Shown: one piece after another, positions 1 to 64,000 of the stretch
How the letters are laid out: every line of letters starts with the position of its first letter
Position numbering within the stretch: position 1 is the stretch's first letter
Assembly (NCBI GenBank): GCA_002163155.1
Contig: MAAO01000016.1
Span: 124,001 to 188,000, forward strand
Origin: Halobacteriovorax marinus
GTDB taxonomy: Bacteria; Bdellovibrionota; Bacteriovoracia; Bacteriovoracales; Bacteriovoracaceae
Direction of reading: 5' to 3'
Length of the DNA stretch: 64,000 nt
Notes under the pieces: model-generated
What the model was told of the DNA's origin: nothing
Database searches by the model: none
Seen by the model: only the letters and a program-made list of their open reading frames with translations
Translations under genes and position numbers: made by a program

Positions 1-45
1 TTCTCCAAAGGAATTTAAAAAATTAGTTTTCAGTAAATACCACAT
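1..45 (-). CDS. Possible 5' end of yidD (partial)
   Basis: Downstream of rnpA on the same strand an open frame starts at an ATG (position 45) and runs off the window edge, giving 15 residues (MWYLLKTNFLNSFGE). YidD, the membrane-protein insertion efficiency factor, usually follows rnpA and begins with a short amphipathic stretch of this kind (aromatic/Tyr, Phe, Ser, Gly before a CRF-P-CS motif), so yidD is the natural guess. The diagnostic cysteine motif lies outside the window and no clear ribosome-binding site is visible, so this rests mainly on gene order. Confidence 0.35.
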   Translation of the reverse strand, partial: MWYLLKTNFLNSFGE

Positions 46-72
46 AGCACATAGGTAGGAAAGTTTTTGCTT

Positions 73-438
73 CTAAATACTAGTAAGTAATTGGGCAAAT
101 GATTTCTTTAGAAGAAGCTCTTGCTCTAGCGGGGAATCAATTTTTTTTGTTAAATAAGGAGATACAATGACTAGAATATCATAGGTCTTTTCTTTCAGTG
201 GAGACTGCCTAAACATATCTCTCATTATTCTTTTATATCTATTACGAAGAACTGCCTTTCCGACTTTCTTAGTAATGGAGAAACCTATTCGAGAATGGTC
301 TGAAGTTGCACTAAGGCGCGAAGGTCTATAATAGGCCATTAACCATTTGTTTTTAAATCGTTTAGAACCACGTCTAAGGTAGGAAAAATCCTGGGTCGAC
401 AAGAGGCGATAAGATTTATCGTAACAATTATCGACCAT
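73..438 (-). CDS. rnpA: Ribonuclease P protein component
   Basis: Protein subunit of RNase P, which binds the catalytic RNA and helps it cleave the 5' leader of pre-tRNAs. At 121 residues it has the usual family length. The family signature is clear: RIGFSITKKVGKAVLRNRYKR around residues 50-70 is rewritten here as the conserved basic RNR-x-KR-x-MRD-x-FR helix that contacts RNA. The gene starts 7 bases after the rpmH stop codon, the conserved rpmH-rnpA operon. The start at 438 gives MVDNCYDKSYRLL; an internal start cannot be excluded. No RNase P RNA gene was seen in this window. Confidence 0.95.
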   Translation of the reverse strand: MVDNCYDKSYRLLSTQDFSYLRRGSKRFKNKWLMAYYRPSRLSATSDHSRIGFSITKKVGKAVLRNRYKRIMRDMFRQSPLKEKTYDILVIVSPYLTKKIDSPLEQELLLKKSFAQLLTSI

Positions 439-445
439 AGATAAC

Positions 446-598
446 TTATTTTGAACCAGTAGTAACTGTAAGTTGTTTTCTACCTTTAGCTCTTCTGGAG
501 TTGATTATATTCTTTCCACCAACAGTAGCCATTCTCTTAAGAAATCCATGAACTCTTAGTCTTTTCTTTCTTTTTGGTTGCCAAGTTCTTTTACTCAT
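446..598 (-). CDS. rpmH: 50S ribosomal protein L34
   Basis: Fifty-residue, very basic protein reading [19 protein letters not shown] at its start and containing the L34 core with KR-x-HGFLKRM, GG[12 protein letters not shown] near its end. L34 is a structural protein of the large ribosomal subunit. It is too short for most ORF filters. It heads the rpmH-rnpA operon, which runs divergently from dnaA, the same arrangement found around oriC in many bacteria. A GGGTGAAG stretch just upstream of the ATG is a plausible ribosome-binding site. Confidence 0.96.
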
Positions 599-828
599 CG
601 CTTCACCCTTATCTTTATTAACATTTAACTTTAATATACGAAGATTAACGTTTACACATAGCTTTCAAAAAGGTCAATGGCCCTTTGCAAAATTTTCCAT
701 AAACTTTTACTATTTTTTGGCCCTGCGAAAAAAACTTTAAGAATTCATTGGAAAAGTTATTGGGCCATGCTACAAAATTGCACCCACACAGGCAGAAGAA
801 CTACACATATTACAGGAGATCGATAGAG

Positions 829-2421
829 ATGAGTCAAGAATTCCCATTCGAACACTTCCTGAAAACAACAAGCAGCACAACTGATGATGTTTTCAATAAT
901 AACAAAAGCTTAAAAGAAATTAAACTAACAAGTACCCCTCCAGTTCAAGCAACAAGTAATAATGACTTAATGCAAGACAATGAGCAGGAAGCCATTTTTT
1001 CTAAAGATGAACTTGAAACTATTGAAGAAAGTTTTCTTGAGTCATTAAAGAACCTTGTAAATCCCCAGAAATATAACGCATATTTCACTGGTGTATTTGA
1101 ATTAACAAATATCACTATGGATTCCATTGTTTTTATTGTTGCAAATTCACTCATCAAGACAATGATTGAAAAAAACTGTATTTCAGAAGTTAGATCAGCC
1201 ATCAAACAAGTTCTTGGTAAAGAATATGAAGTCATAATTAACACTTCAGTTCAATCCACAATAAAAGATAATGAAAATCATCTTACAGCCAAACCAAAAA
1301 CTGCCTCAGAAGCAACATTTACTTTAAACTTATCTCCCACGACTGAAGACAAGCTATCAAAAGTAGAGAGTCAATACATTCAACACATGAGTGACTCTGG
1401 AAACAATATTGATCCATCTAAAACTTTTGATAATTTCATTGTAGGGCCTTCAAACAATTTAGCTCATGCTACAGCACTAGCTATTTCGAGAATGCCAGGA
1501 GACAAAGGTAAATACCCATCTTTATATATCCATTCAAATTCGGGACTCGGAAAGACTCACCTACTCTATGCAGTAGCAAACGGTATAAAAGATAATTTTC
1601 CTCAGTATGTAGTTTACTTAACTACTGCAAGAGACTTCATGAAAGAATACATTGAGTCTGTAAAAACTAAGACCGTTGATGCCTTTCAAGAAAAGTTTAC
1701 TAAGAAAATTGATGTCTTAATGATTGATGATATCCATGAACTAAAAGGCAAAAAAGGAACACAAGATGAACTCTTTCATGTGTTCAATGGCCTATACACC
1801 AATGGAAAACAATTAATATTCACTTCAGACAAAGCCCCTGAAGAAATTGATGGTATCGAAGAAAGAATTAGAACTAGACTTCAGTGGGGCCTAGTAATCG
1901 ATATTCAGAAACCAGATTTTGAAACTAGAACTGCAATATTAAAAAGAAAAGCTTACGAATTAGATCTCTATCTTCAAGAGGATATCTTAACTCTCATAGC
2001 CAACTCAATTAAGGCCAACATCAGAGAACTCGAAGGTTCTCTTGTTAAACTATCTGCTTATGCAGATGTCATGAATGTAGAAGTCGATACTGAAATGGTT
2101 AAAGATATATTAAATATCAGCAACACAGACATGGAAAGAAAGATAACTCTCGACATTGTTGCCAAAGCGACCTCTCAGCACTTTAAAATCCCTATTCCCG
2201 ACTTAAAATCAAAGGCAAGAACAAAAGATATAGTTATTGCTCGCTTCGTAGCCATGTACCTATCTAGAAAGATTGTGAACGCTACCCAAGAAGAAGTAGG
2301 AAAGTTTTATGGTAATCGTGATCATAGTTCAGTTGTTCACGCAGAAAGAACAATAAAAGAAAAAATGATATCAGATTTATCTATATCAAGAAGTCTCGTA
2401 GCAATCGAAAACTCTCTCTAA
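829..2421 (+). CDS. dnaA: Chromosomal replication initiator DnaA
   Basis: AAA+ initiator that binds DnaA boxes and melts oriC, placed directly before the origin. I chose the ATG at 829 (530 residues, MSQEFPFEHF) because AGGAG lies 10 bases upstream; the longer frame from a TTG at 748 has no ribosome-binding site. After an unusual Ser/Thr/Asp-rich N-terminal extension of about 60 residues comes a domain I-like segment (about 65-135). Domain III starts near 200 (TFDNFIVGPSNNLA), with Walker A SGLGKTHLL near 237-244 and Walker B VLMIDDIHEL near 295-303. The DNA-binding signature YGNRDHSSVVHA is near 493-504. It is longer than the usual 440-470 residues. Terminator hairpin follows 26 bases after the stop, so dnaA is transcriptionally separated from dnaN. 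Confidence 0.97.
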   Translation: MSQEFPFEHFLKTTSSTTDDVFNNNKSLKEIKLTSTPPVQATSNNDLMQDNEQEAIFSKDELETIEESFLESLKNLVNPQKYNAYFTGVFELTNITMDSIVFIVANSLIKTMIEKNCISEVRSAIKQVLGKEYEVIINTSVQSTIKDNENHLTAKPKTASEATFTLNLSPTTEDKLSKVESQYIQHMSDSGNNIDPSKTFDNFIVGPSNNLAHATALAISRMPGDKGKYPSLYIHSNSGLGKTHLLYAVANGIKDNFPQYVVYLTTARDFMKEYIESVKTKTVDAFQEKFTKKIDVLMIDDIHELKGKKGTQDELFHVFNGLYTNGKQLIFTSDKAPEEIDGIEERIRTRLQWGLVIDIQKPDFETRTAILKRKAYELDLYLQEDILTLIANSIKANIRELEGSLVKLSAYADVMNVEVDTEMVKDILNISNTDMERKITLDIVAKATSQHFKIPIPDLKSKARTKDIVIARFVAMYLSRKIVNATQEEVGKFYGNRDHSSVVHAERTIKEKMISDLSISRSLVAIENSL

Positions 2422-2447
2422 AATATCTATATTTATAATTACACTCG

Positions 2448-2477
2448 AGGATCTTCTTTATGAAGATCCTTTTTTTT
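2448..2477 (+). terminator. Intrinsic terminator of dnaA
   Basis: A perfect 9-bp stem AGGATCTTC / GAAGATCCT with a 5-base loop is followed by a run of seven or more T residues. It ends the dnaA transcript just before the origin. Confidence 0.9.
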
Positions 2478-2543
2478 ACTTATTCACATTGAATGGCCAA
2501 CTATTAACGTTAATTTATGAATAATTGAGTATTCATATTATTT

Positions 2544-2585
2544 TTATCCACGGCCCCATGTTGATAACCTATACACTTATCCATA
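2544..2585 (+). promoter_or_regulatory. Left DnaA-box cluster
   Basis: Three DnaA-box-like 9-mers lie within 42 bases: TTATCCACG (+), TGTTGATAA (the reverse strand reads TTATCAACA) and TTATCCATA (+). Each differs from TTATCCACA by one base. Spacing and mixed orientation resemble the duplex-binding part of a bipartite origin. Confidence 0.7.
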
Positions 2586-2980
2586 ACTCACGGCCCAAAA
2601 AATTGATTAACAAAATATTCCCAAATGAATGTTAAGAATATTAATAATAAAAACCATGACTTAGATGAGATACTAGAGTTATAAACGGCCGGGGATAACT
2701 TTTATTAACAAGTTAAAACAAGTGAGCAAAATACTTATCAACATGTGTACAACTTGTTAATAAATGAATGGCCAAACCATGAAATTGGAACGAAGCAAAA
2801 GGCCTATTGCGCTACATTGTGAATTAGGCCGTGAATTAGTGAGTAAAAGTACTAACAAATTATGAGTTAAAAAATAATATACGAATCAACATCGAGTAAT
2901 TTAGAAAGTTATCCAAACTCATTCATAATTGCTAAATCAGATAACTATCTATAAATATTAACAAAACATGAGTTACTTAC

Positions 2981-2989
2981 TTATCCACA
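2981..2989 (+). promoter_or_regulatory. Consensus DnaA box beside the unwinding element
   Basis: Exact TTATCCACA, the only perfect box in the interval, positioned immediately left of the AT-only tract. It is the best candidate for the box that guides DnaA onto single-stranded DNA during melting. Confidence 0.8.
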
Positions 2990-2992
2990 GCG

Positions 2993-3032
2993 TATATATA
3001 TATATATAATAATATTTAAATATATATATAAA
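2993..3032 (+). repeat. AT-only tract, probable DNA unwinding element
   Basis: Forty consecutive A/T bases including an 8-unit TA repeat (2993-3008) and a second 5-unit TA run (3021-3030). This is the least stable stretch of the region and borders the consensus DnaA box. Confidence 0.75.
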
Positions 3033-3112
3033 GAAAAGAATTAGAAAACCTCATTGATTTACTAAACCGATAAGGATAAATAATTGTAAGAGAATTTACA
3101 GGAAAGTCGGAT

Positions 3113-4227
3113 ATGAAAATAAAACTTCACGCAGAAGATTTAAAAACAGCATTGAATAAAGTTTTATCGGTTGTTGATAAAAGAAATTCTAGACCTATTT
3201 TAACTTACACGTTGATTGAAGCAACGAACGAACAGTTAAATATTTCAGCTACAGATTTAGAAGTTTCAGCCAAAGTAGTTGTTAACGCTCATGTTGATAA
3301 CCCTGGTAAGTTTTGTGTAAATGCTAAGAATATATTTGATATTTTAAAAGAACTTCCTGGTACAGAAATAGAACTATCACTGGATGACGAATCAAATACT
3401 TTAAAATTAAATTGTGGAGATATTCACTACTCACTTTTAATTTACAAAGCAGATGACTTTCCTCACTTACTTTTCAACCAAGAAGTGAATAAGTTCACAC
3501 TATCCAGTGAACAACTTACAAATATAATTAACAAAACTTCATATGCAGTTTTAAATGACGAAACAAGATTATATTTAAACGGAATTTACCTACAAGAAAT
3601 TGATTCAAAATTAAGAGCTGTAGCAACTGATGGACACAGACTTTCGTTACTAGAAACTGATCTATCAGAAAGCAATAATGAAACTCTGATAAATGGAATT
3701 ATTATTCCAAGAAAAGGAATTTATGAAATTAAGAAAGTTTCTGAAACTTATCCAGAAATAAAAATTGAACTTTCAGTTGATGATACTTTCTTATACATAA
3801 ACGCTAAGAACGAATACTTTCTCTCTGTAAGATTAATTGCAAGAGAATATCCTAAGTATCAAGCAGTAATTCCAAATAAAACTACATACACAATGACAAC
3901 AGATAGAAATTCATTCTTTGATGCAATTAGAAGAATTAAAATTATGTCGAATGAGAAATCAAACGGTGTAAGATTAAAACTTTCAAATCAAGAGATGACG
4001 TTAACTGCTAATCATCCTTCCCTTGGTGAAGCAATGGAAACGATGCCTGTAGATTACAATGGCAAAGACATGGAAATTGGATTCAATGCAAAGTACTTAA
4101 TTGATACTTTACAATCATTTGATGAAGGTGAAATTTCTCTTGAGCTTAATAATGAATTAAGTCCTATAATAATTAAATCTAATTCGCTTCCTAACTATTT
4201 AGGAATCATTATGCCTCTGAAGCTTTA

Positions 4228-4228
<1 letters not shown>
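3113..4228 (+). CDS. dnaN: DNA polymerase III beta sliding clamp
   Basis: The ring-shaped processivity clamp that tethers DNA polymerase III to DNA. The 371-residue length matches the family (about 366-380). Recognisable clamp features include the N-terminal L-x-x-AL-x-x-V-x-x-V-x-x-R---PIL pattern (residues 10-30), LNGIYL in the middle domain, VATDGHRLS (about 168-176) and the C-terminal NYLGIIMPLKL ending like canonical clamps (MPMRL). The ATG at 3113 has AGGAAAG 6 bases upstream. Its stop overlaps the recF start by one base (TAATG), indicating translational coupling in a dnaN-recF-gyrB-gyrA operon. Confidence 0.97.
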
Positions 4229-7813
<3,585 letters not shown>

Positions 7814-7822
7814 GGACCGAGT

Positions 7823-10321
7823 ATGTCAGATGAAAATAATACACCAGATGGTGGAGATATAGTTCACGGAAATATAGCACCAATTGCTATCCAAGATGAA
7901 ATGAAGAGTTGTTACCTTGATTACGCCATGTCGGTAATCATTGGGCGTGCACTTCCAGATGTACGTGATGGTTTAAAGCCTGTTCACAGGCGTGCACTTT
8001 TTGCCATGTACGATTTGAATAACTATCACAATAAGCCTTTTCTAAAATCAGCACGTGTTGTTGGTGATGTTATTGGTAAGTATCACCCACATGGTGATTC
8101 TGCTGTTTACAATACTATTGTAAGATTGGCACAGGATTTTTCAATGAGATATGTTCTTATTGATGGACAAGGAAACTTCGGTTCGATTGACGGTGACTCT
8201 GCTGCCGCCATGAGATATACGGAAATAAGAATGAAGAAGATCTCTGAAGAGATGCTTCGTGACCTTGAAAAAGATACTGTAGATTGGCAACCAAACTATG
8301 ATGAATCTTTAAAAGAGCCAAAAGTTCTTCCTACAAAGGTACCTACTCTTTTAGCGAATGGATCTTCAGGTATTGCAGTTGGTATGGCGACAAATATTCC
8401 GCCACACAATTTAACTGAATTGATGAGCGCATTGATGGATCTCATCGACAACAGAGAAATGTCGATTAACGATTTAATGAAACATATTCCAGGACCTGAC
8501 TTTCCTACATATGGTTCAATTCATGGAACCGAAGGAATACGATCTGCTTACCATACAGGTAGAGGGATTATTCAAATCAGGGCTAAACTTGAGGTTGAAA
8601 TTCATGGTAAACAAGATAGAGAAAGAATTGTTATCACTGAGCTTCCTTACCAGGTTAACAAAGCAAGACTAATCGAAAAAATGGCTGACCTTGTAAACAA
8701 TAAAATTATTGAAGGTATTTCAGATATTAGAGATGAGTCTAACCGTGAAGGTATTAGAGTTGTTATTGATCTTAAGAGAGGAGAAATTTCTTCTGTTATT
8801 ATAAATAGACTCTATAAGGCCACTCAACTCCAAGTTTCATTTGGTATTATATTCTTATCAATTTCTAATGGCAGTCCAAAGGTTATGAACCTTAAGGAAA
8901 TGCTAGAATGTTTTATTGATCACAGAAGAGAAGTTGTGATCAGAAGAACAGTTTATGAGCTTAGAAAAGCAAAAGAAAGAGCACACCTATTAGAAGGGTT
9001 AAAAGTTGCTGTTGAAAATATTGATGAAGTTGTTGAAATTGTAAAAGGTTCTGAAGGACCTGCTGCAGCCAAAGCATCACTTATTTCAACTTTTTCTCTA
9101 AGTGATATTCAGGCCCAAGCTATTCTTGATATGAGACTGCAACGCCTAACAGGTCTTGAAAGAGATAAGATTGTTGCTGACTATGAAGCAATAATGAAAG
9201 AGATTGCTCGCCTAGAAGGAATTCTTGCTGATGAAGAACAAATTAAAACAATCATTAAGGCTGAATTTACTGAAATTGTAGAAAATTATGGTGATGAAAG
9301 AAGAACAGAAATTGTTGCTAAAGCTGATGAGATTCAAATTGAAGACCTTGTAAAGAATGAAGAAGTTCTCGTTACAATTACTCATAAGGGTTATATCAAG
9401 AGAATGACAATGGATACTTATCGTACACAGAAACGTGGTGGTAAGGGTGTCAAAGGCGCAAATAACACTGATGAGGATTTCTTCACTGATATCTTTTCAG
9501 CAAATACTCACGCTACAATTCTCTTTTTCACAAATAGAGGGTCAGTGTTCGCTAAGAAAGTTTACAACGTTCCTGAAGGAACTAGAACAGCTAAGGGAAG
9601 AAATATTGCGAACCTTATTCCTCTCGCTCCAGGAGACAAGATTAAAGAAATCATGTGTATTCCTCCGGAAGAAGAAAGAGAAGGAAAATACTTAATGTTT
9701 GCTACTGAGAAGGGTCTTGTTAAGAAAACTTCTCTTACAGATTATTCTAATATTAAGCAGTCTGGTTTAAGAGCGATTAAGATTCAAGATGGAGATACAC
9801 TTTGTAGTGTTAGAGTTTCTGATGGATCTAAAGATGTTCTCCTCTGTGCTACTTCAGGAAAAATTATTAGATTTGCTGAAAGTGATGCAAGACCTATGGG
9901 TCGTGTATCTCAAGGTGTTAAAGGAATTAATATTACCGATGAAGAAAAAATCATTGGTATGGAATTAATTGATGACACTGTTGAAATCTTATCAATAACA
10001 GAAAATGGTTATGGTAAGAGAACAGCAGCTAGCCAATACCGTAAGCAAACTCGTGGTGGTAAAGGTATACTTGCCATGAGACTTACAGAAAAGAACGGTG
10101 AAATTAAGCAGATTAAACCAGTAAATGATAAAGATGATTTAATGGTTATTACTGATAAGGGACAAGTTGTAAGGACTAAAGTTTCTGGAATTTCGCTTAT
10201 GGGTAGAGCAACTCAAGGTGTACGAATTATTAAACTGAAAGACGGAGAAAAAGTTGTTTCAGTTGAAAAAATTGTAGATCCTGATGATGATTCACTAGAT
10301 GTATCAACAAACGACGAATAA
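7823..10321 (+). CDS. gyrA: DNA gyrase subunit A
   Basis: DNA-cleaving subunit of gyrase, 832 residues. The catalytic tyrosine is Y132 in [10 protein letters not shown], and the gyrase-specific GyrA box QKRGGKG is at about 535-541 at the start of the six-bladed beta-pinwheel that wraps DNA; this separates it from ParC. In the quinolone-contact helix [10 protein letters not shown] (91-100), Ser93 matches E. coli Ser83, but Asn97 stands where E. coli has Asp87. The last codons overlap the start of the downstream lipoprotein gene by 23 bases, and a terminator hairpin starts 7 bases after the stop. Confidence 0.98.
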
Positions 10322-11099
10322 GATATTGGCGCTGATTTTTATCAGCGCCTTTTTTATCTCTTGCGATTTTACTCCTCGCCTTCATAAGAAAATTCTTGAA
10401 GCACAGGAGTATATTAAGCAGCAGAAATATCACAAAGCTATTGGTCAATATAAGATAATTCTTAAAAATAACCCTCCGAGTGACATTAAAGTAAAAATTT
10501 TCTACCAGATGGGAGAATTATTTTCTACCAACCTTGGAAAAAATAGGCAGGCTTTAATTTACTTTAGGGAAATAAAAGAATTAACTGAGTCCCCTCTATG
10601 GTTAGTTAAAGCAGAAGAGAGAATTGGTGAAATTTCTTTCACATATTTAAAAGATTATATTCTTAGTGAAAGAAGTTATAAATTATTAGTTAATTTTACA
10701 CCAAGATTAGAAAAGTACGACTTCTATCAGTTCCGGTTGGCACAAACTTATTTGAAAAAAAATAATTATAACAAAGCGTTTAATGAACTTTCAAAAATTC
10801 AAAAATTAAAATCTCATACATATTATGTTTCATCTTTTTATCAATTAGGTTTACTTAACTTCCAAAAAAAGAATTGGGAAGAAGCGATCAAAATATGGAA
10901 GGAATATTTAAGAAGAGAAACTAAAAAAGAAAATCTTATTCAAAGTAAATTTCTAATGGCCAACGCCTACGAAACAATGGGCAAATTAAAACAGGCATAC
11001 AATCTCTATTATTCAATTCTTGGAGATTATCCAAATACAGATGTTGTAAAGAATCGGCTAAACTCTATTTACAACCGCCGTGTATCTAGGAAGAGATAA
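10299..11099 (+). CDS. TPR-repeat lipoprotein
   Basis: 266-residue predicted lipoprotein: a short signal sequence with a hydrophobic core ([13 protein letters not shown]) ends at Cys22 in an F-I-S-C lipobox. The rest consists of helix-turn-helix TPR-like repeats ([20 protein letters not shown], then several repeats around residues 60-250), resembling BamD or outer-membrane TPR scaffold proteins. No specific function can be assigned. The ATG lies inside the end of gyrA with no good ribosome-binding site, so translation may be coupled to gyrA. The gyrA terminator hairpin falls inside the codons for its signal peptide. Its stop overlaps the next start (TAATG), linking it to the ATP synthase genes. 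Confidence 0.75.
10328..10356 (+). terminator. Terminator hairpin of gyrA, inside a signal-peptide coding region
   Basis: Perfect 9-bp stem GGCGCTGAT / ATCAGCGCC with a TTTT loop, followed by a six-T tail. It begins 7 bases after the gyrA stop codon. The same bases encode residues 10-20 of the TPR lipoprotein ([11 protein letters not shown]). Confidence 0.85.
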
Positions 11100-11302
11100 T
11101 GTGGGATAAGAAATGGGTAAAAACCACGGGATTAGCTCTTAGTTACCCCTCAACAATTTTAATTTCTGCTATCGGAATGAAAGAATTGGTGGAAAGAAAT
11201 ATTCTCTCAAAAACCTGGGGAACCATAATTTTTCTGGCCATCATCTTCAATACGATATATTTGATGATTTACTATGCTCTTAAAAACAAAAATAAATCTT
11301 AA
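11099..11302 (+). CDS. AtpZ/AtpI-family small membrane protein
   Basis: 67-residue protein with two predicted membrane helices (about 8-28 and 40-62). Length and topology match the AtpZ family encoded just before Fo genes, which assists Mg2+ uptake or ATP synthase assembly. Assignment depends on context, namely that an AtpI-like gene, atpB and atpE follow directly. Its stop lies 29 bases inside the next gene, and its start overlaps the previous stop (TAATG). Confidence 0.6.
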   Translation: MWDKKWVKTTGLALSYPSTILISAIGMKELVERNILSKTWGTIIFLAIIFNTIYLMIYYALKNKNKS

Positions 11303-11654
11303 AAAATTCTTTCTTATCTCTCTTCCCACTACAGGAATCTTCTTGGCTTTTTCAAGAGATTGGAACGATGCGGCAGCGATCATCCTCGTTTATACTGCTA
11401 CTGTTGTGCATTTGGGCATGTTGTCAGAGGCAGTGTTTGAACTCATAGAAAGTCAGGTGAAAGAAGGTCATATTCACAATGTGAAAGACAAGATCATGTA
11501 TTTATTCATGGGAAAGATAACGATTCTCATATTGTCCTTACTTATTGGTCGACAATTAATGGGAAATAGGATAATTATACCAGTGATAAATTATGTTATT
11601 CAAATATTCATATTAGCTTTTAGCATAAGCTCTAAAGGTCGAGATAAGACATGA
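11274..11654 (+). CDS. atpI: ATP synthase subunit I-like protein
   Basis: 126 residues with four predicted membrane helices (about 12-28, 33-52, 75-93, 98-118), the layout of AtpI, the c-ring assembly chaperone coded ahead of atpB. Sequence motifs are weak, so the call depends on topology and position. The gene overlaps its neighbours on both sides (29 bases upstream, ATGA with atpB), consistent with coupled translation. The start at 11274 has no obvious ribosome-binding site. Confidence 0.6.
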   Translation: MLLKTKINLKKFFLISLPTTGIFLAFSRDWNDAAAIILVYTATVVHLGMLSEAVFELIESQVKEGHIHNVKDKIMYLFMGKITILILSLLIGRQLMGNRIIIPVINYVIQIFILAFSISSKGRDKT

Positions 11655-12442
11655 AAAAAATTATAGCGTTACTTACAGTTTTATTTTCAACACAAGCACT
11701 AGCCTCAAGTGGGTTTACGTGGATTGGAGCTGCTCAAGACGCACTTCATACACACTATCCTTGGTGGGTAATCACTTTCGCACTAATTGGGCTTGGTTTA
11801 ACGGTAGTAGGATTCATTTATAGAATGAAGATCTCTGCACTTTCTAATCCAGTTATTCCAGACAAGGGAATCACATTTAGAAATATCGTCGAAGTTTACG
11901 GGAAATTTATCTATTCTCAGTGTAATGCTGTTTTAGGTGAAAAAGATGCTCCAGTTTATTTTAAATTTGTAGCAACAATTTTTATTCTTATTTTTTCTGC
12001 AAACATAATCGGATTAGTTCCAGGTTTCCTACCTCCTACTGAGCACTTATCAACTACTCTTGCTCTTGGTTGTTTCTCTTTCATTTACTTTAACTTAAAA
12101 GGTTGTAAGGAATTAGGAACACTTAATTATATTAAACATTTTGCCGGACCACTTTGGTATATGGCCGTTCTAATTTTTCCAATTGAAATCTTATCAACAT
12201 GTATTCGTCCAATTTCATTGGCGTTACGTTTGAAAGGTAACATGATGGGAGATCACCATGTTCTTACAACGTTTCTAAACTTAGATGTTATGGGATTTAG
12301 TATTGCATGGGTATTTGGAGCAGTTCCATTCTACTTATTAGGTCTGTTAGTTTGCTTTATTCAAGCTTACGTTTTTACAATGTTATCAATGGTCTATATT
12401 AGTTTAGCGACTGCTCACCACGATCATGCTGAGCAACACTAA
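11651..12442 (+). CDS. atpB: ATP synthase Fo subunit a
   Basis: Membrane subunit forming the ion half-channels against the c-ring. The 263 residues contain the conserved helix RPISLALRLKGNMMGDH with the essential arginine at R193 (E. coli Arg210), and the C-terminal helix PFYLLGLLVCFIQAYVFTML. The N-terminus looks like a cleavable signal peptide (MKKIIALLTVLFSTQALAS), seen in some proteobacterial a subunits. The family usually has F in LRLFGN; here it is K, a basic residue next to the essential arginine. Start overlaps the atpI-like stop (ATGA). F1 and stator genes are not in this window. Confidence 0.95.
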   Translation: MKKIIALLTVLFSTQALASSGFTWIGAAQDALHTHYPWWVITFALIGLGLTVVGFIYRMKISALSNPVIPDKGITFRNIVEVYGKFIYSQCNAVLGEKDAPVYFKFVATIFILIFSANIIGLVPGFLPPTEHLSTTLALGCFSFIYFNLKGCKELGTLNYIKHFAGPLWYMAVLIFPIEILSTCIRPISLALRLKGNMMGDHHVLTTFLNLDVMGFSIAWVFGAVPFYLLGLLVCFIQAYVFTMLSMVYISLATAHHDHAEQH

Positions 12443-12503
12443 AATAATTTAGCCGTAATTAATTATATCTCGGGTGAAAAATACTGAGACTTTGGAGATT
12501 AAA

Positions 12504-12803
12504 ATGAAAAATATCGTATTAGGTTTCGCAGTACTAGTTCCTCTTCTATTTACTTGGAAAGCATTTGGTGCTGAAGGTGGAATGGATACTCAATCTGTTA
12601 AATACCTTGCATACTTCTTTGCAATGGCTATCGCTGCTTTTGGTGGTACTGCTGCTCAGTCTAACGCTGCTTCTGTAGCTCTTGAAGGGATCGCAAGAAA
12701 CCCATCTGCTGCTGACAAGATTCAAACACCAATGATTCTTGCTCTTGCACTAATGGAATCACTAGTGATTTTTGTTCTTATCTCTGTTTTCCTAGTAGGA
12801 TAA
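12504..12803 (+). CDS. atpE: ATP synthase Fo subunit c
   Basis: Ion-carrying proteolipid of the c-ring, 99 residues. The ATG at 12504 is preceded by TTGGAG and begins MKNIVLGFAVL; a longer frame from 12474 adds a non-homologous peptide. The first helix acts as a signal sequence (ending near AFGA), as in c subunits of several other bacteria. The polar loop is ARNP (64-67) and the ion-binding carboxylate is Glu85. Gln52 and Ser86 align exactly with Gln32 and Ser66 of the Na+-binding c subunit of Ilyobacter, but Thr67 and Tyr70 are Leu and Phe here. The usual glycine-rich stretch of helix 1 is Ala/Ser-rich (GGTAAQSNAAS). A terminator follows. Confidence 0.95.
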   Translation: MKNIVLGFAVLVPLLFTWKAFGAEGGMDTQSVKYLAYFFAMAIAAFGGTAAQSNAASVALEGIARNPSAADKIQTPMILALALMESLVIFVLISVFLVG

Positions 12804-12838
12804 TTTCGATAAGATCTTAATTAAAGATTTTTAAAATG

Positions 12839-12867
12839 AAGCCACTCGAATGAGTGGCTTTTTTTTT
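12839..12867 (+). terminator. Terminator after atpE
   Basis: Stem AGCCACTC / GAGTGGCT with loop GAAT followed by nine T residues; ends the gyrA-distal lipoprotein/Fo operon just before a convergent gene. Confidence 0.88.
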
Positions 12868-12869
12868 GA

Positions 12870-14084
12870 CTAATAATCAAGTTCTGGAAAAGTTTTTCTC
12901 CAATTCAGTCCTCTTATTTTATCTAATTTGTCGCATTTTGAGATAAAGCCCTCTCTCTCATGACTTGTATCTTTTAGATTCATAAAATTGATGAGGTTTT
13001 TTAACTGATTGGTTAAATACATAGCGCCGACCAGGTCAGAGTTTTGAAAAATGTATTTTGAATAATCTTGGATAGTTTTTGTAAGTTGAGTTTTCTTTTT
13101 GGAGTCTAGAGATTGAATATTGTGAATAAGTGGAGCTTCTAAGAGATTGAAAATTATTTTATTTTCTTCAGTAACACCCTTATCTAGCCAATACTTTATA
13201 CTTTCTACTATGGTTAATACGTTAAAAATTGTAACGGTGCAGAAAACACGCGTTATAATATTTTTATATTGTTTGAGTTCAAGAAAATTTGATTCTATTT
13301 TCTTCCAGTTAGATCCAGTTCTTATGTAGTCATTTCTTTCTTCATGAGAGTCTATAGAAACGTCTATAATGACCTTATCAAACTTTTTCCACCTATCTAC
13401 TACGTTTTGGTTAAAAGGCGTTAAAGTGGTCAAATTGCTATTGTAGATTAATTGTATATCCGTTCGTCCTCTTTCAATTAATAGATCTAGGAGGACGAGA
13501 TGAGTTTTATCTAGAAGAGGCTCTCCTCCTGCCATGTAAATTGAATCTAGCGTAGGTAAAACTCTATTAATAAAATCTAATAAATCACTCTTTGAGTTAA
13601 ATGATTCAGTTAGATTTAAATGTTCTGGATTTATTCCTAGTGTTCTTTGGTCCGCAAACCATGATGTTGAATAGTTTTGATCACAGTATTGGCATTTAAT
13701 GTTGCATATATTTGAAAATCTAAGGCCGAGGAACTTTAATGTGAAATCATCAAGAGATCCATCTTGATGAGTTTTCTCTACTAAATCAAAATCGTGTTGA
13801 TGTATTAGGTTATGCCTGATTCTGAGACTTGTTCCCCCGCATTCCTCAATTTTATAACAATCTGTGCAATAGTTAGATCTTTTATCATTAAGCATATCGA
13901 GTCTTAATTGTTTTAATTTGCTTGAATTCCAGATTTCTTCTGGTGAGTTATTATGAGTATTTCCAAGGGGTTTATTGAATTGGCTACGACAACAGGGATA
14001 AGTATTCCCTTCTTGTTGAATCTCAAGATGTACCCACGGTAGGATACAAAAGGTTTTAGTTTTTTTATATTTAGAGTAGCTCAC
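12870..14084 (-). CDS. Twitch/SPASM-type radical SAM protein
   Basis: 404-residue radical SAM enzyme. An N-terminal half-SPASM (twitch)-like cysteine region (CILPWVHLEI, PCCRS, later YCTDCYKIEECGG, about residues 12-90) precedes the SAM cluster motif CNIKCQYC (about 131-138) and the GGEP motif (MAGGEPLL, about 192-199). This order, with auxiliary cysteines first, is known in twitch-domain radical SAM proteins of unknown substrate. Start is a GTG at 14084, since an in-frame stop lies 4 codons upstream; the ribosome-binding site is weak. It stands alone, convergent with atpE. The substrate cannot be deduced; an envelope, peptide or sugar modification role would be a guess. Confidence 0.75.
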   Translation of the reverse strand: MSYSKYKKTKTFCILPWVHLEIQQEGNTYPCCRSQFNKPLGNTHNNSPEEIWNSSKLKQLRLDMLNDKRSNYCTDCYKIEECGGTSLRIRHNLIHQHDFDLVEKTHQDGSLDDFTLKFLGLRFSNICNIKCQYCDQNYSTSWFADQRTLGINPEHLNLTESFNSKSDLLDFINRVLPTLDSIYMAGGEPLLDKTHLVLLDLLIERGRTDIQLIYNSNLTTLTPFNQNVVDRWKKFDKVIIDVSIDSHEERNDYIRTGSNWKKIESNFLELKQYKNIITRVFCTVTIFNVLTIVESIKYWLDKGVTEENKIIFNLLEAPLIHNIQSLDSKKKTQLTKTIQDYSKYIFQNSDLVGAMYLTNQLKNLINFMNLKDTSHEREGFISKCDKLDKIRGLNWRKTFPELDY

Positions 14085-14181
14085 TATGAGTAATTATAAG
14101 GGGGGCAAGGGTTTGATGCAAACTTATTTAAATAAAATAAGTGTAGAACCTTACGGGAGAATAAGGCCCTACATAAAATTT

Positions 14182-14550
14182 CTATATCATATCGATATCT
14201 TTTTCAATTTCTTCTAACTTTAGGTAGATCCCACTAGTACTTCTTTGGTACGTAATTTCTTCTATGTCCTTTTTAACTTCTTCTAAGTCTCTTTCAACTT
14301 GGTTTGAGATAATTGCGATAATTCTACCTTCGTCGTGATCAATAATATCAGGGACGTTAGAAAGCACATTGTCGAGCTTCTTTTCAAGTCTCACAACTTC
14401 TCTGTTTAGGTGTGCAGACTCAGCGGCGACAATTTTTCCAGGACTATTTTGATTTACAAAGGAAGAGTCCGAATCATGAGGGTTTTTTGCAAAACCTTGA
14501 GTACCAGAAAAAATAATAGAACAAATAATGGCGATTTTTAATAATTTCAT
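14182..14550 (-). CDS. Small secreted coiled-coil protein, unknown function
   Basis: 122 residues with a clear signal peptide (MKLLKIAIICSIIFSGTQGFA, cleavage likely after GFA) followed by a charged, helical, probably coiled-coil mature part (heptad-like spacing in REVVRLEKKLDNVL and VERDLEEVKKDIEEI). No known domain recognised. GGAGAAG upstream of the ATG supports the start. The gene is monocistronic and divergent from queD. Confidence 0.65.
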   Translation of the reverse strand: MKLLKIAIICSIIFSGTQGFAKNPHDSDSSFVNQNSPGKIVAAESAHLNREVVRLEKKLDNVLSNVPDIIDHDEGRIIAIISNQVERDLEEVKKDIEEITYQRSTSGIYLKLEEIEKDIDMI

Positions 14551-14662
14551 AAGTCTTCTCCAGTTAAATTATATTAAAATAAGTATATTGAAAGTTAGAG
14601 TTCTTATGTTGTTTGTTGTATTGTTTTCACTTGGTGTATAAAGTTTAAACAGGACGTAAGTT

Positions 14663-15097
14663 ATGAATAATATTACAGCTTTTAGAAAAATTCACTTCTG
14701 TTATGGTCATAGAGTTCTAAATCATGAATCAAAATGTGCCAATGCTCATGGTCACAATGGGATAATTTGGGTGCACGCAACTCCGAATACGAAGCTCGAT
14801 AGTCTGGGGCGCGTAGTTGATTTTTCTGTATTGAAAGATATTGTTGGTGGTTGGGTAGATACAAATTGGGATCATACTTTTATCTTAAATAAAGAAGACA
14901 AAGAGCTAATGGACATAAAAGAAGTTCTTACCGTTAATAAGAAAGTTTACGTATGTGACTTTAATCCTACAGCTGAAAATCTCGCAAATCATCTTCTGTT
15001 AGATATTTGTCCAGGTTTGTTAAAAGATTATGATGTAACTGTGACTAAAATAGTTTTTGAAGAAACTGAAAATTGTAAAGTTGAGGTTACGCTATAA
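14663..15097 (+). CDS. queD: 6-carboxytetrahydropterin synthase / PTPS family
   Basis: Zn enzyme converting 7,8-dihydroneopterin triphosphate to 6-carboxytetrahydropterin in queuosine synthesis (or the related PTPS reaction). Visible Zn ligands: His in CYGHR (about 16) and the pair in AHGHN (about 29-31). The catalytic cysteine is in KCANAHGHN (Cys25), and WDHTFIL and EETENCKVEV are standard family motifs. 144 residues is slightly long for QueD (about 120), with an insert before WDHTF. No other queuosine genes (queC, queE) lie nearby, so the pathway assignment is from family. The last 6 bases overlap the convergent radical-SAM gene. Confidence 0.85.
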   Translation: MNNITAFRKIHFCYGHRVLNHESKCANAHGHNGIIWVHATPNTKLDSLGRVVDFSVLKDIVGGWVDTNWDHTFILNKEDKELMDIKEVLTVNKKVYVCDFNPTAENLANHLLLDICPGLLKDYDVTVTKIVFEETENCKVEVTL

Positions 15098-16570
15098 TTT
15101 AATAGTGTAAAATAACTTAAGAAATAAATGGTATATAGAAAGAGACAGTTTTTGAAGACTGTTTCTTTCCACATATTGCTGAGGAACCCAGTTTAATTTC
15201 ATAGAGTTTAAGTAATTTCTTAGTTTATTTAATCTTTGTTTTCTTATGAGTGGTGTGATTGAACCGTCTACACTTGTCCACTCACCTTCATTGTCCAGCA
15301 GGGCTTCTCCATTTTCCCCTATAAGTATATTAAACTTCTTAGGTAGCATTCCAACTACACTTTGTGGTGGAAGAGTAAGAGAATTTCCAATAGATATTAC
15401 ATAGAACTTGTCTTTATTCTTATGAATGAATTTTAACGTTTTGTTGAAGTCATGATCTTCTTCTCCAGGAAAACCGACCAGAAATAACCCGTGCACTTTA
15501 ATACCAATGCTAGCGGCGTCTTCTAGTACTCGCTGGTTTTGAGCTATTTTAGTGCCTTTGTTCATTAGATCTAGTACTTTTTGGGAATCACTTTCAAATC
15601 CAATTAAGAGTTCAGTGCAGCCGGCTTTGAACATTTTTCTTAAGAGGTTCTTTGTTAGTCTTTCGTCAACTCTACAAAAAGCTGTCCAAGTGCAAGCAAC
15701 ATTTTCTAGGCCATCTGCTAACTTTTCAAGTTGCTCGTGGTTTCCATTGATAAGGGAATCACAAAAGATAAAATTATCTATTTGATAATTTTCTATATGG
15801 TTTTTAATTTCTTCCACTACATCTTGTGCTGTACGAATCCTATAACTTTTCCACGTAAGAAATTCGGTGCAAAAGGAGCAAGTTGCCACGCACCCTCTAC
15901 TCATCATGATGGGAAGCTGTTTCACTTTATATAAGTTAAGTGGGTAATCTCTAAAGTCAGGAAAAGGTAGTTCTTTGTAATTTATAGAGGGCCGTTTCTT
16001 TTTAATGAACTTTTTATTTTCGGGATGATTACATATCAATCCTAGAATTGAATAGTATGGCTTGTTTTCTTTAAGAGCATTGAAGAATTCTTGAATGGTT
16101 TCTTCTGCCTCGGCTTCGAAAGCTACATCAAAAATACCAGCTTCTGAGTCAGCTAAGATTAGATCATTTTTAGCTGTAACATGTGGCCCTCCCCACATGA
16201 TCAATATTGAAGGAAATAACTTCTTAATTAGAGAACTCATATACTGGGTTGTATAATATGAGAGTTCAGTAACAGAAAACCCAACGGCATCATATCCTTC
16301 TGATACAAGTTCTTTTATGAATGAAAGGATTTCTTTTTTTAGAAGAGGTTGAGTTGTTTCATTAAAGAAAGATCTTTGAGAATTCTTGTTTAAAACATTA
16401 TCACTCCAAGGATCAATATTTTCGCATTTAATATTTTTTGAGAACTCTATATTCTTATCAAATATTTTTACTTCATGTCCCTGCCTTTGCAAGACTGAAG
16501 ATATATAAGCCAACCCTAGAGGAGGAGAATAAGTTGGCCAGAATGGAAGATAAACTAAAGCAATTTTCAT
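15092..16570 (-). CDS. B12-binding-domain radical SAM protein
   Basis: 492 residues: an N-terminal cobalamin-binding-like Rossmann domain (MKIALVYLP, PPLGLAYISSVLQ, AVGFSVTELSY, WGGPHVTA; residues 1-150) followed by a radical SAM domain with CVATCSFC (about 226-233). This is the B12-rSAM architecture (BchE, hopanoid HpnP/HpnR, methyltransferases). The canonical cobalamin DxHxxG motif is not evident, so B12 binding is uncertain, and the substrate is unknown. A CPBP protease gene ends 5 bases upstream on the same strand, so the two are likely co-transcribed. It lacks its own ribosome-binding site. Confidence 0.8.
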   Translation of the reverse strand: MKIALVYLPFWPTYSPPLGLAYISSVLQRQGHEVKIFDKNIEFSKNIKCENIDPWSDNVLNKNSQRSFFNETTQPLLKKEILSFIKELVSEGYDAVGFSVTELSYYTTQYMSSLIKKLFPSILIMWGGPHVTAKNDLILADSEAGIFDVAFEAEAEETIQEFFNALKENKPYYSILGLICNHPENKKFIKKKRPSINYKELPFPDFRDYPLNLYKVKQLPIMMSRGCVATCSFCTEFLTWKSYRIRTAQDVVEEIKNHIENYQIDNFIFCDSLINGNHEQLEKLADGLENVACTWTAFCRVDERLTKNLLRKMFKAGCTELLIGFESDSQKVLDLMNKGTKIAQNQRVLEDAASIGIKVHGLFLVGFPGEEDHDFNKTLKFIHKNKDKFYVISIGNSLTLPPQSVVGMLPKKFNILIGENGEALLDNEGEWTSVDGSITPLIRKQRLNKLRNYLNSMKLNWVPQQYVERNSLQKLSLSIYHLFLKLFYTIKL

Positions 16571-16575
16571 AATTT

Positions 16576-17223
16576 TTAAATGGTGTTCGTTACTGTTGCT
16601 ACATAGAAAAATAAATTAAAAATCATATGTAATAAAATGGGTTTTATAATATTTCGTTTCTCAAACGCCAGTGAGCAGATTACACCTAGAACAAAAGCAT
16701 AAGAGATTTGTAAGTAGAAAAAAGGATGCCAAGATTGTGGTGCGTGGAACATGCTTAAAGCATGACTCATAGAGAATATAAAACCAGAAGAAAGATGTTT
16801 CTGCCATTTAGTTCCGGCATAGAAGTGGATAAACACAAATCTGAAAATAAACTCTTCGATTATTGGCCCGAGAATAACTAGGTTTAGAAATAGCGCCGGG
16901 ACGTAAATAAAAGGATTTCCAAGACCTAGGGCCTTTAAAGAGAAGATTGAACCAATGGCCAATAAAATAGTCGCTGCAGTGAGCTTTACATCCCCTCTTT
17001 CAAACTTAAAACTTCCTTCTAATTTCAACTTTAACCATTTAGTCATTACCAAGATAAAGACTATGTCGAAAAAGATATTCGACAAAAAACCCTCAGAGAT
17101 AGAAAACTTCTCCCAAGGGATAAATGCTGAAATAGCTAAATAAGGAATGATTAATAAAGCCTTCATAATGTAATTCCAATGAGTTATTTCTAACATAATA
17201 CATGAAAAAAAGACCATAAGCAT
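16576..17223 (-). CDS. CPBP-family intramembrane metalloprotease
   Basis: About 215 residues with six or more predicted membrane helices. The CPBP (Abi/type II CAAX protease) signature is present: EEFIFR (E-E-x-x-x-R) at the start of one helix, followed by SMSHALSMFH and HMIFNLFF, giving the His ligands. Members cleave CAAX proteins or act in bacteriocin self-immunity; the role here is unknown. The start is uncertain: ATG 17223 gives an extra N-terminal segment, and ATG 17166 (MKALLIIPYL) is an alternative. The next gene on the same strand (radical SAM) follows 5 bases later. Confidence 0.75.
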   Translation of the reverse strand: MLMVFFSCIMLEITHWNYIMKALLIIPYLAISAFIPWEKFSISEGFLSNIFFDIVFILVMTKWLKLKLEGSFKFERGDVKLTAATILLAIGSIFSLKALGLGNPFIYVPALFLNLVILGPIIEEFIFRFVFIHFYAGTKWQKHLSSGFIFSMSHALSMFHAPQSWHPFFYLQISYAFVLGVICSLAFEKRNIIKPILLHMIFNLFFYVATVTNTI

Positions 17224-17269
17224 CTGAAAGGCCTTGTTTTTATGTTATAAAGCCTGAATTGGGCGACTT

Positions 17270-18409
17270 ATGGAAATTAATTTAGATACAAAATACATTA
17301 ATAGATGCTTCGAACTGGCGCAAAAAGGACTCGGATCTGTTAGTCCTAACCCACTAGTTGGTTGTGTCATAGAGAGAGATGGAATAGTTCTAAGTGAAGG
17401 TTTTCATGAAATCTATGGTGGTCCCCATGCTGAGCCAAATGCTATTGCAAATGCAACAGTCTCTTTAGAGGGAGCAACTCTATATTGTAATCTTGAGCCT
17501 TGTTGTCACACAAATAAGCAAACACCTCCATGTGTGAAAACCATCATAGAGAATAAAATTAAAAGAGTCGTTATTTCTAACTTAGATCCAAATCCAAATG
17601 TTTCAGGTAATGGTGTAAAAATATTAAGGGATGCAGGCATTGAAGTTGATGTAGGTATTTTAGAAGAGGTTGGAAAAGAGCTTAATGAAGCATTCTTTAA
17701 GTTTATTCAAACTAATAAACCGTTCGTTCATATAAAACTCGCACAAACATTAGATGGAAAAATTGCCACAAGTACAGGTGATTCAAAATGGATCAGTAAC
17801 GATTCAGCCAGAAAAAAGGTTCATGAGTGGAGATTAAAATACGATGCTGTCTTGATTGGAAGAAATACTCTTTCAAAAGATGATCCAACGTTAAATATAA
17901 GAATGGGAATTAATTCTAAAGGAAAAGTTCCTTTTAGAATTGTCCTTGGTTCCATTGATAAGATGAATTTTAGTTATAAGCTATTTTCTGATGAATGGTC
18001 CCATAGGACCATTGTTGTAACAACTCTAGATAGCTACAGGTTAGCTACAAATAGCCAATTAGAGCAAATTGAAAAGAATAAGATCACTATTATTTTTGCA
18101 GATAAACAAAATGGTTCCTTTAATCTTGACGATATATTGTTACAACTTTCTAAGTTGAAAATTACTTCAATTTTAGTTGAAGGTGGAAAAAGTGTTATTA
18201 CTTCTTTTATAAACCAAAAACAATACGACAAGATTAGTTTTTTTATATGTCCAAAAATAATTGGAAATGGAATTTCATATTACGAAAATGATGACCTCAC
18301 ATTAATGAAAGACGCTATAACTTTTAGTGAAACTCGTGTTGAAAATATTGATAATCAAGTTGTTATTCATGCTTACTCAAATAAGGGGAATGTATGTTTA
18401 CAGGACTAG
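17270..18409 (+). CDS. ribD: Riboflavin biosynthesis deaminase/reductase RibD
   Basis: Bifunctional enzyme: the N-terminal deaminase acts on 2,5-diamino-6-ribosylamino-pyrimidinone phosphate and the C-terminal domain reduces the ribose side chain. Zn-binding deaminase motifs are visible as PHAEPNAI (His and catalytic Glu, about 51-58) and the cysteines of CNLEPCCHTNKQTPPC (about 74-89). The reductase half begins near 148 (FVHIKLAQTLDGKIA) and has GRNTLSKDDPTLN. Length of 379 is typical. First gene of ribD-ribE-ribBA-ribH; it overlaps ribE by 16 bases. The 46-base spacer to the divergent CPBP gene leaves no room for an FMN riboswitch. Confidence 0.96.
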   Translation: MEINLDTKYINRCFELAQKGLGSVSPNPLVGCVIERDGIVLSEGFHEIYGGPHAEPNAIANATVSLEGATLYCNLEPCCHTNKQTPPCVKTIIENKIKRVVISNLDPNPNVSGNGVKILRDAGIEVDVGILEEVGKELNEAFFKFIQTNKPFVHIKLAQTLDGKIATSTGDSKWISNDSARKKVHEWRLKYDAVLIGRNTLSKDDPTLNIRMGINSKGKVPFRIVLGSIDKMNFSYKLFSDEWSHRTIVVTTLDSYRLATNSQLEQIEKNKITIIFADKQNGSFNLDDILLQLSKLKITSILVEGGKSVITSFINQKQYDKISFFICPKIIGNGISYYENDDLTLMKDAITFSETRVENIDNQVVIHAYSNKGNVCLQD

Positions 18410-19050
18410 TTAAAGAAATTGGAAAAGTTAGAAGTATAATTCCTAATCAAGAAGGTCTTGAACTTATTATTGAAACAAGAGAATTGATTTCTGAAATTGA
18501 AATTGATGATTCAGTTTCAATTAATGGTGCATGTCAGACGGCTATAAAAGTAGAAGCTGATTGTTTTCATGTTCAGACAGTACATATGTCTTTAGATAAA
18601 ACGACGCTTGGTGGTTTGAAAACTGGTGACGAAGTAAATCTTGAATTGGCACTACAGTTAAAAGACCGTCTCGGAGGCCATCTTGTACAGGGTCACGTTA
18701 ATGATGTTGCCAAAATAATCACTATAGATTCGAAAGGGAATAACTACTTGGTCACGGGAAAGGTTGCTGCTGACCAAATGAAATATATTGTAAAAGAGGG
18801 TTCTATCACAATTGATGGAATTTCATTAACTGTTGCTGATACAAATAGAGAGTCGAACACTTTTACTGTCTCAATAATTCCACATACTTGGAGTCATACT
18901 GTCCTAAGGAATAGGACGATTGGCTCGCAAGTAAATATTGAAGTGGATATCTTAGGCAAATATGTTGAAAACTTGCTTTTTTATCAGGGAAAACATAAAA
19001 CGAACCAGTCACAACTAAGTGAAGACTGGTTAAAATCAAAAGGTTTTTAG
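18394..19050 (+). CDS. ribE: Riboflavin synthase alpha chain
   Basis: Dismutates two 6,7-dimethyl-8-ribityllumazine molecules into riboflavin. The two-fold repeated barrel is visible: MFTGLVKEIGKV starts repeat 1 and GHLVQGHVND (about 93-102) starts repeat 2, with SINGACQTA and SITIDGISLTV as the matching motifs. 218 residues is the standard size. It starts inside the end of ribD and abuts ribBA without spacer. Some nomenclatures call it ribC. Confidence 0.96.
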   Translation: MFTGLVKEIGKVRSIIPNQEGLELIIETRELISEIEIDDSVSINGACQTAIKVEADCFHVQTVHMSLDKTTLGGLKTGDEVNLELALQLKDRLGGHLVQGHVNDVAKIITIDSKGNNYLVTGKVAADQMKYIVKEGSITIDGISLTVADTNRESNTFTVSIIPHTWSHTVLRNRTIGSQVNIEVDILGKYVENLLFYQGKHKTNQSQLSEDWLKSKGF

Positions 19051-20253
19051 ATGTTTGATACCATAGAAAGTGCTATTGAAGATATTAAGCGTGGAAAGAT
19101 AGTTATCGTCATCGATGATGAAAATCGTGAAAATGAAGGTGACTTCATTATGGCCGCTGATAGAGTCACTCCAGAAGCTATTAATTTTATGGCCACCCAT
19201 GGTCGTGGATTGATTTGCACTCCTATTACAAAAAAGAAAGCTGAAGAATTAGAGTTAGACCTCATGGTTAAAGCCAATGGATGTATTAATAATACAGCAT
19301 TCACAGTTTCAATCGACTTAGACAATGGTGGAACTGGAATTTCATGTGCTGACAGGGCCTATACAACGATGGCCTTAACATCTGAAAAGACAAAGGCATC
19401 AGACTTTGTTCGCCCAGGACATATCTTTCCATTAATTGCTAAAGATGGTGGAGTTCTTGAAAGAGATGGTCACACAGAAGCAGCTGTAGACCTTGCTAGA
19501 CTTGCAGGTTGTGATCCTTCAGGAGTGATTTGTGAAATCATGAGTGAAGATGGAACGATGGCAAGAACTGATGAACTCAAAGAGCTTGCAATTAAACTCG
19601 ATTTAAAATTTATTACAATTAAAGATTTAATTGAATATAGAAAAAAAAAAGTAGCTAAGAAGGTTCAACTTTCTTCTGAAATAGACTTTCCAAATAAATT
19701 TGGAATGTTCAAACTTAGAATGTACGAAGTTGAAGGCTCTAACGAACACCATATTGCTATAGTTAAGGGCAATGCAAATGCAAAGTCCCCCACTCTTGTA
19801 AGAATACATTCAGAATGTTTCACAGGAGACATTTTTGGTTCAAAGAGATGTGATTGTGGAGATCAACTAAACGAATCTATGGTGCAAATTGAAGAGTCAG
19901 GAAATGGTGTCCTCATTTATCTTAGACAAGAAGGTCGTGGTATTGGACTTCCAAATAAAATCAAAGCCTATTCGTTACAAGATAAAGGTTTAGATACTGT
20001 TGATGCCAATCGTGCTCTGGGATTTGGAGATGATTTAAGAGACTATGATACTGCAGTTAGTATATTAAAAGACTTAAATGTAACAAGTGTTAACTTATTA
20101 ACTAATAATCCAGAAAAGATTATTGCCCTTGAAGAAGCAGAGTTTGAGCTTGTGAATCGTCATCCTCTTGAAATCGAACCCAATGAAATTAATATTAATT
20201 ATTTAAAAACTAAAAAAGATAGAATGAATCATTTATTTGATTCAATACAATAG
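19051..20253 (+). CDS. ribBA: RibBA: DHBP synthase / GTP cyclohydrolase II
   Basis: Fusion of 3,4-dihydroxy-2-butanone-4-phosphate synthase (residues about 1-205; DDENRENEGDF, CHINT-like HGRGLICTP, GHTEAAVDLARLAG) and GTP cyclohydrolase II (about 210-400; Zn-binding CFTGDIFGSKRCDCGDQL, then RQEGRGIGL). Both active sites look intact. It supplies both starting compounds of the riboflavin pathway, so the four-gene operon is complete. The start ATG immediately follows the ribE stop codon. Confidence 0.96.
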   Translation: MFDTIESAIEDIKRGKIVIVIDDENRENEGDFIMAADRVTPEAINFMATHGRGLICTPITKKKAEELELDLMVKANGCINNTAFTVSIDLDNGGTGISCADRAYTTMALTSEKTKASDFVRPGHIFPLIAKDGGVLERDGHTEAAVDLARLAGCDPSGVICEIMSEDGTMARTDELKELAIKLDLKFITIKDLIEYRKKKVAKKVQLSSEIDFPNKFGMFKLRMYEVEGSNEHHIAIVKGNANAKSPTLVRIHSECFTGDIFGSKRCDCGDQLNESMVQIEESGNGVLIYLRQEGRGIGLPNKIKAYSLQDKGLDTVDANRALGFGDDLRDYDTAVSILKDLNVTSVNLLTNNPEKIIALEEAEFELVNRHPLEIEPNEININYLKTKKDRMNHLFDSIQ

Positions 20254-20262
20254 GAGAAATTT

Positions 20263-20727
20263 ATGGCCAATTTAATTGAAGGACACTTATCCGCAGAAGG
20301 AAAAAAGTTTGCCATTGTTTCAGCTCGTTTTAACGAGTTTATCACTAGCAAACTTGTTGGTGGTGCCGTTGATTGTCTTAAAAGACACCAGGCTAATGAG
20401 AACGATATAGATGTTGCTTGGGTTCCTGGAGCATTCGAAATCAGCCTTGTGGCCAAGAAGCTTGCAGCAACAAAGAAATATGATGCTGTAATTTGTCTTG
20501 GAGCTGTAATTAGAGGTAATACTCCTCACTTTGATTTTGTATGTTCAGAAGTAGCAAAAGGAGTTTCTAAAATTTCTCTAGATACTGAAGTGCCAGTAAT
20601 ATTTGGAGTTATTACTACTGATACTATCGAACAAGCTATTGAAAGAGCAGGTACAAAAGCTGGTAATAAAGGTTGGGACGCTGCCATGTCAGGAATTGAA
20701 ATGGCCAGTTTAATGTCTCAAATCTAA
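20263..20727 (+). CDS. ribH: Lumazine synthase
   Basis: Condenses the RibB and RibD products to 6,7-dimethyl-8-ribityllumazine; usually forms 60-subunit shells or pentamers. Family motifs: SARFNEF (substrate-binding Phe), WVPGAFEI (about 49-56), [14 protein letters not shown] (about 85-98, catalytic His) and [24 protein letters not shown]. 154 residues, with AGGAG before the ATG. Last gene of the rib operon, followed by a hairpin. Confidence 0.97.
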
Positions 20728-20740
20728 TTCAAATAATCTC

Positions 20741-20765
20741 AGCATACCTTTAAGCGAGGTATGCT
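20741..20765 (+). terminator. Hairpin between convergent ribH and trmH-like genes
   Basis: Perfect 9-bp stem AGCATACCT / AGGTATGCT with a 7-base loop, lying between two convergent stop codons. The T tail is weak on both strands (TTTAAATT), so termination efficiency is uncertain. Confidence 0.6.
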
Positions 20766-20770
20766 TTAAA

Positions 20771-21541
20771 TTATAAACTAAATTGATATAAGAAAATCGA
20801 ACTAGAACAGGCTGCATTCAAATGTGCAACTTCTTCATTAATAGGAATTCGAACAATTGTATCACTCTGTTCTAAAATCCCACTTTCAATTCCATGTCCT
20901 TCGCTTCCAATAATCACTGCACCCTTTTTAGGAAAAGCAAACTTAGGTAGATCTATGGCACCTTCCTGGTTGGCTGTGCTAATGATTTGATAGTCATGAT
21001 CTTGTAGCTCTTTAAGAGTACCTCTTAAGTTATTTGTGAAATGAACCTTTACTTTAAAAATATTTCCCATAGAGACTCGAATGCACCTTCTCATATAGGG
21101 AGAACATGTTTTGTAATCAACAATAATTGAGTTGATATTAAATGCAGAACTATTTCTTATCATTGTTCCAACATTTTCCGGGGATGATAATCCATTAAAA
21201 ATAAGAATCTTATCACCCAGCTCCTGAAGAGAAACATATTGAGGTCTTTTGGCTAAGGCCATAAATCCTTGATGAAGATTATGACCTACGATATTTTCCA
21301 TTAGAGCTTTATTTGCAGTAAAGACTTCAATTGAATTGTCGGAAATTTCTTTTTCAAACTTATTTAGATACTCTTCAGTCCCGAAAACTTTAAGAACCTG
21401 AACGTCAGAGTTTAGTAACTTCCTAATAACTTTTTCAGTTTCAACTACAATGAGATCTTCTACTTTTAGGGCCTTATCTTTAAGAGAGAGGAACTCTTTA
21501 ATTCTCTCATCATCAATTGACTCAATTAATTCGAATTTCAT
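20771..21541 (-). CDS. TrmH/SpoU-family RNA 2'-O-methyltransferase
   Basis: 256-residue SPOUT methyltransferase. The three knot motifs are present: SSPENVGTMIRN (motif 1, with the conserved N and R), GSEGHGIE (motif 2, SAM binding) and VAHLNAACSSSIFLYQF (motif 3). An N-terminal substrate-binding domain (about 1-100) has the L30e-like RlmB/TsnR layout. Whether it modifies rRNA (RlmB-like) or tRNA (TrmH-like) cannot be told. Its start overlaps the uvrA stop by four bases (ATGA), so it is the last gene of the mfd-uvrA operon. Confidence 0.85.
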   Translation of the reverse strand: MKFELIESIDDERIKEFLSLKDKALKVEDLIVVETEKVIRKLLNSDVQVLKVFGTEEYLNKFEKEISDNSIEVFTANKALMENIVGHNLHQGFMALAKRPQYVSLQELGDKILIFNGLSSPENVGTMIRNSSAFNINSIIVDYKTCSPYMRRCIRVSMGNIFKVKVHFTNNLRGTLKELQDHDYQIISTANQEGAIDLPKFAFPKKGAVIIGSEGHGIESGILEQSDTIVRIPINEEVAHLNAACSSSIFLYQFSL

Positions 21542-24360
21542 TTTAAGTACCTTTTTAAATATTTACCTGTGTATGAACCTTTAACCTTGGCAACTTCTTC
21601 TGGAGTTCCTTGAGCAACAATAGTACCCCCATGAACTCCTCCGCCTGGGCCTAGATCAATGATGTGATCAGCTGTTTTTATAACATCAAGATTGTGTTCA
21701 ATAATTAAAACGGAATGTCCTTGATCTACTAGAGTATGGACAGCATCTAAGAGAATTTTAATATCTTGAAAATGAAGGCCTGTCGTTGGTTCATCTAAAA
21801 CGTAGAGACAGTGACCTTTGGTCATTTTGGCTAGTTCTTTTGAGAGCTTTAGTCGTTGAGCTTCTCCACCAGAGAGTGTCGTGGCAGGTTGACCAAGTTT
21901 TACATAACCAAGTCCTACCGAGACGAGAGTAGAGAGTATCCGATTCATTTTTTTGTGATTAGCGAAGAATTCACTCGCTTCTTCAATACTCATTTGTAAA
22001 ACATCAGCAATGTTCTTGCCTCTATATAATATAGAAAGTGTCTCATTGTTATATCTGCTACCCTGACATTCACTACATGTTATATAAACATCTGGAAGAA
22101 AGTGCATTTCAATTTTCTTAACACCATTTCCTTCGCATTCTTCACAACGGCCACCTTTAACATTGAAACTAAACCTACCCTGCTTATATCCCCTAATTTG
22201 CGATTCTGTAGTTTTAGAATAGAGCACTCTAATTTCATCAAAGAGCCCTGTGTATGTCGCAGGATTAGAGTTGGGAGTTCTACCTATAGGACTTTGATCT
22301 AGCTCAATAATAGTTTTTAAATGATCGAAGCCTACAATGGAATGATAGTTAGCTCTACGATATAAGTTACGATTTGCCATTTTTGCAATATTTGACTTAA
22401 GTGCTGGAACTAACACTTCGTGTACGAGTGTCGATTTTCCGGATCCACTAACTCCTGTTACACATACAAGACCACCTAACGGTATTTCTACATTAATTTG
22501 TTTAAGATTATTATGTTGAGCTTTTTTAAGAGATATAAACTTTGAAAACTCAGTTCTTTTGTCAGGTTTTTCTATTTTTAATTTACCATTTAAGAATTTT
22601 GCGGTTAATGATTTTTTATTTTTAATGATTTCGTCAATTGTTCCCTTCGCAACAATCTCTCCTCCATGAATACCTGCACCAGGCCCCACGTCGATAATAT
22701 AATCTGCTTCTCGTATTGTATCTTCATCATGTTCAACAACTAGTACAGTGTTACCAAGATCACGAAGAGACTTTAGAGTTTCTATTAATCGATCATTGTC
22801 TCTTTGATGTAATCCAATACTAGGTTCATCCAATACATATAGTACTCCCGAAAGAGCAGAGCCTATTTGGGTCGCCAGTCTTATTCTTTGACCTTCTCCC
22901 CCAGAGAGAGTTGCCGCACTTCTGTTTATAGTGAGATAATCAAGTCCTACATCTACTAGAAACCTTAATCTATTTTGAACTTCTTTTAACAATTTATCGG
23001 CAATAATTTTCTTTTCGCCAGAAAGTTTGATTTTTTTAAAAAAATCATAAGTAGATGCAATATCCATTTCAGATATTTGCATTATATTTTTAGTTCCAAC
23101 CAATGTGTTAAGAGCTACAGGATTAAGTCTATGTCCGTTGCAATCAGAGCATGTATTAATATTCATATAGTCTTCAAGGTCTTTTCTTACTTTTTCGGAA
23201 CTAGATTCTTTGTATTTCTTGTTAAACCAATTGGAGATTCCTGGAAAGGCTTTTGAAAACTCATAGTAAGAGTTGTCGGATGAGAATTTATATTTGTAAA
23301 CCTTCTCACTTCCTTCAAATAAAATCTTAGTAAACTTCTTAGGCAGACTTTTTAGTGGTTTATTAAGATCCACATTTTCTTCTTCAGCAATACTTATAAC
23401 CATTTTTTGTAGAAATGAATTCTTCTTGCTGAGTGGTTTAATTGCACCATTATTTATAGAAATATTGTCATCAGTAATCATAAGATTTATATCAAAATCT
23501 TTAGATTCTCCTAATCCGTTACACTTCTTACAAGCACCTAGCGGAGAATTAAATGAAAAAAGCCTTGGTTCAAGATCTGGAAATACTTCACCACTTGATG
23601 GAGAAATATTTTTTTCACTAAATACCTCTACTACATCGTCACCAATAAGAACCTTTACAATTCCCGCGCCCATTTTTAAGGCATATTCCACGGAGTCAGT
23701 TAACCTTTTTTCGACACCTTCTTTAATGAGAACTCTATCAATAACAATATCAAAATCATGTTTTACTGTTTTTGAAAATTTCAAATCCTCTTCGAGTTGA
23801 ACGATATCTCCATCAATAAAAGCCCTTACAAATCCCATAGAAAGAAATTTGGTGACCTCAGAAGCCAAATCTGTTTTCTTTCCCTGAAGTACTGGGGCCA
23901 TAATATGTAGTTTTGTTTTATTTGGAAGCTTTAAGAGTTTTTTAACGACCTGACCTGGTGTATATCTGGTTATTTCAATCCCTGATTCAGGATCGTAGAG
24001 TGTCCCAGCTCTAGCAAACAATACTCTCATATAGTCGTATATTTCAGTGATGGTTCCGACTGTTGAACGAGGATTTTTACTACTTGTTTTCTGATCTATA
24101 GCAATTGCTGGAGAAAGGCCTGTAATCGATTCAACATCTGGAGGTTGGTATTGACCAAGAAATTGCCTGGCATAGCTTGAAAGGCTTTCTATATAGCGTC
24201 TCTGACCTTCTACGTAGATAGTATCAAATGCGAGGGAGCTTTTCCCTGAGCCGGATGGACCAGTGATTACAGTAATAGTATTCTTAGGAATTTTAATAGA
24301 TACGTTTTTAAGGTTATGAACTTTTGCTTTATAAACATCAATATATTTATTTCCACTCAT
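21538..24360 (-). CDS. uvrA: Excinuclease ABC subunit A
   Basis: DNA-damage recognition ATPase of nucleotide excision repair, 940 residues. It has two ABC modules: Walker A TGPSGSGKSSLAF (about 32-44) and TGVSGSGKSTLVHE (about 636-648), two LSGGE signatures (TLSGGEGQRIRLATQ and TLSGGEAQRLKLSKE), and zinc-binding CxxC pairs (CKKCNGLG, CSDCNGHRL, CEECEGNG, CSECQGSR). It shares an operon with mfd, the factor that recruits UvrA to stalled RNA polymerase. The pdxA start-stop gap upstream is 1 base. Confidence 0.98.
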   Translation of the reverse strand: MSGNKYIDVYKAKVHNLKNVSIKIPKNTITVITGPSGSGKSSLAFDTIYVEGQRRYIESLSSYARQFLGQYQPPDVESITGLSPAIAIDQKTSSKNPRSTVGTITEIYDYMRVLFARAGTLYDPESGIEITRYTPGQVVKKLLKLPNKTKLHIMAPVLQGKKTDLASEVTKFLSMGFVRAFIDGDIVQLEEDLKFSKTVKHDFDIVIDRVLIKEGVEKRLTDSVEYALKMGAGIVKVLIGDDVVEVFSEKNISPSSGEVFPDLEPRLFSFNSPLGACKKCNGLGESKDFDINLMITDDNISINNGAIKPLSKKNSFLQKMVISIAEEENVDLNKPLKSLPKKFTKILFEGSEKVYKYKFSSDNSYYEFSKAFPGISNWFNKKYKESSSEKVRKDLEDYMNINTCSDCNGHRLNPVALNTLVGTKNIMQISEMDIASTYDFFKKIKLSGEKKIIADKLLKEVQNRLRFLVDVGLDYLTINRSAATLSGGEGQRIRLATQIGSALSGVLYVLDEPSIGLHQRDNDRLIETLKSLRDLGNTVLVVEHDEDTIREADYIIDVGPGAGIHGGEIVAKGTIDEIIKNKKSLTAKFLNGKLKIEKPDKRTEFSKFISLKKAQHNNLKQINVEIPLGGLVCVTGVSGSGKSTLVHEVLVPALKSNIAKMANRNLYRRANYHSIVGFDHLKTIIELDQSPIGRTPNSNPATYTGLFDEIRVLYSKTTESQIRGYKQGRFSFNVKGGRCEECEGNGVKKIEMHFLPDVYITCSECQGSRYNNETLSILYRGKNIADVLQMSIEEASEFFANHKKMNRILSTLVSVGLGYVKLGQPATTLSGGEAQRLKLSKELAKMTKGHCLYVLDEPTTGLHFQDIKILLDAVHTLVDQGHSVLIIEHNLDVIKTADHIIDLGPGGGVHGGTIVAQGTPEEVAKVKGSYTGKYLKRYLK

Positions 24361-24361
24361 A

Positions 24362-25288
24362 CTAATTCCTAACGTCGTGAATTTTAATTGATTCTTTCAA
24401 CATGTAATAACAACCAGAGTAATCAGCCTTATCTTTTCCATATAGATCGAAGGCTGTTCCGTGATCTACGCTCATTCTAAGAAATGGTAATCCTAGAGTG
24501 ATATTTAAACCAATGGTTTTGAACTTATCTTTAAAAACAGGTAACCCCTGATCATGAAACATATACACTTTGAGTTGTTTCTTAAGGTTATTATTGTGAA
24601 AATGTAATGTATCTCCACTAACGGGGCCTAAAAAGTTAATTTTGAATTCTTTTTTTAATTCAATAATAGCTTCGTCAATAACTTGATCTTCATGACCTAG
24701 TAGTCCACCCTCTCCACAATGTGGATTTATTCCTGAAAATATAATTTCTTCTAAAGGGTAAAAGTATTTTTTGAAATTCTCTAAAGTCATTTGACACTTT
24801 TTTACAATGATTTCTTTAGTTATAAATTTAGGAACATCTTTTAAAGGAATGTGATCAGAAATTAAAAGTGTGGATGATTCAAAGGCCTTAAATACCATGC
24901 AAAGGTTTGATTCTTGAAATTTCTTTCTTAGAAATTCAGTGTAACCTTTACACATTTTTTCATTTAGAATTAACTGATCTTTAGATGTAGGTAAAGTTAA
25001 TAGAATATCTTCTGAGCAAATAAGTCGAAGAATCGTTATTAGCGATGCAGAACTTTCTGGAACATTAAGTTGATCAGGTTCAATAACTTTAAGCTTATTT
25101 CCATTAAAGAATAAGAAACCATTCTCGAACTTGTAATGAATTTTCAATTCGTTCAAGTGTGTAACTAATGTTTCTTTAAAGGCTATGAAAGAGAAATTTT
25201 TCTGTTGAACTGAATTGAGTAGGCTAAAGGATTTTAAAAAAACTTCAATTCCAATAGCCTGCTCATGACCTTGAGCTACATATATCAT
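24362..25288 (-). CDS. pdxA: 4-hydroxythreonine-4-phosphate dehydrogenase (PdxA), diverged
   Basis: Oxidises 4-phosphohydroxy-threonine in pyridoxal phosphate synthesis. The C-terminal half matches the family well: SGINPHCGEGGLLGHED, GPVSGDTLHF, FHDQGLPVFK (metal-ligand His) and LPFLRMSVDHGTAFDLYG (metal-ligand His). The N-terminal half is shortened and altered: the usual GDPAGIGPE start reads GHEQAIGIE, and total length is 308 versus about 330. Activity is likely but unproven. It overlaps the SurA-like gene by one base and precedes uvrA by one base; no pdxJ is nearby. Confidence 0.85.
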   Translation of the reverse strand: MIYVAQGHEQAIGIEVFLKSFSLLNSVQQKNFSFIAFKETLVTHLNELKIHYKFENGFLFFNGNKLKVIEPDQLNVPESSASLITILRLICSEDILLTLPTSKDQLILNEKMCKGYTEFLRKKFQESNLCMVFKAFESSTLLISDHIPLKDVPKFITKEIIVKKCQMTLENFKKYFYPLEEIIFSGINPHCGEGGLLGHEDQVIDEAIIELKKEFKINFLGPVSGDTLHFHNNNLKKQLKVYMFHDQGLPVFKDKFKTIGLNITLGLPFLRMSVDHGTAFDLYGKDKADYSGCYYMLKESIKIHDVRN

Positions 25289-26199
25289 TACTTTATAAAT
25301 ATCTTTATGAAATGCTTTGCTCTTTCTCTTTTAAACCAAAGTTTAGTTACTTTAACGGCTTGTGTAGTCATAAGCTCCAATTTAATTTTGTTCTTTTCTC
25401 TTAGATATGTTTCAGACTCTACTAAGTCTTTCTTTTTTACAAAAAAGACATGAAAGGTATCACCTAGCTGAATAGTTTTTGAAAACTTCCCTTCATCAGT
25501 TGCCTTTAAGGCTCGTTTAAGATTATTTGTAAGACCATCTTCAGTGATATCACCTAAGACATTTGTTTCAACACTCTCATACTTCTTAGGTAGGATCCCA
25601 TTAAGTTGAAACTTTTCTAAAACTGTTGGAAAGTTTTTTAACATTGTCTTATTCATTTTTGATTGAGACATTGAAAAATCAACAAGAGTATATTTAAAAG
25701 AAAGCGTCTTATCTTTGGAAGTTTTGTAAAAATGATTTTTAACTTCTTGGTCTGTTATAGAAATTAGTGGACGAATAATCCTTCCATTGAATATATTAAA
25801 CTCTATCGTTTCTCGTATGATCTCAAAATATTCATCAAAACTCATATTGTTAGATTTTAGGAAACTTAAGAGTTGTTCTCTAGTGAGACCTAACCTCTTC
25901 TCAATGTTGTTAATTTCAGTTTCAACTTGTTCGTCATTTCTAACGTATCCAATTTCGCTTAGCTTTTCTCTAATTAAGAGTCTTTGTAGCATTAATTCAA
26001 TAAGTTCATTTTTAGAGTAGCTAGTTTTTCCGTAAATTAAGGGGGATATGTTTCTTCTACTCGGAACATTTTCTTGGACTCTATTCACCTGACTAAGGGT
26101 GATGATTTGGTCATTGAAAATTGCTAGAGTCTTATCTAATAATTTGGCATGAGATTGTGAAAAACTAAGGAATATAATTGTAAGAATTAGATGCTTCAT
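25288..26199 (-). CDS. SurA-like periplasmic chaperone (no PPIase domain)
   Basis: 303 residues with a signal peptide (MKHLILTIIFLSFSQSHA) followed by a SurA N-terminal domain pattern: DKTLAIFNDQIITLSQVN, then the helical block LIELMLQRLLIREKLSEIGYVRNDEQVE and LSFLKSNNMSFDEYFEIIRETIEF. No parvulin motif is visible in the C-terminal part, which ends in a basic helix. It probably assists outer-membrane protein folding together with the adjacent PpiC-type protein, 63 bases upstream. Confidence 0.75.
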   Translation of the reverse strand: MKHLILTIIFLSFSQSHAKLLDKTLAIFNDQIITLSQVNRVQENVPSRRNISPLIYGKTSYSKNELIELMLQRLLIREKLSEIGYVRNDEQVETEINNIEKRLGLTREQLLSFLKSNNMSFDEYFEIIRETIEFNIFNGRIIRPLISITDQEVKNHFYKTSKDKTLSFKYTLVDFSMSQSKMNKTMLKNFPTVLEKFQLNGILPKKYESVETNVLGDITEDGLTNNLKRALKATDEGKFSKTIQLGDTFHVFFVKKKDLVESETYLREKNKIKLELMTTQAVKVTKLWFKRERAKHFIKIFIK

Positions 26200-26262
26200 T
26201 GTTAGTCCATTTTTTAATCATTATGATATTTAAAAATAGATTAACAAGAAGCATTATTCAAG

Positions 26263-27078
26263 TTATTTAAGTAATTGTTTGTTTATTTTAATGTTTGCTT
26301 TGGCGCGTAACTCTCTAAAGTAGTTATCTAAGATTGCGTCACGTTTTTTATCATACACAATTTTCTTGTAGAGTGCGTTATTTATGCTTTTTACACTCTT
26401 AACACCAAGCACTTTAATTATGTGATAACCAAACTGTGTCTTGATTGGAGAAGTTATATGGTCTTTCTTCTTACCTTTAATAGCTTTAAAATATTCAGGA
26501 GCTAATCTAATTGCCGGCTGAAACCCCATGTCTCCCCCGTTAGGAGCAGTACTACTTTGCGAAAATTTGTTCGCAAGTTCTGCAAATGCATCAGGTTTTT
26601 TCTTTAAAGAACTGTAAACTTTAAGAGCTTGATTAAGTGCAGCTCTATTTTCTTCTTCATCAGGCTTAGTTCTTACTCTAAAAAGAATATGGGCCGTTCT
26701 GTATTCAGGAAAGCTCTTATAATATTTGTCTACATCTGGTTCAGTTACTACAATTTTCTTAAGTCTTGGTTCAAGATCTTTAGAAATTTGTGCGTGATAC
26801 ATTATATCGTCCATTTTTTTTCTGACGATAGGATCCTTATCTAGTTTTGCTTTCTTAGCTCTTTTAATTCCAAGACGCCTATTGATAAGATCGTTAAGAA
26901 CTTTATCTTTAGTGACCATCTTGTCTGAAACAAACATAAGATTTTCATGATAAGTTTTATCAAGTTCTGATTTTTTAATTTTAATTCCATCTACAACAGC
27001 AACAACAGGATCTTTTACAGCGAAAGTTGTTGATGAAAGTAGTAACAATGAAGTTAAAACGAGCGTATTTTTAAACAT
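26263..27078 (-). CDS. Peptidyl-prolyl isomerase, parvulin (PpiC/SurA) type
   Basis: 271-residue exported foldase. Start moved to ATG 27078 (MFKNTLVLTSLLLLSSTTFA, a good signal peptide) with AGGGAA about 9 bases upstream; the longer frame from 27156 would overlap mfd. An N-terminal SurA-like segment (VVAVVDGIKIKKSELDKTY) is followed by a full parvulin domain: YRTAHILFRV (about 125-134), FAELANKFSQSSTAPNGGDMG and TQFGYHIIKVLG. Role: periplasmic or outer-membrane protein folding, probably with the next gene. Confidence 0.85.
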   Translation of the reverse strand: MFKNTLVLTSLLLLSSTTFAVKDPVVAVVDGIKIKKSELDKTYHENLMFVSDKMVTKDKVLNDLINRRLGIKRAKKAKLDKDPIVRKKMDDIMYHAQISKDLEPRLKKIVVTEPDVDKYYKSFPEYRTAHILFRVRTKPDEEENRAALNQALKVYSSLKKKPDAFAELANKFSQSSTAPNGGDMGFQPAIRLAPEYFKAIKGKKKDHITSPIKTQFGYHIIKVLGVKSVKSINNALYKKIVYDKKRDAILDNYFRELRAKANIKINKQLLK

Positions 27079-27149
27079 ACCGCGATTCCCTAAATGGTTA
27101 TTATTCTTAATTAGTTTAACAAAAAAATCTATAAACAGGCGAAAAAACA

Positions 27150-30100
27150 TTAACACGGAAGAATTTTCTCAGCTAAGTCCTTTGCAAACTTGAGGAATTC
27201 ACTCTGGTTTAACTGACTTTTATGAGTATAAATAACTTTATAATCTGGTGTGAACTGAAATGTTTTAGGTCGAGGTAGAAAATAGTCGAGCATTCTATTT
27301 CGAAGATTCGCATTTGCCTCAACTATACTTTTCTCAAAAGTAATCGTTACCAAACGTCCCCCTACTTGAATAATTTTAATAGCGGCATCAACTAAGGTGA
27401 GTCGTACTTCTAACGTAGTAAAGAGATTTTCAAGTTCTTCAGGAATAGCTCCATACACATCTATAAACTCTTCTTTTATATCAAAAAGGATTTCTAGGTC
27501 ATCACAGTTTGAGAGCCTCTTATACTGCTTAAGTCTCTCACTTGAATCATGTATATAGTGACCTGGAATATAGCTGGGAAATGGAGTTTTAATTTCAATA
27601 TCTTGTTTGATAAGTTTCTTTTCTCCACGTAACTCTTGTATCGCTTCTTTAAGAAGCTCCATATAAAGTTCAAGTCCAACATTATCAATTTGCCCCGATT
27701 GTTCCGCTCCTAAAATGTCTCCTGCCCCTCTAATTTCAAGGTCACAAGTTGCTATATTAAAACCAGAACCCATGTCAGCATAGGTTTGAAGGGCTTTTAG
27801 CCTTTTTTCAGCAATTTCAGAAATGGATTTGTGTTTTGGAATAATAAAGTAAGCATATGCTTTCTTATCTGACCTTCCAATTCTCCCTCGCAATTGATGT
27901 AGCTGAGCTAGACCGAAATTGTCAGCTCGATCAATAATCATTGTATTAGCATTAGGAATATCAATTCCTGATTCTATAATTGTGGTCGATATTAAAATTT
28001 GAAAATCACCCTTATAAAAAGAACTAATTTTTTCTTCGAGTTCTTTCTCAGGCATTTGTCCGTGGGCATAGATAATTTTTGCTTCGGGAACTAATTCTTG
28101 AATATATTGGTAATAATTATCCATGTCCTGAACTTTATTGTGAACAATAAATACTTGGCCACCTCTGTTGAGCTCTTTTTTGATAGCCGTTTGCAAAGTA
28201 AGATCGTCTTCTTTAATAAGGTAAGATTTGATGGACTGTCTTCTAGGAGGCGCTGTTTGGATTAGAGACATTTCTCTAATTCCAAGAAAAGATAACTGTA
28301 AAGTTCTGGGAATTGGAGTTGCTGTTAATGTGAGAAAATCTACATTGGCCTTCAAGAGTTTTAATTTTTCTTTATGAGCAACACCAAAACGTTGCTCTTC
28401 ATCGACTACAACTAAACCTAGATCTTGATACTTTAACTTTCCACTTAATAACTTATGGGTACCAATTAAAATATCAATTTTTCCAAGTTCTACTTTCTCC
28501 AAAATTTCTTTGGCTTGCTTTGCAGTTTTAAAACGTGAGAGAAATTCAATCTCAACGGGAAATTTATCAAATCTCTTTATAAAAGAATTATAATGTTGGA
28601 GGGCTAAAACTGTAGTAGGAACTAAAACGCAAACTTGTTTCTTATCTAAGACGGCTTTAAATGCTGCACGCATGGCAACTTCTGTTTTACCAAATCCTAC
28701 ATCTCCACACACCAGATGATCCATCGCAATCGGCTTTTGCATCGACTCTAAAACATCTTCAACAGCTTTAAGTTGATCTGGAGTTTCATGAAATGGAAAA
28801 GCCATTTCAAATTCTCGATACTCAAGATCAGGAGGACTAAAAGGATAACCAGATGATGATTGTCTTTCAGCTTGAAGTTTTATTAAATTAAAAGCTAGCT
28901 TCTTAGCAGAGACTCTTGCCTTTGCTCTTAAATTAGAGAATTTATTTGTTCTTAAACTGTCAGTTGTAACAGTTGCACTGCCATCTGCATGTTTTTGAAT
29001 AAGGTTCATTTTATAAACAGGAACGTAAATTTTATCGTTACCTTTATAAAGTAAAACAATGTAGTCGGAGCTTATTCCTCCAACATCTAGGGACTCAAGT
29101 CCTTGATAAACCCCTACTCCATGTTCACTGTGAATGACATAGTCACCTTTTTTTAGAGTCGATAATTGTTCGGCAAAAACATCGATACTAACTTTTTTAG
29201 GAGCTTTTGTTTTTCTCAGTTTTGAACTAAAGACATCTGCTTCTGAGAGGATAAGGTTCTTCTCTTTTTCATAGAAGAAACCTTGTGGAAGTCTAGTTTT
29301 AACAAAATGAATTCGAGACTTTAATGAGTTATCTAATTTAAATATATCCATTAGATGCAAAAATTCTTTTCTTGAAGAATCATGTTCATAGGAAAAATAA
29401 ATATGTCCACTGTGTTCAAATTCTTTTGAATAAAACTCAAATGAAGCTTTTGTATGTTCAGGTTTGCTTAAGGTTGGATTGATGAATTTATTTAAATATG
29501 ATGTTGCAGGTTCTAGTTGTAATTCAATAGAGTTTTTAAGTTCTTCACTTAAGACATTTGCATATTTTAAATCATCAATGGAAATATGTGCTGTCTGTTC
29601 GAGGGTTTTTTCTAGATGAAGGTTATATAATTTAATGGGCTCTGGAAGTAAGTTATCATTATCAGTATCCTGCCACTCTAGTTCAAATTCAATTCTCAAT
29701 TGCTCAAAAAATTCAGTATAAGCCTGAGAGAATTCCACATCATTAAAAAGAACTTTAATTGAACTCTCTTCCAAATAGTTTAATAAAACCTCACCCTCAT
29801 TAAAAAAGAGTGGAGAAAAGGCAGCATAATTATCAAAGAGGTAGTTGTCAGAAAGAGAGGCGAAAATTTCTTTTCTTTTTTCAAATCTACTTTTTTGAGC
29901 TGTTGCCGGCATTGGTATATGCTCTCGAAGTTTGTGAGCAAATTCTTCTTTAGTTCCAAAAATTTGTGGCGTAGGAGAAATAAATATTTCTTGTAAGGGA
30001 TCATTTTTAATCGATTTTTGAGTGGAGATATCAATGGCATATATTTCTTCGATCATGTCATCGAAATAGTGAATTCTATAAGCTTTAGAGTTTATAGTAA

Positions 30101-30650
30101 AAATGTCAAAGATCTCTCCTTTTGATGAAAAGGTTCCAGGTTCTTCGACACTTGGTGATGAGTTATAGCCAAGGGAAACAAGTTTTGCGGCTAGATCCAG
30201 TGGAGAAATAATATCTGAAACTTCTATCTTTAAGAGATGTTCATTGAAAAAACTTCTAGGAGGAATTTTTAATGAGAAAGATTCGAAAGTGGTTATTAAA
30301 ATATAGCTTTGATTGTCAGTTTTTCTAGCGAGCCAACTGAGTACCTTGAATCTTTCAAATAGCGCCCGCTCCGAAGTTATAACACCAGAATATGGACTTA
30401 AGTCATGACCAGGGTAGAATAAAATTTCTTTTGTAATATTCGCTGTATGAAATGATTCATACAATTCTTCGGCCTGATCCACAGAGTCACATATGAAAAC
30501 AAAGTTATTTTCTTTAATAAATTTTGAGTCTTTCTCACACTCATTTAAAATAAAGGAAAATTGTGCACTGTCTAAACCAGAAATGTGGAGATTGTCTGTG
30601 CCCTTTGTGTGCCAAGCGTTAATTTTACTGATGACTGTTTCAAATATCAT
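27150..30650 (-). CDS. mfd: Transcription-repair coupling factor
   Basis: DNA translocase that removes RNA polymerase stalled at lesions and recruits UvrA. About 1166 residues, normal for Mfd. UvrB-like N-terminal module, RNAP-interacting domain (GDYVIHSEHGVGVYQGL, about 495-511), RecG-like motor with Walker A CGDVGFGKTEVAMRAA (about 640-655) and DEEQRFG, and motif VI QLRGRIGR; the TRCF C-terminal domain follows. ATG 30650 (MIFETV) is chosen; a GTG two codons upstream is equally possible. First gene of the repair/foldase operon ending with the trmH-like gene. uvrA lies four genes downstream. Confidence 0.97.
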   Translation of the reverse strand: MIFETVISKINAWHTKGTDNLHISGLDSAQFSFILNECEKDSKFIKENNFVFICDSVDQAEELYESFHTANITKEILFYPGHDLSPYSGVITSERALFERFKVLSWLARKTDNQSYILITTFESFSLKIPPRSFFNEHLLKIEVSDIISPLDLAAKLVSLGYNSSPSVEEPGTFSSKGEIFDIFTINSKAYRIHYFDDMIEEIYAIDISTQKSIKNDPLQEIFISPTPQIFGTKEEFAHKLREHIPMPATAQKSRFEKRKEIFASLSDNYLFDNYAAFSPLFFNEGEVLLNYLEESSIKVLFNDVEFSQAYTEFFEQLRIEFELEWQDTDNDNLLPEPIKLYNLHLEKTLEQTAHISIDDLKYANVLSEELKNSIELQLEPATSYLNKFINPTLSKPEHTKASFEFYSKEFEHSGHIYFSYEHDSSRKEFLHLMDIFKLDNSLKSRIHFVKTRLPQGFFYEKEKNLILSEADVFSSKLRKTKAPKKVSIDVFAEQLSTLKKGDYVIHSEHGVGVYQGLESLDVGGISSDYIVLLYKGNDKIYVPVYKMNLIQKHADGSATVTTDSLRTNKFSNLRAKARVSAKKLAFNLIKLQAERQSSSGYPFSPPDLEYREFEMAFPFHETPDQLKAVEDVLESMQKPIAMDHLVCGDVGFGKTEVAMRAAFKAVLDKKQVCVLVPTTVLALQHYNSFIKRFDKFPVEIEFLSRFKTAKQAKEILEKVELGKIDILIGTHKLLSGKLKYQDLGLVVVDEEQRFGVAHKEKLKLLKANVDFLTLTATPIPRTLQLSFLGIREMSLIQTAPPRRQSIKSYLIKEDDLTLQTAIKKELNRGGQVFIVHNKVQDMDNYYQYIQELVPEAKIIYAHGQMPEKELEEKISSFYKGDFQILISTTIIESGIDIPNANTMIIDRADNFGLAQLHQLRGRIGRSDKKAYAYFIIPKHKSISEIAEKRLKALQTYADMGSGFNIATCDLEIRGAGDILGAEQSGQIDNVGLELYMELLKEAIQELRGEKKLIKQDIEIKTPFPSYIPGHYIHDSSERLKQYKRLSNCDDLEILFDIKEEFIDVYGAIPEELENLFTTLEVRLTLVDAAIKIIQVGGRLVTITFEKSIVEANANLRNRMLDYFLPRPKTFQFTPDYKVIYTHKSQLNQSEFLKFAKDLAEKILPC

Positions 30651-30674
30651 ACTCACTGCCTTGTTGAGCCATTA

Positions 30675-30703
30675 TTAATAACACAAGGCCAAAACTCTTC
30701 CAA
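30675..30703 (-). promoter_or_regulatory. Candidate mfd promoter
   Basis: On the minus strand TTGGAA and TATTAA are separated by exactly 17 bases, 25 bases before the mfd start. Both hexamers differ from sigma-70 consensus by two bases or fewer. Confidence 0.45.
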
Positions 30704-30807
30704 TAGTTGATCGTTGAACTTTCTATGAATTTCATTCTTACGCGCAGCTAGATCGGTGACATCCTATCTCTATAGCGGCAATAATAAAAAAAAAGAATTC
30801 AAAATGT

Positions 30808-30835
30808 TTCCAACATGTTATGTATCATGTATTCT
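30808..30835 (+). promoter_or_regulatory. Weak candidate promoter for the nuo operon
   Basis: TTCCAA and TATTCT with a 16-base spacer, 36 bases before nuoA. Match is moderate; the remaining mfd-nuoA spacer shows no other clear signal. Confidence 0.3.
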
Positions 30836-30871
30836 TTTAAGACCGAAAAAGTATTTAAAATGGAGCAATGA

Positions 30872-31303
30872 ATGTCGTCATTCAATCTAGACGTCTACAT
30901 GCCTGTACTGATCTTGATTGCGTTTGCAGTTGTTATGGTAGTCGGCGTTTTAGTAGCAGGTATCTTAATTAGACCTCAGAACCCTGAAGAGCTTAAGCTT
31001 TCACCTTATGAATGTGGTGAAGAGCCTGTTGGACCTGCGTGGTCAAACTTTAATATTCGTTTCTATGTTACGGCACTTGTCTTTATCATATTCGATGTTG
31101 AAGGAGCTTTAATGTTCCCAGTGGCGGCGGTATTTCAAAAATTTAATAAGATCGGACAAGGTGGAGTTCTTTTTGGAACTTTATTTTTATTCGTAGCAAT
31201 TTTAGTGGTTGGGATAGTTTACTGTTGGAAAAAGGGCGACCTTGACTGGGTAAGATCTTACCAAGTGGCTAATGATGATACTTCTAAAAAAGAGGTTAAC
31301 TAA
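30872..31303 (+). CDS. nuoA: NADH-quinone oxidoreductase subunit A
   Basis: Small membrane subunit at the junction between the quinone site and membrane arm of complex I. 143 residues, three membrane helices (about 10-32, 66-88, 96-118). Family motifs: SPYECGEEPVGPA (about 45-57) and RFYVTALVFIIFDVEG (about 65-80), with the conserved Cys and Asp-Val-Glu. GGAG lies 6 bases before the ATG. First gene of nuoAHJKLMN; one-base overlap with nuoH. No nuoB, C, D, E, F, G or I is in this window. Confidence 0.95.
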   Translation: MSSFNLDVYMPVLILIAFAVVMVVGVLVAGILIRPQNPEELKLSPYECGEEPVGPAWSNFNIRFYVTALVFIIFDVEGALMFPVAAVFQKFNKIGQGGVLFGTLFLFVAILVVGIVYCWKKGDLDWVRSYQVANDDTSKKEVN

Positions 31304-32463
31304 TGAATAGTAGTATTGTTTCTTTCCTTTCAGAAATGACAAACTTTGAATTTACTTCACTGCACGCCTTTATCATTTTTGGTATAGCTTGTTTTTTAAT
31401 GGTTAATGTTAGTGCGCTAATTGGTGGTCTCGGTACATATGCAGAAAGAAAAATTTCTGCAGATTTACAAATGAGACAAGGTCCAAACAGAGTTGGTCCT
31501 TTCGGGATACTTCAATTCTTAGCTGATGGTGTAAAGTTACTTTTAAAAGAAATCATCATTCCAACTCAAGCAGATAAAGTACTCTTTTTGATATCTCCTC
31601 TATTATGTCTGGCTGGGGTATTTGCAACACTAGCGGTACTTCCAATATCTAGTGGACTTATTCTTACAGATTTAAATATTGGAATTCTATATGTTTTAGG
31701 AGTTTCTTCACTCGTTGGTGTTGGAATTTTTCTAGGCGGTTACTCATCTAACTCCAAGTGGTCAATGCTTGGTGGTATGAGGGGTGCAGCTCAAATTATA
31801 TCTTATGAAGTACCAGTTACTCTTTGTATCATCTCAATTGTTTTAATGGCCGGTGGTCTTTCAATGACAACTCTTGTGAACGAGCAAGGTGGTCTACCTC
31901 ATCAATGGTATATACTTCACAACCCATTTGCCTTCATTGGTTTCTTTGTTTTCTTTATTGGTATTTTAGCCGAATCGAACAGAGCACCATTTGATCTACC
32001 TGAAGCAGAATCGGAGTTAGTATCTGGTTATCATACTGAATATTCTGGTATGGCATTTTCATTTTTTGCACTAGCTGAATATATTGAAGTGTTTGTTCTT
32101 TGTGGTATTTCAGCAACGCTATATCTTGGTGGATATAAAGTTCCATTTGAATTAGGTTCAGGTGAGCTAATTAATAGTACTTTAGGCGGTCCCGAATTTA
32201 TTGGAAAAGGTATTGGACAATTACTACAGCTAGGTGCTTTCTTTACGAAAACATTTTTACTTTATTATGTAGTGATTTGGATTAGATGGACTCTTCCAAG
32301 ATTAAGAGTTGATCAACTAGTTAGTCTTTGTTGGAAATATCTAACACCAATTTCAATTATTAACTTAATTGGGATTGCTGCTTGGGAATGGATTTTTAAA
32401 GGTCAGTCAATATTTAACTTAATTGCATCACTCCTCCACTCTAGTGGCGGCGGTGGTCACTAA
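31303..32463 (+). CDS. nuoH: NADH-quinone oxidoreductase subunit H
   Basis: Subunit forming most of the quinone cavity and the first proton path. 386 residues, eight membrane helices. Signatures: AERKISADLQMRQGPNRVGP (about 47-66), FLADGVKLLLKE and ILAESNRAPFDLPEAE with LVSGYHTEYSG (about 222-250), all intact. The C-terminal stretch RLRVDQLVSLCWKYLTP is typical. Stop/start overlap with nuoA; 22 bases to nuoJ. Confidence 0.97.
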   Translation: MNSSIVSFLSEMTNFEFTSLHAFIIFGIACFLMVNVSALIGGLGTYAERKISADLQMRQGPNRVGPFGILQFLADGVKLLLKEIIIPTQADKVLFLISPLLCLAGVFATLAVLPISSGLILTDLNIGILYVLGVSSLVGVGIFLGGYSSNSKWSMLGGMRGAAQIISYEVPVTLCIISIVLMAGGLSMTTLVNEQGGLPHQWYILHNPFAFIGFFVFFIGILAESNRAPFDLPEAESELVSGYHTEYSGMAFSFFALAEYIEVFVLCGISATLYLGGYKVPFELGSGELINSTLGGPEFIGKGIGQLLQLGAFFTKTFLLYYVVIWIRWTLPRLRVDQLVSLCWKYLTPISIINLIGIAAWEWIFKGQSIFNLIASLLHSSGGGGH

Positions 32464-32485
32464 AATATAAGGAAGAGGTTTTAGC

Positions 32486-33016
32486 ATGTTTATTGATATC
32501 ATGTTCATTCTATCGGCTTTGCTAACACTGGGTGGAGCATTCGGTGTTGTCGCTAGTAAAAATATTATGCATGCGTGTATATATCTACTGGGAAGTTTGT
32601 TTGGTGTTGCAGGACTGTATGCAACTCTAGGGGCAGACTTTTTGGCGGCAATGCAGTTAGTTGTCTATGCTGGTGGGATAATCATTTTAATGCTTTTTGC
32701 TATCATGTTAACTGGCGGACATAAAGAAGCTGTTAACAAGTTTGGCCTAGATAAAATTCCTTCAATGGGGTCTGTTAAAACATTCCTTATAGGGTCATTC
32801 TCATCATTAATTATTGGGTCGGTAGTTTTAAAAATTATTGCCAGCATTATTAATAGTCATGATGGTTCGGGAAAGTTGCCAGAATTTAGTTCTTCAGTAG
32901 AAAAAATTGGAACACTGTTAGTTACAGACCATGTCCTTTCCTTTGAAATTTCTTCTGTGTTACTACTAGGCGCTCTTGTTGGAGCAGCTGTAATTTCTAG
33001 ACCAAGGAAACAATAA
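32486..33016 (+). CDS. nuoJ: NADH-quinone oxidoreductase subunit J
   Basis: Membrane subunit with the pi-bulge helix that couples quinone chemistry to the antiporter chain. 176 residues, five membrane helices; FLAAMQLVVYAGGIIILMLFAIML (about 52-75, split here only by description) is the conserved third helix with the key Tyr. GALVGAAVISRPRK closes the protein. One-base overlap with nuoK. Confidence 0.94.
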   Translation: MFIDIMFILSALLTLGGAFGVVASKNIMHACIYLLGSLFGVAGLYATLGADFLAAMQLVVYAGGIIILMLFAIMLTGGHKEAVNKFGLDKIPSMGSVKTFLIGSFSSLIIGSVVLKIIASIINSHDGSGKLPEFSSSVEKIGTLLVTDHVLSFEISSVLLLGALVGAAVISRPRKQ

Positions 33017-33321
33017 TGGTATCACTTCCATCGTTTTTATTTGTTTCATTCATTTTATTTCTAGCCGGTATCGTAGTAATGATAGCTAGAAAGAATGTTA
33101 TTGCGATTCTTTTAGGTATTGAGTTGATTCTTAATGCAGCAGCTTTGAATTTTGTTGCTTATACACGTTTCATCAATAATAACCTTGAAGGTCATATTAT
33201 AGCGTTATTTATTATTGTTATTGCCGCGGCTGAAGCTGCTGTAGGCCTAGCAATTGTTATTAGATTTTATCAAATTAGAGAAAGCATCCATATTGATGAT
33301 GCTACTCAATTACAGAGTTAA
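33016..33321 (+). CDS. nuoK: NADH-quinone oxidoreductase subunit K
   Basis: Three-helix subunit carrying two buried glutamates of the proton path. 101 residues; Glu36 in LLGIELILNAA and Glu73 in AAAEAAVGLAIVIR correspond to E. coli Glu36 and Glu72. It is the intact reference for the degenerate K-like protein encoded at 40279. Confidence 0.96.
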   Translation: MVSLPSFLFVSFILFLAGIVVMIARKNVIAILLGIELILNAAALNFVAYTRFINNNLEGHIIALFIIVIAAAEAAVGLAIVIRFYQIRESIHIDDATQLQS

Positions 33322-33338
33322 TTAGGAAGGTTGAGTAA

Positions 33339-35525
33339 ATGGATTACACTATTTCAACTATTGCGTGGATTGTATTATTTCCGTTCTTTGCATTTGTTAT
33401 AAATGCATTTCTAGCGCGTAAAGCAACGAAAATAGCAGTTATTATCAGTTGTGGTGCTATTGCACTATCATCAGTTTGGGCACTAAGAATTTTCAAAGAT
33501 TTTATTTTTGGAAATTATGCAAGTGACTTCTATATTAGAAAAGTCTTTACTTGGTTTGACCTAAACGGTGCTGGCTTAAGCTTTAATGTGAACATGGGTA
33601 TCTATATAGATAACATGACGGCCATTATGCTTTTAATGGTTACAGTTGTTGCGACACTGATTCATATCTTTTCAACTTATTATATGAAGGATGATATGAA
33701 TTATGGAAGAGACGGTCGTTTCTTCGTTTATATGTCACTATTTACTTCAGCTATGCTTGGTCTTGTTCTTTCAGACAACCTTTTGTCAGTATTTATCTTT
33801 TGGGAATTAATGGGATTTTGCTCATATAGCTTAATTGGTCATTACTATGAAAAAGATGGCGCTGGAAATGCGAATATTAAAGCATTTATGACCACAAGAG
33901 TTGGAGATGTTTTCTTCCTTCTTGGAATTCTGGCTATTTGGACAAATATTGGTTCAGTTGGATTTGTAGAAATGTATGCAGCGATTGCTGATGGTGTCTT
34001 CACTGATCCAGCAAATAATGTGTTTGGTATTTCTCTTGCTGCATTTGCAGGTATGTCCATCTTCATGGGGACAATTGGTAAATCCGCTCAGTTCCCACTT
34101 CAAGTTTGGTTGCCAGACGCCATGTACGGACCTACTCCATGTTCAGCACTAATTCATGCTGCCACGATGGTTGCTGCAGGTGTTTACCTTTCTCTGAGAA
34201 TATTCCCACTTTTAGATGTTGCTGGATTAACTCCACTTGTTGCATGGATTGGTGGAATCACAGCTTTTGGAGCTGCTACAATTGCACTTGTTCAGACAGA
34301 TTTTAAAGCTGTCTTAGCCTACTCGACAATTTCTCAGTTAGGTTACATGGTCTTAGGTGTTGGAGTTGGTTCATACAATGCAGCGTTCATGCACCTTATA
34401 ACTCACGCAATTTTTAAGGCTTGTTTATTCTTAAGTGCAGGATCAGTAATTCATTCTTTACATGATCATCATACTCATGAGCATGTTCAAGAAATGCCAA
34501 GAATGGGTGGACTTAGACATAAAATGAAATTCACATGGTTCGCTATGTGGTGTTGTACTCTTGCTATTGCAGGTATTCCGTTCTTCTCTGGATTTGTTTC
34601 CAAAGATAGAATTCTTGGAGATGCTTTAATTCAGGCTCTTCACAACAAGGTCTATATTGTTCCAGCAATTCTAGGATTTGCGGGAGCTCTACTTACTGCT
34701 TTCTACATGTGTAGAATGATGTTCTTAACATTCCACGGTGAGCCAAGAGATAAAGAGCTTTACGAGCATATTCCAGAAGAGAAATTTTCTTGGAATAGGA
34801 ATTTACCTCTTTTAATCCTTGCAGTTTTTACTCTAGGAGTTTGGTTTTCAGGTTCTTTAACGGGTCAGAAACTTGTTAAAGTTGCCAGTCCGGAAGGAAA
34901 ATTGGAATGGTTCTCTACTTTGGTAGTAAAACCAGATGTTAATAAATTTAAGACTTACACAAGTGAAAAATGGGGTAATACTGATACGAGAGTTAAGGGT
35001 ATTGAAAAATCTCACTACGATCCAAAGCATGGAATGACTAACGAAGAAGAAATTCATCATGTTCATCAAGTTCATGTTATTGGTGCAATAGCTTCAATCT
35101 TTATTGCATTTGCAGGTGTATTTATCGCCTACATGATGTACATCAGAAAATCATGGAATCCAGGATGGTGGGTATCAACATTTTCTGGATGGTATAGAGC
35201 TCTTCAAAATAAGTACTATATGGATGATCTTTATATTAAAGGTGTTATTCAGAAAGGATTACTTCCACTAAATAGATTTTTAGCTTGGATAGATATGGGT
35301 CTTTACGACAGATATATTGTTGATGGTTGGGCAGGTGTTTCCAAAGTATTTTACACTTTTTCTAAGTGGTTTGATGATCTTTGGGTAGATACTGTTATGG
35401 TTGATGGAACTGGAGCTAGTGTTAGATTATTTAACGTAGTTCTAAGAACACTGCAGTCTGGAAAGATTCAGTTTTATTTCATTATGATTATTGTTGTATT
35501 AGCTGGTTACATATTAGCGTTATAA
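33339..35525 (+). CDS. nuoL: NADH-quinone oxidoreductase subunit L
   Basis: Distal antiporter-like proton pump subunit, 728 residues, about 16 membrane helices plus the long lateral helix region. Pump residues intact: Glu156 in FWELMGFCSYS (E. coli Glu144), Lys in GTIGKSAQFPLQVWLPDAM, PTPCSALIHAATMVAAG, and Lys in TDFKAVLAYSTISQLGYM. It has a His-rich loop (HDHHTHEHVQ) between helices, common in the family. AGGAAGG precedes the ATG. Confidence 0.97.
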   Translation: MDYTISTIAWIVLFPFFAFVINAFLARKATKIAVIISCGAIALSSVWALRIFKDFIFGNYASDFYIRKVFTWFDLNGAGLSFNVNMGIYIDNMTAIMLLMVTVVATLIHIFSTYYMKDDMNYGRDGRFFVYMSLFTSAMLGLVLSDNLLSVFIFWELMGFCSYSLIGHYYEKDGAGNANIKAFMTTRVGDVFFLLGILAIWTNIGSVGFVEMYAAIADGVFTDPANNVFGISLAAFAGMSIFMGTIGKSAQFPLQVWLPDAMYGPTPCSALIHAATMVAAGVYLSLRIFPLLDVAGLTPLVAWIGGITAFGAATIALVQTDFKAVLAYSTISQLGYMVLGVGVGSYNAAFMHLITHAIFKACLFLSAGSVIHSLHDHHTHEHVQEMPRMGGLRHKMKFTWFAMWCCTLAIAGIPFFSGFVSKDRILGDALIQALHNKVYIVPAILGFAGALLTAFYMCRMMFLTFHGEPRDKELYEHIPEEKFSWNRNLPLLILAVFTLGVWFSGSLTGQKLVKVASPEGKLEWFSTLVVKPDVNKFKTYTSEKWGNTDTRVKGIEKSHYDPKHGMTNEEEIHHVHQVHVIGAIASIFIAFAGVFIAYMMYIRKSWNPGWWVSTFSGWYRALQNKYYMDDLYIKGVIQKGLLPLNRFLAWIDMGLYDRYIVDGWAGVSKVFYTFSKWFDDLWVDTVMVDGTGASVRLFNVVLRTLQSGKIQFYFIMIIVVLAGYILAL

Positions 35526-35555
35526 AAAAATATTTTACATAGTAAGGAGTTGGCG

Positions 35556-37097
35556 GTGAGCGGAACGTCGAATTTATTAAACTGGATTTTATGGATGCCT
35601 ATTCTAGGTGTTCTCGGTATTTTAGTAATACCAAAAGCAAAAGCAGGTGTAGTTAGACTTTGGTCTTTAGCAAACACGTTTATAACTTTAGGTTTGACCG
35701 TAAAGTTATGGATGGGATTTGATAATGCCTTATCTGGTATGCAAGATGCATTTACAATTAAAATGCCTTGGATCAAGCAGTTTCACATTAATTACCACTT
35801 AGCTGTTGATGGAATTTCAATGCCAATGATTATTTTAACATCATTGTTATTCTTTCTATGTGTACTTTGTTCTTGGAAAATTTCTAAGCAAGTTAGAGGT
35901 TATTATGCACTTCTGCTCTTCTTACAAAGTGCCGTTTACGGAGTATTCCTCTCGATGGATTTCTTCTTATTCTATGTTTACTGGGAAGTAATGCTGATTC
36001 CAATGTTCTTTCTTATCGGAATTTGGGGTGGGGAAAACAGAGAATATGCTGCTGTTAAGTTCTTTCTTTATACATTCTTTGGATCAATCTTAATGTTAGT
36101 TGGGATGATTGCTTTATACCACGCAACTGGTGGCGAAGCAGATTCATTCAGTCTTCTTGCTTTAAGAGAGCATGCAGATAAGTTTATTGGTATGAATGTC
36201 TCCTTGTTTGGGTTTGATGTTCCATTCGATAAGTTATTCTTCGTATTTATGTTCATTGGGTTTGCCATTAAAGTTCCAGTGTTTCCATTTCATACTTGGT
36301 TACCTCATGCTCACGTTCAGGCACCAACTGCAATATCAGTTATCCTGGCCGGTGTTTTACTTAAAATGGGAACTTACGGTTTCTTGAGAATTGCTTTTCC
36401 AATTTTTCCTGGAGCAACAGTTTACTTCTCTGAATGTATAGCAGTTCTAGGTCTTATTAATATTATATACGGAGCCTTCTGTGCCATGGCCCAGACTGAT
36501 GTAAAGAAACTGATCGCTTATTCTTCAGTTTCTCACATGGGATTTGTCATGCTTGGTATGGCTGCAATGACTAGTCAGGGATTAAACGGAGCTGTTCTTC
36601 AGATGTTTAATCACGGTACATCTACCGCTATGATGTTCCTATTGATTGGTATTTTATATGAAAGATCTCACCATAGATGGATTGTAAGACCAGATGGTTC
36701 AAAAGGTTTTGGCGGTCTTTATACTCAACTACCTGTGTACTCAATTGTATTCATCATTGCGATGTTTGCATCAATGGGTCTGCCAGGTCTTTCTGGATTT
36801 ATTTCTGAAGCACTTATCTTTCTAGGAATTTATTCAAAATACACAACTATGACTGTAATTGCTCTTCTAGGACTTCTTATTGGTGCAGCTTATCTACTTT
36901 GGATGTTCAAGAGAATGTTCTTTGGAGAAGTTGTTGAAGAGTGTAAGTCTTACGAAGACATGAATGCTAGAGAAATTTTTTACATGACACCACTTTGTGT
37001 AGCAGTAATCGTTTTTGGAATCTGGCCTTCACCTATTCTTAACATTATGAAAGGGTCTGTTAATTCACTTGTAGTTTTATTGGCCAAGTATCAATAG
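35556..37097 (+). CDS. nuoM: NADH-quinone oxidoreductase subunit M
   Basis: Middle antiporter-like subunit, 513 residues. The GTG at 35556 is chosen: AGGAG ends 6 bases upstream, whereas the longer TTG start at 35550 abuts that site. Glu144 in YVYWEVMLIPMFFL, AVKFFLYTFFGS, KVPVFPFHTWLPHAHVQAPT and TDVKKLIAYSSVSHMGFV are intact. Reference for the M-like protein at 42095. Confidence 0.96.
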   Translation: MSGTSNLLNWILWMPILGVLGILVIPKAKAGVVRLWSLANTFITLGLTVKLWMGFDNALSGMQDAFTIKMPWIKQFHINYHLAVDGISMPMIILTSLLFFLCVLCSWKISKQVRGYYALLLFLQSAVYGVFLSMDFFLFYVYWEVMLIPMFFLIGIWGGENREYAAVKFFLYTFFGSILMLVGMIALYHATGGEADSFSLLALREHADKFIGMNVSLFGFDVPFDKLFFVFMFIGFAIKVPVFPFHTWLPHAHVQAPTAISVILAGVLLKMGTYGFLRIAFPIFPGATVYFSECIAVLGLINIIYGAFCAMAQTDVKKLIAYSSVSHMGFVMLGMAAMTSQGLNGAVLQMFNHGTSTAMMFLLIGILYERSHHRWIVRPDGSKGFGGLYTQLPVYSIVFIIAMFASMGLPGLSGFISEALIFLGIYSKYTTMTVIALLGLLIGAAYLLWMFKRMFFGEVVEECKSYEDMNAREIFYMTPLCVAVIVFGIWPSPILNIMKGSVNSLVVLLAKYQ

Positions 37098-37109
37098 AAA
37101 GGTTTTGAA

Positions 37110-38588
37110 ATGGTTTTAAATTATTTAGCAAATATAGGCCGATTCGTACCAGAGATAACACTTATTGTTACTATGGTTGGACTCATTTTCGTTGAGGCAA
37201 CTTACGGAGATGAAGAAAAAGGTAGCTCTAAGGGCTACCTTTATGCGACAGCTTATCTTGGGCTTTTATTTACACTTGTTAAGTTAATTGGTTCTCTAGG
37301 TGATGCGCCTATAGCGATTTACTCAAACTCATTAGTCATCGATCCATTTAGTACCATGATTAAAATCATCATGGTGATTGGTACAGCAGCTTGTATTCAT
37401 TTGAGTAGAAGATCAAGTGATGTATATGAAAACTTAAAAGGTGAATTTGCCATAATTGCTGTTGGTGTACTCATTGGTGGAATGTTACTAGCTTCAGCTA
37501 ATAATATGCTTACACTATATATAGGTATTGAAACACTTTCTATTCTCTCATATGTGTTGGCTTCGCTTAAGAAGAATGATGATCGTTCATCTGAGGCAGG
37601 TCTCAAGTATGCACTATTCGGTGGAATATCTGCAGGGATAATGCTCTTTGGTATGAGTCATATTTTTGGTGTTACTGGAACGATTCAATTTGCTGGAATG
37701 TTAGATAAGCTTAAAGACTTGGATACAGTTCAAATTGCAATCTTAATGCCCTCATTCCTAATGTTCTTCGCAGGAATAGGATATAAAATTGCTTGTGTAC
37801 CATTTCACATGTGGGCACCAGATGTTTACGAAGGATCCCCACTTCCCGTAACAACATTTTTCTCCATTGTTCCTAAAATGGCTGGAATGGCCGTTCTTTT
37901 AAGAGTGACAATGGTATTTTTTAGTGGAGATCAGAACGTTTTACAGATGTCTTGGATAGCCACTCTAAGTGTTGTAGCAGCACTAACAATGACTGTGGGA
38001 AATGTTTCAGCAATCGGACAAAGATCAGTTAAAAGAATGCTGGCCTTCTCTTCAATCTCTCATGCAGGGATGATGATGATGGGTGTTCTTTGTATTTCTG
38101 AAATTGGAACGAGAGCAATTGTATTCTACGGTATAACTTACTTATTCATGACACTTGTTGCTTTCTATATCACTTCGTTTGTTCAAGATGCCTATGGCAA
38201 TGATCACTTCGAAAGATTTAATGGGCTTATTCATAAGCACCCATTAATGGCAATCTTCATGCTAATCACGATGTTCTCTCTTTCAGGTCTTCCACCTTTA
38301 AGTGGCTTCATTGCAAAGTTTAATATTTTCAGTGCACTTATAGATAAGAATTACTATGTTCTTGCGATCATAGCGGGTCTAAACTCTGTAGTAGCTCTTT
38401 ATTACTACCTTAAAATAGTTAAGTTAATGGTGTTTAAAGATCCTGAAAGTGATGAAAAAATTAAAGGCTTTGGCTTTACTAACCAACTAGTAATCACGGC
38501 ACTTACTGTGCCAGTTGTAATGCTTGGGATCTTTTGGGACCAGGTGCTAGTAATGGCAAACGGTGCTAAGATTTTCATTGTTCAGTAA
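37110..38588 (+). CDS. nuoN: NADH-quinone oxidoreductase subunit N
   Basis: Proximal antiporter-like subunit, 492 residues, 14 membrane helices. Glu141 in LYIGIETLSILSYVLASL, KIACVPFHMWAPDVYEGSP and RSVKRMLAFSSISHAGMM are intact. Last member of the normal membrane arm. Its stop overlaps the start of the next small membrane gene by one base (TAATG), physically fusing the second seven-gene set to the nuo operon. Confidence 0.96.
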   Translation: MVLNYLANIGRFVPEITLIVTMVGLIFVEATYGDEEKGSSKGYLYATAYLGLLFTLVKLIGSLGDAPIAIYSNSLVIDPFSTMIKIIMVIGTAACIHLSRRSSDVYENLKGEFAIIAVGVLIGGMLLASANNMLTLYIGIETLSILSYVLASLKKNDDRSSEAGLKYALFGGISAGIMLFGMSHIFGVTGTIQFAGMLDKLKDLDTVQIAILMPSFLMFFAGIGYKIACVPFHMWAPDVYEGSPLPVTTFFSIVPKMAGMAVLLRVTMVFFSGDQNVLQMSWIATLSVVAALTMTVGNVSAIGQRSVKRMLAFSSISHAGMMMMGVLCISEIGTRAIVFYGITYLFMTLVAFYITSFVQDAYGNDHFERFNGLIHKHPLMAIFMLITMFSLSGLPPLSGFIAKFNIFSALIDKNYYVLAIIAGLNSVVALYYYLKIVKLMVFKDPESDEKIKGFGFTNQLVITALTVPVVMLGIFWDQVLVMANGAKIFIVQ

Positions 38589-38908
38589 TGGAAGAACTTG
38601 GAATTCAATTATTTATAATTTTAACGTCAGGCCTAAGTATTTTATTAATTGCTTGGGCCTTGTTCGTTAAGTTCCGAGAAAATAATTTTGAAAGTGACTT
38701 TCCAAAACAGTTTCTCACCAACTCAGTCCCAAATCTAAGAGCATCTCTTCTAATTATTCTATCTTTACTGATAGTGATCACCCTTACGACTATTTTCAAA
38801 AATAGAAGCATTAATGAGCTATTTACGAATGAAAACCTTTTATTAATAGTTCCCATTGTTCTATCATTTATTATTGTATATTTTGTGGAACCATTATCAC
38901 GGAAGTAA
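38588..38908 (+). CDS. NuoA-like degenerate membrane protein (A')
   Basis: 106 residues with three predicted membrane helices at NuoA-like positions. NuoA's YECGEEP...NIRFYVTALVFIIF has an evident but eroded counterpart, FESDFPK...NLRASLLIILSLLIVI. The conserved Cys and the D-V-E after helix 2 are missing. Sequence similarity alone is too weak for certainty; the argument is size, topology, this local match, and its place as first in a series that follows the A-H-J-K-L-M-N order. One-base overlap with nuoN. AT-richer than the nuo genes by eye. Confidence 0.6.
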   Translation: MEELGIQLFIILTSGLSILLIAWALFVKFRENNFESDFPKQFLTNSVPNLRASLLIILSLLIVITLTTIFKNRSINELFTNENLLLIVPIVLSFIIVYFVEPLSRK

Positions 38909-38912
38909 TGAT

Positions 38913-39815
38913 TTGATAGCAACAAGTACCAATCTGGTACCTATGGCACTGACCATAACATTAATTGTTTTCTACCTAATCTCACTAGGTGTGATAGATA
39001 AATTTTTTAGATATTCTAGATCTGAGAATAATCGAACCTTATATAAAAGTTATACAATAACAAATATTCTTAAAATTAGCATAAACAAGACTTCTCTTTT
39101 TTCATTGATAATATCGCTTTTGAGATTCAACAGTATTCTCTATTTAATGATTAGTATCTTACTAGGAAATTTATTTGGAAGTGATATTAAAATTTATGAA
39201 ATCATTTTTATACTCACCTACTTACTCCTAAGCGAGTTTTTAGTATTTTTAAAAACTAAGAAAAAATCTGAAATAAATGAAGTTTCTATGTTCATAATGA
39301 TAATGATTTTAACTCTAGTTTGTATTGGAGTAACCAAAGAGTCACTAAATATAGGAATAAGTACAAAAGTTGAATGGCTTGGAGTAAATGTATTTCTTTC
39401 TGGATGGGAAATATTTAACATTCCATTTCTACTAATACCAATAATTTATATACTAGTATTTTCTTATACTCGCCTCCTTGAGTCGTATAGACAAATAAAT
39501 ATAAAAACTGCGGATCGACTCTTTGATTTTTTAAGTGAAGGTTTCTTATATATTTATTTGGTAACTTTATTTATTAAAACAGTCTTTGGTGGTTTAGAGG
39601 ATTTGTCTCTTACTGGATATGATTTTGTTTTACCTTATTTTAAAATCATAAACTTAACGATAAAGTTTCTAATTATTTCAATAGTAGTAAGACTTTTAAT
39701 AAGGTTTATGCCAACTCAGAATAATAAAAAGCGTTCTAAGAACATTAACTTAACTGTAGCATTGTTATTGGTCATAAATATGTGCTTTGTTTTATACGTA
39801 AGGAACTTGCATTGA
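38913..39815 (+). CDS. NuoH-like degenerate membrane protein (H')
   Basis: About 300 residues, many membrane helices. TTG 38913 is preferred (GGAAG 7 bases upstream, 4 bases after the A' stop) to the overlapping frame from 38856. The order of helices and loops follows NuoH/HyfC: an early basic loop (RYSRSENNRTLYKSY) stands where NuoH has RQGPNRVGP, keeping Asn-Arg, and LFIKTVFGG with IIRLLIRFMPTQ-like basic ends stand where NuoH has LGG and RWTLPRLR. The quinone-site motifs (GPNRVGP, E-x-NR-x-PFD) are lost. Its stop overlaps the J' start (TTGA). Confidence 0.55.
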   Translation: MIATSTNLVPMALTITLIVFYLISLGVIDKFFRYSRSENNRTLYKSYTITNILKISINKTSLFSLIISLLRFNSILYLMISILLGNLFGSDIKIYEIIFILTYLLLSEFLVFLKTKKKSEINEVSMFIMIMILTLVCIGVTKESLNIGISTKVEWLGVNVFLSGWEIFNIPFLLIPIIYILVFSYTRLLESYRQINIKTADRLFDFLSEGFLYIYLVTLFIKTVFGGLEDLSLTGYDFVLPYFKIINLTIKFLIISIVVRLLIRFMPTQNNKKRSKNINLTVALLLVINMCFVLYVRNLH

Positions 39816-40282
39816 TAGCAATTGTTATTACTATTACATTCTTAATTTGCAATATAATAATGTTGATCTCTATTAAGTCTAACTTTAAGTTACTTTTTAG
39901 CTTTATATGTTCATTAATTATTTATGTAGTTCTAAATTTGAATAATTATGCTTATTCACACTTATATTTTTCAATAGTTCTTTTAATGTATTTTATAATT
40001 CTCTCATACGTAAAGTTTTCCCAAACAGGAAGAGTGAGAGTTTTAGCTTCGAATCGAAATGTTTACAGTAATAATTTAATCCCAGTAGTTGCAATACTTA
40101 CTTCTAGTATTTTTATTCTTCTTTTACTTGAAAATATAAATGATGAAATTCTAAATGAAGGAATTGATAAAACAATTCTAAATACAGTAGATGTTTTTAA
40201 TTTCCAGGAAATACAATTTGCAAGTGTAGTATCTATATTAATTTTAATAATTTTTACAATAAATAGGGTTAAAGAGAAATGA
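39812..40282 (+). CDS. NuoJ-like degenerate membrane protein (J')
   Basis: About 156 residues with five predicted membrane helices, the size and topology of NuoJ (176). The TTG at 39812 is preferred: AAGGAA lies 6-7 bases upstream and the codon overlaps the H' stop. The NuoJ helix-3 signature with VVYAGGIIILMLFAIML is replaced by LYFSIVLLMYFIILSYVKF, so assignment depends mainly on gene order. Four-base overlap with K'. Starts of H' and J' share the same ten bases TTGATAGCAA. Confidence 0.5.
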   Translation: MIAIVITITFLICNIIMLISIKSNFKLLFSFICSLIIYVVLNLNNYAYSHLYFSIVLLMYFIILSYVKFSQTGRVRVLASNRNVYSNNLIPVVAILTSSIFILLLLENINDEILNEGIDKTILNTVDVFNFQEIQFASVVSILILIIFTINRVKEK

Positions 40283-40560
40283 CTTACATATCAATTATTA
40301 TGTTAATAATGATTACTATGATTGTTGGAATACAACTAATGTTTGGAAGGCAAAACGCTGTTGATTTTTTTCTATCATTAGTAAGTTTTTTTAGTTCATT
40401 TGTCCTTATTTCCTACTTGTTAGAAATAACTAAAAAAGTAGATTTTAACGGATCATTAGTTATTGTTTTCGGAATTATGTTTTTAGTGATTTTGATAACC
40501 GCCGTAATTGTTAGATTGTCATCGTATCAAGCTAGAGGCAATAGCAATATAGAGGGTTAA
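40279..40560 (+). CDS. NuoK-like degenerate membrane protein (K')
   Basis: 93 residues, three membrane helices, matching NuoK (101) in size and topology. NuoK's GIELILNAAAL has its counterpart GIQLMFGRQNAV: the proton-path Glu36 is Gln19 here. The second pump glutamate is also gone (AAAEAAVGLAIVIR versus LVILITAVIVRLSS, keeping the closing V-I-R). So the gene product keeps a NuoK-like fold signature while lacking both functional carboxylates. ATG overlaps the J' stop by four bases. Confidence 0.62.
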   Translation: MTYISIIMLIMITMIVGIQLMFGRQNAVDFFLSLVSFFSSFVLISYLLEITKKVDFNGSLVIVFGIMFLVILITAVIVRLSSYQARGNSNIEG

Positions 40561-40561
40561 A

Positions 40562-42094
40562 GTGGTCGAATTAATTGGTTTACTTTCATTAATAAACATT
40601 GGACTAACGAAATGGTTTAACAAGGCTTGGTTGCCATTTCTAATGAGACTGGTACAACTAGTACTGTTGATAGTTTTCTTTACTAAGAACTTACAGAGCT
40701 TCTTGAGTATAGGGCTTGGTATTGAAGGTTTTGGGCTGTTACCTGCTTTACTAATATTAGTAATATCTGTTATTGAATTTGAAAGAATTAAAGTTAGAAG
40801 ATGGGTGAAAGAACTTCTATTCTTCACCATGATGGTTTTTGTTACGAGTAAACTTCTTATTGTAGTAGTAATTAGTGCACTTCTACTATTGATTCTACTT
40901 ATGGTTCCACAGAAAGTAAGACTTGTAGACTTTATTTCTCTAGCTTTGATCTTACTTGTTTTCGTAATATATTGTTCAGAACTTCTAGGAACGGTAAATA
41001 CCGTTAATGATAAGTACTACATATTCTTAACAAACTTTTCCGAGCTAGCATTTCAAAATGTTTTAGTACTCTTGTTCTTTATGCAAACAATAAAAACTTG
41101 GGGATTGAGGCGAACTACGCTGATATCTCCTATTTTGATATCGATGATTTTGCTTCTAAAGTTTAAATATGCCTTTACGGAAGTTGAAATGTTAAAGCAG
41201 CTTCTCCCTTTCTTCTCAGCAGGTCTGGCAATATTTTCATTCAAAAAGTATTTGATATCAAAAAAAATCTCTAGTGCTATTCATTGTTTGTTTGGGTTTT
41301 CGCTATTCGTACCTCTACTAAATGTTCTCAATTTAAGGTTTGAAGTTGCGCTTTCATCTGTTCTATTATCTTCAATAATTTTGTATAGTTTGAAATTGAT
41401 AAATAGCCAAGTTTTTCCAAGAGGTCTCAGTTTTCGACCTGTTTTAGTCTTTATTAATTTATTAAACCTTTCAGCTTTTCCTTTAGGAATTAATGGCCTG
41501 AGTTTAGTAGATATAATGGCAAATGATATAAATTTTCTATCAATGTTTGCGGCACTAGTTATTATCGCTGTTTCTTGGAGTGTGTTCTATTTAGCTTTTG
41601 TTAATTTTCAAGAGACAGAGATCTTTAATATATGGGAGGTCGATGGTAAAATTAAAGGCCTTACTTTCTTCGCTATTATTGGAAATATCTATTTGATCTA
41701 TATAAGTTTGTCTCCGTTATTGATAGGAGCAAAAAATGGTTGGAGCTTTGCTAAGTTTTTAAACCCCGAGCTTTTAATACAATCACAATTACAAGAGACC
41801 TATAGTCACAACTTAATCTTTGTATTAGGTATAATCCTATTTGCTCTATTTACCTATGGAATGAAGCTAATGAATTTTACTTCAATTTGGCGATGGAAGT
41901 TCAATTTTATTAATAAATTTAATGTTCCTTTCAAGGGGTGGAAGCCAGTAGAGCACAATATATTACTAGAGAATATAACGGGTTCAAAAATTGTGGCAGC
42001 AATCGATACCATTGGTCAATCTTCCAGTTATCAAATATCATTAATTTTATTTGTTATATATTTAATTATTAGTTTAATTTTCCTAGAGTTTTAA
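40562..42094 (+). CDS. NuoL-like degenerate membrane protein (L')
   Basis: 510 residues, GTG start with GAGGG upstream, one base after the K' stop. Counterparts of NuoL landmarks: SKLLIVVVISALLLL for DNLLSVFIFWELMGF, where the pump Glu is Ala106; FFMQTIKTW for FMGTIGKSA, where Lys is shifted; and FSFKKYLISKKISSA for TDFKAVLAYSTIS. The WLPDAM and PTPVSALLHA-type block is absent. The C-terminus (NKFNVPFKGWKPVEHNILLE then one helix) resembles the end of NuoL, while the protein is 218 residues shorter than NuoL. Proton pumping by the standard route is improbable. Confidence 0.6.
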   Translation: MVELIGLLSLINIGLTKWFNKAWLPFLMRLVQLVLLIVFFTKNLQSFLSIGLGIEGFGLLPALLILVISVIEFERIKVRRWVKELLFFTMMVFVTSKLLIVVVISALLLLILLMVPQKVRLVDFISLALILLVFVIYCSELLGTVNTVNDKYYIFLTNFSELAFQNVLVLLFFMQTIKTWGLRRTTLISPILISMILLLKFKYAFTEVEMLKQLLPFFSAGLAIFSFKKYLISKKISSAIHCLFGFSLFVPLLNVLNLRFEVALSSVLLSSIILYSLKLINSQVFPRGLSFRPVLVFINLLNLSAFPLGINGLSLVDIMANDINFLSMFAALVIIAVSWSVFYLAFVNFQETEIFNIWEVDGKIKGLTFFAIIGNIYLIYISLSPLLIGAKNGWSFAKFLNPELLIQSQLQETYSHNLIFVLGIILFALFTYGMKLMNFTSIWRWKFNFINKFNVPFKGWKPVEHNILLENITGSKIVAAIDTIGQSSSYQISLILFVIYLIISLIFLEF

Positions 42095-42892
42095 ATGATT
42101 ATAGTATTTATAGTTTTTATTCTTTTGTCAGGCTTAATACTTTTTAACAAGAAAGAACAAAAAGAAGATATTCTTCCCTTTGTTATTGTTTCTGTAATTT
42201 CTATTATTGGAATGATTCTCTATGAGTTAACAAGTACAAACCTAGATATGTTCATCATCTTTGAGTTGATTAGCATTTCTCTAATTTTGTTTTTTACAAA
42301 AAAAATAGAGTTTTCTTTACAATTAAAATTTCTCTCTTATCTTGCTATTGCCTTGTTAACAGCTCTAGGTTCGACCTACATAGTTGTAGCATTCACTCTA
42401 TATATAGTTTTAAATGTTATGAGTTTATCTTTTATGAATGTAAATAGTGATAAGTCTGTTAAATATCCAATCTTTTTATTCTATATATATACAATTCTTA
42501 CTACTAGTAAAATGATCGACCTATCTTCATTGAAGATTGTAATAGTAAGCTTAGTGTATATGTATATAGCAGCGCTTTTTTATAAGGGTTTTAAAGAATC
42601 GAGGAAAGTATATTTTCTTATAAATTTGATAATTACATTTAGTTTATATTCATTGTCTCATAACGCAATTGCTGAAGTTTCAATGATAATTCTATTTCTT
42701 ATGTATTTACTTCTAACGATATTAGAAGTGAAAATATCAAAATTGACCCTTAATAATTTATTTTCTTGCTTAATAACATTGAGCTTAATTCCTCTAGCAA
42801 AATCCCATTTGATTTTAATTGTGGTGTTTTTGTTTGTTCTGGCATTTTCAAATTATGTTAAGTATCAAAGAAGAGAGTTAGTTAATGGATAA
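42095..42892 (+). CDS. NuoM-like degenerate membrane protein (M')
   Basis: 265 residues, about half the length of NuoM, with roughly eight membrane helices. The helix-5 region aligns well: LDMFIIFELISISLILFF against FFLFYVYWEVMLIPMFFL in NuoM, keeping the pump glutamate (Glu57 here, Glu144 in NuoM). It is followed by LKFLSYLAIALLTALGS against VKFFLYTFFGSILMLVG. The second half of the antiporter fold (broken-helix 12, second Lys) is missing. ATG starts directly after the L' stop; overlaps N' by 8 bases. Confidence 0.62.
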   Translation: MIIVFIVFILLSGLILFNKKEQKEDILPFVIVSVISIIGMILYELTSTNLDMFIIFELISISLILFFTKKIEFSLQLKFLSYLAIALLTALGSTYIVVAFTLYIVLNVMSLSFMNVNSDKSVKYPIFLFYIYTILTTSKMIDLSSLKIVIVSLVYMYIAALFYKGFKESRKVYFLINLIITFSLYSLSHNAIAEVSMIILFLMYLLLTILEVKISKLTLNNLFSCLITLSLIPLAKSHLILIVVFLFVLAFSNYVKYQRRELVNG

Positions 42893-43892
42893 TTTAATAA
42901 TGTACTTAGGTCACTATGATTGGTTGGTAACGTCACAGATCGTTCTGTTGATTTCGATAACATTTTTGGTGATTTTTTGGCGAAGAGCACTACCAAAATC
43001 AAATATTTTTGTCGGAATTCCTTTTTCTATTTGTTTATCGTTATCAATATTTAAGAGTACTAATCTTATTTCTCTAATCTTTATGATTGAAATATTACTG
43101 GCGATGTCCAAAATAATATTTTCTAAAAGTTATAAGATCTTTGATCGATCTATATTTGAATTTATTAGAATTCCTTTTTGGGGAATTACATTATTTTGTT
43201 ATTACCAAACCTTTAATACTTTTGCATTTGTTCAAGTAATTGATAAAGCCGGAACTGAACTATCTTTTGTATATATTAATTTCCTTTTTTTGATTTCGAT
43301 ACTAACTATTGGACAAATATATAGGACCCAAAACTTAAAAAAAGGTATTGTTGAATCAATTAGCATGCAGGCAATAGTTGTTCCGATAATATGTTTGAAA
43401 GTGTTAAGCCTTTTAGCGAAATGGGGAGAATTACTTTTGCCCGAGCATAAGAGCATAATTGACCTCATAATTGCAGGAATATGCATTTGTGCATTATTTA
43501 TATCGATCAGGTTTTTAAAACACACTGATCAACAAATGCTAAAAGCTTCTATCTATTCATTAGTCATAGTTTCTTTATTTCCATTACTCATTTATATTAA
43601 TGTAGATTTCTGGGAAAAATTAGATTTTTACAGTTTGAAAATAGTTTTTCTATTTCTAATTTTTGAAGCTATAAGCCGTTTAAGAGAACCTGGTAGATTT
43701 ACTATTATTGGTGTCTTTATCATTCTCTGTGAATTGACAGGTTTTACTCCCTCTGGTCATTTACTTAATTACTTTAACGATATACTTGATAGGCAAGCAC
43801 AGTTACTCTCTATTCTTTCTTTGGGAAGTGTAATTCTAGCGATTAGCTTTGTTCTAAGATCCATTCTAAGAATAAATAGGGAATCAGTTTAA
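42885..43892 (+). CDS. NuoN-like degenerate membrane protein (N')
   Basis: 335 residues, about ten membrane helices; NuoN has 492. STNLISLIFMIEILLAMS aligns with ANNMLTLYIGIETLSILS of NuoN, keeping the helix-5 glutamate (Glu69 here, Glu141 there). The conserved Lys and His regions further on are not recognisable. Last gene of the second seven-gene set; the operon ends about 100 bases before the next promoter. No rho-independent terminator is obvious; AGGAAA / TTTCCT makes only a weak hairpin. Confidence 0.58.
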   Translation: MDNLIMYLGHYDWLVTSQIVLLISITFLVIFWRRALPKSNIFVGIPFSICLSLSIFKSTNLISLIFMIEILLAMSKIIFSKSYKIFDRSIFEFIRIPFWGITLFCYYQTFNTFAFVQVIDKAGTELSFVYINFLFLISILTIGQIYRTQNLKKGIVESISMQAIVVPIICLKVLSLLAKWGELLLPEHKSIIDLIIAGICICALFISIRFLKHTDQQMLKASIYSLVIVSLFPLLIYINVDFWEKLDFYSLKIVFLFLIFEAISRLREPGRFTIIGVFIILCELTGFTPSGHLLNYFNDILDRQAQLLSILSLGSVILAISFVLRSILRINRESV

Positions 43893-43970
43893 TATTCTTC
43901 TATATAAGTAATTGAAATATTAGGAAATTCTTTCCTTAACCCATTTCAAAGCATCAATTTCTATTTGTTA

Positions 43971-43976
43971 TATAAT
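43971..43976 (+). promoter_or_regulatory. Candidate -10 element for the GYF-TPR gene
   Basis: Perfect TATAAT 32 bases before the chosen ATG. No good -35 hexamer at 16-18 bases spacing was found, so only the -10 is listed. Confidence 0.4.
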
Positions 43977-44007
43977 ATCAAAGGCGTCAATTTTATTGAA
44001 ATGGTCA

Positions 44008-47000
44008 ATGATGAGTAAGAAGTACAGAGTAAAATTATTAAATGAAAGAGTTGTTGGTCCATTTGTGGCTGAACAAATTGGTGAGCTGTATTCTAAAGGT
44101 CACCTTCAAGGGGATGAGAAGTGCCAAGTTTTTCCAGTTGGAGATTGGCAGACTTTATTAGACTTTCCCGATATCAAAGAAATAATCGTAAAACTTGCAA
44201 AGGGTGAGGAAGTAAAGAGAAGTGACTCAAGTAAAACTCAAACATTTGCTAGAATTAATAAACCAAAAATGGACAAAGTTCCAGCAGTTGTTGATCCTAA
44301 CTTTCAAGAGTTTAGTTATAAGAAACAAGATGCAAGTAAAGTTGATTACAAGGCACTAGAGTCTCAGTATCAAGCAGATGAGAAAGATCTAAAAGATATT
44401 GAAGAAGAGTTAGGCCATGAGCCGACTGAAGTAAAAGATGAAGAAGATGGTATCGAAAAAACTGTTATCCTCAATCGAAGTCAACTTCAACCAGTAGATG
44501 TAGATAAAACGGTGATTGTCTCAGGTAATCCCTTTGCAAAAGCAGTCAAGCAAGACAATTTTGAGGAAGATAAACCCAATGTCGAAGAAGAAGAGACTGA
44601 AGATGAAGTCGTTGAAGAAATAGAGGAAGAAGAACAATTAAATACAGATGAAGCCACTGAATTCATTAATCTAAAAGAAGTTATGCCTGATATCAAACAA
44701 ATTTCAAGGGATGCTGAAAAAGAATTTGAAATTAAAGAGTTAGATGCCAGCGAACTTCAAGAAGTAGTTAAAACCAAAGCAGAGACAAAGGCCGAAGTAC
44801 TAAAAGAGAAAGAAACATCTAAAAGTAAAAATAAAATGAAACCTGTCGTGGCCATTGCATTCTTCGCAATACTTCTAGTTTTACTTTTTCCAGATGATGA
44901 AAAAAAGAAGTTAGATCCAATACGTGTGAAAATAAACTTTCCTGTACAGGCTGAATTCCTCGATAGTTTGAAAAGTGAAGAATCTCTCAACGAAGGACTG
45001 AATCTATATAAAAAGGGAACTTACCTTTCTAAAATTAAAGCTTCTTCGAAGTTTAGTAAGTCCCTTCACTTTAAATTTAAAAAAAATAAATCTTTAGGTT
45101 ATTTGATAATGACTTATGCAGAGATTTTCGAAAACTCTAAGAGTAGACGTAGATCAATAAAGACAATTTTTAAACTCATTCAAATTGCTAGAAGTAAGCT
45201 ACTTACAGATAGTAATGTTGCAGTAGGATCAGCTTTATTTTATTTTAAAATTGGAAAAATCCATAGTGCGAATAGGATTCTTGAAAACTTTATAAGAGTA
45301 AATAAGCCAACGGTGAGTATTTTTACCTTGTATCTTAGAACCTTGATTGAAGTTGGAAATTATGTTGAAGCAAAGAAGGTTTTCAAAATATTAATTGGAG
45401 TGAAGAAAAAAAATATTAAAACATATTTAAGCTTAATAACTTATTACGAAGAGAATGAGGAACGTGATAGGGCTCAAGATCTCTTACTCGAGTCTAGGAA
45501 TAAGTTCCCTAAATCAATTCCTTTACTTTTAAAGCTCGCACAGTATCAATTTGAAAGTGAAAACTATAAGCAATTTCAAAAAGTTCTTAAGAGTTTGAAT
45601 AAGTTAAATTCTGGTCGCTCTCCTGTTTATTACTCTAAGTTTCTAGAATACACAGGTATCTTGAGTGCAATAAAAGGTAAAAATGAAAAAGCTGCCCAGC
45701 TGTTCAAGCTTGCTCTAAAAATTCATGAGTCAGATGAATTAAGATCAAAACTTTCAGTTCTTGAGTTGGGTGGAACTAGTAATGTAGAAAAAATAATTAT
45801 TGAAAGTAAGATTCTTGATCAAATGAAAAAAGCTAAAGATGCTATGAATGAAAGAAGGTGGGAACAAGCTTTTATAAGTGCGATTAAGGCCTCTGATATG
45901 GATCGATCGTATATTCCTGCTCAGTTACTACTTGGAAGAATCCAAGTAAAAAGAGGCTACTATAAGGATGCAATTAAAACATTTCTAAGAATGAAGAAAG
46001 AGTACCCAATAAATAAAAAAATAAATGTTCAATTAGTTGAAGCCTATATTAAAGCTTTTAAATTAAATGAAGCAGAGATTGAGCTGAGAACAATTTCTCA
46101 ATCGAAACTAAGTAAATCATATATATTTTATTCTTTGCAGGGGAAATATTATTTAAGAAGAAAGTATTTTGATAATGCCATAAAGAAATTTAAAAGAAGT
46201 ATAAAATTAAACCCTATTAATGATGCAGATTACTTTCGTTTGGCGGGAATATACTTACAGTTTAGAAAATTTAAGGCTGCAAAAAATATGCTCACCAGGT
46301 CTATTGCTCTAGATCCTGTAAATATTGAATACCAATCAATGTATGCAAACATCCTCTATGAGTTAGAAGGTGCAGAAACAGCGATAGGATATTTGAGAAA
46401 TCTTCTGGAAGAAAATAAAGATGATCCAAGAATTCTTGGTGATATCGCAATCTATTATTATAAAAATGGCCAAACCTTAGAGTTTGAAGAGTACAAGAAG
46501 AGACTAGAGCGTTTAGGTAGTACGGATCCAAGCTTCTATGAGTTTCTCATCTATTCTGCTGAGCTAGATGATCGAGAAGATGATGTTATTAAGTATGGTC
46601 GAGAATTAGTAAAAATAAATCCAGGGGATCTAGATGTTCAAATAAAACTTGGATCTAATCTATATGACAAAGGCTTATATAAAGAGTCCCTGCAAATGTT
46701 TAATGAAATACTCAATAGATTAGAATCTTTTCCAAGGGCCAATTACTTTCTTACAAAGATCTATTTAAAAATGGGCAAGCTTAAGGAGGCAATGATTGCT
46801 GCGAACAAAGAAGTTAAGCTTAATCCTAGTTTAGAATTTGGTTATTATGCATTAGGTGAAGCGTACAAGGCGCAGAAAAACTTCAAGGATGCTGAGTTTA
46901 ATTTTAAGAGATCAATTTCTAAGAATGGTCGTTATGTAGAAGCTTTGATGTCTATGGGTTGGATAAAGTGGAAACAAGGATATTTAGATCAGGGTCGTGA

Positions 47001-47184
47001 GTACTATTTAAAAGCTCTTAAAGAGAATCAGAACAATGGAGAGATTCATAGGGCACTTGGATATATCTATAAAGATATCGGACAGAGTTCTCTCGCCATT
47101 GAATCTTTTAGGGTTTACTTGGATTTGAGTCCATCTGCAAAAGATAGAAGACAAATCAAAGCTTTGATGAAGAGATTGAGATAA
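44008..47184 (+). CDS. GYF-domain / TPR-repeat inner-membrane protein
   Basis: 1058 residues. Cytoplasmic N-terminus with a GYF_2-like domain (YRVKLLNERVVGPF...GDWQTLLDFPDI, about 5-55), an acidic low-complexity linker (runs of Glu about 165-215) containing EKTVIL and DKTVIV, one membrane helix (VVAIAFFAILLVLLF, about 280-294), then some 750 residues of TPR repeats to the C-terminus, probably periplasmic. GYF-TM architecture recalls gliding-machinery proteins such as myxobacterial AgmX/GltJ. An adhesion, motility or envelope scaffold role in a predator is inference. ATG 44008 (or 44011) is preferred to the TTG at 43996; ribosome-binding site weak. Confidence 0.75.
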   Translation: MMSKKYRVKLLNERVVGPFVAEQIGELYSKGHLQGDEKCQVFPVGDWQTLLDFPDIKEIIVKLAKGEEVKRSDSSKTQTFARINKPKMDKVPAVVDPNFQEFSYKKQDASKVDYKALESQYQADEKDLKDIEEELGHEPTEVKDEEDGIEKTVILNRSQLQPVDVDKTVIVSGNPFAKAVKQDNFEEDKPNVEEEETEDEVVEEIEEEEQLNTDEATEFINLKEVMPDIKQISRDAEKEFEIKELDASELQEVVKTKAETKAEVLKEKETSKSKNKMKPVVAIAFFAILLVLLFPDDEKKKLDPIRVKINFPVQAEFLDSLKSEESLNEGLNLYKKGTYLSKIKASSKFSKSLHFKFKKNKSLGYLIMTYAEIFENSKSRRRSIKTIFKLIQIARSKLLTDSNVAVGSALFYFKIGKIHSANRILENFIRVNKPTVSIFTLYLRTLIEVGNYVEAKKVFKILIGVKKKNIKTYLSLITYYEENEERDRAQDLLLESRNKFPKSIPLLLKLAQYQFESENYKQFQKVLKSLNKLNSGRSPVYYSKFLEYTGILSAIKGKNEKAAQLFKLALKIHESDELRSKLSVLELGGTSNVEKIIIESKILDQMKKAKDAMNERRWEQAFISAIKASDMDRSYIPAQLLLGRIQVKRGYYKDAIKTFLRMKKEYPINKKINVQLVEAYIKAFKLNEAEIELRTISQSKLSKSYIFYSLQGKYYLRRKYFDNAIKKFKRSIKLNPINDADYFRLAGIYLQFRKFKAAKNMLTRSIALDPVNIEYQSMYANILYELEGAETAIGYLRNLLEENKDDPRILGDIAIYYYKNGQTLEFEEYKKRLERLGSTDPSFYEFLIYSAELDDREDDVIKYGRELVKINPGDLDVQIKLGSNLYDKGLYKESLQMFNEILNRLESFPRANYFLTKIYLKMGKLKEAMIAANKEVKLNPSLEFGYYALGEAYKAQKNFKDAEFNFKRSISKNGRYVEALMSMGWIKWKQGYLDQGREYYLKALKENQNNGEIHRALGYIYKDIGQSSLAIESFRVYLDLSPSAKDRRQIKALMKRLR

Positions 47185-47242
47185 TTTTTATTTTGACGCT
47201 AGGTCAAAGATCTAATTATTTTTATTTTGATGTTTTAGCGTA

Positions 47243-47271
47243 TTGCAATTTAATGAAGTTTTACGTACTAT
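47243..47271 (+). promoter_or_regulatory. Promoter of the tRNA-Ser pair
   Basis: TTGCAA (47243-47248), 17-base spacer, TACTAT (47266-47271), placing the start point about 10 bases before the first tRNA. Fits a sigma-70 promoter well. Confidence 0.65.
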
Positions 47272-47288
47272 GACAGTTCCTAATAAGC

Positions 47289-47376
47289 GGTGGATTGGCT
47301 GAGTGGTCGAAAGCGGTGGTTTTGAAAACCATTGACCTTTACGGGTCCGCAGGTTCGAATCCTGTGTCCACCGCCA
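47289..47376 (+). tRNA. tRNA-Ser (UGA)
   Basis: 88-base class II tRNA with long variable arm. Acceptor GGTGGAT pairs with GTCCACC, discriminator G, encoded CCA; D-loop GGCTGAGTGGTCGAAAG, T-arm GGTTCGAATCC; the anticodon loop reads TTTGAAA, giving UGA. Confidence 0.97.
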
Positions 47377-47408
47377 TTTTTTTTTGCTCTTTAAAAATTA
47401 GTAAATAT

Positions 47409-47498
47409 GGAGACATGCCCGAGTGGCCGAAGGGAGCACCTTGCTAAGGTGTCGAACGGTTTACCGTTCCGAGAGTTCGAATCTCTCTGTCTCCGCCA
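47409..47498 (+). tRNA. tRNA-Ser (GCU)
   Basis: 90-base class II tRNA. Acceptor GGAGACA pairs with TGTCTCC, encoded CCA, variable arm CGAACGGTTTACCGTTCCG, T-arm GAGTTCGAATCTC; anticodon loop TTGCTAA gives GCU. Follows the UGA tRNA by 32 bases, so both are likely one transcript. Confidence 0.97.
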
Positions 47499-47500
47499 TT

Positions 47501-47530
47501 AAAAAGCCAGCCCTATTGCTGGCTTTTTTT
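47501..47530 (+). terminator. Terminator of the tRNA-Ser pair
   Basis: Stem AAAGCCAGC / GCTGGCTTT with loop CCTATT, followed by T residues. Confidence 0.88.
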
Positions 47531-47667
47531 ATTCCAAAACATTTAATTTTATCTTCATCTACCTTAAGAAATCTTGTTGTTTATTTCAGTGGATTTTATT
47601 GACGGGCCATCGATTAATTGTAATCATTCTTAAAAATTTTAAACACACACATCTTGAAGGAGAGAAA

Positions 47668-48078
47668 ATGAAAACAATTTCTATGCTAGCTCTAATGCTT
47701 TTAACAACTAACCTATTCGCTGCTGACGTAGTAAAAACTGCAGGTCAAAAGTTTGCAGGAGAGCCTAAGGTTGAAACTTTAGTTGAGCTTGTAACTACAA
47801 AAGGATCTGAGAAAGATCTACAAGACTTTACTTTTATCAACGATCTAAAGCCTACAATTTGTTACTTATACGTTTCACCAAGCTATACTCGTTCATGGGA
47901 AGAAGATATTCTTGGTTCTGACACTCTAGGTGGACGTACTAGAATGGATATTGGAATGAATGGATACGGTCAACACTGTAAATTCGATGTTAAAGCTGTT
48001 CAGTGTAACGATGATTACGCAACTACGACTGTAAACCTATGTAGAGTTACAAATGTTTACGCAAGTGACATGTTTTAA
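47668..48078 (+). CDS. Small secreted four-cysteine protein, unknown
   Basis: 136 residues, ATG 47668 with a strong AAGGAGAG 5 bases upstream. Signal peptide MKTISMLALMLLTTNLFA is cleaved probably before ADVV. The mature part has four Cys residues (ICYLYV, QHCKF, VQCND, NLCRV) that could form two disulfides, plus a Gly/Asp stretch GGRTRMDIGMNGYG. No family recognised. Strong ribosome-binding site and its own terminator suggest an abundant exported product. Monocistronic between tRNA genes. Confidence 0.7.
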   Translation: MKTISMLALMLLTTNLFAADVVKTAGQKFAGEPKVETLVELVTTKGSEKDLQDFTFINDLKPTICYLYVSPSYTRSWEEDILGSDTLGGRTRMDIGMNGYGQHCKFDVKAVQCNDDYATTTVNLCRVTNVYASDMF

Positions 48079-48115
48079 GAAATTTTATAAGTAAAATTAG
48101 ATACTTCAATGAATT

Positions 48116-48139
48116 GCCGGCTAATTAGCCGGCTTTTTT
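48116..48139 (+). terminator. Terminator of the secreted-protein gene
   Basis: GCCGGCT / AGCCGGC 7-bp stem, AATT loop, six T residues. Confidence 0.9.
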
Positions 48140-48152
48140 ATGCCTAGGACCA

Positions 48153-48181
48153 TTGACAGTATATCTGTGAACCGTTACTTT
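48153..48181 (+). promoter_or_regulatory. Promoter of tRNA-Arg
   Basis: Perfect TTGACA (48153-48158), 17-base spacer, TACTTT (48176-48181), 15 bases before the tRNA. Confidence 0.75.
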
Positions 48182-48196
48182 AGGCGTTAAATGTGT

Positions 48197-48273
48197 GCAC
48201 CCTTGGCTCAGCTGGATAGAGCATCTGACTACGAATCAGAAGGTCGGGAGTTCGAATCTCTCAGGGTGCACCA
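48197..48273 (+). tRNA. tRNA-Arg (ACG)
   Basis: 77-base class I tRNA. Acceptor GCACCCT pairs with AGGGTGC, discriminator A, encoded CCA; anticodon loop CTACGAA gives ACG. Its A34 is the expected substrate of the TadA deaminase encoded 3.5 kb downstream. Confidence 0.97.
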
Positions 48274-48279
48274 TTTCTC

Positions 48280-49869
48280 TTAAATCCCACTCTTTCCATA
48301 ATTCGGTAATGCTCTAGCGCTTGGATCATCAACTTGGCAATTTTCCCATTCTTGATTTGGCATCCATATGGCCTTAATTAAGTGCGCTTGATTTGGAAAA
48401 TGCTCTTCAAAAATTTTTCTATAAAGATAGGATTCCTTAGTTTTAGGAGTGCAGTGAGGATATAGTTTTACTGCGCTCGCCAACTCATCCTTTGACACAG
48501 TCATTTCTGCTAAGTCTTTTAAGTAGTCAACGCTTGCGTGTCCAACAGCGTCGCTGAAGGCAGCTTTTTCTCGATATAAAATATCATGTGGTAGATAGTC
48601 CCCTGTTTCAAAAGCTGCTCTTAGTAGGTACTTACCGTGGCCAGTAGTGTTCATTTTAAGTTCAGAAGGAATACTCATAACAAACTTTGCAAAGGCCTTA
48701 TCACTAAAGGGAACCCTAGCTTCAAGAGAGTTAGAGCTAATACATCTATCTGCTCTCAAAACATCATATATATATAATTCTTCCATTCTCTTCGAGGCTT
48801 CATTTTGAAACTCGAATGCACTAGGAGCAAAATCAGTATACTTGTAACCAAAGAGCTCATCACTACACTCACCTGTCATAAGAACTTTAACGTCTGTATT
48901 TTTCTTAATATAACGACAGATAAGATCCATTCCAATTGAAGCCCGGACCGTAGTAATATCAAAAGTTTCTAATCTATAAATTAAATCATGTAACGATTGA
49001 AAAATATCGTACTTACTAAAGAGAATTTCGTGATGTTCTGATCCAATGTGATCCGCAACGATTTTAGCATACTTAGTATCTATAGGGTTCTCTTCTATAC
49101 CTACTGCAAATGTCTTTAATGGCTTATCGCTATACCTTGCTGCGATGGCACAAACAATACTGCTATCAAGTCCCCCACTAAGTAAATATCCTACACTTGC
49201 ATCTGAACTCATTCTTTTTACAACTGCTTCGGTGAAGAGTTGTTTAATACCAGATAGAGCTTTGGATTTATTTATAAGCTTATCTTCTTTTACTTTATGA
49301 ACCTCATCAAAGGAAATAAACTCTTGTCCATCAAAGAAATGACCTGGAGGAAAAGGAAGAATGTCTTTGCAAAAACCTTGAAGTACTTTTACCTCTGAGG
49401 AAAAAGCGATTGAATTATTTTCTAAACTACGAGCATAGAATAATGGTCTTATTCCTATTTGGTCTCTTGCAGCAAAAAAAGTTTTTTTCTGTGAATCCCA
49501 AATTACAAATGCAAACTCACCATCTAGATTGCGACATAACTTTGCAAGGCCGAGCTTCTTGTATAGGGGGAGAATAACTTCGCAGTCAGACTCAGAATTA
49601 AATGTTGTTTCACTAAGAAGTTTCTCTTTTATATTTCTGAAGTTATATATTTCACCGTTACAAACAAGAGCATCCAATTTTTCGTTAGTAAAAGGCTGCA
49701 TACCATTTTCACTTAAATCCATAATTGAAAGACGATGAAAACTTAAATGAACTTCATCTTCTAATACAATTGACCTACTTTCATCCGGTCCTCGGTATTT
49801 AATTTTTTCAGTATGGATCTTCATTTCTTGCATTGATTTTTTTGAAATATAAGTCGTGAAACCACACAT
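48280..49869 (-). CDS. asnB: Asparagine synthase, glutamine-hydrolysing
   Basis: Transfers ammonia from glutamine to aspartate with ATP. Start set at ATG 49869 (AAGGGG upstream) so that the mature N-terminus begins with the catalytic Cys2 (MCGFTTYISKK); the longer frame from 49941 would bury it. Glutaminase motifs YRGPDES, FHRLSIMD and VCNGEIYNF; synthetase PP-loop LSGGLDSSI (about 229-237) and LMTGECSDELFGYKY. 529 residues fits AsnB. Divergent from an AsnC-type regulator. Confidence 0.94.
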   Translation of the reverse strand: MCGFTTYISKKSMQEMKIHTEKIKYRGPDESRSIVLEDEVHLSFHRLSIMDLSENGMQPFTNEKLDALVCNGEIYNFRNIKEKLLSETTFNSESDCEVILPLYKKLGLAKLCRNLDGEFAFVIWDSQKKTFFAARDQIGIRPLFYARSLENNSIAFSSEVKVLQGFCKDILPFPPGHFFDGQEFISFDEVHKVKEDKLINKSKALSGIKQLFTEAVVKRMSSDASVGYLLSGGLDSSIVCAIAARYSDKPLKTFAVGIEENPIDTKYAKIVADHIGSEHHEILFSKYDIFQSLHDLIYRLETFDITTVRASIGMDLICRYIKKNTDVKVLMTGECSDELFGYKYTDFAPSAFEFQNEASKRMEELYIYDVLRADRCISSNSLEARVPFSDKAFAKFVMSIPSELKMNTTGHGKYLLRAAFETGDYLPHDILYREKAAFSDAVGHASVDYLKDLAEMTVSKDELASAVKLYPHCTPKTKESYLYRKIFEEHFPNQAHLIKAIWMPNQEWENCQVDDPSARALPNYGKSGI

Positions 49870-49901
49870 AAATACCCCTTCGTTATGTAATCTATCGGCT
49901 A

Positions 49902-49929
49902 ATTGTATATTTCTCTGCAATATTTTCAA
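49902..49929 (-). promoter_or_regulatory. Candidate asnB promoter
   Basis: Minus strand TTGAAA and TACAAT with a 16-base spacer, 32 bases before the asnB start; lies in the 140-bp spacer shared with the divergent regulator, which could also hold its operator. Confidence 0.35.
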
Positions 49930-50009
49930 TAGACTGTACATATTTATGAGGATTATTTAATGTTTAACGTAAATTGCTGAGAATTTGATAAATAACAGGT
50001 AAGGATTTC

Positions 50010-50471
50010 ATGAAAAAATACCAAATTGATAGCTTAGATAAGAGAATTATTGAAGAATTGCAAAAGGATGCGAGACGCCCTTTCTTAGAGATAGCTAGAA
50101 AATGTCTTGTCTCTGGTGGAACTATTCACCAGCGAGTTGAAAAACTAAAAGAAAATGGAATTATTACCGGAAGCAAAATCAGTGTTGATCACAAAAACCT
50201 TGGTTATGGAGTAGAAGTTCTTTTAGGGGTTCATCTTGTAAATGCGAAGATGGTTTCAAAAGTAGTAAAGAGATTGGAGAAATTTCCTGAGGTCGTGCAA
50301 ACCTTATATACTACTGGTAATTACGCACTTTTTATAAAAATCATAACAAGAGATATTGATCATTATCACAACTTCTTAGTAAAAAAACTTCAAGCAATTG
50401 AAGAAATACGTTCAACTGAATCATTTATCTGTCTTGAAACACCAATAGATAGAGACCTTGAACTGATTTAA
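50010..50471 (+). CDS. Lrp/AsnC-family transcriptional regulator
   Basis: 153 residues: an N-terminal winged HTH (LDKRIIEELQKDARRPFLEIARK...IHQRVEKLKENGII, 8-55) and a C-terminal RAM ligand domain (LLGVHLVNAK, VVQTLYTTGNYALFIKI, LVKKLQAIEEIRSTESFICLE). Divergently placed against asnB, as asnC is against asnA in E. coli, so it plausibly senses an amino acid, perhaps asparagine, and controls asnB. AAGG precedes the ATG. Its stop overlaps the convergent response regulator gene by four bases. Confidence 0.9.
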   Translation: MKKYQIDSLDKRIIEELQKDARRPFLEIARKCLVSGGTIHQRVEKLKENGIITGSKISVDHKNLGYGVEVLLGVHLVNAKMVSKVVKRLEKFPEVVQTLYTTGNYALFIKIITRDIDHYHNFLVKKLQAIEEIRSTESFICLETPIDRDLELI

Positions 50472-50908
50472 GCTGTATTTTTATGTTTCCTCTTCATCAT
50501 GGCCCTGAATACATTGTTCCAATTTTTAATATTGGTATGTGAGTTATGAATTGTTTTCATAAATAACTCTTGAGTAAAAGGTTTGAAAATAAAACCACTG
50601 GCCCGAAGTCTGTAACAGGCAGTGAAATTCATCAGGTTGTCAGATGCTGTAACAATAATAACCTCGGTACCTTGTCCAAGTTTGTTTATACGTCTAAGGA
50701 CTTCATCTCCAAACATTTCCTGCATATTAATATCAACTATTGCAATTTGTACTTCCTCCTTAGTCATGTATTCAAGTGCAGCTAAGGGAGAAGTAAACTT
50801 ATAAACTTCTAGATCAGCATTTCTCTTGGCATAGAATTCCATTAAATCGAGCATATCCGGATCATCATCGATTAATACTACTTTGAGCGGGTATTTTAAT
50901 ATAAACAT
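50468..50908 (-). CDS. Single-domain response regulator
   Basis: 146 residues forming one REC domain: acidic pocket IDDDPD (about 13-18), phospho-acceptor Asp in VDINMQ (about 58), Thr in IVTASD (about 86), Lys in FIFKPF (about 108). A basic C-terminal tail of about 25 residues (AMMKRKHKNTA) follows but no output domain. No histidine kinase lies nearby. GAGGAG 6 bases before the ATG. Confidence 0.85.
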   Translation of the reverse strand: MFILKYPLKVVLIDDDPDMLDLMEFYAKRNADLEVYKFTSPLAALEYMTKEEVQIAIVDINMQEMFGDEVLRRINKLGQGTEVIIVTASDNLMNFTACYRLRASGFIFKPFTQELFMKTIHNSHTNIKNWNNVFRAMMKRKHKNTA

Positions 50909-51012
50909 TATTAACTCCTCTATATTCTAGTATCGGAAAAAAGCTCTTGGACTTGGATATCTCGAAGAAAATTAAGATAATATTATAAATGCATTTGTAA
51001 GGACTTTTAAAA

Positions 51013-51750
51013 ATGATTGATTTATCAAATTTGAATATTAGGCAAGATATTGATCGCGTACATTTATTACAATGGGGTCACTTTTGTTTACTTATTATGG
51101 CCTTCCTAGTGGAAGGTATTATAACTTTTGAAATAATTTATACATTAGTTAAATTATTCTTCCTATTATTCTTCTATAAAATGTTTTTTAAAACTGTAAC
51201 TGATCTCTATTATTCGTTTTGGACATTCTCTATTGGAACAGTTGGATTTGTAACATATAAATTGGTAAATATAATTTCGACTCAAAGTGATCTTCAATTA
51301 TTCTACTTATATTTAATTGCAGCAGTTGTCCTACTCATTCAAATGTATATTCTACTCTCACCAATTTATTATCCAAGAGTTAGTTGGTGGGAATATGATT
51401 TTAGATATAGAGATGATCTAAAAGTAAAATTAAATGAAGAAGGGGTTGAGTTAGAAGCAAGACTAACCGATCTAAGAAGGAATGCTGGTTGTTTATCTGT
51501 TTTTAAAGATATAAAAGTTGGGAGTAAAGTAAAAGTTATGGCAAATAATGGTGTTAGAGATTTTACTTTCTTAGTAGAAGTTATGAGTCGAAGACAATAT
51601 TCATTAGGAAGACCCGCTTCACACGGTGTTAAGTTTATTTTTAATGAAGAGAATCGAGAAACTGACTATGATGAATTCTATTCATTCTGGGTTAAAGAAA
51701 AAATGACAAAGAAAAATAGTCGTTTTATTAAAAAGGTTCAAGATGCTTAA
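51013..51750 (+). CDS. Membrane protein with PilZ-like C-terminal domain
   Basis: 245 residues: four predicted membrane helices (about 20-125), then a cytoplasmic beta-rich domain (about 130-235) resembling PilZ (LEARLTDLRRNAGCLSVFK, VGSKVKVM, GRPASHGVKFIF). The c-di-GMP contact motifs are imperfect: RYRDDLK approximates RxxxR, and DLRRNAG departs from (D/N)xSxxG, so binding is doubtful. Overlaps tadA by 8 bases. AAGGA 9 bases before the ATG. Confidence 0.6.
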   Translation: MIDLSNLNIRQDIDRVHLLQWGHFCLLIMAFLVEGIITFEIIYTLVKLFFLLFFYKMFFKTVTDLYYSFWTFSIGTVGFVTYKLVNIISTQSDLQLFYLYLIAAVVLLIQMYILLSPIYYPRVSWWEYDFRYRDDLKVKLNEEGVELEARLTDLRRNAGCLSVFKDIKVGSKVKVMANNGVRDFTFLVEVMSRRQYSLGRPASHGVKFIFNEENRETDYDEFYSFWVKEKMTKKNSRFIKKVQDA

Positions 51751-52225
51751 TTTTGATGATTATAGTTGGGTTATGAGTGTTGCAATTGATGAAGCCTACA
51801 AGGCCTATTCAATTGATGAAGTTCCTGTAGGAGCAGTTGTAGTTGATAACGCTGGGAATATAATAAGCCAGAAGCACAATCTAAAGGAAGCTTCCAATGA
51901 TCCCTGCGGCCATGCTGAAATTTTAGCGATTAGAGATGCTTGTGAAAAATTGGGGAATTGGCGTTTAAGTGATTGTACTCTATTCGTCACTCTAGAGCCG
52001 TGTCCAATGTGTATGAGTGCTCTTGTACAATCACGAATTGGAAAATTAGTCTTTGGTGCCTATGACCCAAAAGGTGGAGCCATTAGTCTAAATTATAATT
52101 TGTATAAGGATAAAAGACTTAATCATAATTTCAATATTATTGGTGGTGTTAATCATTTTGAAACATCAAAAATACTATCGCGCTTCTTTCGCGAGAAGCG
52201 ATCTTCTTATAAAAAAAAGGAATAA
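51743..52225 (+). CDS. tadA: tRNA-specific adenosine deaminase
   Basis: Converts A34 to inosine in tRNA-Arg(ACG), whose gene is at 48197. 160 residues; Zn site and catalytic Glu in GHAEILAI (about 56-63) and the cysteine pair in LEPCPMCMSAL (about 86-96). IDEVPVGAVVV near 25-35 is the usual entry motif. Starts within the end of the PilZ-like gene. In Firmicutes tadA likewise precedes the SRP RNA and dnaX. Confidence 0.95.
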   Translation: MLNFDDYSWVMSVAIDEAYKAYSIDEVPVGAVVVDNAGNIISQKHNLKEASNDPCGHAEILAIRDACEKLGNWRLSDCTLFVTLEPCPMCMSALVQSRIGKLVFGAYDPKGGAISLNYNLYKDKRLNHNFNIIGGVNHFETSKILSRFFREKRSSYKKKE

Positions 52226-52233
52226 GTTACGTA

Positions 52234-52611
52234 ATGATAATGCTATTGTTAGTTGAAGATTCAAGTTTTCAAAGAAAAGTCATCGCTTCAATGTTACTGC
52301 GTCTTGGGGTGGAGATCGTTGATTGTGAGACTCCCGAAGTTGGGTTAGAGAAGTTAAGAAATCAACACTTTGATTTAATCGTTACGGATCTTACTTTGCC
52401 AGTTATGAGTGGTGTCGAATTCATTCGTATTGTGAAAGAGGAAAAGCCAGACATTCCGATCGTGGGAATAACATCCACAGAAAGTATTTCTGAGGACTCT
52501 GTTTCTGCAATTGAAGCGGGCGCACTCTTCGTTCTTAGCAAACCCCTGGAGAATCTTGAACCTGTTGAAAAATTGATCAACAAAATCAGAGCGGCTAAAG
52601 ATCAAAGCTGA
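52234..52611 (+). CDS. Single-domain response regulator (CheY-like)
   Basis: 125-residue REC domain: VEDSSF (about 7-12), phospho-acceptor Asp in VTDLTLP (about 52), Thr/Ser in GITSTES, Lys in LSKPLE (about 106). No output domain. Sits 8 bases after tadA, probably co-transcribed. Partner kinase unknown. Confidence 0.88.
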   Translation: MIMLLLVEDSSFQRKVIASMLLRLGVEIVDCETPEVGLEKLRNQHFDLIVTDLTLPVMSGVEFIRIVKEEKPDIPIVGITSTESISEDSVSAIEAGALFVLSKPLENLEPVEKLINKIRAAKDQS

Positions 52612-52672
52612 ATTCTAAAATCCCTATTCAAATCACTATTTCTATGTAAAAATATTGTATCCAAATAATTGC

Positions 52673-52760
52673 GGAGAATTGGCCGAGTGGTCTATGGCGC
52701 ACGCTTGGAAGGCGTGAGTACAGCAATGTACCGAGAGTTCGAATCTCTTGTTCTCCGCCA
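52673..52760 (+). tRNA. tRNA-Ser (GGA)
   Basis: 88-base class II tRNA. Acceptor GGAGAAT pairs with GTTCTCC, encoded CCA, long variable arm, T-arm GAGTTCGAATCTC; anticodon stem CACGC/GCGTG with loop TTGGAAG gives GGA. Confidence 0.96.
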
Positions 52761-52860
52761 TTTTCTAAATATCTTCTTCATAAATAATTAGTATTTCCTT
52801 TATTGATTTCGAACAGTTATTACTGACATTTACAATGTGCTATCATTGAGAAAAGAGCGA

Positions 52861-52889
52861 TTGACATTAAGTTTGTAAGAAAATATGAT
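52861..52889 (+). promoter_or_regulatory. Promoter of the SRP RNA
   Basis: Perfect -35 TTGACA (52861-52866), 17-base spacer and near-perfect -10 TATGAT (52884-52889), about 7 bases before the RNA start. Confidence 0.85.
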
Positions 52890-52895
52890 GCAATC

Positions 52896-52996
52896 GGTAG
52901 TTTGGCTCATGTCAATCGTATTTACGGTGAACTCCGCCAGGTCGGGAACGAAGCAACGGTAACTTCTGGTATGATGTGTCGTTGAGTCAGGCTGCC
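52896..52996 (+). ncRNA. ffs: 4.5S signal recognition particle RNA
   Basis: About 101 bases, small bacterial type without Alu domain. The conserved apical part is plain: CAGGTC-G-GGAA-C-GAAGCA, with the GGAA tetraloop and the asymmetric loop that binds Ffh. The 5' end (GGTAGTTTGGCTCA) pairs along its whole length with the 3' end (TGAGTCAGGCTGCC), allowing G-U pairs, closing the rod. Ends were set from that pairing and the promoter. Position just upstream of dnaX matches Firmicute genomes. Confidence 0.93.
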
Positions 52997-53080
52997 ACTT
53001 TAAGCCCTTTTTCATTGCCTAAATCCATTAATTTCATTACCTTTAAAGCTACTATTTCTTAACCTTTTGTGGATTAATTC

Positions 53081-54907
53081 ATGTCTTATCAAGTTCTAGC
53101 GAGAAAATGGAGACCTAAGAGATTTCAGGATGTTATTGGGCAAAGCCACATAACTAAATCTCTACAAAACGCCTTGTCTAGGGACAAGCTTGGTCACGCG
53201 TATATTCTCACCGGAACGAGAGGAATTGGTAAAACTTCAGTAGCTAGAATTTTTGCAAAGGCCATTAGGTGTGAGCAAAATCTTGAAGATTCAAACTCTT
53301 GTGGAACTTGTGCCAGTTGTGTTGATTTCGATAGCACGTCTTCTATGAATGTCGTAGAAATCGATGGGGCTTCTAATAATAGTGTCGACGATATTCGTGA
53401 TCTTATTGGAAATATCCAATACCTTCCCACAAGCGGCAAATACAAAATATATATAATTGATGAAGTTCATATGCTTTCCACAAGTGCTTTTAATGCACTT
53501 TTAAAAACACTGGAAGAGCCACCTGCCCACGCCATATTTATCTTGGCGACGACTGAACCAGAAAAGTTACTTGGAACAGTTCTTTCTAGATGTCAGAGAT
53601 TTGATTTTAGAAATGCCACAGTTGTAGATTTAACAATTCACTTAAAGAAGATTGCGGAAACTGAAAATATTAATTTTCAAGATGATTCAATCATTAAGCA
53701 AATTTGTGCTCAAGGTAAGGGATCGGTTCGAGATACTCTATCTCTATTGGATCAAGTTTTAAGCTTTTCAGAAGATAATATTGTTAATGAAGAAAGCGTA
53801 GCATTTGCTTTAGGGCTTGCTAAGACATCTGCAGTTGTTGATCTCGTTACTTATATTCTAAATGGACAAAAGAACGAAGCCTCTAAATTATTTAATACAT
53901 TACTGAGCGAAAATGTTTCAGTTAAAAATATTTGTCATTCACTTTTAGATGAAATCTATCTCTTTATCTCTCAAATAGATAATAGAGCAAATATTGAAAA
54001 GAGATGGCCAAGTGTAGATGTGGATAGTCTTGCACCGGGAGAAGTCTTCTGGGTATATGAGAGTATTTCAAAAGATGTCACTTGGACTCTTTCTTCATTG
54101 TCTCCTGAGAAAAGTACTGAAATTGCTATTCAAAAGATTGCTCTTAGGAACACATTCTTCTCAGCACAAGAATTACCTAAAAAAAAAGTCTTAACTGAAG
54201 ATATTGAATCTGTAGTTGAAGTCGCGCCTGAAGCAAAAGTTGAAAGTGAGCCAGAAGCAGCATCTGAACCAATTCAAGAAATAGAAATTCAAGTAGAACC
54301 CATTCAAGAAATTAAGGAAGTCGTCACTGAAGTTGATCAGCCTGACTTTTCCAAACTTGCAGAAGTTTTAGCAAAAGATCCTGTTGTCGTGCCGGCTGAA
54401 GTTGTTGATGAACAGAAATCTGAAAAAGCTACTCAAGAGCTTTTAAAAGAAAAATCAGTAGAAGAATTACCAAGAGACTGGGATGGATTTTTGGCCTACC
54501 TTTTTAAAGTTTCTCCAGCAGCAGCTTCAAACCTAGAGCAAGGAAATATATTATCTCCCCTCTCTTATAATGGGGACTCTGTGTTTATTGAAATTGGTTT
54601 TCCAGAATCTAGTGGTGTTTTTCTAGAATATCTAAATGAGGCCGATTCTTTTGCTAAATTAGAACAGCAAGTTTCTAGTTTTTTTAATGTAGAAATAGAG
54701 AAAATTAATCTTCAACTAGAAATGGTAGAAGAGGAAAAAGCTATTGAGTCTGACTTTAAATCTAAAGCTCAAATTAAACAATTTGAAGAAGAAAAGGTTG
54801 AAGCGGGAAAGAAGGAAGAACTTTTAGCAAATCCCCTGATAAAGCAGGCGGAAGAAATATTTAATTCTAAAATTGATAAAGTAATAATTACAAAAAATAT
54901 AAAATAG
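53081..54907 (+). CDS. dnaX: DNA polymerase III subunits gamma/tau
   Basis: Clamp-loader ATPase, 608 residues. Walker A GTRGIGKTSVARIF (about 44-57), Zn cysteines C64 and CGTCASC (about 74-80), DEVHMLS Walker B, SRC motif (LSRCQRFDF, about 170). A Glu-rich, low-complexity linker (about 365-470) leads to the tau C-terminal region (about 475-608). No clear slippery sequence for a gamma form was seen. Followed 9 bases later by ybaB. Confidence 0.96.
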   Translation: MSYQVLARKWRPKRFQDVIGQSHITKSLQNALSRDKLGHAYILTGTRGIGKTSVARIFAKAIRCEQNLEDSNSCGTCASCVDFDSTSSMNVVEIDGASNNSVDDIRDLIGNIQYLPTSGKYKIYIIDEVHMLSTSAFNALLKTLEEPPAHAIFILATTEPEKLLGTVLSRCQRFDFRNATVVDLTIHLKKIAETENINFQDDSIIKQICAQGKGSVRDTLSLLDQVLSFSEDNIVNEESVAFALGLAKTSAVVDLVTYILNGQKNEASKLFNTLLSENVSVKNICHSLLDEIYLFISQIDNRANIEKRWPSVDVDSLAPGEVFWVYESISKDVTWTLSSLSPEKSTEIAIQKIALRNTFFSAQELPKKKVLTEDIESVVEVAPEAKVESEPEAASEPIQEIEIQVEPIQEIKEVVTEVDQPDFSKLAEVLAKDPVVVPAEVVDEQKSEKATQELLKEKSVEELPRDWDGFLAYLFKVSPAAASNLEQGNILSPLSYNGDSVFIEIGFPESSGVFLEYLNEADSFAKLEQQVSSFFNVEIEKINLQLEMVEEEKAIESDFKSKAQIKQFEEEKVEAGKKEELLANPLIKQAEEIFNSKIDKVIITKNIK

Positions 54908-54916
54908 GAGCTAGCA

Positions 54917-55231
54917 ATGGCAAAGAATATGAATAACTTAATGAAACAAGCTCAGGTTATGCAGCAGAAAATGGCTACACTTCAAAAAGAACTTGAAGCT
55001 AGAGAAATCGAAACTTCTGCCGGCGGTGGTATGGTTAAGATAAAAATAAATGGGAAGCAAGAAGTTTTGGAACTTAAGTTAGATCCGGAATGTGTCGATC
55101 CTAGTGATGTAGAATCACTTGAGGAATTAATTCTTACGGCTGTAAACCAATCAGTTAAAGAGTCTCAAGACATGGTAAGCAATGCCATGAGTAAAGTTAC
55201 TGGTGGATTAAGTATCCCAGGATTATTCTAG
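54917..55231 (+). CDS. ybaB: YbaB/EbfC nucleoid-associated protein
   Basis: 104-residue DNA-binding protein: helical NMNNLMKQAQVMQQKMATLQ, then TSAGGGMVKIKINGKQEVLELKL and AVNQSVKESQDMVSNAMSKVTGG, all standard. Sits between dnaX and recR as in most bacteria; AGGAG before the ATG. Confidence 0.95.
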   Translation: MAKNMNNLMKQAQVMQQKMATLQKELEAREIETSAGGGMVKIKINGKQEVLELKLDPECVDPSDVESLEELILTAVNQSVKESQDMVSNAMSKVTGGLSIPGLF

Positions 55232-55238
55232 GACAATT

Positions 55239-55832
55239 GTGGAATTACCAGAAACACTTCTCAATGTTATCGATCAACTCAGTAAAATTCCTGGGGTGGG
55301 AGATAAAACAGCCACAAGACAAACTCTTGTGCTGGCAAAATGGTCAGCTGAAGACCTTATGGCCTTTGGTGAGGCCATGAAAAATCTTGCGCATTTAAAA
55401 TCTTGCGTTGACTGTGGAATGTATTCTGAAACAGAAACTTGCGAAATTTGTTCCAATAAAGATAGGGCCCTTGGAGGTTCTATTTGTGTAGTTGAACAAG
55501 TTACAGATTGTTTAGCAATTGAGCGAAGTGGAAATTATCATGGCCTTTACCATATACTGGGTGGAGTTTTAAATCCCCTTATGGGTGTGGGTCCTGATGA
55601 ACTAAAGATAGACGATTTTGTAAAAAGAGTGAAGAGACTAGAGATTGAAAGTGTTATTTTGGCTGTAAATCCTTCAGTTGAAGGAGATGCTACTTGTTCT
55701 TATTTAAAACAAGTATTACCAGACACTATAGAAGTTGATAGAATTGGATTTGGGATTCCCATGGGAGGGAGCCTCGAGTACTTAGATACAATGACTATTG
55801 CCAAGGCATTAGAAAATAAAAAGAAGATGTAA
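55239..55832 (+). CDS. recR: Recombination protein RecR
   Basis: 197 residues, GTG start with TAGGA upstream. N-terminal helix-hairpin-helix (LSKIPGVGDKTATRQ), C4 zinc finger (CVDCGMYSETETCEIC, about 54-69), Toprim domain (ICVVEQVTDCLAIE) and the LGG motif (YHILGGVLNPLMGVGPDEL). Works with RecO and RecF (recF is at 4228) in gap repair. Confidence 0.97.
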   Translation: MELPETLLNVIDQLSKIPGVGDKTATRQTLVLAKWSAEDLMAFGEAMKNLAHLKSCVDCGMYSETETCEICSNKDRALGGSICVVEQVTDCLAIERSGNYHGLYHILGGVLNPLMGVGPDELKIDDFVKRVKRLEIESVILAVNPSVEGDATCSYLKQVLPDTIEVDRIGFGIPMGGSLEYLDTMTIAKALENKKKM

Positions 55833-55849
55833 ATTGCCAGGGAGTGGTT

Positions 55850-56353
55850 TTGTTTACTTTAGAAAATTTGCCAAAATTAGCAGAAGAGTTCTTTTCAGAA
55901 ATAGCTGATTTATCACAACTGAAAAAAAGTAGTTTATTCTTATGCCGTTCAGATGGCGTTCCCCTTTATGTTAGGAATGAATTAAACTCAGAGTTTGATA
56001 GTTCTACTGTAGGTGCTTTACTTGGTGGAGTGTGGCAAGCGGCAAAAGCAATGGCATCTTTTATCCCAACCACTGATGAGTCAGATATTTTTAGACTCAG
56101 CTTTGATACTTCGGATAAGGGAATTTATATTGTTCCAATCTCATTAGGTGAAGAAGAAGTTTATCTTGGTCTTATTTATTATGGTGAAGTTAATCCTGGA
56201 ATGATTAAAGCAAAGCTAAGAGATATCAGCTGGCGATTGGCTGAATTTTGGTCGATGACTGACATCCAAGAGAGACTTGGAAGTAGTGAATCACTTTTTA
56301 ATAACATTACTGATGCTGAGATGGATAATCTCTTCTCATCAACTCTTCAATAA
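55850..56353 (+). CDS. Roadblock/LC7-like protein beside MglA
   Basis: 167 residues. TTG 55850 (MFTLENLPK) with AGGGAG 5 bases upstream is preferred over GTG 55844, which lies inside that site. Predicted alternating alpha/beta layout with [15 protein letters not shown] (about 28-42), [18 protein letters not shown] and [21 protein letters not shown], similar to MglB/roadblock proteins. No strict motif exists for the fold, so this is a moderate call. Directly upstream (11 bases) of mglA, as mglB is in Myxococcus, so it is a candidate regulator of that GTPase. Confidence 0.55.
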
Positions 56354-56364
56354 CTGAGGGATAT

Positions 56365-56955
56365 ATGTCTTTTGTTAATTATCATTCAAAAGAAATCAAC
56401 TGTAAGATTGTTTATTACGGGCCAGGCTTGGGCGGAAAAACAACTAACATTCAACATGTTTATCAAAAAACGTCTGGGGATGCTAAAGGGAAAATTATTT
56501 CCTTAAATACAGAAAATGAAAGAACTCTCTTCTTTGATTTTCTCCCATTGGACCTTGGAGAAATTCGAGGATTTAAAACGAGGTTTCATTTATATACGGT
56601 TCCGGGGCAAGTTTTCTATGAAGCAAGTAGAAAATTAATTCTTCGAGGTGTTGATGGAATTGTTTTTGTAGCTGACTCTCAAGTTGAAAGACTTGATGCG
56701 AATTTAGAAAGTTTAAAAAGTTTAGAAAGTAACCTTCTTGAACAAGGTTATGATATGAATCAAATTCCTATTATCATGCAATGGAATAAGAGAGATCTTC
56801 CCAATGTGATGAGTAAAGAAGACTTATCTGAGAAATTAAATAAATGGAAACTTACTGAGTTTGAAGCTGTTGCTACTCAAGGTGGTGGAGTTTTTGAATC
56901 TCTCAAACAAATAAGTAAACTAGTTCTTATGAATTTAAAAAGTGGTGTGGAATAA
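56365..56955 (+). CDS. mglA: MglA-type small GTPase
   Basis: Ras-like GTPase controlling polarity and motility in myxobacteria and prey entry in Bdellovibrio. 196 residues: P-loop [12 protein letters not shown] (about 17-28), switch II region with [13 protein letters not shown] (about 77-89; PGQ replaces the Ras DTAGQ as in MglA), NKRDLP (about 140-145) for guanine. Small variation in SAK motif (AVATQGGGV). GAGGGA precedes the ATG. Ends in an inverted repeat shared with the convergent hydrolase gene. Confidence 0.92.
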
Positions 56956-56970
56956 TTTTAAATTATTCCA
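56948..56970 (+). repeat. Perfect inverted repeat covering two convergent stop codons
   Basis: TGGAATAATTT and AAATTATTCCA (11 bases each, one base between) form a hairpin that contains the mglA stop and the hydrolase stop. No T tail follows on either strand, so it may be a weak bidirectional terminator or an RNA-end stabiliser. Confidence 0.55.
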
Positions 56971-58192
56971 TATCGCTAAGCTTTCCATTTCCATCAAGAA
57001 AATCTAGCATTACAAGGTGAGCTTCGAGAAGAGATTCTTGATTGTAAAAACTTGATCTCGTTCCAACAAGATGATGTCCTCTTAAAATACCAAGATTAAT
57101 TCCGTTAAAGTAATTTGGATACTGTGAATTTTTAGTGTCGACAACACCATCATTATTTTCAGAGCTTTGAAAAAGTAATTTCGTAATTATCATCCAGATA
57201 TGACTTTCATACCATTCTGCCTCAAGACCTACTGCTGAGTAGAATTTTAAGTTTGGAAGTGATTGGTAATTTCTCTGAAACCAATTCGCCTGATAATCAC
57301 TTGAAAGAGATCTTTGAAATTCTTTCATCATGATATCTCTTTTTTCATCAATGTATCGATAGAGTTTAGTTCTATCAAAGAGATGAATACTATTTATCAT
57401 TTTGAAAATATTATTTTTCAGATGATCAGATCCTAAAATGGGAGAAGCAATGGTACTTATTCCTACTACATATTCTTCAGCCCAATCCTTATTGTCTTTG
57501 AGAAAGTGAAGTGAATCTAGACCACCCTTGGAGAAACATAGAAACCATAATTTCTCATCAGGGTTTTGATTTATATATCGATCTAGTTGTTCTTTGAGAA
57601 GAGATGAGTTGTGTTTACACGACTTTGCTCCATTAACTTCTGCGGCTACGTACTTAATTCCTTTAGTTTTAAAAAGGTGTTGAGCACCTCTTTCAAAAGC
57701 AGGAGTTGAAAAGATCTCGTTAAATACGCCTGATACTAAAACTAGAGTTGAATCAATCCTAGGAATTTTTAACTTTGATTTATAATCAGAATATTTGTGA
57801 GCATAATCTAAATCTAGATAAATAGCCTCAAATACATCACTTTCAGAATACTTCGCGAGAATCGATGAATCACCTATGCGAACAGCTTCTATAATTTCTT
57901 GAAAACCTTCATCATCGAGAAAGTTACTTCTCTTATTAAATAGATCAATATATGAGTGAAGATATCTTAAGCTGGAATGAGATATCCATGTTCCAGAGTT
58001 TGTAAGTGTTTTAATTAAATTCCCTAGGGATTGAATATTTGGTTCTCGAGCGAATAACTCAATGGACTCGATAGAGTCCCGTACCGAAATACGAGTCGCA
58101 CTCTCTAAGAAGCTCTTAGTATGTTTCTTGTAAGATTGATATTGTTTCAAATATCTCTCATATGTTTTTTTAGCAGCTATACTAGGTGTCAT
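56963..58192 (-). CDS. Alpha/beta-hydrolase-like protein
   Basis: 409 residues, no signal peptide. A central alpha/beta-hydrolase pattern: TLVLVSGVFNEIF (strand, oxyanion region, about 148-160), nucleophile elbow LCFSKGGLDSLHFL with Ser near 221, and a late NDGVVDTKNS (acid) and GHHLVG (His, near 385). The elbow is C-x-S-x-G rather than G-x-S-x-G. The N-terminal 145 residues are helical and unassigned. Lipase or esterase function is inference. Its start codon overlaps on opposite strands an ATG of the mtnP upstream frame (CATG). Confidence 0.65.
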   Translation of the reverse strand: MTPSIAAKKTYERYLKQYQSYKKHTKSFLESATRISVRDSIESIELFAREPNIQSLGNLIKTLTNSGTWISHSSLRYLHSYIDLFNKRSNFLDDEGFQEIIEAVRIGDSSILAKYSESDVFEAIYLDLDYAHKYSDYKSKLKIPRIDSTLVLVSGVFNEIFSTPAFERGAQHLFKTKGIKYVAAEVNGAKSCKHNSSLLKEQLDRYINQNPDEKLWFLCFSKGGLDSLHFLKDNKDWAEEYVVGISTIASPILGSDHLKNNIFKMINSIHLFDRTKLYRYIDEKRDIMMKEFQRSLSSDYQANWFQRNYQSLPNLKFYSAVGLEAEWYESHIWMIITKLLFQSSENNDGVVDTKNSQYPNYFNGINLGILRGHHLVGTRSSFYNQESLLEAHLVMLDFLDGNGKLSDME

Positions 58193-58283
58193 GTCTTCAA
58201 TCCACTTTCAATACGACAAAGTCGGGAGTAGAATTGTGACATTAACCAATTTAGGTAGTCAATTAAATAATGCGGAGGCCCAA

Positions 58284-59132
58284 ATGGCAGAGAGATCAAT
58301 TGGAATTATTGGTGGTAGTGGTGTTTACAATATCGAAGGTATTGAAATAATAAAAGAACACGAAGTTACAACTCCCTTTGGAATACCTTCGGATAAGATA
58401 ATTGAAGCAAAATTAGAGGGAGTAAAATTTTACTTTGTTCCGCGTCATGGAAGGACTCATTCAGTTTTACCTCACGAAGTTAATTATTGCGCAAATATAT
58501 ATGCTCTAAAAACTTTTGGAGTTCAGTATCTTATTTCAGTTTCAGCAGTAGGCTCATTAAAAGAAGAGTGTCCTCCAACCATGATGGTTCTCCCTGATCA
58601 ATTCATAGACTGGACTAAGGGTGGAAGAAGAAGGACTTTTTTTGGAGAAGGGATAGTAGGACATGTTTCTACAGCTGAACCAGTGGAAAAAAACTTACAT
58701 AAAGTGTTAGTTGATGCATGTGCAGCAGCTAAGGCAGATCATCATGTAGGCGGCTCATATATATGTATTGAAGGACCACAGTTTTCATCAAAGGCAGAAT
58801 CTAATATCTACAGAGGATTTGGAGCCACTGTGATTGGAATGACAAACGTACCAGAGGCTTACTTAGCTAAAGAAGCAGGAATGGCCTATGCAACTCTTGC
58901 TATGGTTACTGATTACGATTGCTGGAGAGAAGAGGATCATTGTACTGTAGAAGAAATTATGAAAGTAATGAAAACAAATAATGAAACGGCTCAGAAAATT
59001 TTGAAGATTGCTTTAAAAGAAATTGAATCAACAAAATTTGATTTTAAAAAAGAAAATGAATTCGCAATATTAACTCCACAAGATTTAATGAGTGAAGAGC
59101 AAAGAGAAATTTGCAAGGTACTACAATCATAA
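58284..59132 (+). CDS. mtnP: S-methyl-5'-thioadenosine phosphorylase
   Basis: Cleaves methylthioadenosine to adenine and methylthioribose-1-phosphate. ATG 58284 (MAERSIGIIGGSG) with GCGGAGG upstream replaces the longer frame from 58191. 282 residues, with GIIGGSGVY, RHGRTHSVLPHEVNY, MVLPDQFIDWTKGG, EGPQFSSKAES, GMTNVPEAYLAKEAGM and TDYDCW; the final Asp (TDYDCW) supports adenine-type substrates as in MTAP rather than guanosine-type PNP. Overlaps rsmH by one base. Confidence 0.9.
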   Translation: MAERSIGIIGGSGVYNIEGIEIIKEHEVTTPFGIPSDKIIEAKLEGVKFYFVPRHGRTHSVLPHEVNYCANIYALKTFGVQYLISVSAVGSLKEECPPTMMVLPDQFIDWTKGGRRRTFFGEGIVGHVSTAEPVEKNLHKVLVDACAAAKADHHVGGSYICIEGPQFSSKAESNIYRGFGATVIGMTNVPEAYLAKEAGMAYATLAMVTDYDCWREEDHCTVEEIMKVMKTNNETAQKILKIALKEIESTKFDFKKENEFAILTPQDLMSEEQREICKVLQS

Positions 59133-60109
59133 TGTCATATAAAGAACACTACTCTGTATTAAATAAAGAAGTTATAAAAATTCTCACTGAAAAACGTGAG
59201 GATCAAACTGATGTAAACTTTGCAGATATGACTTTTGGAGCAGGAGGGCACACTTTTGCACTTGCTGACGCTCATAAGAAATCTCAAGTATATAGTGTTG
59301 ATCAAGATCCAGATGCGTTGAAGAACGGTTTTAAAAATATTGAAGAATATGGGTTTAATGGAAGAGTTCACTTAAATGATATGAACTTTGAATCATTCCC
59401 TGAATTTATTAGTACGAATCATTCAAGTCTACTGTTTGATGGTATCGTTGCAGACTTGGGAGTTTCTAGTCATCACTTTGATGAAGGGGAAAGAGGATTT
59501 TCTTTTCGCTTTGATGCTCCTTTAGATATGAGAATGGATTCTGATAATGACACTGTTCAAACAGCTGCAGATATAATTAATAATTATCCAGAAGCTGAAC
59601 TAGCAGATATTTTCTTTAAGTATGGAGAAGAGAAACTATCCAGAAGAATTGCCAAGAGGATTGCTGAGCAAAGAGAAATTGCCCCTATAGAAACAACTAA
59701 GCAGTTGGAGAACCTTATTTTTGGCTGTTACCCAAAGAAGTTACAACATGGAAGAATTAATCCTTCCACAAAATGTTTTCAGGCCCTAAGAATAAAAGTA
59801 AATGAAGAATTGGATGTCTTAGAAAAAGTTATTCCAGGTTTATTATCTCTATTAAAAGAGAATGGTCGCCTCGCTGTTATTACTTTTCATTCACTTGAAG
59901 ACCGTATTGTAAAAAACTTGTTCAAAGACGCGGTGCAGGGGGATGTCCCTTATGAATTATACAATAAAAAGCCAATCGTACCTTCCCATGCGGAGTTAGA
60001 GCAAAATCCACGATCTAGAAGTGCAAAATTAAGAATAATTGAAAGAGTAAATGAAAAAAAATCAAAGAATAAGTATGCACAATTTTCAAAAATAGGTGAA
60101 AATAGATAG
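59132..60109 (+). CDS. rsmH: 16S rRNA m4C1402 methyltransferase
   Basis: Methylates N4 of C1402 in 16S rRNA; first gene of the division/cell-wall cluster. ATG 59132 (MSYKEHYSVLNKEVI) overlaps the mtnP stop. 325 residues: HYSVLNKEV, DMTFGAGGHTFA (SAM site), DQDPDAL, DLGVSSHHFD, ERGFSFRFDAPLDMRMD, ARINPST-like GRINPSTKCFQALRI, ITFHSLEDRIVK. Confidence 0.95.
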   Translation: MSYKEHYSVLNKEVIKILTEKREDQTDVNFADMTFGAGGHTFALADAHKKSQVYSVDQDPDALKNGFKNIEEYGFNGRVHLNDMNFESFPEFISTNHSSLLFDGIVADLGVSSHHFDEGERGFSFRFDAPLDMRMDSDNDTVQTAADIINNYPEAELADIFFKYGEEKLSRRIAKRIAEQREIAPIETTKQLENLIFGCYPKKLQHGRINPSTKCFQALRIKVNEELDVLEKVIPGLLSLLKENGRLAVITFHSLEDRIVKNLFKDAVQGDVPYELYNKKPIVPSHAELEQNPRSRSAKLRIIERVNEKKSKNKYAQFSKIGENR

Positions 60110-60126
60110 TAGAGCATGAAGCTCTA
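60110..60126 (+). other. Small hairpin between rsmH and ftsL
   Basis: TAGAGC / GCTCTA stem with a 5-base loop directly after the rsmH stop; no immediate T tail, so probably an mRNA-end structure rather than a terminator. The rest of the 64-base spacer holds only the ftsL ribosome-binding site. Confidence 0.3.
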
Positions 60127-60173
60127 AATTTAATAAAGTTGTTTTTTATAAGCACGAAGCTTAGGAGACATCA

Positions 60174-60518
60174 ATGGCCACGAAAAGAAGTCATTCGAAA
60201 ACACGATCTAAAGCTAATTCTGGTTTAGGTTCAATAATATCTGATTCATTTAAAAAGGTATTCTTAAGTTCGCAAGGTATGCCAATAATGCTTACACTAT
60301 CTGTATTAGGTATTTTATTTGTACTTTTTAGAATGAAAGGAATTGAGCTCAATTACAAAATTTCGACAATGAATAAAGATATAGATAAAGTTGCTCTTGA
60401 GAGTAAGGAATTAAAAGCTAAGAAAGCCAGGCTACTATCGGTAAAAAACTTAAGAAAAATGGCTTCTAAGTATGACTTAAAACAACCGAAACAAACTCAA
60501 GTTATAGTGATCCCATAA
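60174..60518 (+). CDS. ftsL: FtsL-like cell division protein
   Basis: 114-residue bitopic membrane protein: basic cytoplasmic N-terminus (KRSHSKTRSKA), one membrane helix (MPIMLTLSVLGILFVLF, about 37-53), then a short periplasmic leucine-zipper-like coiled coil (LNYKISTMNKDIDKVALESKEL). FtsL sequences are poorly conserved; the call comes from topology and position between rsmH and ftsI. TTAGGAG precedes the ATG. Confidence 0.7.
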   Translation: MATKRSHSKTRSKANSGLGSIISDSFKKVFLSSQGMPIMLTLSVLGILFVLFRMKGIELNYKISTMNKDIDKVALESKELKAKKARLLSVKNLRKMASKYDLKQPKQTQVIVIP

Positions 60519-60519
60519 T

Positions 60520-62439
60520 ATGGACAATTATAAGTTAAAAATTAAAATCTCATTCTTCGTCTTTATTGCACTCTTTGTTGCAATACTTTCGAAGGCATTC
60601 ATTATTCAAGTCGGTGATCGTAATCACCTATTGTCTAAAGCTAAAAAACAATTCTTCCGCGAAAGAAAGACATATCCGAAACGTGGAAATATCTATGACA
60701 GAAATGGAAACCCATTAGCAATCAATGTACAAACCTATAGTATCTTCACAATTCCAAAGAACTTAAAGGGTGATTATTCTACTTATAAGAAAGTCGCAAA
60801 AATTGTACCTTCACTTACTTATAGAAAAATCATGTCCATTGTGAAAAAAAGGAAGAGATTTACTTTCCTTGCGAGAAAAATGGAGCTTTCATCTGAGCAA
60901 GTAAAGAAGCTAAAGAAATTAAAAGGTGTTCACATTGAAGCCGTCGCAAAAAGGCTATATCCCAATAATGAATTATCAAGTCAGACAATTGGATTTGTGG
61001 GGATTGATAATGTTGGACTCTCAGGTATTGAATATGCTTTTGATGAAGAGTTAAGAGGCAAGCCACAAATAACGAAATACATAATCGATAGAAAAGGTCG
61101 CCCGATTAAATTTGAGAGTACTCAGATTGGGAATGGGGCAAAAGATGTAATCTTATCAATTGATAAGGACTTACAGTCGATAGCTGAAAAAGCTCTTAAA
61201 GATACTGTTGAGGAATACGGAGCGATTCGTGGTGGTTTTGGTGTTATGAATGCTGAAACAGGTGAAATTTTAGCAATGGGTAACTATCCTAGCTTTGATC
61301 CAAACTTTCCACACAAATCACCTTCTAAATTTAAGAAGTTGTCTTTCATTACAGACCCGTTTGAGCCAGGTTCAACTTTTAAAACTCTAACTGTTGCATC
61401 AGCACTTGAGCATAAAATTGCAAGACCTGATACCAATTACTATTGTGAAGAGGGTCGCTTAAGAGTTGAAGGTCATACGATTAAAGAAGCTGAATCAAAG
61501 AAGAAGTACGAATGGCTGTCAGTGACAGATATTCTAAAATATTCTTCAAATGTAGGAACTACTAAGATTGCTTTTGATTTAACTTATCCAAAATTAAAAG
61601 AAACATTGAAAAAATTTAATATTGGTGAAAAAACAGGAATTGAACTACCTGGTGAATCGAGAGGAATCTTTAACGAAGAAGAGAATGTCTCTCCATTAAG
61701 TTTAAGTAATATTAGCTTTGGGCAAGGTGTTGCCACAACCGGATTACAAATGCTTACTGCCTATTCTGCAATTTTAAATGGTGGAAGCTATATCACCCCA
61801 ACGATACTCAAAAGAACTAAGGAAGAAGTCACTGATAACTTAAAAAAGAAAGTTATTGATTTTCAGACATCTAGAGAACTTAAGGAAATGCTAGTTAAGG
61901 CCGTTGAAGAAGGAACAGGAAAAAGAACTCGGATTCCTTATTTCACAATTGCTGGTAAAACATCAACTGCGCAGAGATCTGACAATAAAGGTGGTTACAC
62001 AGGATATATTCCAGGATTTATAGGTTTTCCAATAGGTACAAAAGATAAGTTTACCGTTTATGTTTATGTTGAAAAGCCAGAGTCTGGAAAGGCATATTAT
62101 GGTGGGGTTGTTGCTGGTCCCGTTTTCAAAAAAATAGCGCAGTACATTCTTTATAAGGATAGAAACTTGGGAAGTGCTGCTATTCAAAAGAAATTTGATT
62201 TAAAAAACTCTTTTGATTCAGTGCGAGTTAAACATTCATCAACTCGTATGGTTAAGGGTGGAATACCTAACTTTGAAGGACTTGATAAAAGATCATCAGC
62301 GTCACTCGCTAGAAAGCTAGGATTAAAAATTATTCATCAAGGAATTGGAGTTGTTTCTTCTCAAAGTCCTTCTACAGGTGTAAAAATTAAAGATGGAACT
62401 ATTGTAAGACTTTATTACCATCCACCAAAGTATGAATAA
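60520..62439 (+). CDS. ftsI: Peptidoglycan transpeptidase FtsI (PBP3), PASTA tail
   Basis: Septal peptidoglycan transpeptidase, 639 residues. N-terminal membrane helix (FFVFIALFVAILSKAFII), PBP dimerisation domain with RGNIYDRNGNPLA (about 60-72), transpeptidase with SxxK GSTFKT (Ser near 287), SxN SSN (near 342) and KTS in AGKTSTAQ (near 484; usually KTG). A C-terminal PASTA domain (about 575-636, VVSSQSPSTGVKIKDGTIVRL) is present, commoner in Gram-positives but known in delta-type lineages. ftsL and ftsI are one base apart; murE overlaps by 8 bases. Confidence 0.93.
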   Translation: MDNYKLKIKISFFVFIALFVAILSKAFIIQVGDRNHLLSKAKKQFFRERKTYPKRGNIYDRNGNPLAINVQTYSIFTIPKNLKGDYSTYKKVAKIVPSLTYRKIMSIVKKRKRFTFLARKMELSSEQVKKLKKLKGVHIEAVAKRLYPNNELSSQTIGFVGIDNVGLSGIEYAFDEELRGKPQITKYIIDRKGRPIKFESTQIGNGAKDVILSIDKDLQSIAEKALKDTVEEYGAIRGGFGVMNAETGEILAMGNYPSFDPNFPHKSPSKFKKLSFITDPFEPGSTFKTLTVASALEHKIARPDTNYYCEEGRLRVEGHTIKEAESKKKYEWLSVTDILKYSSNVGTTKIAFDLTYPKLKETLKKFNIGEKTGIELPGESRGIFNEEENVSPLSLSNISFGQGVATTGLQMLTAYSAILNGGSYITPTILKRTKEEVTDNLKKKVIDFQTSRELKEMLVKAVEEGTGKRTRIPYFTIAGKTSTAQRSDNKGGYTGYIPGFIGFPIGTKDKFTVYVYVEKPESGKAYYGGVVAGPVFKKIAQYILYKDRNLGSAAIQKKFDLKNSFDSVRVKHSSTRMVKGGIPNFEGLDKRSSASLARKLGLKIIHQGIGVVSSQSPSTGVKIKDGTIVRLYYHPPKYE

Positions 62440-63817
62440 CGAACTATTAAGTAAAATATTAAAACCATTCTTAAAGTCATCTCACTTAACATTTAAAGAT
62501 GAGATTACCCAAGCGACTACTAACCTGCAATTAGCAGGTCTTGAGAGTATTGCTTTTTACAATATACCAAATTCAGAAAAAGCAGAGAATCTATTTCATC
62601 AGAGACTTAAAGACTCAAAGTGTAGAAATATAATTACTAATCGCAATATTAAAGTTTCAAACTGTAACGTTTGGATCATTGAATACAGTGATTTCCTAAC
62701 AGTTCAAAAGCTTGTCTGTGATAACTTGTATCCAGATAATAAATCGTTAAAGCTTGTGGGAATTACGGGTACAAATGGAAAGACAACAACGAGCTTTCTT
62801 GCCATGCAGATCGCTTCAATGCTTAACTTTCCTTCTTTATCTATAGGAACGATCGGAATTAGATCAGTAGATGGAGTTGTTGAAAAAGACCTACTTAGTA
62901 CTACACCAAGTTATCTTGAACTAAGAAAAATTATTCATAAATATCAAAAGAGTTATAAATTTCTTTTTATAGAAATTAGTTCCCATGCTCTTGATCAAAA
63001 AAGACTATTTGATATTGAACTTGAGCTTGGAGCTTGGACTAGCTTTTCTCAGGATCATCTTGATTATCACAAAAACTTTTCTGAATATTTTAATGCTAAA
63101 TTACTTCTTCAGAAAAATTTAAAAAACCAAGCGATTTATGTTCCTAGTAGCGAAACTGATTTAATCGCTAAGTTTGTAGAGAAATCTGTGCAACACAAAG
63201 TCATTGATCTTTTCTATAGTGAAAACCTCTCCGTGGGATTTAAAGCTAAATACAACCAAGCTAATTTAGGAATTTCAATTGCACTCATTAAAGAACTTAC
63301 CGGTCATGAATTAAAAAGCGAAGAGCTTGCACAAATCGTTTTACCTGATGGGCGTTTCGATCCAATAGTTTTTGGTGAACATATAGTTGTTGTAGACTAT
63401 GCTCATACGCCGGATGCTTTAGAAAATATTTGTAAAACAATACAGTGTGACTTCTCTGAATATAACTTAGTCATTGTCTTTGGTTGCGGTGGAGACCGCG
63501 ACAAGGGAAAACGACCCTTAATGGGAAGCATAGCTTCTCGTTACGCGAATTCTTTAATCGTAACTTCTGATAATCCTAGAACAGAAAATCCTGAAGCTAT
63601 TATTGATGACATTGTGAGTGGAGTAAACATTTCTTTTATAAGAGAAGAAGATAGACTTAAGGCCATTCAATTATCTCTTACTGATCTAAAAAAGAAATCG
63701 ATTGTTTTAATCGCAGGAAAAGGGCACGAAGACTATCAAGAGATTAATGGTGTTAAACATCACTTCTCAGACAGTGAAACCATACAACAAATTATTAAAG
63801 AGATAAAAGATGTTTAA
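62432..63817 (+). CDS. murE: UDP-MurNAc-tripeptide synthetase
   Basis: Adds the third residue of the peptidoglycan stem. 461 residues: Mur ligase P-loop GITGTNGKTTTSF (about 109-121), TTPSYLEL, EISSHALDQKR, FSQDHLDYHKN (about 206-216), and C-terminal DYAHTPDALEN, FGCGGDRDKGKRPLMG, TSDNPRTENP. The DNPR motif is the meso-diaminopimelate recognition sequence, so DAP-type peptidoglycan is implied. Shorter N-terminal domain than usual. Overlaps ftsI and murF (8 bases). Confidence 0.93.
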   Translation: MNNELLSKILKPFLKSSHLTFKDEITQATTNLQLAGLESIAFYNIPNSEKAENLFHQRLKDSKCRNIITNRNIKVSNCNVWIIEYSDFLTVQKLVCDNLYPDNKSLKLVGITGTNGKTTTSFLAMQIASMLNFPSLSIGTIGIRSVDGVVEKDLLSTTPSYLELRKIIHKYQKSYKFLFIEISSHALDQKRLFDIELELGAWTSFSQDHLDYHKNFSEYFNAKLLLQKNLKNQAIYVPSSETDLIAKFVEKSVQHKVIDLFYSENLSVGFKAKYNQANLGISIALIKELTGHELKSEELAQIVLPDGRFDPIVFGEHIVVVDYAHTPDALENICKTIQCDFSEYNLVIVFGCGGDRDKGKRPLMGSIASRYANSLIVTSDNPRTENPEAIIDDIVSGVNISFIREEDRLKAIQLSLTDLKKKSIVLIAGKGHEDYQEINGVKHHFSDSETIQQIIKEIKDV

Positions 63818-64000
63818 TGTAGAATTGCTCAATACTTTTCAAAGCGAATTTAATTTTTCGTCTAAAATAATATCATTGTCTACAGATAGTAGAAGTTATA
63901 GTTCTGAGGGGCTTTTTATTTGTCTTGCAGGTGAGAACTTTGATGGTTTTAGTTTTGTAGAACAAGTCTTAATAAAAAATTGTAAAATCATAGTTTTCAA
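63810..64000 (+). CDS. murF: UDP-MurNAc-pentapeptide synthetase (5' part)
   Basis: Starts at ATG 63810 within the last codons of murE and runs off the end of the window (63 residues seen). MurF N-terminal features are visible: SLSTDSRSYSSEGLFICLAG (about 22-41) and NFDGFSFVEQ, the S-TDSR-GLF-AL-GE-FDG pattern of the family. The ligase domain lies beyond the window. Confidence 0.85.
   Translation, partial: MFNVELLNTFQSEFNFSSKIISLSTDSRSYSSEGLFICLAGENFDGFSFVEQVLIKNCKIIVF

Follow-up and report, generated by a model that had tools for sequence, protein, structure and literature searches.

The window analysed here, 64 kb of a Halobacteriovorax marinus contig, contains dnaA (829-2421, plus strand; 530 aa, with the ATG at 829 also the start in homologues) and, downstream of it, dnaN (3113-4228, plus strand). 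The 691 bp between them (2422-3112, plus strand) are the presumed oriC and occupy the same place as the experimentally studied oriC of Bdellovibrio (PMC5124646, partial text). Two perfect DnaA boxes, both on the plus strand, were found in this region, TTATTCACA at 2480-2488 and TTATCCACA at 2981-2989. The second lies beside an AT-rich stretch; the TATATA-rich sequence at 2994-3040 is the presumed unwinding element and has no GGCC inside.

Seven GGCC tetramers were located in the same intergenic region. The first (2495-2498) and fifth (2770-2773) lie within copies of GAATGGCCAA, the third (2592-2595) at the end of TCACGGCC (2588-2595), and the fourth (2687-2690) within TTATAAACGGCCGGGGATAA; the sixth is at 2801-2804. 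The second (2552-2555) adjoins the core of a DnaA box, so that TTATCCAC plus GGCC occupies 2544-2555 on the plus strand. The seventh (2827-2830) is followed by GTGAATTA, and on the minus strand 2827-2838 reads as TAATTCAC plus GGCC. Three further sites precede dnaA: one at 679-682, one base after a conserved GGTCAA; one at 719-722; and one at 763-766, one base before TGCTACAAA. The original prediction had listed these ten sites at exactly the coordinates found here. The extended repeats that it described are also real, but three of their four starts were off by one: GAATGGCCAA begins at 2491 and 2766, and CACGGCCC at 2549 and 2589, the last three each one base lower than had been given.

Seven GGCC in the intergenic region compare with 0.25 expected from base composition (Poisson p = 1e-8) and with 0.49 from a first-order Markov model. 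For the roughly 340 bases that hold the seven, the composition-based expectation is 0.22, in agreement with the claim that chance would give well under one. The description of those bases as very AT-rich was overstated (32% GC, against 34% for the window); the intergenic region as a whole is 27% GC. As a genomic background we sampled 464 kb, made up of the window and twenty 20-kb stretches. At the intergenic rate of the organism's own genome, 0.71 GGCC would be expected between dnaA and dnaN (p = 1e-5), and of the 207 intergenic segments in the sample the origin had the lowest GGCC p value. Other intergenic DNA, put forward with the original prediction as the comparison to make, is thus far below the origin in GGCC density and not equal to it. 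The raw count is not unique: seven GGCC also start within another 340-bp interval of the sample (44% GC), and several such intervals contain six. Spaced triples of GGCC occurred at 49 places in the genome, as compared to 10 for a reversed control pattern.

GGCC at origins across the family

Bacteriovoracaceae is a family related to the predatory Bdellovibrio. Of the 118 genomes in the order that carry dnaA, we read the dnaA locus in 90, together with that of 20 of 22 genomes from other families of the phylum. Genomes with no usable dnaN were omitted from the origin count (8/90, including L007 with 3 GGCC and L132 with 6, and 5/20), and those with no upstream DNA from the upstream count (3/90 on the family side and 3/20 of the others). 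The 82 remaining Bacteriovoracaceae origins contain 245 GGCC where 24.2 are expected, which makes it the top of 136 tetramers; the second, CCAC of the DnaA box, is enriched 5.6-fold. GGCC was likewise the top tetramer over the 220 bp upstream of dnaA (87 family genomes; 119 sites, 18.4 expected). No excess was observed in the other families, either at origins (5 against 6.5 expected, n = 15) or upstream of dnaA (9 against 9.9, n = 17). The difference in rate between the family and the others has p = 2e-19 when genomes are counted as if unrelated, which is repaired in part at the genus level, where 28 of 37 genera have more GGCC than expected and nine lack it. Conservation in related origins, the other comparison proposed at the outset, thus holds for the enrichment in this family.

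Individual origins vary. At least one GGCC was present in 60 of the 82 and at least three in 35, with a maximum of 17; 25 origins have only one or two. Twenty-two have none, although the methyltransferase described below is family-wide; initiation thus cannot depend on a GGCC mark in every member of the family. Single sites also shift between congeners, TCACGGCC at 2588-2595 being kept in all five aligned genomes of the genus.

Within the intergenic region the sites are unevenly placed. In 71 of 82 family origins the AT-richest 40-mer falls between 0.7 and 0.9 of the way along the region, and 228 of the 245 GGCC lie in the dnaA-proximal first 0.7, away from that stretch. Sixty-five of the 245 adjoin a DnaA-box core (at most one mismatch), as compared to 2.2% of all positions. 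Viewed from the boxes, GGCC directly follows 68 of 1009 in the family and 0 of 150 elsewhere. In such composites GGCC replaces the A of position 9, which is conserved in DnaA boxes (PMC5124646, partial text).

The region before dnaA

Any GGCC at all was found before dnaA in 63/87 family genomes and 8/17 others, and the longer GGCCNTGNTA in 31/87 and 0/17, respectively. Ten upstream regions were picked by hand and aligned; L010, L016, and L023, whose upstream GGCC stand in other contexts, were left out. One GGCC is invariant in the ten, one base before TG-TA, and GGTCAA is invariant as well. The TG-TA element, represented in the window by TGCTACAAA after the third pre-dnaA site, may be an extended -10 of dnaA, and GGTCAA (in reverse, TTGACC) may be the -35 of a divergent rpmH promoter. 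A sigma-70 scan of the region before dnaA returned no site, so the promoter reading rests on the conserved TG-TA columns of the alignment.

Two minor observations belong here. GGTCAA lies before dnaA in 65/87 family genomes and 0/17 others (window 660-690). The genome also encodes a second DnaA-like protein of 388 aa (G000:C1:1082289-1083455, equivalent to L297:1289-2455) with the DnaA ATPase and DNA-binding domains; similar second DnaA matches were present in several other genomes of the family.

A candidate methyltransferase

A single cytosine-C5 methyltransferase is encoded in the genome, outside the window, at G000:C12:24289-25437. It scored 247 bits against PF00145 (cut-off 22) and 208 bits against TIGR00675 (cut-off 100.65). 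Cytosine-C5 DNA methyltransferases are defined by the catalytic motifs PCQ and ENV, and PPCQGFS and ENVTG were found in 31/31 aligned sequences of the enzyme. It was detected in 37/37 family genomes and 2/22 others; in the order as a whole it was present in 126/129 genomes (two by weak matches alone) and in 73/73 good ones. In a search of the phylum at E 1e-30, matches were obtained in 124/129 family genomes and 7/239 others, the latter at no more than 34% identity. Several family genomes have second copies (e.g. G013, G102). Enzyme distances track DnaA distances (25 genomes; Mantel r = 0.69, p = 0.001). The enzyme is present throughout the lineage and, by these distances, vertically inherited.

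In the 4-kb locus of the organism's own copy, the one copy scanned, no restriction gene adjoins the methyltransferase. The neighbours, named by eye, are tRNA-thiolation-like, Ppx/GppA-like, and hydrolase-like proteins, along with a 218-aa protein that had no Pfam match above cut-off. Over 31 loci the tRNA-thiolation-like gene recurred 23 times (within 1.5 kb), the 218-aa protein 16 times, and the Ppx/GppA-like gene 10 times; in L031 the first two are at 1-612 and 738-1394. Relatives on plasmids and phages all fall below 60% identity, the best among the matches listed being 36-39%, and of the 80 of 548 relatives kept from a viral scan none is above 39%. Two plasmid or phage relatives adjoin NotI-family restriction genes, and their recognition domains are by eye unlike that of the family enzyme. 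Known NotI-family sites contain GGCC.

The recognition domain is conserved within the family: RFRQT is invariant in 10 sequences, with RLRQ or RFRQC in 4/31. A structure model of the enzyme from a congener (L062) adopts the C5-methyltransferase fold over nearly its whole length, with fold matches to DNMT1 (Z 35.0), 3g7u (Z 34.1), and M.HaeIII (Z 32.8; 33% identity over 285 aligned residues). The core of the model is good; residues 251-270, in the recognition domain, have pLDDT below 50. In sequence searches only the catalytic parts aligned to M.HaeIII, the recognition domain staying unaligned. The residue corresponding to M.HaeIII Arg225 is presumably Glu in the family enzyme. Arg225 reads the first G of the M.HaeIII site (PMC11879396, partial text). 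Since the recognition domain is partly unreliable in the model, we infer the GGCC specificity of the enzyme from co-distribution only. The proposed search for a GGCC methyltransferase accordingly led to a conserved cytosine-C5 enzyme in the same genomes, with GGCC as its putative target.

Another candidate, an N6/N4-type DNA methyltransferase of PF01555 (G000:C7:36636-37271, also in G001-G004 and thus in all 5 genomes of the genus), was rejected as a family-wide writer; it was above cut-off in 25 of 59 genomes and is patchy in the family.

A possible role in replication

The packing of GGCC at the origin, taken with a lone family-wide cytosine methyltransferase, suggests a mark that helps to time replication. 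In the version that we tentatively favour, and to which we would give somewhat less than an even chance, the core C5 enzyme has GGCC as its target, and the GGCC clusters in oriC and the dnaA promoter tie methylation to the binding of DnaA and the expression of dnaA. The idea of a methylation target in the original prediction is upheld in part, by the density of the sites, their enrichment in the family, their information-poor flanks, and the conserved C5 enzyme.

The order of events would be as follows: the core methyltransferase of Bacteriovoracaceae would methylate GGCC, concentrated as it is in the part of oriC that carries the DnaA boxes and in the promoter of dnaA, and passage of the replication fork would turn both from fully methylated to hemimethylated. 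At oriC, hemimethylation may alter the loading of DnaA where GGCC occupies a DnaA box from position 9 onward. DnaA itself might sense the mark at these composite sites, in which case binding to TTATCCACGGCC may differ between the methylated and unmethylated forms. Before dnaA, hemimethylation could alter transcription through the GGCC just ahead of the putative -10. Alternatively, a separate (putative) reader protein would recognize the hemimethylated state. The outcome would be to limit initiation, as Dam, GATC, and SeqA do in E. coli.

A stricter form of the proposal, that the GGCC mark at oriC and the dnaA promoter is a C5 counterpart of Dam/SeqA whose hemimethylated state licenses or blocks initiation, we regard as rather unlikely; such a system might perhaps also mark a plasmid-like partition region of the same genome (G000:C14:11026-11135, described below).

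Alternative explanations

GGCC is frequent well beyond the origin. The window contains 104, as compared to 57 in shuffles, and in the 464-kb sample GGCC is the top tetramer both in genes (976 against 460, 2.1-fold) and in other intergenic DNA (62 against 21.4, 2.9-fold), while CCGG and CGCG are under expectation. Part of the origin signal is thus genome-wide background. In a codon-shuffle test the excess was 1.6-2.6-fold in genes of the family and 1.2-fold in those of other families, where GGCC is likewise the top palindrome, yet at just 105 against 86. A 1.78-fold coding excess was also seen in family genomes whose oriC lacks GGCC, so the origin clusters are an addition to a trait of the whole family. 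These observations, together with the over-represented palindromes of cyanobacteria (PMC4390886, partial text), favour an explanation in which the core enzyme methylates GGCC, repair or selection enriches it, and the sites are densest at the origin simply because they are best tolerated there, with no role in timing. Against such an explanation, the origin had the lowest Poisson p among sampled intergenic segments in 6/6 genomes (G000, G001, G003, G015, G017, and G136, the last three chosen for high GGCC counts). In these six GGCC is 10-28-fold over expectation at oriC and 2.3-5.1-fold in other intergenic DNA, and each origin exceeds the intergenic rate of its own genome (p 1e-3 to 5e-8). The sites moreover avoid the unwinding end of the region and favour DnaA boxes, and GGCCNTGNTA recurs before dnaA. 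We consider enrichment by tolerance unlikely, if still a serious competitor.

As a cause of the genome-wide excess, very-short-patch repair was rejected: of 59 genomes, 2 gave a Vsr match, neither of them in the genus. Between the congeners G001 and G003, coding GGCC was kept no better (26-33%) than AGCT (29-30%), a weak test at 76% identity, and a comparison of the same pair for a deamination footprint at GGCC gave no clear pattern, the divergence being too great to judge.

GGCC could instead be the core sequence that a protein of the family binds, be it an origin regulator or a nucleoid protein, with methylation unrelated. Composite TTATYCAC plus GGCC sites and the recurrent sites in the dnaA promoter would fit a bound protein, as would the spacing: pairs 10-12 bp apart number 19 where 6.7 are expected, longer spacings occurring at about 1.2 to 2 times expectation. 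The 11-bp spacing could, however, stem from repeated units of box plus GGCC, and an excess in coding DNA across the genome fits a regulator badly. No flanking position of the 245 sites carries more than 0.11 bit, so little is shared beyond the tetramer; this is unusual for a regulator site, although pooling both orientations, as was done here, dilutes one-sided flanks. On balance a protein site of this kind seems improbable.

A preference of the family's DnaA for boxes that end in G(GCC), so that GGCC simply marks DnaA boxes, would account for the sites that adjoin a box core. It is very doubtful even so, as 176 of the 245 have no adjoining CAC or GTG and the last base is still A in 724 of the family's 1009 boxes; as the whole story, a DnaA-box variant was ruled out by those 176. 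Chance or base composition can explain some of the excess as background (the first-order Markov expectation over the 82 origins is 47.7) but is scarcely credible for 245 sites, above expectation in so many genera and with no excess in other families.

Comparison with known methylation systems

In E. coli, SeqA reads GATC at eleven sites in oriC and at eight more by dnaA (PMC10073500, partial text). The coupling of methylation to DnaA that we favour resembles that system in the clustering of a short palindrome in oriC and the dnaA promoter (here as family totals, with none in 22 of 82 origins) and, like Dam, it involves a lineage-wide methyltransferase with no restriction partner. Unlike Dam, which methylates adenine at N6, the enzyme belongs to the cytosine-C5 family, and the tetramer is GGCC rather than GATC; its number, in contrast to that of GATC in E. 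coli, ranges from 0 to 17 between genomes. CcrM, which acts at GANTC in Caulobacter and its relatives, is a core lineage methyltransferase tied to the cell cycle. The family enzyme is similarly the core methyltransferase of a bacterial lineage, whereas CcrM is an adenine methyltransferase of another motif and acts on promoters such as ctrA.

Cytosine systems offer looser parallels. The fold of the family enzyme is that of M.HaeIII, with GGCC the proposed target here, but the organism's own copy has no adjoining restriction gene, unlike M.HaeIII-type enzymes of restriction systems. In cyanobacteria, the over-representation of HIP1 and alternate highly iterated palindromes goes hand in hand with a methyltransferase (PMC4390886, partial text). 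GGCC is likewise a GC-rich palindrome over-represented genome-wide alongside a methyltransferase of presumed specificity; unlike HIP, it is about 2-fold over expectation in genes but 10-28-fold at oriC (six genomes). In Synechocystis, GGCC methylation by M.Ssp6803II (GGm4CC) was linked to promoter activity and the fine-tuning of replication (PMC6560206, partial text). M.Ssp6803II is, unlike the enzyme described here, an N4-methylcytosine enzyme, and neither oriC nor DnaA is mentioned in the text of that paper.

Among methylation-based controls of the origin, those that use adenine are the best known (PMC10073500, partial text), and N4-cytosine methylation of GGCC in Synechocystis has a looser link to replication (PMC6560206, partial text). 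In the open-licence literature we found no report on methylation in Bacteriovorax, Bdellovibrio, or Bacteriovoracaceae, or on cytosine methylation at oriC. A 2023 review says that Bdellovibrio had as yet no identified regulator of replication initiation, and its authors asked whether an origin licensing system exists (PMC11318664, partial text). If true, a family-wide cytosine-C5 mark at oriC would represent a new route of origin control. An enzyme, a motif, and sites can now be named, and the proposal is testable in cultured Bacteriovorax.

A second GGCC array

Eight GGCC spaced 15-16 bp apart were located on a 54-kb contig of the same genome (G000:C14:11026-11135, equivalent to L301:1026-1135). 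The units are mostly TGGGGCC or resemble CGGGGCC, with variable spacers. The array adjoins a minus-strand gene of the ParA family and is possibly a plasmid partition or origin region. It is followed by a long open reading frame that had no Pfam match, the first called ATG of which lies inside the array, so part of the array may be coding.
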